Source: Oidiodendron maius Zn
Lineage: Eukaryota; Ascomycota; Leotiomycetes; Myxotrichaceae
Length of the DNA stretch: 64,000 nucleotides
NCBI GenBank assembly: GCA_000827325.1
Contig: KN832890.1
Location: 526,439 to 590,438, forward strand
Direction: 5' to 3'
Below the pieces are notes generated by a model. It saw nothing but the letters and a program-made list of their open reading frames with translations. It did not search any database and was not told the DNA's origin. Of the stretch, positions 1 through 64,000 are shown piece after piece (the first letter of the stretch is position 1; each line of letters begins with the position of its first letter). The translations under genes were made by a program, and so were the position numbers.

Positions 1-34
<34 letters not shown>
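1..34. other. Leading homopolymer of G
   Basis: The first 34 bases are an unbroken run of G, followed at once by ordinary AT-balanced sequence. No biological feature explains it. It is most likely a contig-end or read artefact. Bases 35 to 480 contain only the 3' flank of the transporter gene, and I see no other feature there. Confidence 0.8.
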
Positions 35-36
<2 letters not shown>

Positions 37-480
37 TACTGATGGATGTATACTGTACAATAATAGGCATGCACGGCTCATCCAGGCAGCGTTGCATCTT
101 GAGAATTGATTGAGACCACTCCACCCTACCAAACTATCTAAATCGGTGCCAGGTGCTTTTCATTTCGGCAGAGATATCGGCCGTAAACACCAAGTCAGTC
201 GAAAATATCGGCATCAAATGTTATCACATGTTAATACACTGCTACTAGACTAAGGGAGGTGATACGCAGAGCCAAAATCAATTAATCCATCGCCTTCCAC
301 TCTTATACGTATTTCAACTTCCTGTCCAACTTGCAGGCAAGTAGAAGTATATTAAGTTAAGCCACTCAATTCAGCATAAAATTTACGTATTGCTCCGTTT
401 TATACGTATCGCGCCTCTCACCCACCTTACTGCACGTAACCAAACGATTAGGGGCAGACCCATAACCACCAACTTCAAAA

Positions 481-2288
481 CTAAGCGCCACCAGCAGAAA
501 TCTCCATAAAGAGCTTCTCCCTCTGCAAAAACATCGATACCACAAGACACAGCGCACCAGCCGTAACTTCTAGAGCATACGTTTTATCAATAGCTTGGAC
601 GATCACCTCAATCGCGTTGGCTTTAATATTGCTGGGCAAATGACTAAACAGAGAGCTCTGAGATCCTGCGATAGCCCCACGGACATCAGAGGCAATAAAT
701 CCTAGAGGATAGAGAACCTTGCTGAGGTCCCGGAATGCGATGTTTTGGAACACAGTGCCAGAGACAGCGAGGGCGATAACTAAACCTCCGATCTGAGCTA
801 CGTTGATGAATCCGATTGCTGCTGGTACTTTTTGTATCTGAACCTTGGCAGAAGCTACGATGTAGCCTACTTGTGCCGTAAGACCAGCACCAATGGCGAT
901 TAGAATTGTGTAGCCGTAGATAGCCGTAGTCGAGGTGGTAGCTTTAACAGTGAACATGAGAGCGCCGCCGATGAGAATGAAGACTCCACCGAGGATGAAA
1001 AATGGAATGTGGTATCCCACAAGCGGCAAGATGGCACCAGAGCCCATTATGAAAAGGCTGAGAACGACAATTAATAGCAAGAGTCGTACAGCAGACTCAA
1101 GTCCGGAGTCGCCACGTGAGAACTGGAACATGATAGGAACGTAATAAAGAGTGATAAACATTGCAGTTGATGCACATGCCGTTGTAATACGCAAGATAAC
1201 CATTGTTCTAGATGCAACAAACTCGATTGGGAACAACCGATGCTCGGGCGTGGTGAATATGGCGAAAAATTGTTGGACAATGAACACGATTAGGATAACC
1301 ACACAAGCGGTCAAAGTACCAATCGTTCTGCCGGAATTCCATGCCCAGGTTGTACCGCCGAAGGTAAGAGCAATAACAAATGATGTGTAAAGACCCGAGT
1401 TCAAAACCGCGCCTACCCAGTCGAGCTGTTTCAGCTTTGTAAGAATTGGGATTCCTGGTTGTGGTTGAAAAGTGGGTATGAACAGGAATGCCGGTGACAA
1501 GAGTCCAAAAACAACGAGATTTATGTAAAAGGCCTAGGAACGACAATCAGAATTGGAAAGAAGGATTATAGGCACTGGAAACACCCACCCATCTCCATGT
1601 AGCACTCGAATCGGCAAATGCACCTCCAATGACAGGACCCAAAATCGTTCCTGTGCCCCAAACGACACCAGTACCACCCATATACGCCGGTCGCTCTCGG
1701 GTTGTGGTGTTGATAGCAATCAGGTTCAAGAGGCCAAGATACATTCCAGCTCCACCTACACCAGCAATTACTCGTCCTATAATGAGAGCGTTCATATTAG
1801 AAGCGGCACCACAGACGGTACTTCCGATCGAGAAAACCGTGACACTTCCGACATGGAGCCATTTGACATTGAATATTCCGTACGCTTTCCCACTCAGGCG
1901 AGCTGTTAGCTTTTGCATTCTTACTGGTGACATATGATGGCTTACAAACTCAAGATCGTAGCAACTGATCCCAAGGGGAATCCAACACCCAACCAAGCCA
2001 ACTGAGAGACGTCTCCATAAGTATCCACAACTGCACTTGGATATCCGCGACGACGGTATTATCTAAGCCGTACAAAAAAATCGAGAAGTAGAGACCGAAA
2101 CAGACGAAGACCCATTTCCATCCCTTCACAGCCCTAATTGTCTCTGGTGGGGAATTAGCAAGCTCGGATGCGATTTGATCTTCCTCTTTCTCTGGCCCAT
2201 CGTTAATAGCGTTGACTGGAGTTGATTCTATGACCATATTGTTGGCAGTATACGGCTGCCCTGACGTGAAAATTGACGAGGTAGACAT
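481..2288 (-). pseudogene. DHA2-type 14-TM MFS efflux transporter with one apparent frameshift
   Basis: This is a proton-antiport drug or metabolite efflux pump of the plasma membrane, DHA2 branch of the major facilitator superfamily. Three exons are supported: 2288-1950, 1902-1589 and 1533-481, with introns 1949-1903 (GTTTGT..CAG) and 1588-1534 (GTGGGT..TAG). Seen motifs are LYGLDNTVVADIQ in TM1, GKAYGIFNVKWL, the GRVIAGVGGAGMY loop, and GPVIGGAFADSSATWRW of antiporter motif C. The length, about 568 residues, fits the family. Just after the DIQ motif, near 2030, the reading frame must move by one base to continue into the expected VSQLAWLGVGFPLGS segment, and no intron can explain this. The splice phases agree only if one base is missing here, so it is either a young pseudogene or a sequencing error. 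No biosynthetic enzymes are adjacent, so the substrate is unknown. Confidence 0.82.
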
Positions 2289-2841
2289 TTTTATTCCACT
2301 TGGGAGATGCAGACAACGAAATTATAATATAAGACGAACAATGAGTATAAAAGTTTGATTTTATAGGACATGGCTGCTGACTACCACGGACCATATATCA
2401 TCGAATGGCTAGATGGAGTCGCGTCGGGTGTAAGAGAAGTAGGAATTTTAGAGTATTATTAATAAGTCGTGGGTGATCTTTACCACATCGATAACACGCA
2501 GTGAGCGCATAGAACATATCGGGTTTATCTTGGCCAGGTGGAGAGTTGTGGGTGTTAGGCGCTAGTCCGCAATAGTTAGAACAGTGTTTCTGGCTGGGAA
2601 TTCCGAGATACGGATGATAAATCAGGGCTGTAGCTAACTAACTAACTTAAATTGATGCCCCCTGCTGACTAAATCGATGCACCAGTCCTGGTGATCCCTA
2701 TTCTGGCTGGTCGGAGAGGCGCTGCAACCTGACTAACTTCTGCAGCCTATACTCTTACCCCATGCGTCTGCTATTTGCGTTAAAGGGTTAAAAATCGCTA
2801 AAGGGTCTATGGTGGAGAAGTTTGAAGCTCCGCAAGCCTTA
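2289..2841. other. Intergenic, no gene seen
   Basis: This stretch is the upstream region of the transporter gene followed by AT-rich sequence. I find no coding frame with recognisable content, no RNA gene and no clear repeat. Confidence 0.5.
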
Positions 2842-3581
2842 TTAATCCACTGTAGTTTCTAGAATCAGCATTATATATTTTATAAGACGCTCTAAAAATA
2901 GGGAGAAGTGTAGGAAGATACATACATTTCCAAAAAAGCTTGCTGCATCCAAACCGTTTTCGGCAAAACTTTTAGCACCTTGGACGGCCTCCCCGATTGC
3001 TCCCAGCTCCTCGGCTCCAGGAACAAAATCGAGACCAACTTCCGCGATATCGACAAACGCTGTGACAAACACAACTCAGAGAAGTTCGCTCAACTCCGCA
3101 AGTCCTTGAGCTACAATATCTACAATGTCGTTGGTAAGGGCTCCGACAGTACCCCCGCATGTGCAGTTTCCTATTACCCATTTACAGCCTTGCTCATCCT
3201 TGAAAATAGTTGACGGGTCGTTACGCCAAAACTTATCGTCTTCAAGAGGAAGACACTAAACCACGGGAGTTAGCACCAGTCGAATTTGCTGGCAAGGCTT
3301 ATTGAAAAATTGAGTAAAGAGGATCAACCTCTCCGAAGAATACATACCGTTATAGAGCTATTGTCTCGGCCAGGTTGGTTGCACCAAGTCTCGCATGGCT
3401 GTAAAGACTTATCATGATTTCGGCATGGCGAAATATCGATATAAGAGAAACACGCTCCTTCCGTTGCATACTTTGCGATAATCTGGGCATCGCTATTCAT
3501 ATTCTGCGGAGCTAATTCAGGAAGGCCGTTAACGCCTAAATACGCCATCCAAAGGGGCAATAACAGAGATGAGAGCCTCAT
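2842..3581 (-). pseudogene. Small secreted cysteine-rich protein, frame appears broken
   Basis: The first exon, reading down from 3581, starts with a clear signal peptide (MRLSSLLLPLWMAYLG..) followed by a cysteine-rich stretch containing CETWCNQPG. It ends at a good donor, and an acceptor near 3262 leads to a second exon with GCKWVIGNCTCGG. Further on there is a hydrophobic helical part with the segment GAKSFAENGLDAASFFGN. This order, with a signal peptide, a Cys-rich half and a helical half ending in an FFGN-like motif, recalls a family of secreted fungal proteins of unknown function. As read here the frame is interrupted at least once and the usual C-terminal tail is not found, so I treat it as a fossil. 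Its function is unknown. Confidence 0.45.
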
Positions 3582-3711
3582 CTTAGAATGGAAAAGGGAA
3601 AGAAGAAAGAGAAAAGAAGACGGAAGTACTGAAACTCCAGGCAGAAATATTCTGATCTGCGAGACTTCTTATTACAGGGACATTTAAGTAAGTATGCTAG
3701 TCACAGGGGGT

Positions 3712-3903
3712 TTAAATACCTTTTAGCAAGTGAACTCTTGCTACTGCAGAGATCCAACTGATGTTGGAGATAGGGAAGGTTGGGATACAAAAGTGCCTTG
3801 CAGGCGATACCTTTCGTTTCAGCCTCATTGCCTTAGCCTCCAATCCGCCAACAAATAGCCCTGTAACCAACAACGCTAACATTGGCAATACATTACGGTA
3901 CAT
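3712..3903 (-). CDS. Possible small secreted peptide or first exon
   Basis: A 63-residue frame begins with a plausible signal peptide, MYRNVLPMLALLVTGLFVGG, followed by a basic stretch containing LKRK. It lies just upstream of the small secreted protein on the same strand. It could be a free-standing peptide gene or the leftover first exon of a larger secreted protein. No family is recognised, and the downstream sequence gives no obvious second exon. Low confidence. Confidence 0.25.
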   Translation of the reverse strand: MYRNVLPMLALLVTGLFVGGLEAKAMRLKRKVSPARHFCIPTFPISNISWISAVARVHLLKGI

Positions 3904-4698
3904 AGTAGGAAAAAGATCAAGCTTCCGGTCCTTAGATTCAATTAAAGATGCGCTTGAAATTACTGTCGCGCATTACAAATGGAGCATTACGACGATCGAC
4001 TCGCTCAGTCAACCCTCATCACGATTGCTTAGGGATCCGTTTACCCAATCGTTCTAAGCTTCTTAGTCGCAATCTAGATATCGGGAGTCCGCTATGATTA
4101 CTTGAGTTGCTTTGCACTGATGCGCTGTTGCACTTCGTAGTACGCTATTCCAACAATCCTGCCTACGTTTGCTGTGTTGAGACCTGTGGCGAAGCGAGCT
4201 GGCGCTAGAGCGCAGCAGATTTGGGACAGACTTTGTCCCAGTACCAATCATTTGTCCTTGCATAAACCAGCTCCCCGAATTCGGTCGAGGTATTCTAAAT
4301 TAGGGTGAGGAACAAGCCACCGCTAGTCCCAGTCAACATAGACCTGTGGTTGTTCGTCCGCGTCGTCCATCTCCTACGCCTCGTCTCCAGCTCGCCGTTC
4401 CTTCATAACTACAGTAATCTCTCCTTGCCATGGCCAGCGATCAAAATTGCAACACAACGCCGCCATCATCTCAGCCGCTGCCTCCTTCAAATCGGGATTC
4501 AACTCTGCCCCTAACCGTGACGAGCGAATACCACTATTAATCTTGGAGTTCCCACATTATCCTCGCCATCCCTCGATTCAGCATTTTGGCCTCCATTCTG
4601 GAGCGTACCTAATATAGATCAATAAACGCAAAGAAACATATCTGCGCACTTTTCTTTAGGCATCTCGCTCTTCTTCTGCTCTAAACTACACTGACACG
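3904..4698. other. Intergenic, no gene seen
   Basis: No frame here has recognisable content on either strand. The right part is the upstream region of the following gene, including pyrimidine-rich sequence near 4650-4690, as is common before fungal start codons. Confidence 0.45.
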
Positions 4699-5550
4699 AT
4701 GACGCCTGTACAAGATTGCAAGTACTCCCACGATGTTGCAGTCGCCTCTATCACCTCATATTATACATTTCTTGATCGTATCAATTCGGACGACGCCAAT
4801 AAATTCGAATATCCGCCGCCGACTGGACGGCCACAATTTAAGCGCGAGCTTTTCCCAGAGTGTACAGACGCTGTGGTTAAGCTGCTTTGTCATATCCCTT
4901 ACCCTGCTATCTGTGGTTCAGGTCTTCTGCTTATGGACGAAACTCAGATGGTAGATCATAACTACCACACCAATAACTTATTACGCGATGACCTTGACCA
5001 GGAAGTACAAAGCTATGTTCTCCGGAATAAAAGGTACATGTTAAAATTAGACTTTGAGTTGCCGCCTCATGTCGTTCCGCTAACAGACGGTGGCCGGTAT
5101 GGCTATGGACTACTGATTGATACAGAGCAAGGCACTATTATCGTAACCAAGAATGATAATGAATATCCAACTGGAATCTATAGGGATGGGAGCTGCTACC
5201 AGAGTTACCATCCTGAAGAAGGCGAGGATGATGATAAAGGCAAAATGGATAGCGGCCGCCCTTGGTGCTGGAAGCGAGCCCTGGCCTTCCCAATCGAAGA
5301 ATTCTTTGAGATGTGCAAAGAGCAGTTCAGGAATATGAATTGGTTTGCAACATTGGACATGAATGGGTGCTCAGATGTCTATCAACTACGAGAAGATCAA
5401 CATTGGGAAACAGCTTGGGAGAGAGGAATGAAGAAAATATTAACAGACTGTGGCTGGCCAGGTGATGGTGAAGGCGGTGGATGGGATAGAGAGAGCGCCG
5501 AGAAGGAGATGAAGGAGATGGAGCAGAAGACTTCTAGGTATGATGAATGA
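4699..5550 (+). CDS. Conserved-looking fungal protein of unknown function, 283 aa
   Basis: A single uninterrupted exon encodes 283 residues from an ATG preceded by a pyrimidine-rich leader. The protein is soluble, with no signal peptide or membrane segment. It contains the hydrophobic core segments LDFELPPHVVPLTDGG and YGYGLLIDTEQGTIIVTKND, an acidic linker (EEGEDDDKG), then WCWKRALAFPIEEFFEMCKEQF, and a charged C-terminus rich in Glu and Lys that probably forms a helix. The central pattern, a compact alpha/beta block ending in an aromatic-rich helix, is loosely like the SMI1/KNR4 fold seen in many orphan fungal proteins, but I cannot confirm it. The codon pattern and lack of stops indicate a real gene. 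Confidence 0.7.
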   Translation: MTPVQDCKYSHDVAVASITSYYTFLDRINSDDANKFEYPPPTGRPQFKRELFPECTDAVVKLLCHIPYPAICGSGLLLMDETQMVDHNYHTNNLLRDDLDQEVQSYVLRNKRYMLKLDFELPPHVVPLTDGGRYGYGLLIDTEQGTIIVTKNDNEYPTGIYRDGSCYQSYHPEEGEDDDKGKMDSGRPWCWKRALAFPIEEFFEMCKEQFRNMNWFATLDMNGCSDVYQLREDQHWETAWERGMKKILTDCGWPGDGEGGGWDRESAEKEMKEMEQKTSRYDE

Positions 5551-5975
5551 TAGAAGATAGATAGAGAAGGGAGCCGAAATCCTGCCCTACTATTCGGCCT
5601 GTCTAGACGGCCTGCAACTTGAAGCTCGAACTAGATATCATTGGCTAGTTCTGTAGTAAGGGTCTCGATAAACTTAAGTATATCTGGTTAATTGATGCGA
5701 ACATCCCGATCATAGCCCAACTAAATCTTAAGACGAAGGGGAAGCCAATTTTGCAAACGACTGTATTACTCATCGATCTCCCGCTCCAAATCTAATCCTT
5801 GGTCAAATTTCAATTACTCAGGTGCCAGTAGCTTGTCCCCTAACTTCAGATCCATATCAATCTCCATACCTATAGCTCGAAACCAGCCGTCTTTCGTTGA
5901 CCTGATACATAGCATTTCCTATTCAAATTTCGATAATCCGGTGCATGTATCCCTTGAATCAAGAATTATAATCAT
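5551..5975. other. Intergenic, no gene seen
   Basis: This is the 3' flank between the unknown protein and the broken transcription factor. No coding, RNA or repeat feature is recognisable. Confidence 0.45.
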
Positions 5976-6844
5976 TCATAAATCCCCAAAAGCTGTCTTT
6001 GCGCAAATCACATCAAACTGCCACAACTCCGTGCCACTTGTTGCATTGGGTTCGAATGCTCCACCCCCTCCAATATTCGCCAATTGCGGATCCAGAAAAT
6101 TTGTCTCGCCTATTATAGACAGATCATTGTAGAGAAAGTCGTGTATTGGTTGTGGCAGAGCTATGGATGAGAAGTCAAAACTCGGGGACATACTCATACT
6201 GTTCGAGAACGACGCCCTAGCGGACTGCAGAACCTTCTTTAATGGGACGTGGATTGCTTTTAAGACGCCCAGGGCGGCTTTAGCCATAACATTCCAATAT
6301 ACCATCACGTCAAAACACTCCATTGCCCATTCAAAATATTGAAAAAAAAAAACATCCAGATCATCTCTGTTCTCAAAAGATATAGTATGTAGATAGCGGC
6401 TATGAGAATAACAGCGTCGAATGTACGTAGCACTAGACAGAACATCTTGTAACGCGTTAAGGCAAGGAGATTGAACAATGTTCGTTGGGCGCCTAGAATT
6501 TCAAGGGCAGCTTTCAATGCTAGAGTTCGGTTGAAAGAGTTTGTGAATATATATGGGCGGTGGAGAGTCATTATCGTGAACGCGGCATGGCTCTGGAGGT
6601 TAGAACGAGCGTGCGCTAACCAGTGGCAATCGGGTCGATCATCAAATGTTGAATCTGGGTTGTGCGCTCGGAAGTACGGGGGCAAATGTAGTGAGATTTG
6701 GTTGATTAGTACATGCATTTTCTCAATCTTTGCATAAGAATTTCGGTGCGGATCCTCTTTCTCTAAGATGGAAATATCCCACAGCGGAGCAGATAGCTCG
6801 GATGTCCATAGAAGAGCAGATAGGGGTGTTGGTGGGGATTTCAA
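5976..6844 (-). pseudogene. Remnant of a fungal transcription factor, C-terminal half
   Basis: Two overlapping frames on the minus strand together resemble the fungal-specific regulatory domain (MHR) that follows a Zn2Cys6 cluster. The first frame, from 6844, has the segment IEKMHVLINQISLHLPPYF, then DCHWLAHARSNLQSHAAFTIMTLHRPYI, typical of the domain helices. The second, 6323 to 5976, carries a low-complexity serine-rich tail with SMSMSPSFDFSS and LDPQLANIGGGGAFEPN, like the acidic ends of these factors. The frames change close to a run of ten A (minus-strand T) at about 6341-6350, a likely slippage site. No zinc cluster is found upstream, so the DNA-binding half is missing and the gene is dead as it stands. 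Confidence 0.6.
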
Positions 6845-7212
6845 TGCCGTTGGCCTTCATCCTGTTCGCTTTGGATTTCCAATGAATGACCAGGCTTCAC
6901 GACTTGAAACCTCCACAGCTGTCATACAGGCAAGAAATAAAATATCATAGTAGATAAAGCCTCGTTGACTGGCATCCACCTGAAGCTAAGCATTTTGAGT
7001 AGCTTATGCCGCTTTGTTTTCGACAGATCTCCTGCTGCACGTAGACGCAATGATTCTCCTGGTCCATGGCTCGCCTGCTTGGATGATAATGTCCCGCAAC
7101 TTTCCTATATCCTACAAGAACCTTCGAATACATTATCCTAACCGTCGCTGGATCAGACTGATATTCGAAGAGAGAGCACAGGCCCCAAATAGTAGTTAGA
7201 GCTGGCAATTAA
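6845..7212. other. Intergenic, no gene seen
   Basis: A gene-poor gap lies between the broken regulator and the last decayed TPR unit of the NLR gene. No convincing frame is present. The missing 5' part of the regulator is not recognisable here. Confidence 0.4.
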
Positions 7213-7302
7213 GTCATAGAATTGTCCGTACCAAGAGCCTTCTCGTAGCTTTGCGGCGCCCGCTGGAGCATGTCCTCGGCCTCAGTCGACTTGCCCTAGT
7301 GC
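7213..7302 (-). pseudogene. Decayed eleventh TPR unit beyond the NLR stop codon
   Basis: Beyond the stop of the NLR gene the sequence still matches a TPR unit in another frame: the minus strand reads KSTEAEDMLQRAPQSYEKAL before a further stop near 7213. Compared with neighbouring units, the DNA at the stop (CTCTAAGCAC) looks like CTCTATAAGCAC with two bases lost, which creates the present stop codon. The array was therefore at least one unit longer, and the receptor now ends eight or nine residues into unit eleven. Confidence 0.7.
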
Positions 7303-10300
7303 TTAGAGAAACCCTAAATTGTTGACCGTATTGATTGTCAACCTGTGCTCAAGTCCAAGGGCCTTCTCGTAGCCTTGCAACGCCCGCTTATACATTTCTT
7401 TGGCCTCGGTAGGCTTGCCCTGGTGCTTATAGAGGAATCCTAAGCTATTAACTGTATTAAGCGTCGATATGTGCTCAGAACCAAGATTCTTCTCTCTCCC
7501 TTGTAGCGCCTGCTGGAGCATTCCCTCGGCCTTGGTCAGCTTACCCTGTTCTACATAGAGTGTCCCTAAGTTGTGGACTGTATTAAGCGTCGATGTGTGC
7601 TCAGAACCAAGCGTCTTCTCCCTCCCTTGTAACACCTGCTGATACATCTCCTCGGCCTTGGCCAGCTTTCCCTGATGCCTATAGAAAACCCCCAAGTTGC
7701 TGACTGCATTAAGCGTTGATATATGCTCGGGTCCAAGGGCTTTCTCCCTCCCTTGCAACACCCGCCGATACATCTCCTCGGCCTTGGCCAGCTTTCCCTG
7801 GTCCTTATAAAGGAATCCTAAGCTGTTGACTGTGTCAAGTGTCGATTTGCGTTCAGAACCAAGCGTCTTCTCTCTCTCTTGTAGCGCCCGCTGGAGCATC
7901 TCCTCGGCCTTGGTCAGCTTACCCTGGTCTACAAAGAGGTTCCCTAAGTTGTGGACTGTATTAAGTGTCGATGTGTGCTCGGGTCCAAGTGTCTTCTCGT
8001 TCCCTTGCAGCGCTCGCTGGAGTATCTCCTCAGCCTCTGTCAGCTTTCCCTGGTCTATATAGAGGCTCCCTAAGCAGTCAACCGCGGTAAGTGTCCACTT
8101 ATGCTCAGGTCCAAGGGCCGTTTCAAAGCCTTGTAGTGCCCGCTGATACATCTCCTCGGCCTTGGCCAGCTTACCCTGGTGTGCATAGAGGGTCCCTAAG
8201 TTGTTAACTGTAGTAAGTGTTGATATGTTCTTAGGCCCAAGGACCTTCTCCCTCCCTTGTAGTGCCCGCTGATACATCTCCTCGGCCTTGGTCAGCTTTC
8301 CCTGGTCGTTGTAGAGTCTTCCAAAACAGTGAACCGTGATAAGCGTCGACCAGTGCTCAGTACCAAGTGTCTTCTCGTTCCCTTCTAGTGCCCGCAGGAG
8401 CATCTCCTCGGCGTCAGCCAGCTTGTCCTGATCTAAGTAGAGGATACCTAAGCAGTTAACTGTATCAAGCGTCAATATGTGCTCAGGTCCAAAAGCCTTC
8501 TCCCTCCCTTGCAGCGCCCGCTTATACATCTCCTCGGCCTCAGCCAGCTTGCCCTGGTCTCTATAGAGGAGCCCTAAGTTGTGGTATGCCCAATCCATAT
8601 CATCGTCTGTAACTAAGTCGTTGAACACTATATATGAACATCTGGCTGCATGTTGAAGAAGCCGTCGTTGCGTTAGCCACGGCCGAACAGCCTCCTGTTC
8701 CGGGACATGGGCCCCTACAAGCTTCACAGCTACCTTAGCGAATTCGAAATTCCACTCCTGGTTTAAAATATGAATTGTCCATGAGTGAACGCATCCGTGA
8801 ATGCTATACCCTCTAGACTCGATTAATTCCTGTGAAGATATGTCTGCCTCTACTAGCCCGTGATCACATAATACTCGCATTACGCTATGGAAGCTTAACT
8901 CGTTTTTAACAAGCTGTCGTATCCATTTAGGTTGCTTGAAACTTCTATGGCGAAGAAGCTCGAACCAAAGATCTTGGTTGTCAAAATATGCCCATAGGCG
9001 GAGAAGCTTAGCTGATAGGCTATTCTGTTGTCTAACATTATCAAATGAAAGTTGCCATGTAGAGTAAAGAGTTCGGTCTTCATATGAGGTTAGCCTAGGA
9101 CTCGATTTCTGAAGTTCTGCCCACGATACCTTATATAGACGAAGATAATCTGGTAAACTTATAGCTACTTGATAGAGATAAGCGCCGGCTGTAGCTAGTG
9201 CAAGAGGAAGTCCGTCTAACTCCTCTGCAAGCCTTATAGCATCAGGATCTAATATTTCTATTAGTTAAGTTATTTAATTATAATTACGGAAATTCCTTAC
9301 TATCTCTTAGTCCTTCTCGTCTTGATATATGTAATAAAATCTCGATACTATCATTTATATTTTCCAACTTTCTGACTGGGATAAGACGATCAATTTGAAC
9401 TTGTGATGATCTAGTAGTGATGATAACAGATCCCTGATATGATTCCGGGAGAAAGTCACGGATATTTACTGCTGTAGAATCTGTGCTGCCCGGAAATTTT
9501 GGGTTATCGTAGTTGTCATATATCATCAGCCAGCGGATATTATTAGGAAGACTTAGCCATGCCTTGACAGCATCAGTCACTTCGTTCAACCCATTTACGT
9601 CCACACTGCTTAGCCTACTTGCCAATGGGTGTTCTTGTAATATCTGCTTCGCAGATTTGGCAAAGCTCTGCTTCAGAGAGTCCTCGTCCTTAATGTTGAG
9701 CCAGAATATAGCTGAGTAGCTATTCTTATATCGCTTCATATATGCTATAGCAAGCTGGGTTTTGCCGATTCCTCCGAGCCCGTGAAGAACAACCGTACGG
9801 CGACTGCCGTCACCGTGAAGTTCCTTGTGCATTTCCTCTAGCTCCTTCTCTCTTGCCACAAAGTGATAGATATCAGAAGCATCAGATAGACCAAAGGGTA
9901 CTGAAAAGTCTTCGTATTGAATTCCTAGACCAGTTAATGCCATCCACATTTGACAACTTTATCTTAATTAAGAGAGTTATTAAGCAACCTACCCTTCGAC
10001 GCCTTATCAATCTCTTCCCGGAGCCGTCTAAACGCGCTATCTCTCCCTTCGCCATATATAAGCGGCATATGGACGTCAAAAATTCCCAATAGCGAATAAG
10101 CTGTGTCTTCTTTACGTGTAGTCTCACGTTTTTCTGCCCATGATAGTCGCTCGGTAATGCCAAAGTTAGACAAGGCACCTCCACGAAGAACCTTGATGGG
10201 TATTCCGGTTATCTCATGGATATATCGCTCTAGAGACGTCTTATTGCCTAGTTGCTCACCCTCTGTAGAGAAGAACTCAACTGACGTCGGAGCAACAAGC

Positions 10301-10737
10301 TCCTGAAGTGTCCATCCTCGTGTAAACCACCTACTCTCCCGAAAGGCCGGTTCCCAATGCAGCTGGCCGTGTTTGCCGTCTTGGTTGGACATAGGTCCCG
10401 AAACATCAGAGAGATAAACATAGCATTTAGCCGCATTGTGGTACCAGCAGAACATAGAGTTAATAGCTTCTGAGAGTTCAGTATTGTCTGATTTGTCGAC
10501 ACAGCAGGTGTCTATCCAGAAATGTTGTAGGCCATCCCGTGCAGCCTGCTCTCCACAGAACTGAAGCTTTTTATATCCGGCTTTCGTATTCCCAGAGCCT
10601 TCTATTAAGTTTTTAAAGCTGACTTCATCATTATCACATCCCCAAGTATGCGAAAGAATCGCATAAGGCGGTATATCGATGACAATGTTACTAGTCAGGC
10701 TGAACTTGCCGTTGTCCTTAAGCTCCAAAAGCCGCAT
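7303..10737 (-). CDS. HET-NB-ARC-TPR NOD-like receptor
   Basis: This is a fungal NLR of about 1107 residues, a cytosolic immune or incompatibility receptor. Exons are 10737-9993, 9924-9301 and 9257-7303. Introns are 9992-9925 (GTAGGT..TAG, 68 nt) and 9300-9258 (GTAAGG..TAG, 43 nt), and all phases agree. The HET domain opens the protein (YAILSHTWG at 25-33, WIDTCCVDK near 75, RGWTLQELVAP near 142) and is the presumed cell-death effector. The NB-ARC follows, with P-loop GLGGIGKTQ, Walker B RWLMIYDNYDN, GSVIITTRSS and GLPLALATAGAYL. After a helical linker come ten 42-residue TPR units of the kinesin-light-chain type (NxLGxLYxxQGKLxxAEEM..). The units are very alike, as in fungal NLRs whose repeats evolve in concert. 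Nothing essential is missing except the truncated last repeat. The gene is transcribed away from a pseudokinase gene 797 bp upstream. Confidence 0.93.
7306..8610 (-). repeat. 126-bp tandem repeat encoding the TPR array
   Basis: Ten full copies of a 126-bp unit lie head to tail without interruption, each coding one 42-residue TPR. The phrase for QGKLxKAEEMYQRALQGREK recurs almost unchanged at the DNA level. The first unit is the most divergent, followed by units alternating Y and L at the position before QRAL. Variation is concentrated at a few codons (for example after the GPEH motif). The period is an exact multiple of three, so unequal crossing-over would change repeat number without breaking the frame. 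Confidence 0.9.
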
Positions 10738-11534
10738 TATGGAAGTGGTAGCATCAGAAGAGCTGGCATCTCAGGTAAACATATCTAGATTAGGATCCAC
10801 ATGACTTCACAACAAGGTTGGCATAGCAAAGATGAACTGGAATGTAAGAGTTCTAGAGGTGTCACTCAGAAACGAGGCGCAAGCCGTTCTCGTGACCTGG
10901 TCTACCTTGCAATCATCAAGGTGTTAGTCATTCCATGCAAAATCATGGAATTCAACTTTATAATATAAGGGTGTGGTTATAGAACCGACTTCAATGGAAA
11001 CGGCAAGAAGTGCCAAGTCCAAATTTGCGAAATCTTTGACCCCCAGATCATTACCCTTGAAATATAACGCTCCTTGTATTTTAAAAACTATCAAATTTCT
11101 ATCATCTTATACTTAATTAGTCACCATTAATCATGTCGAAATTTCGTGCTATACAAGTGTTATTAAGGTATAGAAAATTTAGAACTTAGACTACAAGTTG
11201 TTTTCCTAAGCCGAATTTATCTGTCAATAAATCAACTAATTAGCAAATTCTGAAGGAGAAAACGTAAAGTTGGGAAGTAGACTATAATATAAAGAAAGTC
11301 AGATAGCTACAAAAGTGTCGTTATATTTTTCATTCAGATTTTCGCATTCGCATCGAGTTTGCCAGTTCTGCTACGGGATTTTCGCTTCGCAGGGATGAGG
11401 GTCATAACAAGCCTCGCTTCCCGTTAAACAAGAGCTGCGCAGTTTGTTCCATATCACGTACCTACACAACAAAACCTTATACCTTTCCTCCAAGATTCCA
11501 ACATCATATCAGATCCACCCGCGATTCTACTAAC
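10738..11534. promoter_or_regulatory. Shared 0.8-kb divergent promoter region of the NLR and pseudokinase genes
   Basis: The two genes start 797 bp apart and point away from each other. The region is AT-rich in the middle (about 11050-11330), with no coding frame. A 27-bp dispersed repeat lies at 11371-11397, inside the pseudokinase leader side. A pyrimidine-rich stretch precedes the pseudokinase ATG. I see no TATA box that stands out. Co-regulation is an inference from geometry only. Confidence 0.5.
11371..11397 (+). repeat. 27-bp dispersed repeat, copy 1
   Basis: The 27 bases starting CTACGGGATTTTCGC and ending GCAGGGATG recur exactly at 26151-26177 in the same orientation, with partial similarity just beyond. 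The core contains the near-palindrome TTTTCGCTTCGC. Both copies lie next to HET-domain genes (5' of the pseudokinase/NLR pair, and 3' of the HET-ZZ gene). It may be the end of a transposable element, but no second end is recognised. Confidence 0.75.
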
Positions 11535-12408
11535 ATGAAGTCACTTAGCAATTTAGATTGGATCTTAAAGGATGGCGAAATCAGGGTTGGGCGATACGGG
11601 CCAGTCTTCCAGGCCATGAGAACAGATACGGGAGAGTTCATTACAGCAGAGCGGCTTAGACTGGAGGAGCCTAGTGACTCCTATGCATTGGAGAGCGTAG
11701 TGTCACATCTGCAAAGCAAGCAGATGAACCAAAGTGAACCAAATGTCGTCTCGTACTTGGGATATCGGCGCAGGGCGGACCACATCTTCATTCTCACCGA
11801 ACACTCGGCGGGCGGTACACTACGAGACTTTATTCAGAGGAGTGGCGCTGTCCCCCAGCCTCTCGTGCGTACCATTCTTCGCCAGATCGTGCTTGGCCTT
11901 GTGCAACTGCATAAGCACGGGTTTGCTGTGGTTTTCCTAGACTCGAAGAATATACTGATGGGGAATGATGGCGCTATTAAAATCGAGGCACCACTTCTCG
12001 ACGTGACCATCGCGGGACAACCACTACCATCTGTTGTCTTAACACTTCCCGAACTCCTACTAGGCCAACAAAACATGCGCAAGGCTGACGTATGGCTGCT
12101 TGGAATTGTCGCAGCCCAACTGCTCTCAGGGGATTGCAACGATTTAGCAGCTAGCTTAGCCAGCAATTTTGCAACACAGATTAAACAAAACGAAGGATCA
12201 GCATGGGAGCTTTTGATCCCTCACCATGTGACACGCAAGCTTGATCCGCAGGCATCGGATTTCTTACGTCAATGTCTTAGCATGTAAGTCTTCGTGCAAG
12301 AAAATTATCTCTTTGTGTAGTATCTGACATATTCTACCCAGAAATATTAACCAACGGCCAAGCATCTTTAATCTACAAGAGCATCTCTTCCTGAGTGCTG
12401 CGAAGTGA
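11535..12408 (+). CDS. Pseudokinase of STE11/MAPKKK-like fold
   Basis: Two exons, 11535-12283 and 12342-12408, with an intron GTAAGT..CAG, give 271 residues covering a kinase fold. Aligned by eye to STE11-type kinases, the glycine loop is reduced to VGRYGPVFQAM. The VAIK lysine is replaced (ITAERLRL, Lys to Glu). The HRD triplet reads VVF (LHKHGFAVVFLDSKNIL), and DFG reads APL (GAIKIEAPL). The three catalytic residues are therefore gone. The structural marks remain: the NIL asparagine, the PE of the APE motif, the KADVWLLG helix (DxWxxG) and the NQRPS arginine near the C-terminus. The selective loss of chemistry with fold kept argues for a maintained pseudokinase. It is divergent from the NLR, and its partner or function is not known. 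Confidence 0.85.
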
Positions 12409-12850
12409 TAGAAAATGTGCCATGTCTGTTAAAGGGGAGGAGGCAATAGATTGTTACGGCAGAGGGCTAGGCTCCTTGCTTAGCTACTACTACACACACA
12501 TATGTATCCATATACCTTCCCTAGCTAGCACAGCATACCAATACAGATCTATATTATACTGGAATTGGGGCCGAACTTTACCCGCAAAAACACGGTGCCT
12601 CTGTCACGCAAGTAGCACGTGATCTCGCCTGCGCCCCCAAGTGTTGGTGAGAATACAGGGCTAAACATGACTAATTAGCATCAACACCAAGTAACTGCTG
12701 ATAAGTTAAGTTTGATTCCCACAGCCTTGTCGCTTTTCCTCTCGTAATAATAAACTTCTATCGAGTAGCTTTCGAATCACTGGTATATTCTTACCTAAAC
12801 TATAGTACTATACTCCATTATCGAAAACTCTGAACAAAGTTAGCTCTGTC
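12409..12850. other. Intergenic, no gene seen
   Basis: This stretch lies between two plus-strand genes and serves as 3' flank of the pseudokinase and 5' flank of the alanine-rich protein. No other coding content is recognisable. Confidence 0.45.
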
Positions 12851-13792
12851 ATGGCTACCGCGGTCGTTCCGATAACGATGTTGGCCCAAGCTGGGCTAGC
12901 CGCATCACTAGCACCATTAATACCAGTAATAGGTGGAGTAACAGCAATTGGAATAGTCTCATGGAAGGTGGTAGCGTGGTGGAATGCGTCTTCTGCGGCA
13001 GCGGCAGCGGCAGCGACAGCAACGAAGGCAGCGGCAGCGGCAGCAGCGAAGGCAGCAGCACTAGCAGCAGCAGAAGCAGCCAAGGTCGCAGCAGCGAAGG
13101 CAGCGGAAGCAGCAGTACTAGCAGCAGCAGAAGCAGCCAAGTTCGCAGCAGCAGAAGCGCTAGCAGTAGCAGGAACAGCAGCGGAGGCAGCAGTGGAAGC
13201 GGCTGCCGGGGGAGTAGCGGGAGCAGTATCAACATCGGCTCTAGTACTTATAGGAGGGGCGGTTGTTATAGTTGCTATCGGAGGAGCCTATTATCTAGTG
13301 AGTAAATCGATGTGGTCGTCGTATCCGTACTTACACTATCTCAAGTATTCTAGAAACAAGAAAACGAAGCTTAAAACGAAATCCAGAGGCTCCCCCAGAT
13401 CCTCGTCAGGTTCGAGCCCTAATGATCCGAACGATAGTAATAATGAGAAAAAGAGGAGAAGGAAAAAAGTGATTCTCATACCTAAAGAAAAGATGGAAGA
13501 GTTACTCCAGGAACATGGCAAAGAGATACGAGAGAAGTTGCAAAAGGCCGCCCCGAATCAAGTTGGCGAAGTTTGGAGAAACAAAGACTATCGCGTCGAT
13601 GTCGGAAATGAACACAAGCCGAATACTAAAAATTGGGATTTGCAAGTCAACAATAAAGCGTCAAATGCAGCGAAATCGCTAATCGATGGTGGACGTCGTA
13701 CACACAAGAAACTATTTAATGATGATTTTGCCCCGGGTACACTGCCAGATGAAGAAACCTGGAAGCAGAACATTCTAAAACAATTCGATTAA
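12851..13792 (+). CDS. Alanine-rich membrane protein with an unrecognised C-terminal module
   Basis: A single exon encodes 313 residues. The N-terminus (about 5-45) is hydrophobic and glycine-rich (PLIPVIGGVTAIGIVSWKVVAWW). Residues 48-125 are an almost pure Ala/Lys/Glu helical region made of near-repeats such as LAAAEAAK. At about 135-160 a second membrane segment follows (LVLIGGAVVIVAIGGAYYLV). A Ser/Pro/Asn linker with a KKRRRKK basic patch leads to a charged, globular C-terminal module of about 110 residues containing EVWRNKDYRVDVGNEHKP and NWDLQVNNKASNAAKSL. The layout, a membrane-active glycine/alanine part joined to a soluble module, looks like an effector or transporter of a payload, but I cannot name the module. 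The long frames on the other strand over the Ala region come from the GCA-rich composition. Confidence 0.72.
   Translation: MATAVVPITMLAQAGLAASLAPLIPVIGGVTAIGIVSWKVVAWWNASSAAAAAAATATKAAAAAAAKAAALAAAEAAKVAAAKAAEAAVLAAAEAAKFAAAEALAVAGTAAEAAVEAAAGGVAGAVSTSALVLIGGAVVIVAIGGAYYLVSKSMWSSYPYLHYLKYSRNKKTKLKTKSRGSPRSSSGSSPNDPNDSNNEKKRRRKKVILIPKEKMEELLQEHGKEIREKLQKAAPNQVGEVWRNKDYRVDVGNEHKPNTKNWDLQVNNKASNAAKSLIDGGRRTHKKLFNDDFAPGTLPDEETWKQNILKQFD
13039..13200 (+). repeat. GCA-rich imperfect tandem repeat inside the Ala-rich gene
   Basis: Runs of GCAGCAG-type codons carry a longer-period duplication. A block of about 60-65 bases beginning CTAGCAGCAGCAGAAGC near 13061 recurs near 13118, with few changes. 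It codes the repeated LAAAEAAKVAAAK / LAAAEAAKFAAAE segments and is a likely site of length variation. Confidence 0.6.
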
Positions 13793-14077
13793 CGTTAAGT
13801 TAGACGCTAAACAGCCTCTTGGACACCTGTTCTCAGTTCTTCTCGTTACTGCAGGACGTCGCAAGCTGACGAGGACTACCGGGATGAGTTTCAAGACTAC
13901 TTGCTCGCTGACAATTGATAAGAGATGACTATGTTTATTCTGTTGCGCCGAAAATGTCGCAAAGACTACTATAATGACAGAAACTGATGGTAAGGCCCAC
14001 GCCTTCCTCTAATAATCTGTTTAAACTGAAAAACAAAGCAACGATTTATACCCACTCCTGCAGCAATCTGCTTTAAC

Positions 14078-14475
14078 TTACACTTTTATAATCTGCGCAA
14101 CTGGTGCTCTCCACGGTGCTCTTAACATCTGCTCTACATGATTTCGGCTCTGGCTCACCTGGCTTTGGTCCAGCTCTCTTACTCTTTCGACCACGTTTTG
14201 CTTTGCCGTTGATAGCCTTTTTCGCGGCACGCGTCGCTTCCGGCTCTGCCTCTGTTCTTGCTCATCTGTCTCTAGCTCAACGTTTTTACGCTTCCGACGA
14301 TGTTTCTTCTTGTCCTTGATAGCTTGTTTTTTAGCATGTGCTGCTCGTGCTGCAACGATGTCCTTAAAGCTCATTACCTTTCCTTCCACCCTCGCAAGCA
14401 TAGCTGACTTGGTTGAACGGCGAGTATTGGCTTCGTCATTAAGTTTTCTTAGGCTTTGTGTTTTTGAGTATTGAG
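14078..14475 (-). mobile_element. C-terminal remnant of a pogo/Fot-type (DDE1) transposase
   Basis: About 130 residues on the minus strand match the C-terminal tail typical of fungal pogo/Fot transposases. They include LRKLNDEANTRRSTKSAMLA, then FKDIVAARAAHAKKQAIKD, a highly basic KKKHRRKRKN stretch, and a terminal PWRAPVAQ. The catalytic domain and the N-terminal HTH part are absent, as the sequence upstream (above 14475) turns abruptly AT-rich. No terminal inverted repeat is recognised. This is an old 5'-truncated copy of a plain DNA transposon. Confidence 0.6.
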
Positions 14476-17152
14476 ATTATATTTAAACTTCATAGAAATT
14501 ATATATTATTGCTCCGAATCTCAAAAATAAGTCAACAATAGTGATATAGCAGGGGATAGTAGCTATCGTAATTTCTGATGTTCTTAACAAATTTATTGAT
14601 AATATTGATCAGGGCCTCAAGCATGCATAACACATCCCTCAGGATCCAGGATATCCTTTAGGATCCAGGATTCAGAGGATTCATGCAAGAGGCTGAATAG
14701 GTCTATATAAAGAGGCCTTTACTCTAGTGTAGCTGTGCTTAATTAGTTGTCTCTGCATCGCTCACTTTACCTACTGCTTTCGGCATTCTGCTATGCCGAA
14801 AGCCTATAGTCAATATAACTGAGTTTCACCTTGATATCCAACTACAACCTGCGCATTAACCTGAACCTCTGCTCAAGAGATAATATAACCAAGATATTGT
14901 ACTTTTTTAATTGTAAGTTGAATCCTTGTATAGAAATAGCTAAAGAGCTGTAACAAACTAAGTATATCCTTTTATATTTGCATGGTAGAAATTTAAACCT
15001 TTCAAACCATAAAGTCTTTTCGCCATATAGGTGTAACAATAACTCACGCCTGGTGTTGGGTAAGTCGTTGAGTTTGGTTGGGTAAGGCAGGGATACTATC
15101 AGGTCAAGAAGTATAAGGGAACTTAGTAAGCTACTAAAGTAATAAGGAGATACTTTATTTAAGTTAAGCATGAAGCTCTATCTGCTAAGGAATATATATA
15201 CACGCCTACTTATATAGACCTTTGTACTATAGGAGTCCTTTACCTTTTCTATAGTCTTAAGGGTTGAAGTCCCTAGAGTCCCCTCCGGTCCTCTGGACTC
15301 CGTTACGTGCCCCGGGTCGGTACAAGGTTTTCATGTAAGGCTGGCGCCTAACTGGCCATTGCTGCAACCTTGACCTCACCTCTTACTGTGCTGTTTCATA
15401 ACAGTAGTGTTTTTCGGTACGTAGGGATGGACGTTACACGGGCTAAAAAAGAGGGGTGGTGGGGCACTGAGACGCTAAACTTTTCCTGGAAAAATCAGGC
15501 TCTACACCTGCACAGGTGCGCATTTTTGGTGGCCTTGGAACAAAAATAACTTGTGCCCTATTGACTCCCTACCATCTACATTCCATTTCTACCTTAAATT
15601 TCTTCCTACGTTGATATTTCTCCTACCAATTGACCAACTTAAGCAGCCTCTCCCTTAACTTCAACCCAGTGTCTCCACTGGCCCCTTTTCCCTCAAAACG
15701 ACTATCCTGTGTTTCTTCCGCCGGTTGAGACGGAGGGTGAGAAATATGAGCAGTATGTGAAATAGGGCCATGAATAAGAGCGAAAAGGCGAAAGAGGGAC
15801 AAGAGGGTAGCCTTGACAGCTCCGAGAGAATGCTTCCCAAAAATCAGCTTACAAGATGAAACATGTTGAGAAATGGTTGAGAGAATTATTGAGGAGAATT
15901 GGAACGTCACCGAGAATGATTGCATGGTTCTCTCATCTTGAAAGACGTTGTCATCGGAAGCCGTGTCACATGTGCATATATGACGTGTTCTAGACTAGTT
16001 CATTTAAGTAAGGGATCACTGGTCTTGCAAATGCCAGTTAGCTACTAATTGCTCCAATAACTACTAACCGGCAGCTGCTGGAAGTTGTTGGCAGTCGTTG
16101 GCGAATCGTGAAATTAGTGGCAGTTCTCCTTGTTTGCGGACGGACTAAGTGATACGTAAACAATAAAGTTCTAACTTGCTATTATTTTTTGCAACTTAAT
16201 TTACATTATATATATAGTCTAACTCTAATCAGAATGCTTTGTGCTACAGTAGCAAGTATGGCTACCTTCTTTACCAATGGGCCACAATTATAGTCACATT
16301 TTTCAAACCGGCGAATGAGACCGACATGCTCATACCCATTCACGGACTCGCCACTCTCCAACCGGCCTTTCTTGCTCCTAATGTCGATAGTACATACTAA
16401 AATGTGATATTTGGTATTTCAAGCTCATTGGAATCATTTGAGGAAGAACTGTCGACTATGGAAGTCATTAATCACAAAACCTTGGACTGTGGACTGTGGT
16501 TTAAGCTGGACAGAATGGAAACATTTCGTGGATGAAGCTCGATAATTTGACTTCCGGTTACAATGCGAAGAAAAATTCAAGGCTAAACGTAAGGTTGCCT
16601 GGTGGTTCTCACCCTGCACTGCCTCGGGGAATCAAAACATCTGCTGTGTACTTGTGAGAGAGCGGCGATGGTTCGGATTATAGCTTGAGTCAGGCGTTTC
16701 CTCTCACACTCATATATGCGTTTCTTTCGAGTTACTCCTGATCATTCTCGTCCCAGGTTTATATTGCTACTGTAGAATGTTGAAATATTTTAGACAGGTT
16801 TCTATTGTGTTGTGAACAGCTCTTGCCTCTGAAGTAGTTGATTGGGTTGTTCTGAATGCCAAGACTGGGGTTAGGTCGGCTAAGGCTAGTCAAAGGGAAC
16901 GCCTGTTGCTATTTTTAGACTATCCGGGCTGTGATTCGATTTGGATCTCCCATAGAGGTTATTATGATGCTGCCTAGTTTACCGTCTCACCTGGCGACGT
17001 CAGCGTAAGGCACCAGCTATAACTTTAAGGTCGAGCTCAGAGCATCTCTTCTTTTTCCGACAATCTCATTCTTCTTTCATCTTCTTAATTGGTGATCGAA
17101 TCAATTGGAATTATCATCTACGCATCGAGTTTTGATCAAGATTTCCGTCGAA
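14476..17152. other. AT-rich, repeat-like intergenic stretch
   Basis: The part 14476-15200 is strongly AT-biased with many stops, as left by repeat-induced mutation. Around 15230-15340 a GC-rich block with GGTCCTCTGGACTCC follows. These look like eroded repeat sequence, but I cannot assign a family. A 100-residue minus frame at 15925-15623 has no recognisable content. From 15926 to 17152 I see nothing but the upstream region of the next gene. Confidence 0.4.
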
Positions 17153-18079
17153 ATGGGTGTTGCATCGGAAGCAGACTCTGTGCCCAGCCCAGTATCTCCA
17201 GATGACTACATGAACCGCTATCCACTATCTCCAAGCCAAATTGAAGCTACCACGCGGTCCGAACCTGACCAGATCCCTCTACATAGCAGTGGCCATGATT
17301 TGCAGCCGTAAGTCAATCTATATAATCTATGAAAATTCCTAACATGCAATTGAAGTCCACATGAAGATCCAGAACCTGTGACAAGTTTAGTTCTCAATTA
17401 TCAGACAACCCAAAATGTCCGAACAGACTTGACTAGGTCATCCTGGAGCCGATTCACAATTCCAACAAGAAACAAAGCACTCTCATCCGGCTTTCCCTTC
17501 CATCCACGATTATATGACTTAAAGATTACGCACGACCAATGGAATCTATTTAGCAGCGATATTGTGGACGCGGGTAAATTATCAGCGACTGAAGATTACC
17601 TCGCTTGGACAACAGGTATCACAACAGGCACACTTAGCTCACCATTTCTTCTGATATTTAGCCCTTGGGTAGGGTATCTAAGTGGAAGGGCGGTACACAG
17701 AAAGACTATCCAGAAAACTGTAAAAAAGAAGTTGCAGCATGAAGGAGATCTGAGGTTTATTCTCCGACAGTGGAACGAAGAGACGTTCATGCCAAGGGGA
17801 TTTCAAGCGTGGCTAGAATTGCCTCTAGATCCGGGAGAGCTGCACAAGGAATATCATCTTGATGAGACTTTTGAACACAAAGGGCATAAATATCAGAAGA
17901 AAGCTGCGAAGAAGGCAGCCAAGAGATTTAGGATCCTTATCATTCCGAATGAGGATGCAATAGCCCAGTCTAACTCGAGTATACCGAGGTCAGCAACTCC
18001 GGTGGTAGTTGAAGCAGCTACCGGGAGAGAAGCGCAAGAGCTACATGACATTCCGTCAGAGCCTCCTGCATATGAGTAA
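17153..18079 (+). CDS. Unknown fungal protein, 292 aa, two exons
   Basis: Exons 17153-17307 and 17356-18079 join through an intron GTAAGT..AAG with matching phases. The chosen start is the first ATG in frame (MGVASEADSVPSPVSPDD). The N-terminus is disordered and proline/serine-rich. The middle has LYDLKITHDQWNLFSSDIVD and a moderately hydrophobic segment TTGTLSSPFLLIFSPWVGYLSG, which might be a membrane-associated helix. The second half is charged (RFILRQWNEETFMPRGFQAWLE), followed by a Lys-rich stretch KKAAKKAAKRFRILI and an acidic tail ending PSEPPAYE. The PPAY motif resembles a WW-domain or Rsp5-type binding site. No known family is recognised. Confidence 0.72.
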
Positions 18080-18869
18080 TATATGTACGGTGCGTCCCCC
18101 TTCTCTCCATCTACACGTGCGCTTGCTGAGTTACTTGTGTTAGGTATTGGAATCGCACCCCTGGCTGATATATTTGGTCGGCTAGTTTCACAAATACTTG
18201 ACTGAGATTAAACATGTGAATTACTCACTTCATTCGCACTCTTATTGGCGATCCCCTTTTCCAGGTTGTTCCGAATTCCACCTATCTCATGATCTCATGA
18301 TTGGCGTCGCCTTGCAAAGGCTCGTGTGGTCTGAAAGCGTTGGTTAGCCAGAGGCGTTCTCACCAATGACAATACAGTAACGTCCACATCAAGGGAAAAG
18401 CAGTCTGGCTACAGGCTCCACGACTGGTGCCACCCGGTTGGAAATAGTGGGTGTACAAGGGGGAGATAAATGCGGCGTTCCCACCTAGCAGCAAGGTGAT
18501 TGTTGCGCGCATTGGACATGGTCTATATGTGGTTATTCCATCTTGGTGCATGGAATATGCCTATGAAAGCTCTATGCTGTAGCGGCGTTGGGGAAAGCTT
18601 GGCCTATATTGTAGTCGCAGTTGGTTGATAATTTAAGCTTGGTACATTCTGTATCAAAGCAGAAGTTGAATGATTTCCTCACTATCAAGACCATAGGACT
18701 CCTAACTTGGAAACGTTTTGGTATCTGCTTGGTGGGCTCTCTCGAGTGGCTATGATGCTCTTCGCCGTCAGTCCGAGAAGGACTATCAGCCGTGCATTAG
18801 AGTAAGTTCGCCTCCGCAGTTCTATATAGATGTTCCATAACCGGTTTCTACAAGACAAAAGTAAAGATG
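18080..18869. other. Intergenic, no gene seen
   Basis: No convincing frame is seen here. The right part may have held the 5' end of the decayed secreted protein that follows. Confidence 0.35.
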
Positions 18870-19221
18870 TTGATCGTGTCGATTACTTAGCTTGCGCCGG
18901 CGAATCTCTTTTGAATGCGGGAGATACCGACGCAGCTAACAGTCTCTTGGATGAATACTGCGGTGAGGGTAGAACTGTTACCCCCTAGTACGATGCCTAC
19001 GCGCTCTATGATTGCACTGTGTCATACTTCTGCAACTTCTGCAACGGACCTGCTTACTGCTTCCCCTCACAGAGGCAAGAAGCAACCGAAAATGTCGCTC
19101 AGTGTGCGGCTCGTATGTTCCTGGCTGGTGGACATTTGTCGACGTCGATGTGGATGCCTCGTACGGCAGTGAGTACTACCGCACGTTACCGGGTCAAGAC
19201 TTTTGCAGTCACTCACATTAA
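18870..19221 (+). pseudogene. Decayed small secreted cysteine-containing protein
   Basis: Pieces in more than one frame read like one secreted protein: VDYLACAGESLLNAGDTDAA, then a Cys-containing segment with DCTVSYFCNF, then YVPGWWTFVDVDVDASYGSE ending in QDFCSH. The even spacing of cysteines and the aromatic/acidic tail are usual for fungal apoplastic proteins. The frame is broken in about two or more places and no signal peptide exon is confirmed, so I treat it as a fossil. The family and function are not known. Confidence 0.45.
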
Positions 19222-19909
19222 GTGTTCAGGTACTGTACACACAATATCTTTCCACATACTTCTTGCAACTAAACTGCCCGTAGCTCAATCTGACAGATCC
19301 TAGAGAGGTCGTTAAGTCTTCGCGGATACTCGTTTCTAAGACGTAGAGGCGAAGAGATCAAACCACTGTTGGTCATTGTGTATGTGACGATTGTGAGCAT
19401 TACCGGTAGCAAGGCAGCAAGGAGGAGAGCAAGGTATTTTACTATTGTCATAGCGATGACCGAGATATGAGTTTTACTTCTGAAGTAGGAATTTATCAGT
19501 TGGGCTGAGTAGTGCAGGTGCTTCAATTCTGACTTGATTTTGCATTTCTTTCAAGAAACTGTCGTGTGAACAGCAATATACTTGACCATATTGCACAAAC
19601 TCGCTTTCAATTGCAAGTGGCAACGAAGATGGTAGTACACATACAGGGTCATGAGAAAGAAATAGAGTACACAAGTCGGACGCCATCTACAGCAGTATAA
19701 CATATCTAAAAACGTTACAGATCCGCCAGGGGTGATGGTCAAAGCATTAAATAGGTATACGCAAGAGAATCATAAAGCTCTATTATATCTTGGAAATACA
19801 ATACACATTACTAAACCGAATTATTCATATAAGAGAATTTCAGCCGTGAATGGTCCAGACAATTTTCGCTACATTTCTGCCTTGTAATTTGTCTACCTCA
19901 ACAGAGAGT
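19222..19909. other. Intergenic, no gene seen
   Basis: This is the 3' flank of the phosphate transporter gene. Short frames occur on both strands, none with recognisable content. Confidence 0.4.
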
Positions 19910-21897
19910 TTAGGGCTTTCGTTCTCCCTCCGAAGAGTTGCCATGTACGTCCTGCTGTACGATGCTTACTGCTTCATCCTCGCCGCTCATCTCCTCCAGA
20001 GTCTTTCTCTTCGTTTCAGGAATCAGAAGCGTCGTAAAGCAGCCTAGCAGCATAAAAAATGCGTAAATTTTCATGACATTGTTTTGCCATGGATTTGCCG
20101 CAGCACCCGTTGCCCCCGGTTTCGCACCAGTAACACGTAGAGGTGCGAGAGCGGCTTGTGCAATGATGGAGCCAATTTTGCCAGAGGCTGCGCTTATGCC
20201 ATGGCCGGTGGAACGGTACCGTGTGGGAAAGCACTCGCCAGGGACGAGGAATGTTGTGGCGTTCGGTCCTGCAGGTCAAATGTCAGCGAGCCGTATTTGT
20301 AAGAAGAGATATAGCTGTGAGAAATATAATAGAAAGCAAGGAAAGTGAACGGCGTTACTCACCAAAATTGAAGAAAAATTGTGCTAGGATGTAGATGCCG
20401 AGCATAGAGTTGGAGGAAAGATGCTTATAGTCAAAGCCCCACACAAGGAACAGGAGGGTCAGGACGACAAAACCCATCATCTGAATGGGTCTGCGCCCAA
20501 TAATATCGACTGTGAACATTGTCGCCCAATATCCGGGAAGAGCGCCGGCACAGACAAGGATGATATTCCCTGAAGCCACTTTATACAATATGTGATAGAC
20601 ATCACTGCCACCAGTCCAGCCGATAGCGCCCAGAACGGTAGAAGAGTTCAAGCCGAGACCGTAGAACGCGACATCAAGGCAGAACCAACTGCCTGCAGTG
20701 CCGAGTAAAATCTTCCCATTCTTCCACTTGCTGAAATACTGCACGAAGTCTCTGAAGGACCCTTTGGGCAAGTCAAGGCTATCAGATTGGGCCAAGACCT
20801 CCAAACGCTTGATTTCAGATGGAGGCACTCCTTCATGCTTCCCAGTCATGTAGGCTTGAACATCGACACGAGCTTTCTCAACATCCCTAGCAATGTCGAA
20901 AGTGTAACGCGGGGTCTCCGGGATAGTGAGGCGATAATAGAGGGCAAGGCAAGCTGGGACGGCTCCGAAACCTGGATAGGACATAAAATCAGTAAACAGT
21001 TTTAACTAGAGAAATGGCAACAGTACCAACTAGAACACGCCACATTTTGTCCACTGCAAGTGAACAGACACCGGTGCAAGTAGCGTAGCTTTTAGCTGTT
21101 TGTAATGATCCCTTGAAGCCCACAGTCACGACAAGCATAACAATGCCGCCAACGAGCTGGGATGGGGAGTTAGCCGCAGCCTATAGTGAGGAAAAGACGT
21201 AATTTTCGCACCTGGCCAATTCCCTGCATCGAGAATACTCCGGCCATCATAAACCCTCTCCACTTTGTTGAGGCAAATCTAGGAGGGGCTGTTAACAAAT
21301 AACCTGACGTCCGAGTCTCTATTTCAGCTTAACGTACTCAGAAGTAATGATGGAAGAGAGAGGGTAATCTCCTCCAATTCCTGGACGAGCCTCACGTTAG
21401 TCTTGTACTTCATATCGTTTCCCCAGGTGTCATTTTTGATACTTACCAATACCCATAATTACTCTCCAAAAAATTAGCACCCCTACAATACTGAGACCCG
21501 GCCCGGGTGCACTTAGAGCCTGCCCCAAGGTTGCAATAATGATAATGATCAGCTCCACACCATACATCCGCTTTCGCCCTACTATATCCGCCAGAATTCC
21601 AAATCCAACTTGTCCAATAACAGTACCACCGCTTGTTGCTACCTTGATTGCTGTGTCTGACGGCGTCGGCATCGCACCTTTCTTCTGTGGCCAATAGACT
21701 ATGCCAAGCATTGTTGTGAGCATAGACACGGTGAAAATATCGTATTGGTCCGTGAAGAAACCAACACCAGCAACGATACAAGCCCGGAGGTGGTACCACC
21801 CAAGGGGGGCATTATCGATTTCCGCAAGTGCAATACGCCGGCGGGTATTGAGGTCTGTGGCCGAGTTGTCGTCGGCGACTGTAAGGTCGGTGGCCAT
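19910..21897 (-). CDS. PHO84-type high-affinity phosphate:H+ symporter
   Basis: This is a plasma-membrane inorganic phosphate importer, MFS family, of 552 residues. Six exons have agreeing phases: 21897-21447, 21380-21338, 21278-21212, 21156-21027, 20971-20363 and 20268-19910. Family marks include RRRIALAEIDNAPLGWYHLR at the N-terminus and VGFFTDQYDIF in TM1. GFGILADIVGRKRMYG (MFS motif A), GIGGDYPLSS (family signature), TIPETPRYTFD before the central loop, DIIGRRPIQMMGF, and the C-terminal GPNATTFLVPGECFPTRYRS also fit. The loop between TM6 and TM7 and the acidic C-tail are of normal size. No break is seen and the gene looks functional. The central acidic and hydrophobic charges are conserved as far as the eye can judge. 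Confidence 0.93.
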
Positions 21898-22973
21898 GAC
21901 GCTTCGAATTGGAGGTTAAGAAATCAATACTATAAGATGATGATGCAAGCCAAGGTATTTCAACTTCGACTGCCGGCCTTTTGGACTTAACTGACAAGAA
22001 AGCTTGGAAGACATCGAGAAAGGACGCAGATATGTGGGACGTGAAAGAGAGGAAGCAAAATGCCAAGCTGTGTTGCACCTGTACGACTGTTCAGATCCGT
22101 TCAATAGAACTCGTTATTTCAAGAACGTGTATTTTTGCCAAGACAGTATCGAAGATTCACAACGCCGTGGCTGTCGCCCGAAATTATAAACCGACCAACG
22201 CGTTAGCACGAGCCTACTACAAGTCAGCGCCTCTTGCGGCGATATTGCTTGTCCCGTACCCCAGCACCACGCTACCAAGGATTGTTGGCGGAATCCGGAA
22301 AGCTTCTAGAGTATGCAACCAAGCACAGGACGAAGTCGTGAACCCTTCACCAATCATATTGTCACAAGACGGTGCTTGGCGCGCTTGGCGCGCTTGGCAA
22401 TGAGAAACGGCTGCCAAAAGAGGCTAGCTTTAACTGCCATCCAATTCGGGGCTTGGGAAAATGCGGCATGACCCCCGACAGCAAGCAGCAAAGTCTCCCG
22501 GACTAATCGTCTCCCGATTCATGAGAACTAGATTCCCTGAAATGATTCACGTTCGACATTGGCTGACTAGGGCTCGCTTCCCTCGGTACGGTAGTCTCCG
22601 CGGTGTCATGAAAGTGGCCAGTTACTTACGGACAATGATCCCGCGATTTGCATTTCAAGCATTACGGAAACTAGTGACTTACATCCCCGGTTAGTGGTGA
22701 CATGCGGGACATGCAACACCTGCTTGAATGTCACTCTGATAACACAGTTGGCTTATCGACCGACCGTGCCAATTCCAGACAAGCATTATTCGGTGTCCGT
22801 CCAGCGCCAATAACGGCTTGGCATCTTTCGGAATTGGCGAAACTCTGACAATTTGTATCACACCACATGAGAAGACGAGGGTTTCAAGCGCCTATAAGGT
22901 TATGGGCAGATCTTTAATATCCCACCTGTATGTTAAATATTTGCATCTCCAGAACGTCGATTATAAAATAAGG
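21898..22973. other. Intergenic, no gene seen
   Basis: The upstream region of the phosphate transporter and further sequence without any recognisable frame. A short GC-rich triplication of GCGCTTGGC lies at about 22379-22397. Confidence 0.4.
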
Positions 22974-23440
22974 TTAAGCAAAGTCGAAAATAACAAGACT
23001 ACTGACTAGCTCGCTAACCTGAAGCACTCGATAAGCAAGGAAGGAAATAGGTGCCACCGGGCGTCGTGAGTCTTGAAGGTCATTCCGGTAGGTTCTAGGT
23101 GCTAGTCTGGATAGCAAACCTTCTACATCGTCTTCATTCCAGTCAACCTTGTCTCCATACATCCATCCATGCCAGTATCGATGACCGATAAGCCGATAAA
23201 ACCCAAGCGCCTGAGAGCTATCGGTACTTCCGATCCGCGCAGAATGGAGACGATATAGTCTCCGGTATTTCCTTTGAGAACGAGACTAAAATCTTGCTTT
23301 CTTCGAAGACAACTCGCTGGCTCAAGCATATGCTCACCAACTGCCGAAGATTTGCGGTGGCGGCCTTCCTGTCTCCGTACATACGCCGAATGAAAAACAG
23401 GAAATTTGACTTCTCTTCGTGGTAGAGCTATTTTCCGCTC
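22974..23440 (-). pseudogene. C-terminal tail of a decayed HET-domain gene
   Basis: On the minus strand, separate frames read like the last part of HET-domain proteins. LRQLVSICLSQRVVFE lies in one frame, GDYIVSILRGSEVPIALRR in a second, and LIGHRYWHGWMYGDKVDWNE in the third. The same order (GDLVVIFFGSRVPFILR, then GECYIHGIMDGEA) ends the complete HET gene 500 bp to the right. At least two frame changes occur within some 400 bp and no HET domain is found upstream of it. The fragment points away from the intact HET gene, so it is not simply its 5' end. Confidence 0.62.
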
Positions 23441-23906
23441 AAAGAATCATCGTACTTGGCAACGACAAATACCAATTCGTTGTGGCCTCACTAAGATCTA
23501 CATTTTATACTTGTTTGAGAGGCGAGAGAAAACATAGACCCGAAATATGGGCACCCATACTACTCACAGCCTTGTACGATTGTACTATCGTGGGGGGGGG
23601 GTTCAGCCAGCCTCAATTAAGCCACTTACGCGATATAAGGCGGGATTGTCTTTCATTGATCAGTTCAATCCTTTTGATATATATATATATAGGCAGTCCT
23701 TACCTACTTAATACCAGAGCTGTTTCTGAACCTTTGACTCAACCATTTGTTCTGATATGCTATATCACCCTGTTTCCTGTTTGTAACTGACCCATTTGCT
23801 CTCTCCACAAGTACGTTATCTATCAAAACGCTTCGCAACGGAGCTAAAGGCCACAAAAGAGTATAGCAGTGAGCGTAGACAGCCAGCTCTTTGGAGGCAA
23901 CGAAGA
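23441..23906. other. Intergenic, no gene seen
   Basis: This is the region between the HET tail fragment and the complete HET gene. It holds a run of ten G at about 23592-23601 and a TA repeat near 23680. A transcription start for the HET gene is expected here but not identified. Confidence 0.4.
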
Positions 23907-26078
23907 ATGACGACCTTGCCATCAGATCTGCAGTCGATTGTGAGTGCAAATAGTGCAATATATCAAGAGTCTTTGACGGAGAATTCAATTCGAATCGTAG
24001 AGCTGCATTCTGGCCTCGAGGATGGGCCTATATCATGCAGCTTTACTGTAGTAGACCTGGTGAAAGCCGAGCCTTTCGAAGCCTTGAGCTACTGCTGGGG
24101 CAGTGTGGCTGCTGATAGACCCATCTTCTGCCACGGCCAACCATTCAGGCCCACAGAGAATCTATACGCAGCTCTTAAGCAACTACGTCTAACTTCGAGA
24201 GCACGCTATATGTGGATTGATGCTGTATGATGGCTTCACATCTATGAGCCCAGATAATTGCTAATCCTTTTCCATAATCAGATATGCATCAACCAGAATA
24301 GCATTCTCGAAAGAAACCAGCAGGTACCGCTGATGCGACAGATATACCACAAAGCGAAACAAGTCATTGTCTGGTTAGGAGGCGAAGATGATACCACGGC
24401 TTTGGCACTTGCAACTATGGAGAACATTTTTCAAAGATGCTGCTCATTGTGGTATGGTTGTGCTAGTAACGAGGAATGGCCCATGAACCTGGAAAACAAC
24501 GAAGAATATTGGCAGTCATTACGGGCGGATACTGTCAACAAAGTCTCACCTCAATGGCCAGACGATCCCAAGACCTGCACCAACGCCTTACAGGTATTCT
24601 TCCGAAGACCATGGTTTTCTCGAGTCTGGGTGATCCAAGAAGTTCAAGGATGTCCACATATTATCATGCAGGTTGGTGGAACTACTATAGCATGGGAAAT
24701 AGTCGCTTCAGCGGCAATATGGGTCGTTTACGGACTTACATCAGTTACTCATCTAACCGAACCTTACAAGTTTGGTGGATTTCTGCATACCGATTTGATG
24801 CAGCGAAAGCCGTTTACTACCAAGGAAGACGTACCATTTCTGGAGGTCCTGGATCGCTGTCGTGCCTTCAAGTGTACTATCGATAAAGACCGGATCTTCA
24901 CTTTGCTCCGGCACCCAGCAGCTCGCCTACTTCCAGCTAAAAATGAGCAGGAATCTGCAACAAAGGTGCTTCATCCTCTCCGCATTAACGTAGATCAAGA
25001 TCCATCACACTTTGATTTGAAAGTAGACTACAACATGACGCTGTTCGATATATACCGACAGATAGTTCTTGGCTCAATATCTGAAGGTCGCAGCCTCCAA
25101 GTGCTCAGTCACGCTTCTGAAGAATCTAAATATCGCGAGAACTATCCGACTTGGATGCCGGTTTGGCACACGATTGGTACTGCTCGGCACACCGGGCCAC
25201 GGCGGACGTTCCTGTATAACGCAAGCAGAGAGTATGAACCTCAGCTTCGCACCTTCACGAACCCTATGCTGCTCGGTCTAGGTGGCCTTGTAGCTGGAAC
25301 AGTGACGCAAACGGGCATTAACATTGTCTTATCCGATCGAAAAGTGCCCCAGGCAGAGGGAATCAGCCATGGAACAACTTTAGCAGAGATGCGAGAGATT
25401 TCTAGATTGGTTGTACGTGATTGTTGGCAACCAGAGGATAATTGGCTTCAAGAAGCAGTTTGTCGTACTTCTTCACAGCCCACTACGCATTTTGAAGACT
25501 TCTGTGCTTTCGTCACCGAGAGGTTGCAGAAGAATCCAGGGCCCACTCTCCTATCGCTACATGGAAAGTGGTGTAATCTCTGCATGACAAGACACGTCGC
25601 ATCACCCGCTAGTGGCTTTGACGAAGTCATTGAAATCTTGCATTGCAATATTTGTTACGACTTCGACATGTGCAAAGATTGTCGTAGGTCTGGCCATACC
25701 TGCCCCGGTCAACATGAGCTTTACCCACATCCAATTCCGAGCATGTTCTGTCGCCTGGACGAGCAAACACGTTCTATGCTAGACGAGCACAAAGGCAAGG
25801 GTAACTCGAAACGCTTCGACACAGGCGCAAAGCAATCATTCGACGGGAAGTGTTTTGTCAAATTAGACAGCGGGCTCCTTGGTGTGGGACCAGACACCAT
25901 TCGCGCAGGGGACCTAGTGGTTATTTTCTTTGGTAGCAGAGTACCATTCATTCTGAGGCAGCATGGAAACTTTTACGTCCGTCTTGGAGAGTGCTATATT
26001 CATGGCATAATGGACGGTGAAGCTATTGATGATTGGCGCGAAGGGAGGTTGGGAGAGAAAGACTTCGTATTGGCATAA
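23907..26078 (+). CDS. HET-domain protein with an internal ZZ-like zinc finger
   Basis: Exons 23907-24224 and 24282-26078 (intron GTATGA..CAG) encode 704 residues. The N-terminal HET domain shows FEALSYCWGS, MWIDAICINQ (formed across the intron), KQVIVWLGGEDD and RPWFSRVWVIQEV. HET proteins of this kind commonly trigger growth arrest or cell death on non-self contact. Near residues 550-600 lies a cysteine-rich module, WCNLCMTRHV, HCNICYDFDMCKDCRRSGH, with the C-x2-C pairs and final His of a ZZ-type finger. The tail has LGVGPDTIRAGDLVVIFFGS and the FILR...GECYIHGIMDGEA signature shared by many HET proteins. No break is seen. Confidence 0.92.
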
Positions 26079-26538
26079 GTTATAAGACTTGAGATGCCTA
26101 GAGTGTGGATTTGTCTCGGCCCCTCGTTGCCCAAGGACAGATATAAGCTACTACGGGATTTTCGCTTCGCAGGGATGGGGGTTAGTAAAATATTAAGATG
26201 TGAGGCAAATTTATTTTAACCGTTTACCCGGCGATTTACGAAAAACATTCGCTGTTTTAAATTTCCATCGCGGGTTTGGTGGTCCTTGAAGTTCCATTTG
26301 GTGAGATTATGCATACGGGCAAATTTACTCGAACTCCCAACCATGGGAAGCAAAAGCGTTACTTTAAATTTTTTTTAAAAGAAAAAAAGATGGAAAAGGG
26401 GATTTCTAGAAGCTATTTATAGTGGTGGGCTAATCTAATAGTATGATAAAGGGTGGGCAATCATATGCCACTACCCGTTGGAGTCTAATCTTTCCACGAG
26501 AACCGCTGCAGCATGGACCTTAGGAGTCTTAAGAAGGT
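26079..26538. other. Intergenic with the second 27-bp repeat
   Basis: This 3' flank contains the dispersed 27-bp repeat, then AT-rich sequence with an A-rich run near 26380. No gene is seen. Confidence 0.45.
26151..26177 (+). repeat. 27-bp dispersed repeat, copy 2
   Basis: This is an exact match over 27 bases to 11371-11397, in the same orientation, 73 bp after the stop of the HET-ZZ gene. It is followed by GGGG, as copy 1 is by AGGG. See copy 1. Confidence 0.75.
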
Positions 26539-27381
26539 TCACAATCCTGCCACGAATACGGCTCTCACAGTCGTGCCACTAGGATCCGTAACGTTGACTA
26601 CCGGAGACAAGTCGATATCGGAGACCATATTTATAATATTCGAGTGAGGGGAGGTGTTCAGGTTAAATTTATTAATCTGAGTGTTGGCCACAATATTGTT
26701 GATTTCGACAGTACCAAAGTCAGCCAAGGGTGCGATGGTACCATCGGTAACGTTAAGGACTCGGTTGGTAATAAAGTCTGCACTGGAGCCGTCAAGACGC
26801 GAGTCGGAACTAGGAGATTGCAAGTATAACTCGCCGCCCTTCTTCCCCGAAGACAAATTGGTGAACGTAGCTATCGCTGAAGAAGTTGACAAGCCATGGA
26901 CAGAGACGTATACCTCATCACCTGGCTTAACATTTACAGGAAATATTAAGTCCGTAGAAGGGAACCATGAGGCAACGGCCTGGTAGGTCACAATTTCTTT
27001 GCCATAGGCAGTGCGTACAATAGAAGCTTCAATACCAGCTGCTGCTATTGCGCTCTCATTGAGATCGCCGTCCAAAGCGCAGGATACGCCCATTTTCCAT
27101 TCACCCAACTGCGTGGTAGGCACATTTGCCGGCACACTCACAGTAGGAACGGCAAAAGAACAGCTTACGAACGTGTAGTTCTCAGCAGGGTCGATGTTTA
27201 TCAGTGCTGCGCCGCCCCAGTGAGCGCTCTCAAATACAGGGTGTGTCGGCGTTGCAGATGGTGCACCAGACGTCGAAGGAGATGCAGCATTAGCTGCCAT
27301 AAGGCCACGGGCAGGAGTTGCCATCGCGAGCGTCCTTGTTAATAACATAGGAGCTAATAGCTGAATTAGGGAAGACTTCAT
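26539..27381 (-). CDS. Secreted eqolisin (peptidase G1)-fold protein lacking the catalytic pair
   Basis: A single exon gives 280 residues. The ATG at 27381 is chosen because it opens a good signal peptide (MKSSLIQLLAPMLLTRTLAMA). After a Ser/Thr/Pro linker the G1 fold begins with SAHWGGAALI, like the NWGGAVL of scytalidoglutamic peptidase. SCALDGDLNESAIAAAG follows in place of the family's IDGDTCQTAILQTG, so the catalytic Gln is Ala. ASWFPSTDLIFP corresponds to YEWYP. SADFIT stands where the family has AEFI, so the catalytic Glu is Asp. The beta-rich body (PGDEVYVSVHGLS, ATFTNLSSGKKG, LADFGTVEINN) is intact, with several N-glycosylation sites. It is probably an inactive, structural or binding homologue. 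The identification rests on fold pattern only. Confidence 0.78.
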   Translation of the reverse strand: MKSSLIQLLAPMLLTRTLAMATPARGLMAANAASPSTSGAPSATPTHPVFESAHWGGAALINIDPAENYTFVSCSFAVPTVSVPANVPTTQLGEWKMGVSCALDGDLNESAIAAAGIEASIVRTAYGKEIVTYQAVASWFPSTDLIFPVNVKPGDEVYVSVHGLSTSSAIATFTNLSSGKKGGELYLQSPSSDSRLDGSSADFITNRVLNVTDGTIAPLADFGTVEINNIVANTQINKFNLNTSPHSNIINMVSDIDLSPVVNVTDPSGTTVRAVFVAGL

Positions 27382-28086
27382 GATAGGCAATGTGGGATAA
27401 ATAGGCGGGAAAGAATGGAGGAGGCAAGTAGACTTCGCAAGTCGAGGCAGTGATAAAATGTAGAAGGCCACTGGACCAAAGTACAAAGGGTGAAAGGCCC
27501 TATTATATACTCTGTGGCAATATACTGTAAGAAAATGGGTAGAAAATTGTAGAAGTACGTAAGTTTAAACGAGAGATAGGGGGTCAGCACAAGCTGTTGG
27601 CACTGATTCAGAAGTTGCCCCGTAGCGGAAGAGTTTTATGCTCTGGTATATTGTCACAGAAGACGCTACATAGTTCTGGTAACCACTGTGCAAGTGGCGA
27701 ATGGCGGTAATGATATCTTATAAGTTAACTGTTAGCGTTAGTCGTATGTCACCTACAACCATTTTAGTAAGATGTAAGCCGCCTTTGCAAATATGCCTGT
27801 TCGGGTACTCCGTATAATACCACATAGATATTTTCTTCTAGAACAGTATAACGTCAGCTTATGATATTAATTTACGACTTCTAGATATTAATCGCCGCTA
27901 ATCTGCAATTGTCCGTGCCTTTAAATATCCACAAAAATATCGAGAAAGCCGTTATGAAACTTCAGTTCAGGGAGTTTGACCATAGAAAATATGCTGCCAA
28001 TTTCAGGATTTGACTATTTACAAATGAAATTAATGATCTATCCTCTAAGATATACCCAGAGTGCAGTCATCGGTTTCCTATGTAAC
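27382..28086. other. Intergenic, no gene seen
   Basis: This AT-rich stretch holds the 5' region of the eqolisin-like gene and the 3' region of the next. No coding frame is recognisable. Confidence 0.45.
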
Positions 28087-30363
28087 CTACTCATCTACAC
28101 GGAAGAGGGCCAAAGACATTGCATCAGTAAGCATCGCGCGACCGGGTCGTTTAGTAACACTGAGTAATCGTTCCAAAGGGACGTCATTGGATAGCTCTGC
28201 TACTCTGTTGTTGTCGATCGGCGCTGTCAAGTACTGTTCTGTCCATACCGGAGTGGGCGCCTGGGTTGCATCACTTCGCTTCATGACTGACTCCAAATTT
28301 AAAGACGTGGACTGTGGTGCTTCAAAGCGAGAGGCTGTAGGTGATCGCAAGCTGCTAGGTGTCCCTCTGCCCTTCTCGTCTTTTAATATCGTCCAAAGCT
28401 GGTGGAGCCACTTATTCTTCTCTTCGGGCCTCATCGATCGAATAGGGAGGATCTCTGCACCGGCCATTTCTCTTGTAGGCCAGGGAAAGCTAACAGCCAT
28501 CTCCCTAAGAGTCATTGAGGTGAGCTGTCCTAAGACACGGCGTAGTTCGGGCTCAACGTTCGCCATGGGCTCAAACGGCCAGTCCGCCCGGCTCTGGAGG
28601 CGATCCGCAATTTGTAACATTGCGCCAACTAACCACTCAATGGCAACTTTATCTGGCACTGCTTGTGCCTTACTTAACAGCCAACTAAGCATTTCTGGAG
28701 ATCCCGACTGGTTGAGAATGGGAATGCTACGTTTATCATGCTCACGTCCCTGGAGCTTTTGAAGAAAAGCGTCGTACTCTTTCATCGCCGTAAGCGGTAG
28801 GCCGAGAAATTGGCCACCGTTGAGTGCGAGAGCAATTTCATCCGCCAAAGCAATTCCAGACTTAATACCACTATTTAGTCCTCGACCTGGCCAGAAGTGG
28901 ACCGTCATTGCCGCGTCACCGGCCACCGCAACAAGTGCGTGTGGACGATTTATAGCCCGGGCGTCCGCTGCGGGAAGTTGCTTGACACCTTGTCTAACGG
29001 CCTGCACCACAATTGGAATCCGCACAACGTTAATAACCTCACTTTCCTTGAAGCCAAAGAGCTTTAAACCGTCCTCAATCGCCTGCCAGATTCGACCTTC
29101 TCTGTTCTCCGACGGGGCGAAAACTCGACCCTCTCTGAACCCTTCTGGTGGTTTGCCATTGACTCGTAGACATCCAGGATTTCCGAAAGTGACAGGCTGG
29201 CCATCAACAGCAACCATTTTATACCACTCTTCTTCAGTTAGTTGCATGTTGAGATATCCCTTGCCGTCAAAATTACTCGCGTTGAGGAGATAGCGAGTCT
29301 GACCGAGAGTTAAAAATATATTCAAAGGCTGGGGCCATGGCAGTCCTGCTGGGCGATTAAAAGCTAGTCCGAGAGCGTAGCTCCTTCCCCGCTCCTTCTC
29401 GTAACCTTCGAAGTATGAGTACCGCAACCAGGATGCAGCACCATCAGCTCCTAGCAAAACGTGAAAGTCGCCAACTTTGAAGAGGTCATCTCTGCTTACG
29501 CCCTCGGCATGGAGATGGATGAGGTCACGGAACTCGTGAGCTTGACAACGCTGTAGGAGATTATCCTCAACTTTTCGAATTTGTATATTAGCGGAACCTG
29601 GCCAGACGCGCTCTGGGTTGCCACCAAAGAGTGCCTGCTGTGAAGGCTTGCTCATTAAGTTTGTGACAGAGTCTTGCAAGGTCACGACTTGGTCACGCCG
29701 CTTAACTCCAGGAGGATATTCGAAAGTGGTACCATCTGGGTTGGTTCTCGCTATCCAGCGCTTTTCATATATGTGAACTTCGATCTTCCCTGCTCCTTTC
29801 TCGGCCAGCGAGATGGCGGAAGATAGGCCCGTCGGGCCACCGCCAATGATACAGACCTTAAGGCGTGCTGCAGGGTATCTATAGGTTACAGTGTGCTTAG
29901 GGAGCGGCTCGACGTTCCTAGCGACGGTGGGATCGAAGAAGAAATCCAGCACAGGCTTGGCCCATTTGAACAACATGTCCTCTGTAACGTGGGTCTTGAT
30001 GAGTATGAAACGCATACATTGTAGCAGAGGAGTCGAAGAGAAGGTGGCATGGCGGTTTGCAAAGATTCTTGTCTGCACTGCGGAAGCCAAAGCCAGGATG
30101 GTATTTTCAGGTGGATGCCGCGCAATATCTAGCACCTCGAATCCTAGTAATTGGTCGGAGGACATGTTGGCAAACCGGACCATGAAGAAGCGAGCTTTTT
30201 CAAAGTCGGTATAACTACTGTTAATGTCTGCTAACTCCCACTCGTCCTCGTATGCCTTAGGGAATACGATTTGATCGACCGCCTGTAAACCCGAGTGGCT
30301 CCTGCTCCTCCGGGGGAAGACCGTCGGAGAGAGGGATTTGCCTGGCATGGCTGGACCTACCAT
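28087..30363 (-). CDS. FAD-dependent monooxygenase-like protein with long N-terminal extension
   Basis: An uninterrupted frame of 758 residues. A Rossmann FAD-binding motif, VCIIGGGPTGLSSAISLAEK, lies at about 170-189. DVxxGADG appears as VLLGADGAASWLR in the middle. The second FAD site, VAVAGDAAMTVHFWPGRGLN, is near residue 480. These are the marks of class A flavoprotein monooxygenases of the PHBH/MICAL group. The 168-residue extension before the FAD domain and about 200 residues after it are less usual. The C-terminal part has long helices (WLVGAMLQIADRLQSR) and a low-complexity tail. The substrate is unknown and no pathway genes lie next to it. The first in-frame ATG is used as start; a shorter start is possible. 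Confidence 0.82.
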   Translation of the reverse strand: MVGPAMPGKSLSPTVFPRRSRSHSGLQAVDQIVFPKAYEDEWELADINSSYTDFEKARFFMVRFANMSSDQLLGFEVLDIARHPPENTILALASAVQTRIFANRHATFSSTPLLQCMRFILIKTHVTEDMLFKWAKPVLDFFFDPTVARNVEPLPKHTVTYRYPAARLKVCIIGGGPTGLSSAISLAEKGAGKIEVHIYEKRWIARTNPDGTTFEYPPGVKRRDQVVTLQDSVTNLMSKPSQQALFGGNPERVWPGSANIQIRKVEDNLLQRCQAHEFRDLIHLHAEGVSRDDLFKVGDFHVLLGADGAASWLRYSYFEGYEKERGRSYALGLAFNRPAGLPWPQPLNIFLTLGQTRYLLNASNFDGKGYLNMQLTEEEWYKMVAVDGQPVTFGNPGCLRVNGKPPEGFREGRVFAPSENREGRIWQAIEDGLKLFGFKESEVINVVRIPIVVQAVRQGVKQLPAADARAINRPHALVAVAGDAAMTVHFWPGRGLNSGIKSGIALADEIALALNGGQFLGLPLTAMKEYDAFLQKLQGREHDKRSIPILNQSGSPEMLSWLLSKAQAVPDKVAIEWLVGAMLQIADRLQSRADWPFEPMANVEPELRRVLGQLTSMTLREMAVSFPWPTREMAGAEILPIRSMRPEEKNKWLHQLWTILKDEKGRGTPSSLRSPTASRFEAPQSTSLNLESVMKRSDATQAPTPVWTEQYLTAPIDNNRVAELSNDVPLERLLSVTKRPGRAMLTDAMSLALFRVDE

Positions 30364-33094
30364 CTGGTGAGGAGCTAATCGATGAGGTCTCTGAGCTTGC
30401 TTCCTCCTGGTGGACTACAGGCGGGGCTCTGCCGACATCACGACGTAGGAAGAAAGGCTCCGGTTGCTACCATGATGGACCAAGAAGCGCGCTACGGCGG
30501 CCAAGATTATCCTCGAGCGTGGGTATTGAGGGTCGCGAATTGTTGTATGGGCTTGATACCGTCCACGGTTTGGCTCTGTGTAGGATTGTCGCTGTCCGTG
30601 AAACAAACAACTCATATACGTCGTTCCGGATGATCACATGACTAAAGCGGGACAGGGATGCCATTTGGAGTTTAATGCGTCACGTGCTGACAAGACCGCC
30701 CTATTTTTGTTGGTGGAACTCTCTTCTGATTGGCTGAAGCAATGAATTACTAAGCATATAGGATCGAATACAGCTGATATTTTGACTCTACTCACTAACT
30801 ACAGAGCGTCTGAATAGCCTCCTTATATATTCGAACATTCAGTGATTCCTCCGATATTCGGCGCCGAATATCGGAATGCTCATCCCTTGCGTCCTGGGAC
30901 TGAGTTCATGTTATCACCACTAAATTAAGCTATACACGGATGCCAGTGACCCCTTCGCCACCTTAGTCAGCATCCATCAACAATTTTCACCTATTGATGA
31001 TAAAAATAGAAACCGGTTTTCAGCTGATGCATTTCAAATCAGTCTTTAGATTCTTTATACATACTGATCTCTCCAGATACAAGAGTAGTATAGAGATCAG
31101 TATATTACTTCTTATTTCAGGTGTAAATTGTTTACAAGTTTTGGAAATAAAGAAGAGCCAGCATAGAAAATAAGAGACATTATTCACGTGACGAGAGTTC
31201 CCGGCCTTTTGATTCAGAAAATTCCTGGCAGGGCGCAGTGACTCATTCCTGATCCAAATATAACTTTACTCCAGCTGTCTGCTATTCCAAGCAACCAACT
31301 TTCAAAATGTGATCTTTGTCCTTCCTATCATCTTGTATAACTCAAAGCCACTTTGTATTTGCATTTGCACGTGTTGCAGAGGTCAGGCAGTAATATAGAA
31401 TGTATTAAGATCACTGAATCAACTAAATAACTGAGGGTTACAGGGGTGCGTAGTCCCTAATATATAGACTTAAAGCCCCTCTAGACAGTAAAGCCCACTC
31501 ATTCTAGGCTGCCCTCGGCTGCCTTATATTAGTAACAGCACGCTACAAACATTTATGGTCGGCACACTTTGCGTCCCTATGGCGGGCACTCTACTTTGGC
31601 TTTGACCATTTAGTAGAGTTACATTTGCAGCAGCCGCTGCACTGTTGGACAGTGGTAACGATCATAGTGTATCGCCTTAACCTTGCTTATTCCTTCTGAG
31701 TTGCGTACAGTGCACACGTAGATCCCTCTTTTGTGCTACAACCTTTCATCAAAGCCCCTCCTTTTCCTTTACTGCTATCTTTCCTTGATTCCTTCTTAGA
31801 AATCATACCATTCTATATCCTGTTGTAAAAATTTGCCGTCTCATCGCGTTGTAATTACAGCTAACGTTGCGACTTCTTTGCGATAGCAGAGGACTTTGCG
31901 ATTTGATTCAGCACTGGTAAGCTTATAACAATTTGTCTACCTCCTTCTGATCTGGAGATACATCAAGACACAATCATGAGGGCCAGGTGGCGACTGCGAA
32001 TCTCGGGTTCAACAACTAGCACAACTGTATTCTCCAAATCTGTTGATTCTTGATTCGACTTCACTTCAGCTGCAAGGAACGATGCTTGTCAGGAGACTTC
32101 CTATTCCGAGATTATGTCCTGACTGAGGACCCGATTATTATTTAGCAAATCAGGTGCTTTTTCTCAGCATTTATCTCTTCAACGACATCCTCCTTTAAGA
32201 CGTGTTTGCTACCCGTAACACGCTCTTGCGGAATGCCCAAGGATGAATCTGGGAAGGACATCTCCCAAGAAACCATGACTACTAAATATCCTACCAAATC
32301 CTTTTCACAAGTTGCTGGCCATTATCAACTATGTCGAAGTCTTCCAACAGATCTGAGCCTAGCTGCGTGGGGCATGGTACGTCAGCTGGATAAGTAGTTG
32401 TTGAAGAGCATGTAAAGTGAGCGGGTATCCGCAAGCCTGAAGGTTAGTAAGACAAGTTCGCCTCGCTCATCTGAGCAATGATATTGTCATCCTCTCTCGT
32501 CGTAGAGCTCTCTGCGCAACTTTGCGTCGCGCTCGGGTTAGTGCGCTTGTATCCCAGCCAATGGGGCACCGTCCATAGAGAGGGTTATCATCCAAGGGTT
32601 GAGGGAGATGAGGTTCAGAGTAGGAGACCGAGAGTGTCGGGGCCTCCAGTCGGGGTATTCAGCTGCGGCGAGGCTGGCTGACGGGAGTGGACTTGCATGT
32701 GATGGCACGCGAGCGAAGGCTTGAGTAGCCAGCAGACAGTTTCTGGGAAAGGAGGTGAAGAGGCAGAAAAGGGTCGAGTGGCGGTCGCCGCCTTTATGGC
32801 GTTACATTGAAAGTGGCACAGTGCCGCGAAAGTGGCACAGGGCCGACCGCAGTACTGAGATAATATTTCGCTGCTGACGACCTTCAGGCCCTCTTTCCAG
32901 TATTGAAGTGAGCAGCAAAGATCCGTCAAATGGTACGACTGGTGTCTGTGAGTGCATAGCTGAATACGTGTACACTGCGAGGTTAATATATCCTGCCCCC
33001 TCCAAGCCTGAATTGTTGTCGCTAGCAATTGCCATCTCCGGTCGGAGTCTTTTTCAATTTCTACAGAGAGATTTATCTGCGACAAGAGGGAACT
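30364..33094. other. Long gene-poor stretch
   Basis: Nearly 2.7 kb holds only short frames without recognisable content on either strand. Parts at about 31380-31560 (with GGGTTACAGGGGTGCG and regularly spaced CCCT blocks) resemble eroded repeat ends, but no family can be named. The final 300 bp is the upstream region of the cupin gene. Confidence 0.45.
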
Positions 33095-33967
33095 ATGGCA
33101 CCAAAATCGCCCCTCGACGAGCCAGTGATCTCTGGCCCTTTCAGCTTGTACGAGGGGAGTTTCATTTTGGAGTTCTTAAAGCCACATCCCTCGAGAGATG
33201 CAACGTGAGTCGCGAAGCCAATAGAACCAACAACACCCCTTCAAAACCCTTTACTGATCTTGATTCAGAGTTCTGATAAGAGCAACGTACAAACACGACC
33301 ACCCCCTCTGCAAACAAGGCAAAGGTCATCCTCAGGTAGGCAGATACCTTTAGATGGATATCCCATCTTGTTTCCACGTGACATCCACTGATGAAAAATT
33401 CAGGCACCGCCTCTCCACCTCCATTTCAATCAATCGGAGACTTTCGAGGTCCTCCAAGGCCAAATAGCCACCGTTGAGGGGTGGTCTGTAACCACGACCG
33501 TCTATACCCGAGAAGACGGGCCGCATGAGATCAAGCCATGGGTACCTCATAGCTTTAACCCCGTGCCAGATAGTCCTGAAGATACCATCCTGCTGGTCTG
33601 CGCGCACCCTGACAATGTCGATGAGATGATGGACAGAGTCTTCTTCACCAACTTGCTGATGTATGTCAGTGACGTGTATGAGAAGAAGGTCTCGCTTAAC
33701 CCATTTCAGATCATGCTGACACAGTCAGTTCTCTCCCCGAAATGCAGGATCAGGGCCTGAAAACTAACTCTTGCTAGACACGTTTCTGCCACTGCTATGA
33801 TATGGTTTCCTACCGCGACGTGGCTGGGCGCGCTGCGCTGGTGGGTGCCGTGGAAGGTACAGGCCTTGTTTGCCGCGGTGGGGAGATTGATGGGACTGAC
33901 CCCTATGATGAAGAGGTATACCTCGGAAAAGGAGTTTGCAGAGATTCAGAAGGCGAAGAGGACTTGA
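33095..33967 (+). CDS. Cupin-domain protein, four exons
   Basis: Exons 33095-33204, 33269-33335, 33404-33723 and 33778-33967 join with agreeing phases to 228 residues. All introns are GT-AG (donors GTGAGT, GTAGGC, GTCAGT). The middle exons carry a complete cupin motif 1, PLHLHFNQSETFEVLQG, matching HxHx4Ex6G. A motif-2-like WVPHSFNP with His and Asn follows, so a metal-binding jelly-roll is expected. A C-terminal hydrophobic stretch (SATAMIWFPTATWLGALRWW) may be a membrane-associated helix, and the tail is basic. This type is common in fungal secondary-metabolite surroundings, but no cluster is seen here. The role is unknown. No single exon exceeds 107 codons, so the gene is easily overlooked. 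Confidence 0.85.
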
Positions 33968-34963
33968 AGTATCGTTCTATACCCAAGAAAAGGTGTCGAT
34001 CCCACTCATATATCGTTTGTACTTTCGGATTTTTGACGCGACTGTGCAGCAGTTGGATTCCTTCTTACGCGCGTTACCTTTGAGTTTATATTTCCATTTT
34101 ATATAACTTCTAGAGATGGGTTTATTGCAGTGTATGCGAGGAATTGTTGCGTTTGATACCATTTGAGTAGGCATGTCAGTCGTCGAGCTTGGGCTGCTGG
34201 CTGAGGGAGACTAATCTAATAATTCAGGTAAGTAGTCTCCACCAGAATGAGACTATGATACGGAAGAGACGAAATATCGACGTTGTAACTCCTACGTAAT
34301 CATTTCTTGGTTGTTTCGTCCCTTATTTGAAAACCACGTGTCTCGCACGTACGATGACGATTGGCGCGCCCACAGACGGGCTCAAATACCTTAAGGGGTA
34401 GGTAAGCATTAAAGTGCGGTTACTCCTTTCTGTGAGTACCATCCGCACTGAAATTCCGCCCTACTGCACTATAAATAGAGTATTCTCAAGAGTAATTGCC
34501 TATAGCCACCTACCTAGCACTATCCGAAGACGCATTAGTTTGCAGGACCAAGAAACCTTGATGCTTGTAATTACGTTGCAGTGGTCACTGCCAGCAAGTT
34601 CTACTAAAAGGGGGTGCCGAGAGTACATATCAATGCTGATACATCACTCTCTCAGAGGGTGACTGAGAGAGCATCAAAGTCGTTGAAGAAATGGGTTTGG
34701 CCAGAAGAATTATATTGGTAAAAACACTACAGGTGAGGGTGCCCCAAATTTGCCCTAATGACTGATATTCGCACCGCTCTATGGCCAAAAAAGGTAAGCC
34801 TCTAATCTTTTGCCTGTCGTTATGATAGGAATTCTTTTCCTGCCTATATGGAATTTAACGTCTTTTTATATCACTAGCTAACTGAATAATCTTGGATATA
34901 TATGGTTTTAGCTGTTTTGGGAGATGTCTGCCCTGGTAGGACGTATACTGATCCCTATCCCGT
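33968..34963. other. Intergenic, no gene seen
   Basis: No supported gene. Short frames on both strands look random. Confidence 0.45.
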
Positions 34964-35709
34964 CTAATATCCCTCTTTCAGCAATGGATGTGATAACCTC
35001 GAGCCTTTAAATTTCTTCTGCATATATTCCTTCACATCAAGATCGCTGTAGTCCTGACCATGAATAAGACAGGTCTCTGCCACTTCCAAGCTATCCGAGT
35101 CATTCGGCATCCAGAAGAACGCTATACTGAATCTTTCTGCGCCATTGCAGTTCACCACCCGATATCTAGTCGACTGCATGTCCCACCACTAAAAAACTGC
35201 ATCAAATCACCTATGTTTACTACAAACGTGCCTCCTTTGGGAACGACGGGTATCCATTCGCCATTAGCGTCCTGCACCTCTAGCCCGCCTAGGCCGTCTT
35301 GATAGACCAGGGTAAATAAGGTGGAGTCAGTATGCGCACCGAAGCCGACTACATCTGAGTCTTGGAGCTTCTGTGATGGGTAATGCAAAGCTTTCACTGA
35401 GGCTCTACAAGACCTATGTTTCTGTGCGAAGTAGTCCTCTGGAAGGCTCAGGGCAATGGGGAAGATGCTATGCAGCCGTTGTCCCAAATCATATAGTTCA
35501 GTGTAGTAAGTCGTCAAAGTGGCTCGAAAGGTTTGGTGACCAGCTGGCCACTGGTTAGGAGTAGGCTCATTATCCGAAGTATAAGAGAAGGTCTTTTCAT
35601 ATCTGCATTCAGTCTGAATCAGCAGCATAGTAATTAGGGTAATTGAAAGACAACGCAATTTGCCTCCTTGACCGCGACTCTCGTGCCTTGTAGTAAATAA
35701 AATATTCAT
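34964..35709 (-). pseudogene. Broken 2-oxoglutarate/Fe(II) oxygenase (isopenicillin-N-synthase-like)
   Basis: Two minus-strand frames together show the C-terminal two-thirds of this family. VKALHYPSQKLQDSDVVGFG, HTDSTLFTLVYQDGLGGLEV (the HxD of the iron site) and PKGGTFVVNIGDLMQ read in one frame. In the other, the segment STRYRVVN, then ERFSIAFFW (R-x-S for 2OG) and KEYMQKKFKGSRL near the end. The frame changes around 35170-35180 without a usable intron. The distal iron histidine of STRHRVVN is a tyrosine here. The N-terminal DIOX_N part is missing, because the homology stops near 35709. The gene is dead. Confidence 0.72.
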
Positions 35710-35721
35710 ACCCCCGGAAGA

Positions 35722-36243
35722 ATGAGCTCTTATGGAAATGGACTGCCTTCTTCTCTTCTTCTGGCAGCTAACTTTAGCCGAAGGCTGGTTACCAGGCGGC
35801 TACTTTGGGATTTCCCTCCAGACATCATAGGCCGTCGCAATCTGCAATTTTATTCCTGCCTACTAACCAGTATTCTCTTCGCCGTTTGGGCTGCCGTCAT
35901 GAACGTTGCTAGTCCTGGCGGTCTCATCGCGCTATTTACAGTTTCTCAATTTACTTTGGCCTGTGGACCAAACCTGACTACGTTCTTGATACCAGTTGAG
36001 CTATTTCCGACTCGTGTCCGTGGTAGTGTACATAGCATCTCGGCCGCATCGAGCAAGGCTGGTGCTCTTCTCACAGCATATGGTTTTGCGAGTCTGGTCA
36101 AAAAGATTGGGTTGTGTGGCGTCTTGGGATTGATGTCTGGGCTTCTGTTTCTAGTGGTGCTAGTCACACTCTGGATTCCAGAGGTGAAGGGGAAAATCGC
36201 TCGAGGAAAATCGAGAATGATATATTGTTTGGGGGAGAAGTAA
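35722..36243 (+). pseudogene. Truncated tail of a second PHO84-type phosphate transporter
   Basis: The frame from about 35820 reads DIIGRRNLQFYSCLLTSILF, GPNLTTFLIPVELFPTRVRG and SISAASSKAGALLTAYGF. These are the last four or so transmembrane segments of the same family as the complete gene at 19.9-21.9 kb, though not a close copy. A little upstream (35780-35815), PGGYFGISL in another frame continues the match. Everything before TM8 is absent. The fragment starts where the oxygenase remnant, running the other way, also loses its 5' part. Confidence 0.72.
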
Positions 36244-37343
36244 GGGGTCGAAACCTAGATATCGACACGCGAACTATCGTTGCTTCTGGAATTGTAAAGG
36301 ACCCAATAACCTCTATCAGCTCTCAGCATCCTGCCAACAGATCTTCCCATCTGGAACCGCGGAGGGTGTGAGTGGGTCTCCTCCACACAGCTGTCGGGGG
36401 GTTCTGATGAGCCATGATCACTAGAATACTGAATAGCTCTTCTAAAGCTACTATATTAATTGGTATATAAGCCTCCATATATAGCCCGTGCGAGACAAAT
36501 GCCTCTCTCAGGAGAGGTGATGTAAGGGCCGCCGCTTACATACTAGTTGTAAGGAACAACTAAATCGCCGCCAGACTTGACATATTTTACTAAGTGAAGC
36601 TTAGGCAACATTTGATACTTTAGGCCGGAAGTGGCCTAGGCACAGGTGAGTTTCGGAGTCTGTGGACGCTGCATAACTGTTCATAAAATTATGCGCTGTT
36701 GCACAACACGCACAATTAATTGTGATCATATTTCGTAGCTGGGGTTCCGATTACACCTCTATGGTCCAGTTGTCTTTATTTGGTAGAGATGCCATCCGCT
36801 CAACAGAAAAACAGCGTCCAACACTCTTTCATCATACACATTTTGATCCCCCAATTATCTTCGTTGTTTAGTTACTAGATTCTGACGCGTCCCATAATCT
36901 GTTATCTAATTTTGAGCCAAAACTGGTCAGTCGAACTTGATACAGTCACTTTGTCATTCTGGGCACGAGCTATGACCTATTTCCTGTTTTTCTTCCGTCA
37001 CAAGATTTATCCCGTCTCAATGCAAGGATAGGGGCCAGCTCGGGCAAGTAATGGATCCCTCGCTGTATCTCAGCGTCTTCCGGATACTGCGGCATATTTC
37101 CACAAGTGGCGCGGAACCCAATATCCGAAAGGCCCGGCACACCTCGAACTTCGTCGACTATGCTGCATTAAGTAAAAGAGGCCAAGTGACCTTCGTTTTT
37201 TGGTGCCATGTCGGTATGTAGCACATTTCGACCCTAATTTGACCGTGCTAGAACACTATAGATCTAGTTGGTCTTCGTTTACTAAATTCTAAAAATTAAA
37301 AATCCATAATTCTTTGTTTACAAATATCCTCAGGTCAGCGAAT
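36244..37343. other. Intergenic, no gene seen
   Basis: This is the 5' region of the following regulator plus AT-rich sequence. No frame is recognisable. Confidence 0.45.
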
Positions 37344-40300
37344 ATGTCAGGCGCAATCTTAGATGAAGCTCGAGCTCGGCACGTAAAGAGAGCAACGGCA
37401 AACTTTGGAGACACATGTCCAGCATCTGAAGTAGATGGTTCGCAGGCTTCACCGTCGGGACCAAAGCCCGCATCCCTCGTGACAAGACTACGGGTAAAGA
37501 GAGCCTGTGATGAGTGTAGACGGCAAAGGATAAAATGCGATGGAAATTTTCCTTGTACCCACTGTATTGGTTATACATATGGTATGGCATTGGTGTCCAA
37601 CTCGATATAGCGAATAGTTGCTGAAGAATTTACCTAGAGTGTGCCTATGCCCAGCACTCAAATAGAAGAGAGCAAACACCTAAGCGTATCGAAGCTCTAG
37701 CAAATCGACTCCAGCAAACAGAAGCCTTTTTGAATACAGTACTACCAGCCTTCGAGATGTGTGGCCCTGATCTAGGCGCAACAATCCAACAAAGGATCCA
37801 AAAATGGTACCCCGCAAAGGCTACAAATGCCATTTCCTTGACACCAAGCCTTAGTCCTGCTCAAACTCCACATGCAGGACAAGATGCACAGTTGCAGTCA
37901 ATGATCGAGTCAACAGGCCAGCTTGATATTGATAAGGGGGGGTATTACAATTTTCGCGGCGTTTCGTCGGAAAAGGTGTTCGCGAGAGTTATGGATGAGC
38001 AGTTTAAAGACCTCCTAGGCGCCGGTCAGATAATTTCCAGCTTTCATGGAACGTCATCAGCACTTGATTATGATCTTCTCAGATCCGGAACAGGACCTTC
38101 TCCAGATTTCAGTTATCATAACGTTACGTGCCTGCCTTCTCGAGAAGTAGCAAAGGTGCTATGCTACAATGCTTTGAATCGTGCATGTTCATTATTACGT
38201 TTTGTTCACCAAACGACTTTTTACGAGACGTTAGATAGGATCTACAAAGCTCTAGCGAAAGGTCTTAGCAGTGAGGAGAATCGACACCTACCACTCATTT
38301 ATACGGTGCTTGCGCTTGGGTGCCTATTTTATTCTGACCCTATCAATGGTGCCATCCCAATTGAACATTCCACGTATGAACGTAGGGTCGATCAAGGGTA
38401 AGCAATTTTCGTCTATACTTTCTGAACAAGATCATCCTTCAATGCCTTAGCTGCACCCAATCAAGCCGTCAGATCAAGGTCGGCTTAAGGTCTCAGGTCA
38501 AGATCATTGTATCGCGCTTGGTGTATTAAGAGTCTAACCCCAGTTCCAGAGCTAAGTACTTTCGAGCTGCTCGGCGAATGATAGACATCACAGATTGCCG
38601 AGATATTGCGTCCTTACAAGCTGTTGTCTTCATGGCTCTTTTCCTGCATTGGTCCGCAGATTTGGGCGCCTGCTATTCATATATTGGCATTGCCTTAAGA
38701 TCTGCTTTACGAATGGGCCTTCATCGTGAATTATGTCTGGACATTAATCCAATTGAACGCGAAACAAGGAAGCGAGTTTTCTGGGCCATACGCAACATGG
38801 ATGTTTATGTCTCGGCTATGTTGGGGTTGCCCGTGATGCTTAGTACTGATGAAATCGACCAACCGCTCCCGATGGAGGTTGATGATGAGTGTATCACTGA
38901 GGATGCTGTTATTTCGATGCCCGTGGGGAAAACGTCACTTCAGGTGGCCGCAAACGCGCACACACGCCTAGTATTGATCTTGGCGGACGTTATTAAACAC
39001 GTATATCCGATGAACGCCCTACAACCAGATTATGGTAGCACCAAGTCTTCATATAGTATTAGCCATACTAAAATCCGCGGCATTGAGCGGGATCTAGCAG
39101 ACTGGCTCGATAAATTACCTTTATATTTACGCCCAAGTGGGGAAGGAACACCCGAAGTCTTTTGGTAAGGTAAATCCCCTATGCGGCCGAGCCTACATTT
39201 ACAGACTTTTATACTTGCCCATGTTGAATAAAATACAAGGAATCTTGGCACTAACTTCTTCCTCTCCTATTTCTAGCAGCTCTGCTCCTCGGTGATATAT
39301 GCTGATAACGTTTATAGTATTCAACAACAGCTAAGAATGTCCTACAGTCATGTGCAAATGATGCTTTATCGGCCTTTCCTACACTATGTTTCAGAAAGAA
39401 GCTGCGCAGGCGAAAATATAGATAATCGATCATATGCTTATGCTGCGGCATGCATTAGTGTGTCACGTAATATCATCCACATCACGACAGAAATGAAGAG
39501 GCGAGATCTTCTTTTCGGGTGGATATCTACGTGTACAACGTTCTTCTCAATTATATCATTGGTTTACTTTGTCCTCGAGAACCCAGACGAGGATGAGTCT
39601 CAGAAGATTTTGGCTAATGCAAATGACGGGAAGGACGCTCTTACCGGCTTTGGTAGGGAAAGTATGACAGCAGACAGATGCTCCACAGCCCTGAATGCCA
39701 GTAGCTACTGATATCTCCTTTGTATCCTGAGCTAATAGTAACTAGGCATTCTTTGAGAAGTTGCCTGAAAAACTCAAGGCTTCCATTGAGGACAGAATAT
39801 CAGCCCCACCACCTCATTCTGGTGGTGCTCCTACTCCTCACAGATCACTAGGTTCGGCGAGGCAGATTTTAGGCACCACGAGATTAGTCTATGGGACAAC
39901 AACAAAGCCTGAACTTACGCCCCTAGAAGTCACCGGATCTGCCTCTTCTTTGCATGAAAATTGGCACCGTGGTAATAGCACTCCTATCTCAATCCCGAGA
40001 GAAAGTTTCCTCGAACCGGTTCCGTCTGTGGAGCCTATCACTAGTTTTTCTGATGGAGCACTCATTATTCCGGATCAAAACCAGGACAACATGTCAAATC
40101 AATTTAATTTTGACAATAGTAGACCGTATTTGAGTCCGACGCCACCACATGTAATCCAGCGGCAAGAGGAGTTTGACTGGGGAACACACCAAGTTGGATA
40201 TGGTATTATGCCTGACTTTAATCAACAGGTTTCTATCTCTTACTCTGGTATGGGGCAGACGATAGAGATGAATGAGATGCTTTCGGGCGAAGGCGGAGAT

Positions 40301-40351
40301 TGGGATGGTGTAGTTCCAAGCCAGACATCTTGGCAAGGGCATGTTTTGTGA
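37344..40351 (+). CDS. Zn2Cys6 (Gal4-type) transcription factor with fungal-specific regulatory domain
   Basis: Five exons: 37344-37581, 37638-38397, 38544-39164, 39318-39696 and 39746-40351, giving about 867 residues. The zinc cluster is complete across the first intron: CDECRRQRIKC, then CTHCIGYTY and EC, spacing C-x2-C-x6-C-x5-C-x2-C-x6-C. It is followed by the basic linker HSNRREQTPKR and a helical dimerisation stretch. The regulatory domain includes SADLGACYSYIGIALRSALR and GLHRELCLDINPIERETRKR, then FWAIRNMDVYVSAMLGLP, and later MSYSHVQMMLYRPFLHY. The C-terminus is rich in Asn, Gln, Ser and Pro, as an activation region. The last intron (39697-39745) fits only with a GC donor. With the ordinary GT donor three bases later the frame would break. 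The target genes are unknown. Confidence 0.88.
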
Positions 40352-42704
40352 TCGCATTCGGTAATCCTATGCTTGGTTTATATTTACTTAAACGAAATTG
40401 CAGGTAGACATAGTTGAAATGAAGATTTAATATGGATAATACAACCTGCAATGGCTTGTTGGCACAGAGAAGTTGTGTCCAAATACTGCACTTATGCCCC
40501 CCGACACCTTCATTCCACTTTTCGATATATGCTTTGTTCTTGAGACAAGAAACCATTTCTTTTGATATGATCAGCCTGAAAGTTCTCATCACAGTCCAAC
40601 ATGCCAATATTAGTCGCACCATTGAGGGCATGGGTTGAATCACTTTGAATGGTGAATGTGGTCTTCAGGAATCATCGTTGCAATATGTCAGCAGGTAAAG
40701 CTTGGAAAGAAATAAAGCCAAGATTATGTACCCTTATTTCATGCTCTCATCTTGCGAATATGAATATAGCAAGACTTCATTTATATTATTTATAGGAAGA
40801 TAAATAGAAGATCACAAGGCAGATAAGTCCTTGGAGTAGGATTGTGGAGTACTTTCGCAGAGCTAAAATGAATGTGACAGATCATAGAATGCATATGCTG
40901 ACTGCGATCCCCTTAAGGTGGCTAATGGATGAAGCGCTGTGGATGGCGAGCGAGTGCGCGGCAATATAATGCTCTTCCCTTCCTTTTTTATGAAATTGCC
41001 TTGCTCCTTACTAAATACGAAATTGAATGCGGACGTCTTGAAAAATATGATGAATTAATATTGAAAGACTGTCGCACTTCGAGAAAATACAGAAGCGTTG
41101 GCCGGCTCAGCTCCTTCCGAAGCCGGTCCACGGTTCAGTTCATCAGAATTAGGTGGTTGGTCTGTCTTCAGGAGCTTAATGCCAACTATAACAGTTCCCC
41201 TTGTAATTAACACGACTCTCCCTAGATACTATTATGAGTCAGCATTCTTTTATTGCCACCTAAGCTGCTTTACTACGAGGTCTCACAGACTCGCCAAAGT
41301 CATGTAAGGGGCCGTGTTTTCGGTAAAGATTGGTATTTCGATTTGAGCATATAAGGACGTGTGCTCCTTTCATTGCGTTCCAAGAGACTTTACTACATAT
41401 CTTCAGCGATGTTCTCGTTCATTTCTCATGCTAAGACGGCCGTGGGCTCACGTAGCATAAACAGCACCTAGGACCCATTGTACCACATGACGCTGATAAA
41501 CCTTGAACTGTAAGTCGTTAATCTTATGAACTCTCCTTGTCGCAATCAATGACTATTCACTTGCTGAAATTTGGCTCCGAGGTAATGCTTAAGGGATTCT
41601 AAGAAATAGAATGAATTGTCACAATCCTGAACTCTGAACTTATACTCTTGCATTGTGGCTTTGTCGAGCTTGAAAGATAATTTCTCCAACGTGTTGGTTC
41701 AGAGTCATCGGCCCATGTGCGATCAGTCTGCAGCCTTTTACAACTTTAACATCCAAATACTCAGCATCATTACCTTGACTGCAAGTTCATAACGGCCTCA
41801 CCCCGCTTTAATCCCCGCAAATTTCGATGTCATTTGGAGGGTTAAAATCCAGTATACCCGTCACTTATTCGCACATGACCATCTGATATGAGTGCATCGC
41901 CTCCTCTTGTAGTGAGTTAGTTGATATCAGGAAGCGGGAATTCAGTCTGATGCAGAATCTGACTCTGCAAATACTTTGCGTGGCGCTGCTTTGAAGGGGA
42001 ATTGGAACTAGCGGTTTGTGCTTCAGAGACTGTTTGATGCGGGACTCGATGTTGCTTTTGCTCAATACCGGTAAGCTCTACACTGAGATTTCTAGGTCCT
42101 GTTCACCCACGCATGGATGTCTTGATTTTGACATATGCGCGACCTACTACCTCAAATTTTGCGCGTACAGTGTTGGCAGTCCCGTTTTGTCCCTCATCAA
42201 TTACACACTTCGGCCATGTCTACCTGCTAACCTGATCCAGGACCAGAACAGCCGGCGCAAACTCTTATTGCCTAGGAGTCAAGTTTTGCTGACGTCTCTC
42301 ACTATCAGCCTAACATCCTACTTGTGTGGTTTATTGTCCCAGCACGTCAGTAAAAGAACAGGACTAGCCCATTCCAAAATTGGTCTCAAGGCAGATACGC
42401 GTTCTATTATAGATCCCAATTAATCCGGACGAACGTTGATACCGACTTTTATGCTGCATTGCGCCAGTTTGATCATGACAACACCCATGGCCTTCTCACA
42501 CCAGCTGGTGGGTGCCTGACAAATATGAAAACAGGCCACAACCGCAGTTTCCGGCTTTACGCGGGGTCTGGCCATACGCGCACAGACCAAAACAAGCCGG
42601 GCGCATCTGACGTCGCAGCTGACGCGACAACACAGTTCGTAAACTTATATTCGGAGACACTGACATTTCTTCTCAATTTATGCTCTTTGCAGCCAGATAT
42701 CGAA
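40352..42704. other. Long gene-poor stretch
   Basis: No gene is supported. The longest frame (42016-42423) has no recognisable content. The right end is the upstream region of the Helo-like gene, with CTTTGC and pyrimidine-rich sequence just before its ATG. Confidence 0.45.
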
Positions 42705-43999
42705 ATGACGGATCCAGTGAGTGCGGCTTCGGGGATCCTGACCCTAGTGGTGTTTGCTTTCCAGTCAAGTAAGATTCTTTACGAGACAATTTCGAGCTTT
42801 CAGAGTAGCCAGAGGACGGTCCGTGAGCTTAAGGAAGGCTTGGTAGCGCTAAATGAGGCCTTGGAATCACTTCAGCAGACAGTTGCGACTACTGATGTGG
42901 ATTTTTCGAGTCTTGAGCTCCCGCTCCGTCGATGCGGCAAAGCTTGTGAAGACTTCACCAAGGTAATCGAGCAGTGTTCAAAGCACTCAGGTGGATCTAG
43001 GACGAGCTTCAGAGACTGGGCAAAGTTAAGATACATGGGAGATGATATTACTGGATTTAAAAATATGCTGGAAAGCTATAAATCTACTATCATCATTGCT
43101 CTCGGCGACGCAAACGTGTAAGTCGTGCTGTATCTATGCCACTCCTCGTCGCTCTAACCTTCCACCACAGGCGCACCTCCGCTATCACTTCCAATTTTTT
43201 GAAGGAATTTAAAGACATAATCGCGAACACAACTTCTGACCTAAATGAGCATCTTCAAGCCATTGATACTAAGCTACAGGCTCTCTCTCTCCAAGGCCCA
43301 ACCATTTCTGATGAAGACGTGACAGAACAAAGACGGATACAGGAAGAGAAACAGAGTGCAGAACAGTGTCTGAGTATCTGTGCTGCTGTCTCTGCCCACA
43401 TAGAACAATTTCAGTCTTCCAATGTATTCGAGAACATAGCATCGCCTCCAGATAGTTACCGAGCGACTCTTAACCCCCCGAAGAATCCCGATTCGGCCCA
43501 GCTATTCACTATCGGATCCCTAAAAGCGTGTAGAGAGACGATGGATAGCTCGACTACCTGGCTTAGAAAACACCTACAAGATCTCGATAGCAAGCTAGCT
43601 GCTCTTCGGGGACCGCCAAAACAAATATCAACTGTACAAGCCGCCGAGCAAGAAAGAATACGGGAGGAAATTGAGAGCGTTAAGCAGTGCTTGACGATAT
43701 GCGCGAATGCCTCAGAGCTAGCGCAGCAAGAACGTGTCAATATCTTTGAAGATGTCTCTATGGCTGATGACGGCCACCAGGTGATCGTTTCAACACTTGG
43801 AGATCTAATCTTAGCTAGGCGCGTGACTGCTGGCGCTAGGTCGATGCAGCTTATGGGGCAGATGTCTGATGATTCTCTTCAGCAGCTCTCACAAAATTTT
43901 GGACAATCTTCCGAGGAGAAAAGAGCTAAACTGGATGCAGGAAGCGAATTTACGGAGCGATATGGGGAAGGATGGAAGCTGAATCCACGAAGCTCGTAA
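42705..43999 (+). CDS. Helo-like_N domain protein (azaphilone-cluster protein L type N-terminus)
   Basis: Exons 42705-43117 and 43171-43999 (intron GTAAGT..CAG) encode 413 residues. The N-terminus reads MTDPVSAASGILTLVVFAFQ, then SSFQSSQRTVRELKEGLVAL, LRRCGKACEDF and SRTSFRDWAKLRYMGDDITG. These are the hallmark segments of the PF17111 family, a helical domain related to the HeLo death-effector fold. Two later segments repeat each other: TTSDLNEHLQAIDTKLQAL and WLRKHLQDLDSKLAAL, each followed by an EQ(E/R)RI(Q/R)EE-type helix and a QCL(S/T)IC motif. That indicates an internal duplication of a coiled-coil unit of about 140 residues. No ankyrin, NACHT or other sensor domain follows, so it is a stand-alone helical protein. 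The function is not established. Confidence 0.85.
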
Positions 44000-46234
44000 G
44001 AGTTTGTTGCCTAGGGAATAGTGCTCTAAATGCACTTAAGATTAGTGCATAACTTTGTCCTAGATACCCGGTCTAAAATCATTCACAATTGACCAGCCTC
44101 GGCCGGTAGTTGCAAGACTGTTCTTGTTCCAACCACCTTGCCTCAGCATGCCGCCAAATACAGATCAGTCCAGCCAAATTGGTGGTTTCGACGCCTTTTC
44201 TTTGGTCCCACAGTCCCCATCTGCACTAATATCTTCAACTCACGCCCCTGATGTGTAGGACCTTCCCCATACGGAGTATACCGCTCTAACGAAGCTCCTT
44301 TTGAGGCTATTCAGAGCAGGGTGAAGGCCCGCAGATAGGCATCTAGAAGAAATAATCAGAGGCTTTGTATTTTCATACTATTGTTGACCCTGGTCCTAAT
44401 ATACTGAGTTTTACATTGCTAGACATCTAACAGTAACCTACAAGTATACCTGATTTTAGAGTGGCCGATATATTAGCTCCCTTATCAGAGAATTGAATTG
44501 ATACAGTAAAAGGCGAATTGAGATTCGCTAAATTTTTAGTTAAAATGTTTTAAGCGGCAGCCGTTTTGTGAGGCTTGTGGTTGTGCACGCTAGTCCGGTT
44601 GTACGCCAAGGTACTGTCCAACCGAGCCAGTTCTTGCCGTCGTTCTGCCCAAGGAGACTGTTGTTGTGGAAACCCTCCACATCGTGGAGGGCTCCATCAC
44701 CCTAGCATCCTTCATGCTAATTCTTCTCATGCCTCCTGTCGCAAGTGTCCCATACCTGTAGAAGACTTAGAGGCGATTACCTACCCTTAACTTCAACACT
44801 TGTCTCTCGCATGCCTACCGCTAGCCACGAAATGTTCGGAGCAAATCGTCATCCGAGAAATTGTCTGTCAACTTCAAACCATCTCGCCTCCAGACTCGCA
44901 GTTACAGCTGGGAGCGGCTTCCTCTTTAACGGCAGGTAATATGCTCGCTTGCCTGTTATCACATTACAATTAGTACCGACGGTGGACGGGAGTGAGCGGG
45001 GGGCCAGGGCTGCAGATTTTTAGAGAATAATGAGACACAACGCTTGGTTCATTCATTCATAAAACTTGAAATTACACTTGCAGTTGTTTCTGGCTTTCCC
45101 TTCCAGTTATGGCAGTTGTTATAAGAATAGTCCATTCACGATTATGCTCTCTTTATCCTTCCATTTACAGTGTTGAATGGGTATCTTAGGTGAGCAGTAA
45201 TTATTTGTCTAGTCATAGGAAGGCTAAAATATGCATTATAGCTATACTTTTATTTTATATTGGTCAAGATTCGGGAATTTACTATTATCTTTTGACTGTC
45301 GTAGAGATGAGTTAAACCACGACTAAAGAACGAGGAGCCTTAACTATTAGATCTCGCCTTAGCGATCGGCCCTAAGCTAACAGATGCTACCTTCTTGATA
45401 TAGCGCTATTTCATATCCTATAAGACACGAACTACTAAGTCAGGACCAACCTTCTCCCATACGCAGCGTCATAAATAACTAATAACTTGGTCACCTAGCC
45501 AACTTCCGACATAGTCTTGAGCCCTTTTAAGACTCTTGAGTGACCACTACATGCAGCCACTACCATTCAGAAGGGTTGAAGCCATAATACGGTAGAGTTA
45601 TTATATTAAAGATGTGACGGAGTCTGCACAGACGCGGAAAATTACCAGACAGAAAGCATGCAAACCGAATTGCATGATTTACGATGCAATTACTAATGAC
45701 TTTGCAAGTCCCAGCATAAGGCCACGGAACGACAAGCAAGAAGCTAGTGCTTGAAGTCAAAACCCTCGGCATGGACACAGGACAGAACAGACATTTTCAT
45801 TCGGGGATCTCGGGCACCGGCTTTTGACCGCTGTGGGACGTTCTATAGTAATCTTCGAAACTACCTCCTTGCCCAATTTCTCCACTTGAACACACAGCTT
45901 GTACATATATACAGAGGGGAGGTTCTAATTAAGGTAGTTCTTTAGTAATTAATTAATTGCGTTGTTATATAATCCTTCTATAAAGTTGTAAAAGTGGTGA
46001 GGCGTACGCAAGTTGCTCGGGTACGCAAGTTGCCCGTGAAGTACATTAAATAGTCTGTTTTACTCTTACTTAGCTAACCTAAAGCTTTTACCACTGCAAA
46101 TATCTCCTATTTATAGCCCCTTATACAACTTCAGCCGCTGACTAACACCTTCCTTATATGATTCCTTCCTTCAGAGTCCCGTGACCTTACAACACTCAGC
46201 TATATAGAGATTAGTGCCGTGACGAGAGCCAGTA
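44000..46234. other. Long gene-poor stretch
   Basis: No gene is supported in 2.2 kb. Most of it is AT-rich and stop-rich. A short tandem repeat near 46005-46037 is listed separately. Confidence 0.45.
46005..46037 (+). repeat. Tandem 17-bp repeat
   Basis: GTACGCAAGTTGCTCGG is followed directly by GTACGCAAGTTGCCCG. Double GTACGCAAGTTGC motifs are reminiscent of the subrepeats at ends of fungal pogo-like transposons, but no transposase or second end is visible here. Confidence 0.5.
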
Positions 46235-46758
46235 TCAACCAAAAAAGTCGTATTCGGGGAGCACCTCGAAATCGCACTCGAGGTGACCTCTGCACAGGAC
46301 CACGGCATGCTCCTTAGCCTCCTCTTCCGTCTTGGGAACGGACACTTTCTTTTCGTAGGTGAAGGAATCAACTTTGAAGCGGTCACCGTCGCCAGGCTTA
46401 ATGTTAAGGGCGTAAAACACCATGTGTGAAAAGAAGCGAATGATGTGGATAGATGTGATGCCGGCCTCGTCCGGACCCGTGGCTAAAAAGAACCACTTGT
46501 CGTCATGGTCTGCAGGCCTGAAGCCGGCTTGGAGCTTCTTGAAATCTGCGTCGCTGATGTCGATACCCCATGGTGTTGTCTCAGGCTCTGCCATCGGGGG
46601 TGGTTTGTACCCTTCGGGCACCAGGTCTTCGAGATCTGATCCTGCGCTGTTCGAGATATGTTGTTAGCAAAAAAGTCTGGTGTTGTCCTCAGCTCTACCA
46701 TGGGGTGTGCTGGCTCGTACTCTGCAATGACGTCCTTTGGCATGGTGTCCTCGTCCAT
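46235..46758 (-). CDS. Unknown fungal protein, C-terminal exon clear, 5' end unresolved
   Basis: The clear part is the last exon, from about 46646 to 46235: SDLEDLVPEGYKPPPMAEPE, TPWGIDISDADFKKLQAGF and DKWFFLATGPDEAGITSIHI, ending in VLCRGHLECDFEVLPEYDFF. This is like a family of fungal proteins of unknown function, in which the motif TPWGIDISDA is followed by a beta-rich body with a DKW motif. The exon is preceded by a plausible acceptor (CTAAC branch, CAG). The upstream frame MDEDTMPKDVIAEYEPAHPM begins at 46758, but the phases of the obvious donor and acceptor do not agree. The true start may lie further upstream, or the gene may be damaged there. No function can be given. Confidence 0.6.
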
Positions 46759-48234
46759 GGCGTCTCGTGGGTGTAATTCTTTTGCTGTTCAAGATGTTGT
46801 TATTAGCCACCCATATATAAGTATATTGAGTACATGTTCGACTGCGTCTAGAGGTGGGTACAGTTCAAACGGATAAAACTGGGATTAATCTGGCTGCACA
46901 GGCACGTTAGGTAGGTCCGGAGTTCTAGGACGGATTTTGAAAGGGCGACGGTTTAAGGGGAGGACGTCAGCAACTTTTAAAGGCGAACGGGGGGTGCACG
47001 CGGAAACATTTGGTTATGCGGGTAGGTGGCTACGCTCACCAATCGCTTACGTTGAAGCCTATCAGCGCTGCACTAATCTAGATCAGATTTAGCCTCTTAG
47101 AGATGCCCATCGCGTCTATATATAAGTTGCTAGAGATAAAAGAGTCTGTAAAAAGGAATTCTATCGCTTCTACCCAGTTATTTATAGAGATACCACCCCA
47201 CAACCCTTGACTTGTATTTTTCTTGATTGCAAGCCAGCACCTGCGACACCCCCGCTCACAACTTGTGTCTTTCAACACTCTCTGAGTGTATGTTCCCATG
47301 TTAGATAGATTCGGTTAGGCGTGGCACGTGACCGCGTCACGGATCGTCCTTCTGGGCAACCTCCTTTGTAGAGGTCAAGAATACAACTCGTTACCAACAA
47401 TCATACTTATATGCATACATGCCGTATAATCGTGATTCCGACGAGTCAACTATAGTGAACCGACACTGAGAGCTGATTACGCTTGGAAAGGAGAGGCACG
47501 CCGACCCTTCCCTCCAGCATGCGCCGGCTTCGCTCCTTGCTTGCGGCCGATGGCACACGCGCCACCAAGGCCTCGCTTTTTCAGGGCCCCAGTTTGCCCG
47601 CACGCTCCAGTGTAATCAGGGTTCGCCGTGTACACACCCCTTCTGGACCAGCCTATGATAGTATCCCAGGGAATATTTACCCACGCCGAAACTTCCCTTT
47701 CGTTAGTATACGGATTCGTAGTTGAAGTGGTTTGTTTATTCTCGATTGTTTACTTTCATGGTGTTGTGGCCCGTGCGTAAATTAGCCTACAATCGCCGGT
47801 TATGTAAGCAATTCTTCACACGGCACCTGGCATTAAAATTCGGGCGGGCGCAATCCTAACCCTCGCAATACAGAAATTCTCGTAATTCTGTATTACATTT
47901 AATTGGAAAGCTTGCTTGACTCTTAAATCCCGACCCCCCTGCAGGAGCACTGCTCTGTAGCCATCACGTGATTTGGTCCGTAAGCGATTGGATGAGAGAA
48001 ATCGCTAGTCACGTGGACAAGCATCACGTGGACGGGCCGTTTTTCTTCCGCCACTAGCTATAAGGGGGTTACTTGAATACATCTACTTGAATGCACCCAG
48101 TCAAATATACCTACTCTATTTGTAATTAAGCTTAAGTAGCGGTCCGACTGGAAGGAGGCCGCGCTTAGTGCAAGCGCGAGCTTAGCGAGCTAGGCTGGGA
48201 GTGTAGCTCACTGCCTTCTGAGTTAAGTCTATAT

Positions 48235-48266
48235 AAGGGGGGGTTGGGGGGGTCTCCCCCCCAGAT
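48235..48266. repeat. G-rich/C-rich hairpin, copy 1
   Basis: The sequence has two runs of seven to eight G, a TT spacer, then TCTCCCCCCC and AGATT. It can fold as a hairpin, and four or more G-runs could form a G-quadruplex. A similar unit lies at 48477-48508. Confidence 0.65.
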
Positions 48267-48315
48267 TAAAGACTATAGAGGTAGTATTTCTAGAGAGTAT
48301 ATATAATTTAATCAA

Positions 48316-48378
48316 TTTGATTGATTTGATTGATTTGATTGATTTGATTGATTTGATTGATTTGATTGATTTGATTGA
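48316..48378. repeat. Satellite, 9-bp unit TTTGATTGA, seven copies
   Basis: Seven perfect copies of TTTGATTGA follow each other, then TTTAGAGGG. It is flanked by the two G-rich hairpins. Such pure repeats usually vary in number between individuals. Confidence 0.9.
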
Positions 48379-48476
48379 TTTAGAGGGTTTATATAATTAA
48401 GAGGTAAGCTAGGGGTAGAGTTATAATAGGTCTGCTAGGTAATATATTTTGAAATAATATAAAGAAAGGGAGAAAA

Positions 48477-48508
48477 GGGGGGGTTAGGGGGGTTCTCCCC
48501 CCTAGATT
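48477..48508. repeat. G-rich/C-rich hairpin, copy 2
   Basis: The same arrangement as copy 1: G runs, TTA, more G, TTCTCCCCCC, then TAGATT, in the same orientation about 240 bp away. A third G-rich block follows at 48537-48560. Confidence 0.65.
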
Positions 48509-49050
48509 CAAAGCAAGCTTTCTATACTGGCATGCGGCGGGGGGGTCTGGGGGGGCCGCAGGTCACCCTAGTTGTCAAAAACATTTCGCAAAAAGTTAGA
48601 TCTGCCTCTTTTCTATCTTATAAAGCTGTTTTGAAGAGTTTTGGACATTGTGTCGAGATTTGGTGTGATTTTCCACACATAGCGATTTTGGTGTTCGTCG
48701 CTGCACGCCTTCATAGCGAACACGTGACAGAGGGAAACCTGTATAAATTGTTAGGAATTCGGTGCGCAGCAGAAGTAATGTTGGGTATATAGTATAGGCA
48801 ATAGTAACAGATTGCATTAATTGTTGCTTGTCTTCTACAGAGTAGTATCCCTTGCTCTGAGGATATACATATAGAACAACTCGGAAACATATGACATCTT
48901 CCTTCGGAGACAATTACGTCATTACATAAGCATCTTCTCAAGAACAGTAATTTCTTGAACCAACCAAACAACCCCCAAACCGGTATTGCAAACCGACAAC
49001 CACCCCTTTGCATAAACCTTCGATCTGTTGTGAGCAATAGCCCTCCAGAA

Positions 49051-50127
49051 ATGGCATTCGCAGTATCGTCAACCATCCGTTGGTGCTCCTTACACCTTGC
49101 CCTTCTTTTCCGGCTGCGGCCTCATCCCCATCTCGGTCATCTCGCCTTTCCACCGGAAATTATTTTGATGATCGTAGCACACCTCAACAAGACCTCTATC
49201 ATATCACTTACGCTAACATGCCGGACGCTTTTTCGTATTTGCTTCCCCCGGTCCTTGGAGCTGAGTTTATCAGAGAAGGAGGACTTTCTGCTTCTCTTAG
49301 AGAAGGATATAGCCCATCTCTACTTCTGCTACCACTGTGTTAAGCTTCATCGATGGCGCACGTCCTGGTTCCATACCCGTAACCATCGCGTCCTTACCGA
49401 CCTATGCTGTGGGATCCGTTGCAAACAAGAGTCCCACTTTTCCGACGGTGCTACGTACCGCCTTCCCTACCCTTCTGCGCGCGTGGTCATGAATCGGCAT
49501 TTCTATGGCGCCTCGCACGGGGTCCCTGCCTCGAAGCTAGACGGCTGGAACGTATTTAGAGACATCAGGTTTGGAGCAAAGGTCTACAATACCACGTATG
49601 CCCGAATTATCGACGATCAACTTATGCTATCGTCAGTCCTTACGATCTCTCAAGCTAAGGGAGATGCGAAGTTGCTGAGGCAGTTTATCGACCTCGATGG
49701 ACCTCGGGTCTGCCATCATCTACCTACTGATAGTTGGTCTGAGCAGGATCATAGCTGGTCTGAGCGGAATCATATACACCGTATTCCTGAGTTAGTAAGG
49801 AACAACTCTCTACCAGATTACTTTGTATCTTGTAGTCCATCTGTTAAGTCGTGCATCGTATGCTTGACAGATTACTGTATTGATATTGGTTGGCATGGCA
49901 GGAGGAAAGGCTGGGTTATCAAGATTGTCACGTATCGGCAGCTTGGAGCTGTCCGATCACCATTTCATTGGAATTGGTCTTCTATGCTATACAGGCTCCC
50001 ACAGGATGGACAAAGATCGTTGGATCCATTGAGATACCGGCCAGGAATCTTAAGGCATATGTGGAGCAAGGCTGATGAGGTGTTACTAGAGCCTGGAGGC
50101 GATTGGGTCGGGGAATCTCTGGCATAA
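49051..50127 (+). CDS. F-box protein
   Basis: A single exon of 358 residues starts at the first in-frame ATG. An F-box is seen at about 28-70: HLAFPPEIILMIVAHLNKTS, then LTLTCRTLFRICF. It would bind Skp1 and bring substrates to an SCF ubiquitin ligase. After it come YFCYHCVKLHRW and CCGIRCKQ, a possible zinc-binding Cys/His cluster found in related fungal F-box proteins. SARVVMNRHFYGASHGVPAS and the ending GGDWVGES also fit that family. The substrate-binding part carries no WD40 or LRR repeats. The frame is intact and the codon use is ordinary, although it lies at the edge of a degraded region. Confidence 0.85.
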   Translation: MAFAVSSTIRWCSLHLALLFRLRPHPHLGHLAFPPEIILMIVAHLNKTSIISLTLTCRTLFRICFPRSLELSLSEKEDFLLLLEKDIAHLYFCYHCVKLHRWRTSWFHTRNHRVLTDLCCGIRCKQESHFSDGATYRLPYPSARVVMNRHFYGASHGVPASKLDGWNVFRDIRFGAKVYNTTYARIIDDQLMLSSVLTISQAKGDAKLLRQFIDLDGPRVCHHLPTDSWSEQDHSWSERNHIHRIPELVRNNSLPDYFVSCSPSVKSCIVCLTDYCIDIGWHGRRKGWVIKIVTYRQLGAVRSPFHWNWSSMLYRLPQDGQRSLDPLRYRPGILRHMWSKADEVLLEPGGDWVGESLA

Positions 50128-50468
50128 GACCTATTGTGGCTTCGTGATGAGCTTCGTAGGTGGCACGGAACGAGATACAGCACACGAGTAGAGCAACTTC
50201 TCACGGCACACGGGCCCACGACGCAGGCAACCTGGCAAGAAAGTCTAGCGAGACAAATGGCTTTGAAGATTTTTGAAGATTTGAAGAACAACATTATTTA
50301 CAAGCAGCTCGTCTTAGCTTCACCTTTTGCAAGGCTACTGAACCCCAGCACCACGGTAAGGTGCGAGCTATCGCTGGGGAGGGCTTGCGCCCCCACCACC
50401 CTGGACGGCGGGTGGTGTCATCAGTCAAACCCCTGGAATGGACTGGGGAATATGCCTGTATCCATTCT

Positions 50469-50936
50469 CTACCAGGACTTTGGTCGAGCCTTGCCCGGTG
50501 AGGGAACAAGGGAGGGTTGACCGTGGACCCTCTGGATCTTAAGACCATCCTTCCTCAGCTGTTGGACTTCAGAAAGAATCTCGAGAAGAGCAGATGTTGA
50601 TACCTGCAAATCCGTCCTAGATTCTTGAACCTGTTCCTTGGTCTCATGAACCGCGGCTACCAACGACCGCAGCTCGTTCCTCGACGCAAGAAGCAGATCC
50701 CGGGGCGTCTCGGCATCTGGCTCCCCAGGGGGCATCAGTGCCATCTTCAACGCCGCGACTTCCGCCATAACCTCCAGATGGCCTTGGCGGAGCTCAGCAC
50801 GAAGATGACCCACGGTCTCGAGAAGAGCTTCGTGCTGAGTGGAAAACAAATCAGGCTTTAAAAGCCAGAGAAGAGCGAGCAAAAAAGAACCAGTAGTGAA
50901 GATGGCCCCAACCACGTCCAGAAGGTGGGAAACCAA
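50469..50936 (-). CDS. Possible single-pass membrane protein with coiled coil
   Basis: A 155-residue frame shows a hydrophobic segment near the N-terminus (VGAIFTTGSFLLALLWLL). Long coiled-coil helices follow (HEALLETVGHLRAELRQGH, then LLASRNELRSLVAAVHETKE and SALLEILSEVQQLRKDG). The pattern is a membrane-anchored coiled coil. No ATG opens this frame before the hydrophobic part; the first possible codon is TTG, and an ATG just upstream reads in another frame. The 5' end may therefore be lost or on another exon. No family is recognised. Confidence 0.4.
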   Translation of the reverse strand: MVSHLLDVVGAIFTTGSFLLALLWLLKPDLFSTQHEALLETVGHLRAELRQGHLEVMAEVAALKMALMPPGEPDAETPRDLLLASRNELRSLVAAVHETKEQVQESRTDLQVSTSALLEILSEVQQLRKDGLKIQRVHGQPSLVPSPGKARPKSW

Positions 50937-52288
50937 AAAGAAAAGTTTTCAGAAACCATGATCGTTGTAAAGATCAAAAAGTGCGTGCAACTCAGTGTGC
51001 AAAGTGCGGGGAAATTGTTTGGAAAACTTGAGAGGAGAAGAGAAGAGAAAGGAGAATGGAAATCAAGGACGGGGGAAGGTATACGTGAAATCTGTTTACA
51101 TATTCCTTCCCTATAGAGAAGCTACGGTGGGGAGGAGGGGTTGTAGGTTTCGAATGGCAAGTGCGCAAGCCCACCAGGTGAACCGCGAGGACTAACGAAA
51201 GCCTGAGGAAACTGGGTGAAAGCTAACTGGGATCCTAATTGACAGTCTGTGGGATTGTGGTTTGTGTCAATAAACTTGAGGAGGTAGCAGGGAGTGCTCG
51301 ACGGGTGGAGGAAGTGCTCGGCGGGTGGAGGAAGTGCTCGGCGGGCGGAGGAAGTGCTCGGCGGGTGGAGGAAGTGCTCGACGGGTGGAGGGAGTGCTCG
51401 GCAGTACGGCCGTTGAAGAGAGCCAGAACTTGGCTTTAGGTGTAACGGCGAGGAACTTCGGAGGGATCATGGCGCCGACTAGAAGGTACTCTATGAAGTT
51501 AGCTATCAGGCAGGGCGATGGTGAAGGGTAGACACAACTAGAGATCAACGAACGGGTTTAAAATCAAGGCATGAGGTGTGTGAGCCAGTCTATCGATGTC
51601 GAACGAGCGTGGCGATCTGACAGTCGATCGAGTTCATGGATGCTTAAGAAGTGGCCAAGAATAAGTAAAAACTGTGGGAATAAAGAGGCACTCAGCTGAA
51701 GGTGATCAGCAGGACTTGGTCAAGATCGTTGGGGACGACGTTGAAGACAAGGAAGCCACCGAGGCTCTGCCAGCCTCGCAGCCCAAGATCCCCGAGATCG
51801 ACGAGCACTGTTTTCGACTACGTGGAGTACGAGCTTAGTAGCTTGCTAGACGCCAGACAAAACCAACGCAGTACCGAGTTGTATGGGGCGAACATCCAAA
51901 CAGGTCGGATTTTCGGTTAAACGAAGACTACATACAGGTGTCGATGCCATGGCCGACTTGCGAACTATCCTCTCAGAACTTGGCTCTATAGACAGATATG
52001 GTCATTTTCCGAGTTCACAGCATGCGCTCTAGCCTGTACAAAGGCAGAAGATTATTCGACTACCTGGTTGATGCGTTCGATCTCGATAACCGCGCCTGGA
52101 TCACTGAAGATCAATTGAGAATCTCACTTAGCCCTATGTTAGTCGCCAAGCTTAAACGTAACTGAATGCCCCGTTGTCGAGATCTTGACGAACAGATTGC
52201 TAATGGAATACATCTCGAACAGTGTCTTCTCCCCATCCCTTGAGCCAAATACAGCGTGAGGTTCTTCTCAGACATTCAGCAACTCTGA
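50937..52288. other. Degenerate intergenic stretch
   Basis: No gene is supported. A plus-strand stretch at about 52020-52160 reads RLFDYLVDAFDLDNRAWIT and LSPMLVAKLKRN, plausible protein sequence, but without a start or recognisable family. The 20-bp minisatellite is listed separately. Confidence 0.4.
51294..51407. repeat. Minisatellite, 20-bp unit, five and a half copies
   Basis: The unit GTGCTCGGCGGGTGGAGGAA is repeated five times with single changes at three positions (A/G after CTCG, T/C in GGGTGG, A/G near the end), followed by a partial copy. The period is not a multiple of three, so it is unlikely to be coding. Confidence 0.88.
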
Positions 52289-52289
52289 T

Positions 52290-52589
52290 CAGAGTCGAGC
52301 ACTGCCATGCGTCACGAGCTCCTCGAATCTCCTCTGACCCAGCCGACCCGGCGCTGGAGCCTGCTTCATTGGCGTTGGGGCTTCTGTATTGGAGAAGGTC
52401 GAACCGTCAAGCAGCGGCGATGATGAAGATTCAAGTGATGGAGATCCAGCCTTGAGCAGCGACAATGGAGATTCTTGCAAGGATGAGCAGGGCCATTCGA
52501 GCACAAACAAGCAGAGTCTATGGCCAGACCTGGACGAGCAGCGCTTGCTGGCATACAAGAAGGAGCAATACACATGTGCCGGAACATGA
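52290..52589 (+). pseudogene. Remnant of a Myb-like fungal protein
   Basis: The plus strand reads an acidic Ser-rich segment (GDDEDSSDGDPALSSDNGDS) and then LWPDLDEQRLLAYKKE, which in related fungal proteins leads into a Myb-like DNA-binding helix (usually KSWKWIF..). Here the match stops directly after KKE. It is a short truncated piece in the graveyard region. Confidence 0.4.
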
Positions 52590-52856
52590 TACGGCCCAGT
52601 GGCGAGTAGGCTTCCTCTAGGAGGTATCAGATGCATGGGAGAAATACCACAAAAGAAAATGGAGAGGTTATCATAGGAAGCAGATATGAGGTTATACTCG
52701 GAAGCTGAGTTGGGTGTTCTTGGAAGATCTGGAGTGATCTGGCCCGGCCCATTATTGATGTCACTTGCTCGTAGAATGCGTCGTGCTGTGAAAGAGGAGA
52801 AAGCAGGCTCCAGTCCACTTGCTGCCTGACTTACAGGTGTTTGGATAGAATGACCT

Positions 52857-54150
52857 TCAGGGGGTAAGCCGCGCGAGTTTGTATAGAAGTTCAATATCTG
52901 TAGGCTCGAGCTCGACAAAGGATCCAGTGGCAGCACTTGAGAGCCCATACAGTGCTTCCTCGGTCCCCGTCCGCCCTGTGAGCTTGTCAACCTGGCAGTA
53001 CAAGGTGGCTGCATGGAGGTACAGTCTAAATAGTCGGCTTTGAAGGACAACGATCGTGGGTGATGATGCTGCACTCAATTATCACCGCAACATCTTCGTC
53101 TGTTTTTAGCAGTACAGAGACGTGCATTTGGTCCACATCAAAAGTGCTATAGCATAAAAGGGCCATCTCTAGGTCCGCAAATTCATGGCCTGCAGCTCCT
53201 CCGGATTCTGCTCCTCGTGAGCAGGTGGCTCACGTCTCGGACCCAGCATAAGGTGACATCTCGTGCTCGTCGCAAGAAGAGGTAGCAGCCACCCTAAATC
53301 GCACGGTGCGAAGATAATAAGAGGAGCCGCGTGGCAAGGATGACAAAAGTGCGTGTTGCAGTAGCGCCTTGCCAGTTGCCCTCCACGGTATCAAGCGCCT
53401 GGTACAAGACCGATAGCAGCGTTGCTCCAAACTCTTCTTCTTCCAGGTCAACGTGAGCTTCACCACAAGCTCTTACACCGTGCTGGCACTGGGCCTGCCA
53501 GACTGCCTGGGCAATCAGGATATATGTCTCCTCCCGACTGAAGTTGAGGATACAAGCGGTCAGCTCATAGGCGACGTTACACCACTGAAGCCGGTGGCCT
53601 GATTGCAACGTTGTAAATTGATAGTACTCATGCAAGTTAAGCACCGATAGGCACTCGGACTGCTAAGCGATGACCTTATTTGACGTATGGGTGGTTTTGT
53701 TGACGGCGTACTGCAGTTTGTCGTAAGACCCGGCGGGGAGGTGGAGAGTATAGATCCTCCAGATATCACACTTCGCTTCTGTTGTCCACCGCCGCGACTC
53801 TGAGTCGTATATAGAATACTATAGACTGTCATTCATGCAAATATTCCCGTCGGTGGCTTGCGGAATCTTCTTGGTGCGGTAGTGGGCTACGTAGAACAGT
53901 TTCGCATTAGAAGCAAGCTGCAGCCTTCCTATTATGCCTTATATGTAGTCTTTCAACCCGTCGAAGTTCGCGAGGGAATATACTTGGTCCTCTCGTTCAG
54001 AAATAGCTCAGGGAGAGAAGATATCTACAGCAGGGTATACATCATATCCCTCCACTTAGATATTAAGACTAGTACGTCCAGTTCGAATACGGCGCACTTC
54101 GCTTCTACTTCAGCCTAGAGAAACGGCAACTTGTAGACAGCAATATCAAG
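52857..54150 (-). pseudogene. C-terminal remnant of a very large DUF6606/DUF3638-family gene
   Basis: Minus-strand frames give consecutive family segments. DVLVLISKWRDMMYTLL lies near 54080. LHEYYQFTTLQSGHRLQWCN follows. NFSREETYILIAQAVWQAQC, VLYQALDTVEGNWQGA and TFVILATRLLLLSSH come next, then VVLQSRLFRLYLHAATLYCQ. In intact fungal relatives these lie in the C-terminal third of a protein of about 3000 residues. Several stops and frame changes occur, so it is dead. The N-terminal end of what is probably the same gene lies at 56.4-58.35 kb in the same orientation. Confidence 0.6.
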
Positions 54151-54167
54151 ACTGTCGGCTCTCCATA

Positions 54168-54533
54168 TTAACTAATGTGAAGGATATTCGGGCATTCGGA
54201 TCCGAACGGGGGGTCGTTACTTGTATCAGCATTCGTCTTGCGCACACCTCTGGTCCACCATGGAAGATGCTGGACCTTAGCCTTCTCCAGACTCCCGAGA
54301 CCGAGGCATAACGCGTTATTAATAGAAATGCTTTGCTGAGGGCTGATTCTGTCTCTGATCTGTTTAACTAGCACCCCTCTTTGAGGTGATGCTTCCCACT
54401 CTTTGCAAAGCTCCTCTGCTTGTTCATTCAAGTCACGAAAGGCTTCAGGGCGAGGGAGGGAAACCTCCTTTAGGATGGCTTTGCTGGATTTACTGGACTT
54501 GCTTTTCTTTTTCCTGGATCTTGGAGGAGGCAT
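54168..54533 (-). pseudogene. N-terminal fragment of an SRR1-like protein
   Basis: The frame from 54533 begins with a basic stretch (PRSRKKKSKSSKSSK). It then reads PEAFRDLNEQAEELCKEWEA, LVKQIRDRISPQQSISINNA and LCLGLGSLEKAKVQHLPWW, the opening of the SRR1-like domain family. After WWTRG the match ends. The last codons and the stop come from the 35-bp direct repeat at 54176-54210, so the gene was cut there. About two-thirds of the domain is missing. Confidence 0.65.
54176..54210 (+). repeat. 35-bp direct repeat, copy 1
   Basis: The 35 bases beginning TGTGAAGGATATTCGGGC and ending CCGAACGGG recur exactly at 56274-56308 in the same orientation. The unit contains the palindrome CGGATCCG. Flanking bases differ. 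The pair brackets the SRR1 fragment and the 2EXR gene. Confidence 0.85.
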
Positions 54534-54952
54534 TTCGTTATGGGTGTTAAGGATGTGGATGGGAGAATGAAAACAACAATGCTAGGCAGCTGATAAGATT
54601 CCATTTCGGCGGGGCGAGGCTTTAGGATTATGGGCTATGGGCTAAACTCAATATGACTAAGCTACTGCTATAGATCAGTGATATCTCTACAAGTATCACA
54701 TGCATATATACTAGACAGCTGTAGGAGTGCTTAAATAGAGGTCTAGAGTCTCTTAATTGCTTAAAGAATATCATCCTCTCACTGGAGGATATATAGACCC
54801 TAGGTCATGCTTCAATCCTCTGGGTTGGGTGTCAATTATGTAAGCAATGTCTGATGCGCGAACGTATGCCACGTGACCTAAGCGAGGTCCCAGTCATCCC
54901 TGGCACCTCGATTCGCCATGCATACGGACTCTTCCATTCCACCTCAAAGATC

Positions 54953-55817
54953 ATGGCCAGAGCAGCAGCACCAGCAACATTTCCCCTCTTCTCAAGTCTC
55001 GCTCCAGAGCTCCGTGACCAAATATGGCGTGGAGCCTTGCCCAACAAAGTCAGTCCACCCTTATACTTCTACTCCAGAGAGGGCTCCACACGAGGAGGAT
55101 TACGACCCTAACAATAACGAGCTCAACATGATCTTCGAGTTTCACCACTCCCTACTAGACAACATCCAGTTTTCAGTCCCTCTATTCTTCGTAAACCGCG
55201 AGGCCCGCAACATCACCCTTACTTGGATCCGCAAGCACGGATTTAAAATACGCTATAATAGACAGCACCGTCCTCTCTTTGTGAGCCCTAATCCTTTTGA
55301 CCCAATGCGCGATGTGCTATATATTGCACTGGACAACTGGGACCACTTCCTCTCTGCGTCCTATGATCGACTCTTCCAGCCAGATCTCGAGGACCAGAAT
55401 CTCGAAATTGTGACACCACTATCACGTATAGCTGTGCCCGAGGCTCTACTAAGGAATAAGGATACCGTTTATATGCTACCTGAGCTATTTCGGTATTTCT
55501 TCAATATAAGAGTATTATTTATTGTTATCGATACGCAGCCATCTGTGGATAATAACAATGACATGGGGGTACAGCCATCTGTGGATAATTATAATGATAT
55601 AGGGGCGCAGCCGCAATGGGACTTCGAGAGCACGCAGGGAGGAGCGTTTGTCTGGAATCAGAACCACCGCTGCTTTGACTTTAAGGATAGAAGGTACAAC
55701 GGCAATGAGGCCCTATATAAGGCGATCGAGGAGGCCAATAATGTGCTCGGCGAAGCGATTATTAGGGAGGTAATCCCTAGCTTTGAAGTGCGGCCCATTT
55801 TTGCTACTAGAAGATAA
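54953..55817 (+). pseudogene. 2EXR-domain protein with a frame change
   Basis: The N-terminal frame from ATG 54953 reads FPLFSSLAPELRDQIWRGAL, the 2EXR signature. Near 55080-55115 the match passes to the next frame: DYDPNNNELNMIFEFHHSLL, PLFFVNREARNITLTWI, NPFDPMRDVLYIALDNWDHF, then ALLRNKDTVYMLPELFRYFF, to the stop at 55817. A single one-base change in the frame (one base gained, or two lost) explains this, and I see no intron. Outside it the frame is open for over 230 codons, so this is a young pseudogene or a sequencing error. A 39-base tandem duplication at about 55538-55610 codes QPSVDNNNDMG / QPSVDNYNDIG. It lies in the 2.1-kb cassette between the direct repeats. Confidence 0.72.
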
Positions 55818-56452
55818 ATATGAATAAAGCTTACTAGTATGGCAAATAATACGTCCCTTGGCATTATTCCTTATAAACCGGAAACGTAGAAGCAATCTGT
55901 CATAGCGCTGGCGTGATCTCGCTTCAGCTAGTCACCTGACCAGCCTCCTGTATATATAGAGCTCTGGATCCCCAGCTCTCTTACTCTTCTTCTCTTTAGC
56001 TTGTTCTCTCGTTACAATAGTTGATAGTCAAATACACCTTATATCTTTATCTATATAGTCTATAGACTAAGATCCCTTTTTGACTTAAGCTATTATACTT
56101 ACTATATTTAGAAGGATAAGATAGTAAAAGAGAAGAAAGAGGTATATCTCAGCTGGGTTTTAGGTAGGTTGTTCTACCTGATCAGGTAGAGGAGTGACCT
56201 CTTAATAATAAAGAAGGGATTGCACTGATTCTACAGCTGCAGTTACAGACCTACACCTCAGAATCGAGGGGTGTGTGAAGGATATTCGGGCATTCGGATC
56301 CGAACGGGTGATCTGAATATCCGTAACGTAGCGAGTGGCGGCGCACTATATATATTGGGTGGTTATATGCAGCTTAGAACCTCTAGTCAAACTCAATAAC
56401 AACGATTCCACACACATACTGATGAATCCTTCGATCCTGTAACCTTTGACAA
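55818..56452. other. AT-rich stretch inside the cassette and copy 2 flank
   Basis: No gene is seen. A TATATATAGAGCTC promoter-like motif near 55953 is followed by pyrimidine-rich and AT-rich sequence that resembles a repeat end, but no family can be named. Copy 2 of the 35-bp repeat lies at 56274-56308. Confidence 0.4.
56274..56308 (+). repeat. 35-bp direct repeat, copy 2
   Basis: Identical to 54176-54210. Just after it, GATCTGAATATCC is nearly the reverse complement of the unit's own GGATATTCGG, so this copy can fold as a hairpin. That extra arm is absent at copy 1. Confidence 0.85.
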
Positions 56453-58350
56453 CTAATACTTGTACCAGCTTGACGGATGGATTGAGTACTTGTAGTAACC
56501 AGCAAACCTAGTCTCCTCCTTGTGGCTTAATGATTCCAACTCTTGCACCAGGCAGCTGTGCTCTTTGCGTTTATGTGTGAGCTCCTCCCTCTTCTGCCTC
56601 CACTCAAGCTCTGCAGCCAATTCAATCCTGTGTCGTAGCTCTTGATAGCTGAATGAATTGTCAAAATATTTGACAGCAAAGCTGTCGACCTTGTTGATGT
56701 CTCGAAAAATAAGAGCAGAAAGACGTATGGACTCGCTCCTCCTCTGATTGATATGCTGTTTGATGCAAACTAGCCGCTCTAGTTGAACACTTTTGGGAAG
56801 CAATAACGGATCGAACAACAACCGGGGGAATCCGGAATCATACTCTTTTAACAATAGGTATTGATAAGTAGCACACTTGTCTAGAGCTACCCATAGATCC
56901 ATGACCGTAAGCAGCATCACTGATGTGTCCTCGGCACTCTCGGCAGACACAGGGCAGGCAACGGTGGTGAAGGCTTGGATAAGCGCCGCCAGTCATATGC
57001 AGGCATCTTAGAACGTTAGATTGGTATATAGCCATCCATATAGGTGCTCTTGAACCCAGATTTCGACATCCATGAGTGACAGACGATTATTGACCTTCAA
57101 GTCGAACTGAGGAAGCTTTGTCCCAAGTTGAAGGATACAGTAACAACAGTTCAGCTGGAACTTGCCAGAATCTAGCGGTATGTCTTCCAGCTTCGGTCTT
57201 CCATCGAGGTAAGGTTGGAGATTTGAGAGGCTCAACCCTGTATCTTTTTGAAAGACAGCTGCGACAGGTTCCATTTTAACTGCAGCCAAAGGGGATCTGC
57301 TTTCTGCTCGATCGCATGCTACCTGCTGGTAATTTCAGCCTGAGCCGCCTCAACAATTTCGTGGACGTATCACATCTGGGGCTGCTCATCTGTCATAGAG
57401 AGTTTTAACGATCGTCTGCTGATCTTGGTGGCCATAACGAACATTGTATCGCTAGGCATAGCGACCTGTAAGGTGCAGTCCAAGATACGTGCCATGAAGT
57501 AGACTATGAATGATTTGTAAGGCCTATGATCTTCCTGTCCGACAGCGAGGCTGGTCTGCAGCGCGACGCGAAGCAGCAGCCAGAGGGATGACCGGCGCCA
57601 AGGCTTCAAAACATCCTTCTACAGGACCTTGTCGCGGGTGCGTTTGTGGATGCGAGAAATACCCGCGGGCTGTCCTACGTCTCGTAGGACACCAGTAAGC
57701 ATCTCCGTAACGAACTTTGGATGCATGGTATCCCGGATCTCAGTGGTGTCAGAGCCAGCTTTTGATACAATAGGGACGGACTCTATCGGGGTATCCATAT
57801 CCAGCCGCGCTAGGAGCTCTACTAAAGACTCTTGAAAAGAGGGTTCGGCCATCCTCTTATAGTCCAGTGTAATAGCCGGACCAGGGAAATAGCGTCGGAG
57901 TCTTCTCTTTATCGCCATAACGGCAGCAGTGGTAGGGGAGAGTTCGAACAACTCAAACATGAATTGTTCGGGCGCTACACAAATAATGAGGCCCGCATTC
58001 TGACCACAAATATAAAATAATAGAACGTCTATTGAAATGGTGAGCGTAGTGAGCGGTCCTATCCTGGACCAAGTCTACCTTCGCTAGTCATCTATCCAAG
58101 ATACATCTTGACATATTCAACCATTATATCTCCACATGGGTCTCTGATCTGAAGCATCCTGCTCAGCATTTTGACGCAAGCTGCCCATTTCAAATGATCT
58201 TCTGGAGGAAGGCAGGCCACGAATGATTCCAACGCAGCCCTACACTCCTCCGTGAGTGCAAGACCCTCTGTGATGTCGGCATCCTCCTCTTGCAGTAGCT
58301 CGGGAGGAAAGAAAACATAGTTAAACGTGTACAGCAGGCGGTGAGCTACC
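56453..58350 (-). pseudogene. N-terminal remnant of a very large DUF6606/DUF3638-family gene
   Basis: In order down the minus strand the sequence reads YVFFPPELLQEEDADI (near 58300), ICGQNAGLIICVAPEQ, then FELFELSPTTAAVMAIKRRL and RRYFPGPAITLDYKRMAEPS. HPKFVTEMLTGVLRDVGQPA, PWRRSSLWLLLRVALQTSLA and FDLKVNNRLSLMDVEIWVQE come next. The series ends with LLTVMDLWVALDKCATYQYL and LKEYDSGFPRLLFDPLLLPK. These are successive parts of the DUF6606 N-terminal region of fungal giant proteins annotated as ubiquitinyl-hydrolase-like. The frame is broken many times. The central region with DUF3638/DUF3645 is missing, and 54.2-56.4 kb holds unrelated sequence instead. Confidence 0.65.
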
Positions 58351-58696
58351 GTTATGGTTTTGTTTTCCTCCTTTCCTCGTTTTTTCTCATCTTTCTTTTT
58401 CTTGTTTCCTTTTTCATTTATTGTTTTTGTTTCCGTTCGTCTTTATTCGTAGCTTTACCGTTGATCAGCCCGGGGTGTAAATGAAAGGCAGACAGACAGG
58501 GCCCAGTTTTGAAGTAGTTGAATCTCACACTTGGCTGTTGTCTCACACTTGGCTGTTAAGTTTGGTGTAAGACATAGATGCTGCAGGAGGGAAATCTCCC
58601 TCCATGTTTCATGACCTGGCAAGACGGCCCTGTATGGAGACGTTTTATGGCGGCATATCCGTAGTACAGCACCGTCAGCCGGAGGTGAGAGTTGCA

Positions 58697-58810
58697 TATC
58701 TGAAATATGACCTTTCTTAAGTGCTACATGAAAATGTAGCCAGCTTTAGGGCTATGGGCTTGCTTCTGCATTTATGCGTGTACCACTTAAGAAAGATCAG
58801 ATCTCAGATA
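58697..58810. mobile_element. Small foldback (MITE-like) element
   Basis: The left 27 bases (TATCTGAAATATGACC..CTTAAGTG) and the reverse complement of the right 27 bases (TATCTGAGATCTGATC..CTTAAGTG) are alike with about four or five differences. CTTTCTTAAGTG is identical in both. The similarity fades into GTG(C/G)TACA. The whole is 114 bp and non-coding. A clear target-site duplication is not seen. It is a miniature inverted-repeat element or a lone hairpin of unknown family. Confidence 0.6.
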
Positions 58811-59862
58811 GGTACTTCAGACGTACCACCAGTGCTACGGCAAGATGTGTGGAATGAGCAGACTCATATATAACCATGGACGGAGCCCTGCACAACCTCT
58901 CTTAGAGGCGCTGTATAGCATCGATACTTGCAAGAAACCTTGGCAAATGCGACAGCGCAAACGTGGCCCAATGGGCTCGCGAAACGTGAAGCCACCTCAC
59001 TGCTAGCATCAGCATATGTGCCAGACTCTCGGTCGAACCGAGACAGATTAAAATTTCTGCGTGGCGCGAAATAGGTACATGGACGATAGCGGTGTGAATG
59101 AAATATTTCGTGTGAGTGGCTGGCCTTGTTAACCTTCGATGCGCCCCTGAGGTTTTGTGGCACTCCTTGTCGTCAGGTTACTTGCGACATTCCTCCAATT
59201 AGAGGCTCTGATCCCGAGGGAACCTAATTGGAGCTATGAGAAGCTACGCGCCTGTCTTTATTGGGATGAAAAGAAGCAAGAGAAGGCTGACCAAGATGCT
59301 GAGGCAGAGATTATTGCAGCAGGTGGATTTGATAGAGTTGGAAAAAGTCAGGGGCTACGGGGTAGTATGAGCCGTATTCTTGAGGATATAGCAGCTGAGA
59401 AGAGGGACTACCGGTTTTCTAGTTAGAATCGCATTATATTTAGTCGAATTAAGCAGTCGAATTCGGGTGGTTCAGATTGGCACTGGTCCCAATGTATCAT
59501 TAGCCCCATGGTGTGCACCTCAGTATGTCTGTGTTGATATGCGATATGCAGGGGACGAGCTTTGCCTGGTCGGATCGACCGTCGTAGAGGAGTCTCGGCT
59601 TCCATTCAACCTCAACCTGTTTTTGCTGACGATGAAGCTGCCACCAGCATATCTGACGAGGTAGAGGGACTAGCATACGATACATTTCAAACGGGTTAAC
59701 TAACAGGCGAATTGCGGCGTAGTCGTTGAAGACTAGAACTGCAAGCTAGCTATAAATGGTATGGTTTGAACCACGAATTGAGGCTGGGTTTTTATGCGGT
59801 GAGACCTTCCTCAATGAATGCCATTCTTGACGTGAATGCCCCGGCCACGCCTCCTGAATGAA

Positions 59863-59869
59863 TATATAA
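59863..59869 (+). promoter_or_regulatory. TATA box of the spherulin-4 gene
   Basis: TATATAA lies 79 bp before the second-next ATG pair, at the usual distance for a fungal TATA promoter with a short leader. The leader is pyrimidine-rich near 59910-59935. Confidence 0.55.
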
Positions 59870-59947
59870 CCCACTGCTATCGAATCTTCGCGTAAACAGA
59901 AACACACAGTCTTTATCTTTATCACCTCGGAGTACTTTCCTGGTTCT

Positions 59948-60835
59948 ATGATGCAGCTCTCACCACTATTATTTCTCGCAGCTGGCGCCTCAGCAACTGG
60001 TATCCTCTTACCGCTCTACCTGTACCCTTCAGCAATCTATAACGATGGTGCCGCTAATTGGAAGCCCGTTTACGACGCCATCATCAATAACCCCTCTGTG
60101 AATTGGCAAGTTATTATCAACCCGCACAATGGCCCGGGACTGTCCGGCCTCCCCGGCGATGATGATTTGAACTATATGAATGGCACGGCGCAGTTCAATT
60201 CTTTGCCGCATGTACGTACCATCGGTTACGTACGCACATTAAATGGAGCATCACCCCTGTCTGAGGTGGAGGCCAACATCACCATCTGGGCTACATGGAA
60301 CAGCTACACCAGTAGCAACATCTCAGTTCATGGCATTTTCTTTGACGAAGCGATCGAGCCATCTGGGGTGAGCGACGGGTCAAATCTGGCATACTTGACC
60401 AATGCCACGAGTTTCGCTCGCAAAGCGTTCGGCAGCACACCCATCGTAACTATTTGCAATTTCGGGGCGAAGCCTGACTCGCGGTACTATTCCATCTGCG
60501 ACGAGATCATTGTCTTCGAGAGCTGCCTTGATAACAATGCAGGTAACAGCGTATGCACTACTGCGCCCCTTCCACCTCAGTATGAGAACCAGACGACTAT
60601 CAGTGCAAACATTCCAGATACAACATATGCCAATCAGGCGGCTATTGTGGTGCATGACTTTGTAGGCACAACGTATGATGGGAAGCAGGCGAATACAACG
60701 ACACTAGATAGCTATGTCTCCACGTTGGAGGCGAACTCAGTGGGCTGGGCGTATTTTTGTAGTTTAAACTACTCGAGTGTTACCTTTGGACCCGCGACGG
60801 TTGGCGTTTTTGCGAGCTCTGTTGGTAATGCTTGA
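59948..60835 (+). CDS. Secreted spherulation-specific family 4 protein (GH135-like)
   Basis: A single exon gives 295 residues. The signal peptide is MMQLSPLLFLAAGASATG. The mature part starts ILLPLYLYPSA, as in spherulin-4 proteins. It continues with NWQVIINPHNGPG, VRTIGYVRTLNG (a TIM-barrel strand pair), HGIFFDEAIEPSG (an acidic Asp-Glu motif at residues 133-134), then FGAKPDSRYYSICDEIIVFE and QAAIVVHDF. In Aspergillus the related Sph3 is a glycoside hydrolase needed for cell-wall galactosaminogalactan. By analogy this may cut a similar polymer, but the substrate here is not shown. It has several N-glycosylation sites. Two adjacent ATGs are possible starts. The frame is intact, with a TATA box upstream. 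Confidence 0.9.
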   Translation: MMQLSPLLFLAAGASATGILLPLYLYPSAIYNDGAANWKPVYDAIINNPSVNWQVIINPHNGPGLSGLPGDDDLNYMNGTAQFNSLPHVRTIGYVRTLNGASPLSEVEANITIWATWNSYTSSNISVHGIFFDEAIEPSGVSDGSNLAYLTNATSFARKAFGSTPIVTICNFGAKPDSRYYSICDEIIVFESCLDNNAGNSVCTTAPLPPQYENQTTISANIPDTTYANQAAIVVHDFVGTTYDGKQANTTTLDSYVSTLEANSVGWAYFCSLNYSSVTFGPATVGVFASSVGNA

Positions 60836-62930
60836 AGGAAAAGTAATGCCGTCGTCCCTGCAAACAAAAAATGGCGTATCTGCAGGTACTTTTGGCGGCA
60901 GGGCGTTGTCTGTAATATAGTCTAGATCAAATTCAGGCTGGTTATGCCTAGTACAGCCGGAAATCATCCATGCCGTGGTGATATTTGATAGCTAGGATCC
61001 GTATCATCGCCTCTAAAGTCACTATGAGCTGCCGACAACCAGACCTGCAAGAGATCCTTGTTGTCGACTTTACTGGGCAATGCCGTAGTTGGGTGGGAAT
61101 GCGTGCCTGGTCTTTGTACAATGATAACGAATAGAAGGCGCAGCGGACGTCGGGAGAGAGTATGGTATGCAGGAGCTCGAGTTTCTCGCCGAATAGCTAG
61201 GAATTGAGGCAGGAGTCGTGGGAGCGGATTATATCGTAGGCACCGATTATTTAGAGTGTGAAACGTGGCAGCAATGGCCTGAACCCGTGACGCTGCCTAA
61301 TGTCCTATCATAGTCCAACTTCTTATACTTATAGTAATTGCTGTACATTATGCTAAAACTATCTAGACCACGTACGGTCAGGAGTTCTATATCAGCCACC
61401 ATTCCGCGATAGTACAGGCAGCTTACGCTCCTCGTGAGAAGTCAAAAAAGTAGAGCTTATCCCCTTCATCAAATTCTTAGCTAGAAAGGCGTAGGCCGCT
61501 CTGACACTAACACTTAGTCTAGCGATAGACAGCCTACATGTCGATTTAGTGGAGTTGAAATTTGACTCGGATGCCAACTCTCCGCTAACCTACTGATCAA
61601 CAACACCATTGTCAATACCCTTCTGACAGCACGTTATTTATGGTAGTAGCATAGACGCCTTTTGATGAATTGACAGCGAATATAGCTAATAATGTTAGTT
61701 GATTAAGTAGGGAACTTCTAATCACACCTTCCTTTAGCTCTGGTAGGTTCTGGACGAGTCCGGCGTCCTCCGTAACGCAAGAGGAGACTTTCTATGAACT
61801 TTAGTGCCACTGGCTAGATATATTCCTATGGCTTTGTATTAAACCTTAATTGAGCATGCGTCAAAAATACGCTACTAACCCTTCTAGGAATTATAAGCAA
61901 CTTTAACTATTTATGGCATGGCGAGACGAATGTACAGTACTACGTTTCAATACCCAGCTGACTCTTGAGTGAGTTAAGGAGTTATGTAAAATAAGGTAAG
62001 AAGATTAACTTTATATAATTAGACAAGCTGAGTCAGGAGATACCAAAAGATTCTATGAAAAAAGCTATTAGAACGATTCGTCTCATTGGCCCTACCACCT
62101 GTGCCATCTGGAAAGCAGAGTCCCTAATTGGCGGTATAACTCAACTTCAGGAAGCATTTATATTGTTAGCTCAGAGATAATTAGGCTTCAGAATGCGCTT
62201 TAAAGCGGTCCCAGCCACACGCATCACTACACGCTCGTCGGCCGGGAGGCATGGGTACGCTTAGCTAGCAATGGCGAAGTATATAAACAGATTACAGATA
62301 GTGACTGTTCGTCCGGTATGGCCCAATATCGTTAAAGCAGTGTAGGCAGGTTCTAGCCTATACAGGTTCGTGAGATGGTCATTTCCAAACTAAGTTCATA
62401 AGCCTAGTATCCTTTGGAATGGCAGGCCCCGCCTTGGCTTAGAGGTGCAAGTCGCGTTGATTCACTCTCGTGTATTTTAAGACACTTCCTATGTAAGCCC
62501 TATGCCTAAAATAGGCTGGGGGGGTTAACACATGGGATGTTCTGTTTTAGCACAATCCACTCCCACCGTCATACTAGTAATGTACTGTGGAGCGGATAGG
62601 GGTAGTGAATCAAACTGAGTGCGTATATTTGAGGATGTTGCTGTGATATACAGAGGTCCATGTCTACAGACCCCACAATGTTGCTGTCACGTCTCGTGCT
62701 ACTTGTGACGGGATGTCGGACGAATTAGGAATATTACGCCTCGTCTTACTCAGCTTATCTATCTTTATACTCCCCCATTTCCTGCACACCCCTTTATTCC
62801 TTAGGGGTTATCGCTACATTTATTATTCTTTAATTGGCACCGTCCTGTGGTAAGATATCCCATCATCTTTTCGCCTATTATAACTCCATGTTTGGTTTTA
62901 GGCGTTGGGCGTCTACTTGTCGCCACTAAA
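60836..62930. other. Long gene-poor stretch
   Basis: No gene is supported in about 2.1 kb. Sequence is AT-rich with many stops in all frames. The last 100 bp is the upstream region of the following gene, with AT-rich and pyrimidine-rich parts. Confidence 0.45.
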
Positions 62931-64000
62931 ATGAGATCGAACATCAATAGAACCGTGTATCTCCCAATCTTATTTTTGGTCATCTTCGGGTTCAGCCCGG
63001 TCGGGACATCTTCAACCACTTCAACAGTTAACATATCCCACCGCGATGAAACCGCGCATAATACAGAGCCTCTCAACTGCACGACCGAATTAAGCCCTGA
63101 TTTCTACGGGTTTGGAGTCCGTCTTGGAGTCTATTTTGCGTGGCTTAGCCAATACTTTGCGAACATCCTTCTGCCGTCGGAGATTGCAAGCTCTTTAGAC
63201 ACTAACAGCATCTTCCTGCTAGCCCTTCTAGCAAGTCTTTTTAGAGGAACGCTTGTCCATGAACTCTTCCAGATCGATGGCCTCATACTTATGCATCTCA
63301 GTTCTGGGTTTTTGTTCAGCAGTTTGAGTATTTGGGGTTATAGGACGTCACTTTATCAGAAGGAGGGACCAACAGCCATAAATTACTTTGGAAGGTTCGG
63401 CACGCACTGCAGGCTTGCTTTAGCTACGGCTATCAGCCTGTACGGCGCTTGGTTCTGGTGGGAAGGCTTAAGAAATGGACTAAATATTGCTGAAGACCCA
63501 CAGTGCCGGATAGTATTCACCTGGTTCTTCAAGCAATGGCCGGTCACCGGTGGCATTCACACATTTTACATAATCATCTCGATCGGCTGTGCAGTCTATT
63601 ACGGAACTATGTGCGTTGCTGCAGTACTAGTTGTAATCTTGAAGCTGTTCCAGGGCGGATGGAAGCGGAAAATAAAGTTACAAACAGGCTTTACGGCCTT
63701 TGAGTGCGTAATATGTAACGCTCAATGCTTGATCATCTGTTGCTAATTTTATGAATACAGACTGTCAATCGTATACAACGTGCTACGCATCTTCAACCTC
63801 TTCTGGATCGTCTTCTGCGCTAGCATGATCGAGATGACCCTCAACTTCAACCATATGCTGAACACGCTTGCACCATATGGAAGGATTGGTTATCCTGGGC
63901 AGTTGGTACCCTTAGTTGTCGGTATACTAAGTCTAGTCAGAGTTTTGTGGTTAATTTACAGGGAGTGGAAAGACAGCCAGCCGGAAGGGAACGCTCGAAA
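62931..64000 (+). CDS. Fungal multi-pass membrane protein, runs off the window
   Basis: Exon 1 is 62931-63703 and exon 2 starts at 63761 and is still open at the window end. The intron donor is GTGCGT and the acceptor ACAG, with phases agreeing. The start is the first in-frame ATG. A signal-peptide-like segment (VYLPILFLVIFGF) is followed by a glycosylated loop with CTTELSPDFYGFGVRLGVYF, the usual opening of an uncharacterised fungal family with seven to nine membrane segments. Segments continue: SIFLLALLASLFRG, LHLSSGFLFSSLSIWGYR-like, FYIIISIGCAVYYG and FELSIVYNVLRIFNLFWIVF. The function is unknown. The C-terminus lies outside the window. Confidence 0.82.

What the first reader, a model, noticed from the sequence alone, without database searches (positions are those of the whole stretch)
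7303..12408. NLR and pseudokinase in head-to-head arrangement: candidate guard/decoy pair
Seen: a complete HET-NB-ARC-TPR receptor and, 797 bp away and divergently transcribed, a protein with a full kinase fold in which VAIK lysine, HRD aspartate and DFG aspartate are all replaced. Known: in plants the NLR ZAR1 uses pseudokinases (ZED1, RKS1) as sensors. Inference: the fungal pair could work alike, with the TPR array contacting the pseudokinase and the HET domain executing the response. I know of no described fungal NLR-pseudokinase pair.
Basis: partly seen in the sequence, partly recalled or inferred. Interest (0 to 1): 0.75.

Follow-up and report, generated by a model that had tools for sequence, protein, structure and literature searches.

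The report
Fungal immune receptor beside a pseudokinase
A fungal immune-receptor gene whose sensor end has been cut short lies back-to-back with a gene for a kinase-shaped protein that has lost its catalytic residues; both genes look real, but nothing yet shows that they work as a pair.

Summary
A HET–NB-ARC–TPR receptor (1107 aa, three exons) lies at 10737-7303, minus strand. Divergent from it, 797 bp away, a 271-aa protein at 11535-12408 matches the kinase domain at E 3.6e-26. Aligned to PAK1 its VAIK Lys is Glu, its αC Glu is His, HRD is VVF and DFG is APL, while structural anchors are kept.

One correction: the receptor is not simply complete. Its TPR array ends at a stop (7303-7305) caused by a change of frame, and about two degraded TPRs lie beyond it.

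The guard/decoy reading is untested. The collections held no fungal relatives, structure models were unusable, and no complex could be modelled. By a rough estimate 0.25-0.5 divergent kinase–NLR neighbours per genome are expected by chance.

Most likely: a HET-NLR of known architecture beside an orphan pseudokinase in an accessory region. A true guard/decoy pair stays possible, at about 0.12.

The parts
9993..10737 (-). NLR exon 1: HET domain (executor); start codon at 10737
   Evidence: PF06985; best of two stretches at residues 25-111
9301..9924 (-). NLR exon 2: P-loop part of the NB-ARC domain
   Evidence: PF00931, residues 273-487, spanning exons 2 and 3; P-loop GLGGIGKT at residue 297
7303..9257 (-). 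NLR exon 3: rest of NB-ARC and ten 42-aa TPRs (about 8589-7330); stop TAA at 7303-7305
7077..7301 (-). about two degraded TPRs beyond the stop, in another frame and with in-frame stops: remains of a longer array (one weaker alignment runs on to 7005)
10738..11534 (.). 797-bp divergent intergenic region; holds a 35-nt element shared with 26148-26182
11535..12283 (+). pseudokinase exon 1 (E39, H58, V132-V133-F134, A152-P153-L154 at catalytic positions)
12342..12408 (+). pseudokinase exon 2 (end of the kinase domain with its late Arg; stop)
12851..13792 (+). orphan 313-aa ORF downstream of the pseudokinase, same strand: hydrophobic segments, Ala-rich middle, basic part; coding status and membership of the locus unproven

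Best explanation
Two accessory genes that are probably neighbours rather than partners. The first is a HET-NB-ARC-TPR receptor of known fungal architecture: its TPR surface would bind a ligand, the NB-ARC domain would switch and oligomerise, and the HET domain would trigger cell death (domains shown here; mechanism inferred from studied HET-NLRs such as HET-E). Its TPR array has lost its end through a change of frame, so it is either a short allele or starting to decay. The second is an orphan pseudokinase, closest to PAK/STE-type kinases, kept as a protein; it would act by binding rather than by phosphorylation (inferred).
For: Domain matches and gene models. HET/NB-ARC/TPR occurs among known fungal NLRs (a table row for Botryotinia fuckeliana in PMC4986451, passages). 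Truncation with degraded repeats beyond. 0.25-0.5 divergent kinase-NLR neighbours per genome expected by chance (counts from passages of PMC12881547, PMC4986451 and PMC3591445). Aspergillus nidulans has 11 orphan, patchily distributed kinases (Ffk) of which the authors ask whether they are pseudokinases (PMC3591445, passages). The window holds another HET gene and a HeLo-like ORF pair, as an accessory region rich in immunity genes would. The pseudokinase frame has been kept open.
Against: Two- and three-gene clusters are frequent in fungal cell-death pathways (PMC12881547 and PMC9815663, passages), so proximity means more for this class of gene than for the average gene. The pseudokinase has lost its catalytic motifs while keeping its fold, the kind of protein that plants use as a decoy. 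TPR positions that face ligands in other TPRs are the diverse ones, so the receptor binds, or recently bound, something.
Confidence: 0.6

Rival explanations
1. Guard/decoy pair: the TPR array contacts the pseudokinase, which baits foreign effectors or reports tampering with kinases; a change in the pseudokinase releases the NLR and the HET domain kills the cell.
For: Head-to-head placement 797 bp apart. Catalytic residues lost but fold residues kept. Diverse TPR surface positions. ZAR1 senses through ZED1/RKS1 (PMC10561179, passages), and guard models are already invoked for fungal NLRs such as PLP-1/SEC-9 (PMC12881547 and PMC10197012, passages).
Against: No test of co-inheritance, co-expression or interaction was possible. 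The sensor array is truncated. A diverse array suggests changing foreign ligands as easily as a fixed partner. In the plant precedent the NLR is, as I recall, not adjacent to its pseudokinases, so adjacency is not the shared feature. The protein scores better as PF00069 (92.6 bits) than PF07714 (52.2 bits) and its best solved match is PAK1; that plant receptor-like cytoplasmic kinases would favour PF07714 is recalled.
Confidence: 0.12
2. A two-gene allorecognition (incompatibility) or regulatory locus other than guard/decoy: the pseudokinase is an antagonist, inhibitor or allele-specific trigger of the linked NLR.
For: [quoted passage not shown] Recalled only: that one vic4 allele encodes a kinase-like protein and the other a NACHT-WD protein; searches for it and the original paper (not held) did not show it, and the passages of PMC7849911 say only that vic4 has no HET gene.
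Against: No population data. Only a small fraction of HET genes act in allorecognition (5 of 125 in P. anserina; PMC10197012, passage).
Confidence: 0.13
3. The NLR is a decaying pseudogene: loss of its last TPRs has broken the receptor, and any pairing is a relic.
For: Change of frame and stop at 7303, further in-frame stops beyond it; over a 25-residue segment the next, degraded repeat is 44-60% identical to the ten intact ones, against 56-84% (mean 70%) among intact pairs.
Against: 1107 codons remain open with HET and NB-ARC matches and a P-loop. TPR number varies widely between P. anserina strains at NLR loci (PMC4986451, table in passage), so a ten-repeat protein may well work.
Confidence: 0.15

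Closest known systems
Fungal HET-NB-ARC-TPR NLRs (Dyrka et al. 2014, PMC4986451, passages seen)
   Same: Same three-part domain order; NB-ARC preferentially followed by TPR; positive selection reported at predicted interaction surfaces of TPRs.
   Different: Repeats here are 52-76% identical, below the 85% that defines highly internally conserved arrays; the array is cut by a change of frame.
Plant ZAR1 with ZED1/RKS1 (PMC10561179, passages seen)
   Same: An NLR and a pseudokinase would be the two components.
   Different: ZAR1 has a CC domain and LRRs (recalled); here HET and TPRs. The kinase here is closest to PAK/STE kinases. No complex, ligand or dependency is shown. The plant genes are, as I recall, not adjacent.
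HET-S/NWD2 and HELLP/PNT1 clusters (PMC9815663, PMC12881547, passages seen)
   Same: NLR linked to a second gene at a cell-death locus; PNT1 is an NB-ARC-TPR protein.
   Different: There the NLR has an amyloid motif and the partner is a HeLo or HeLo-like executor; here the NLR has its own HET domain and the neighbour is a pseudokinase.
Filamentous fungal kinases (Ffk) of Aspergillus nidulans (PMC3591445, passages seen)
   Same: Orphan, patchily distributed kinase-like proteins; the authors ask whether they are pseudokinases.
   Different: Ffk sequences were not compared here, so kinship is untested.

Membership tests
Fungal NLR (HET-NB-ARC-TPR) | N-terminal HET domain | tested here: met
   PF06985, 45.2 bits against cut-off 22.5
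Fungal NLR (HET-NB-ARC-TPR) | central NB-ARC with P-loop | tested here: met
   PF00931, 37.2 bits against 23.5; GLGGIGKT at residue 297
Fungal NLR (HET-NB-ARC-TPR) | C-terminal superstructure-forming repeats | tested here: met
   ten full TPRs of 42 aa; array truncated by change of frame
Highly internally conserved (HIC) repeat NLR | repeats over 85% identical across at least 100 aa | tested here: not met
   45 of 45 repeat pairs below 85%: 52-76%, mean 64%
Pseudokinase | protein kinase domain by homology | tested here: met
   PF00069 E 3.6e-26 over residues 18-266; PAK1 E 3e-17 over 16-271
Pseudokinase | loss of VAIK Lys, HRD Asp and/or DFG Asp | tested here: met
   E39, F134 and A152 in the PAK1 alignment
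Pseudokinase | no catalytic activity | not testable with these tools
   needs purified protein
NLR-pseudokinase guard/decoy system (ZAR1-like) | physical complex of NLR and pseudokinase | not testable with these tools
   single-chain folding only; model of pseudokinase exon 1 had pLDDT 33.4
NLR-pseudokinase guard/decoy system (ZAR1-like) | genes retained or lost together across species | tested here: inconclusive
   no fungal genomes in the collections; no relative found in six scans
NLR-pseudokinase guard/decoy system (ZAR1-like) | NLR-dependent cell death on modification of the pseudokinase | not testable with these tools
   needs genetics

The most novel reading that the evidence does not exclude
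The locus is the first fungal NLR-pseudokinase surveillance unit, possibly a three-gene one with the orphan ORF at 12851-13792: a pseudokinase bait read by the TPR surface of a HET-NLR, evolved independently of plant ZAR1/ZED1.
Probability: 0.1. Interest if true: 0.8.

Novelty: new member of a known kind. Interest (0 to 1): 0.33.

Why it matters
What activates fungal NLRs is a stated open question (PMC10197012, passage; PMC12881547, passage, on the stimuli of fungal cell-death sensors). If a fungal NLR really reads a pseudokinase, decoy-based sensing would have arisen in plants and fungi alike and a ligand for a fungal TPR receptor would be in hand. As it stands the locus supplies one clear candidate and a cheap test (synteny across fungal genomes), no more.

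Tried and rejected
Tried without result: relatives of the pseudokinase, the third ORF, the HET exon and NLR exon 3 in viral contigs, and of the third ORF and the pseudokinase's first exon in bacterial and archaeal genomes; these collections do not hold fungal genomes, and a single-protein query reaches close relatives only. AlphaFold2 on single sequences gave unusable models (pseudokinase exon 1, pLDDT 33.4; third ORF, pLDDT 47.3), so no fold search was run. Pfam, NCBIfam and PDB searches gave no family for the third ORF. No Rfam match at gathering threshold and no tRNA in the window.

Considered and rejected: an accidental ORF for the pseudokinase; a sequencing error as the only cause of the NLR stop (besides the change of frame there is a stop in the other frame at 7296-7298 and another 28 codons on); the third ORF as a known toxin or channel (only E 0.09 matches); an array of highly conserved repeats.

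Weak points of my own tests: the ligand-facing TPR positions (canonical 2, 5, 9, 12, 13) are recalled, and I chose them after seeing the entropies, so the permutation value is only suggestive. The dN/dS split picks variable positions by their variability and is circular (0.77 against 0.20; 0.32 over all positions, so no sign of positive selection over the whole repeat). The chance estimate mixes counts from different species, assumes random gene order, and its pseudokinase share (5-10%) is my guess. In the codon-score test the third ORF scores no better than another frame (0.090 against 0.099, and 0.022 against 0.081 without the Ala-rich part), so its coding status is doubtful.

Full report
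Observation. The NLR gene runs on the minus strand from 10737 to 7303 in three exons (predicted introns of 68 and 43 nt) and encodes 1107 aa. Pfam gives HET, NB-ARC and ten TPR_10 stretches above the curated cut-offs. Among solved structures residues 1-687 match only the plant NLR Roq1, marginally (two distinct sequences, E 0.04, over residues 274-490). The divergent gene starts 797 bp away, has two exons and 271 aa, and matches the protein kinase domain at E 3.6e-26 and PAK1 at E 3e-17 (845 distinct PDB sequences matched, 60 shown, 3 alignments seen).

Catalytic state. In the PAK1 alignment (numbering checked) the Gly-rich loop keeps two of three glycines; the VAIK Lys is E39; the alphaC Glu is H58; HRD is V132-V133-F134; the catalytic-loop Lys is D136; the Asn is kept (N139); DFG is A152-P153-L154. 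The APE Glu, the Asp of the DxW motif and the late Arg are kept. This is a fold kept without its chemistry. Without constraint the frame would not last: open in 6.9% of 2000 simulations at 0.1 substitutions per site and in 0.9% at 0.2. A recent loss of function cannot be excluded this way.

Sensor. The ten repeats of 42 aa are 52-76% identical (45 pairs, mean 64%), below the 85% that marks highly internally conserved arrays (PMC4986451, passage). Repeat positions 7, 10 and 38 vary most. Positions 3, 7, 10, 11 and 42 correspond, by recalled TPR numbering, to ligand-facing residues; their mean entropy is 2.08 bits against 0.84 overall (permutation 1.3e-4, positions chosen after the fact). Over the whole repeat dN/dS is 0.32.

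The array is broken. The last eight residues before the stop at 7303-7305 begin an eleventh repeat. In another frame the sequence goes on as TPR to about 7077 with further stops. Over a 25-residue segment the next, degraded repeat is 44-60% identical to the ten intact ones, which among themselves are 56-84% (mean 70%) there. The receptor therefore had a longer array. Repeat number varies between strains at P. anserina NLR loci (PMC4986451, passage), so the short form may still work.

Surroundings. Downstream of the pseudokinase, on the same strand, lies a 313-aa ORF with hydrophobic stretches and an Ala-rich middle, without family and of doubtful coding status. Elsewhere in the window are a second HET gene with a weak ZZ-finger match and a HeLo-like (PF17111) ORF pair, besides a sugar transporter, a Peptidase A4 and a Spherulin4 protein among the 10 ORFs (4 of the 10 had no match). 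I gave Pfam 20 proteins in all, not every ORF of the window. tblastn of the NLR and kinase against the window found no second copy of either; the weak HET hit at 23988-24377 (E 0.061) falls at the start of the second HET gene.

Is it a pair? From 40-77 NLRs per genome and 131 kinases among 10,560 genes (passages of PMC4986451, PMC12881547 and PMC3591445) one expects 1-2 NLRs per genome with a kinase neighbour and 0.25-0.5 with a divergent one. If 5-10% of those are pseudokinases (my guess), one expects about 1-5 such cases per 100 genomes. That is uncommon in one genome but expected in a wide scan. Against this, linked partners are frequent in fungal cell-death and incompatibility systems (passages). 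Searches that could have shown a described fungal NLR-pseudokinase pair (12 papers, all listed, 27 papers, 20 listed, 14 papers, 12 listed) showed none in titles, abstract starts or the passages read; this is one open-access library, and most of these papers I saw as listings only. The nearest reported things are HELL domains in proteins with a kinase or pseudokinase domain, and kinase-like domains fused to proteases that control gasdermins (PMC12881547, passages).

Verdict. Genes real, one receptor end damaged, pairing undecided; I put independent neighbours first (0.6) and the guard/decoy reading at 0.12.

Noticed in passing
42354-43999: Two overlapping plus-strand ORFs that together match PF17111 (HeLo-like/PigL_N) positions 1-209; a possible HELL-type cell-death gene interrupted by an intron or a change of frame.
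   Followed up: no
24258-26078: Second HET-domain gene (E 1e-16), with a weak ZZ-type zinc finger match at residues 462-483 of the ORF (E 0.022).
   Followed up: no
11368-11402 and 26148-26182: 35-nt element, 94% identical, upstream of the pseudokinase and just downstream of the second HET gene; its 23-nt core is exact in both, none in 100 shuffles.
   Followed up: partly
54176-54210 and 56274-56308: Another 35-nt element, two identical copies about 2 kb apart, with an internal palindrome.
   Followed up: no
12980-13220: GCN-type repeat coding for an Ala-rich stretch in the orphan ORF; more than one frame stays open there.
   Followed up: partly
51289-51402: Short tandem repeat: 54-nt match at 93% offset by 60 nt.
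   Followed up: no
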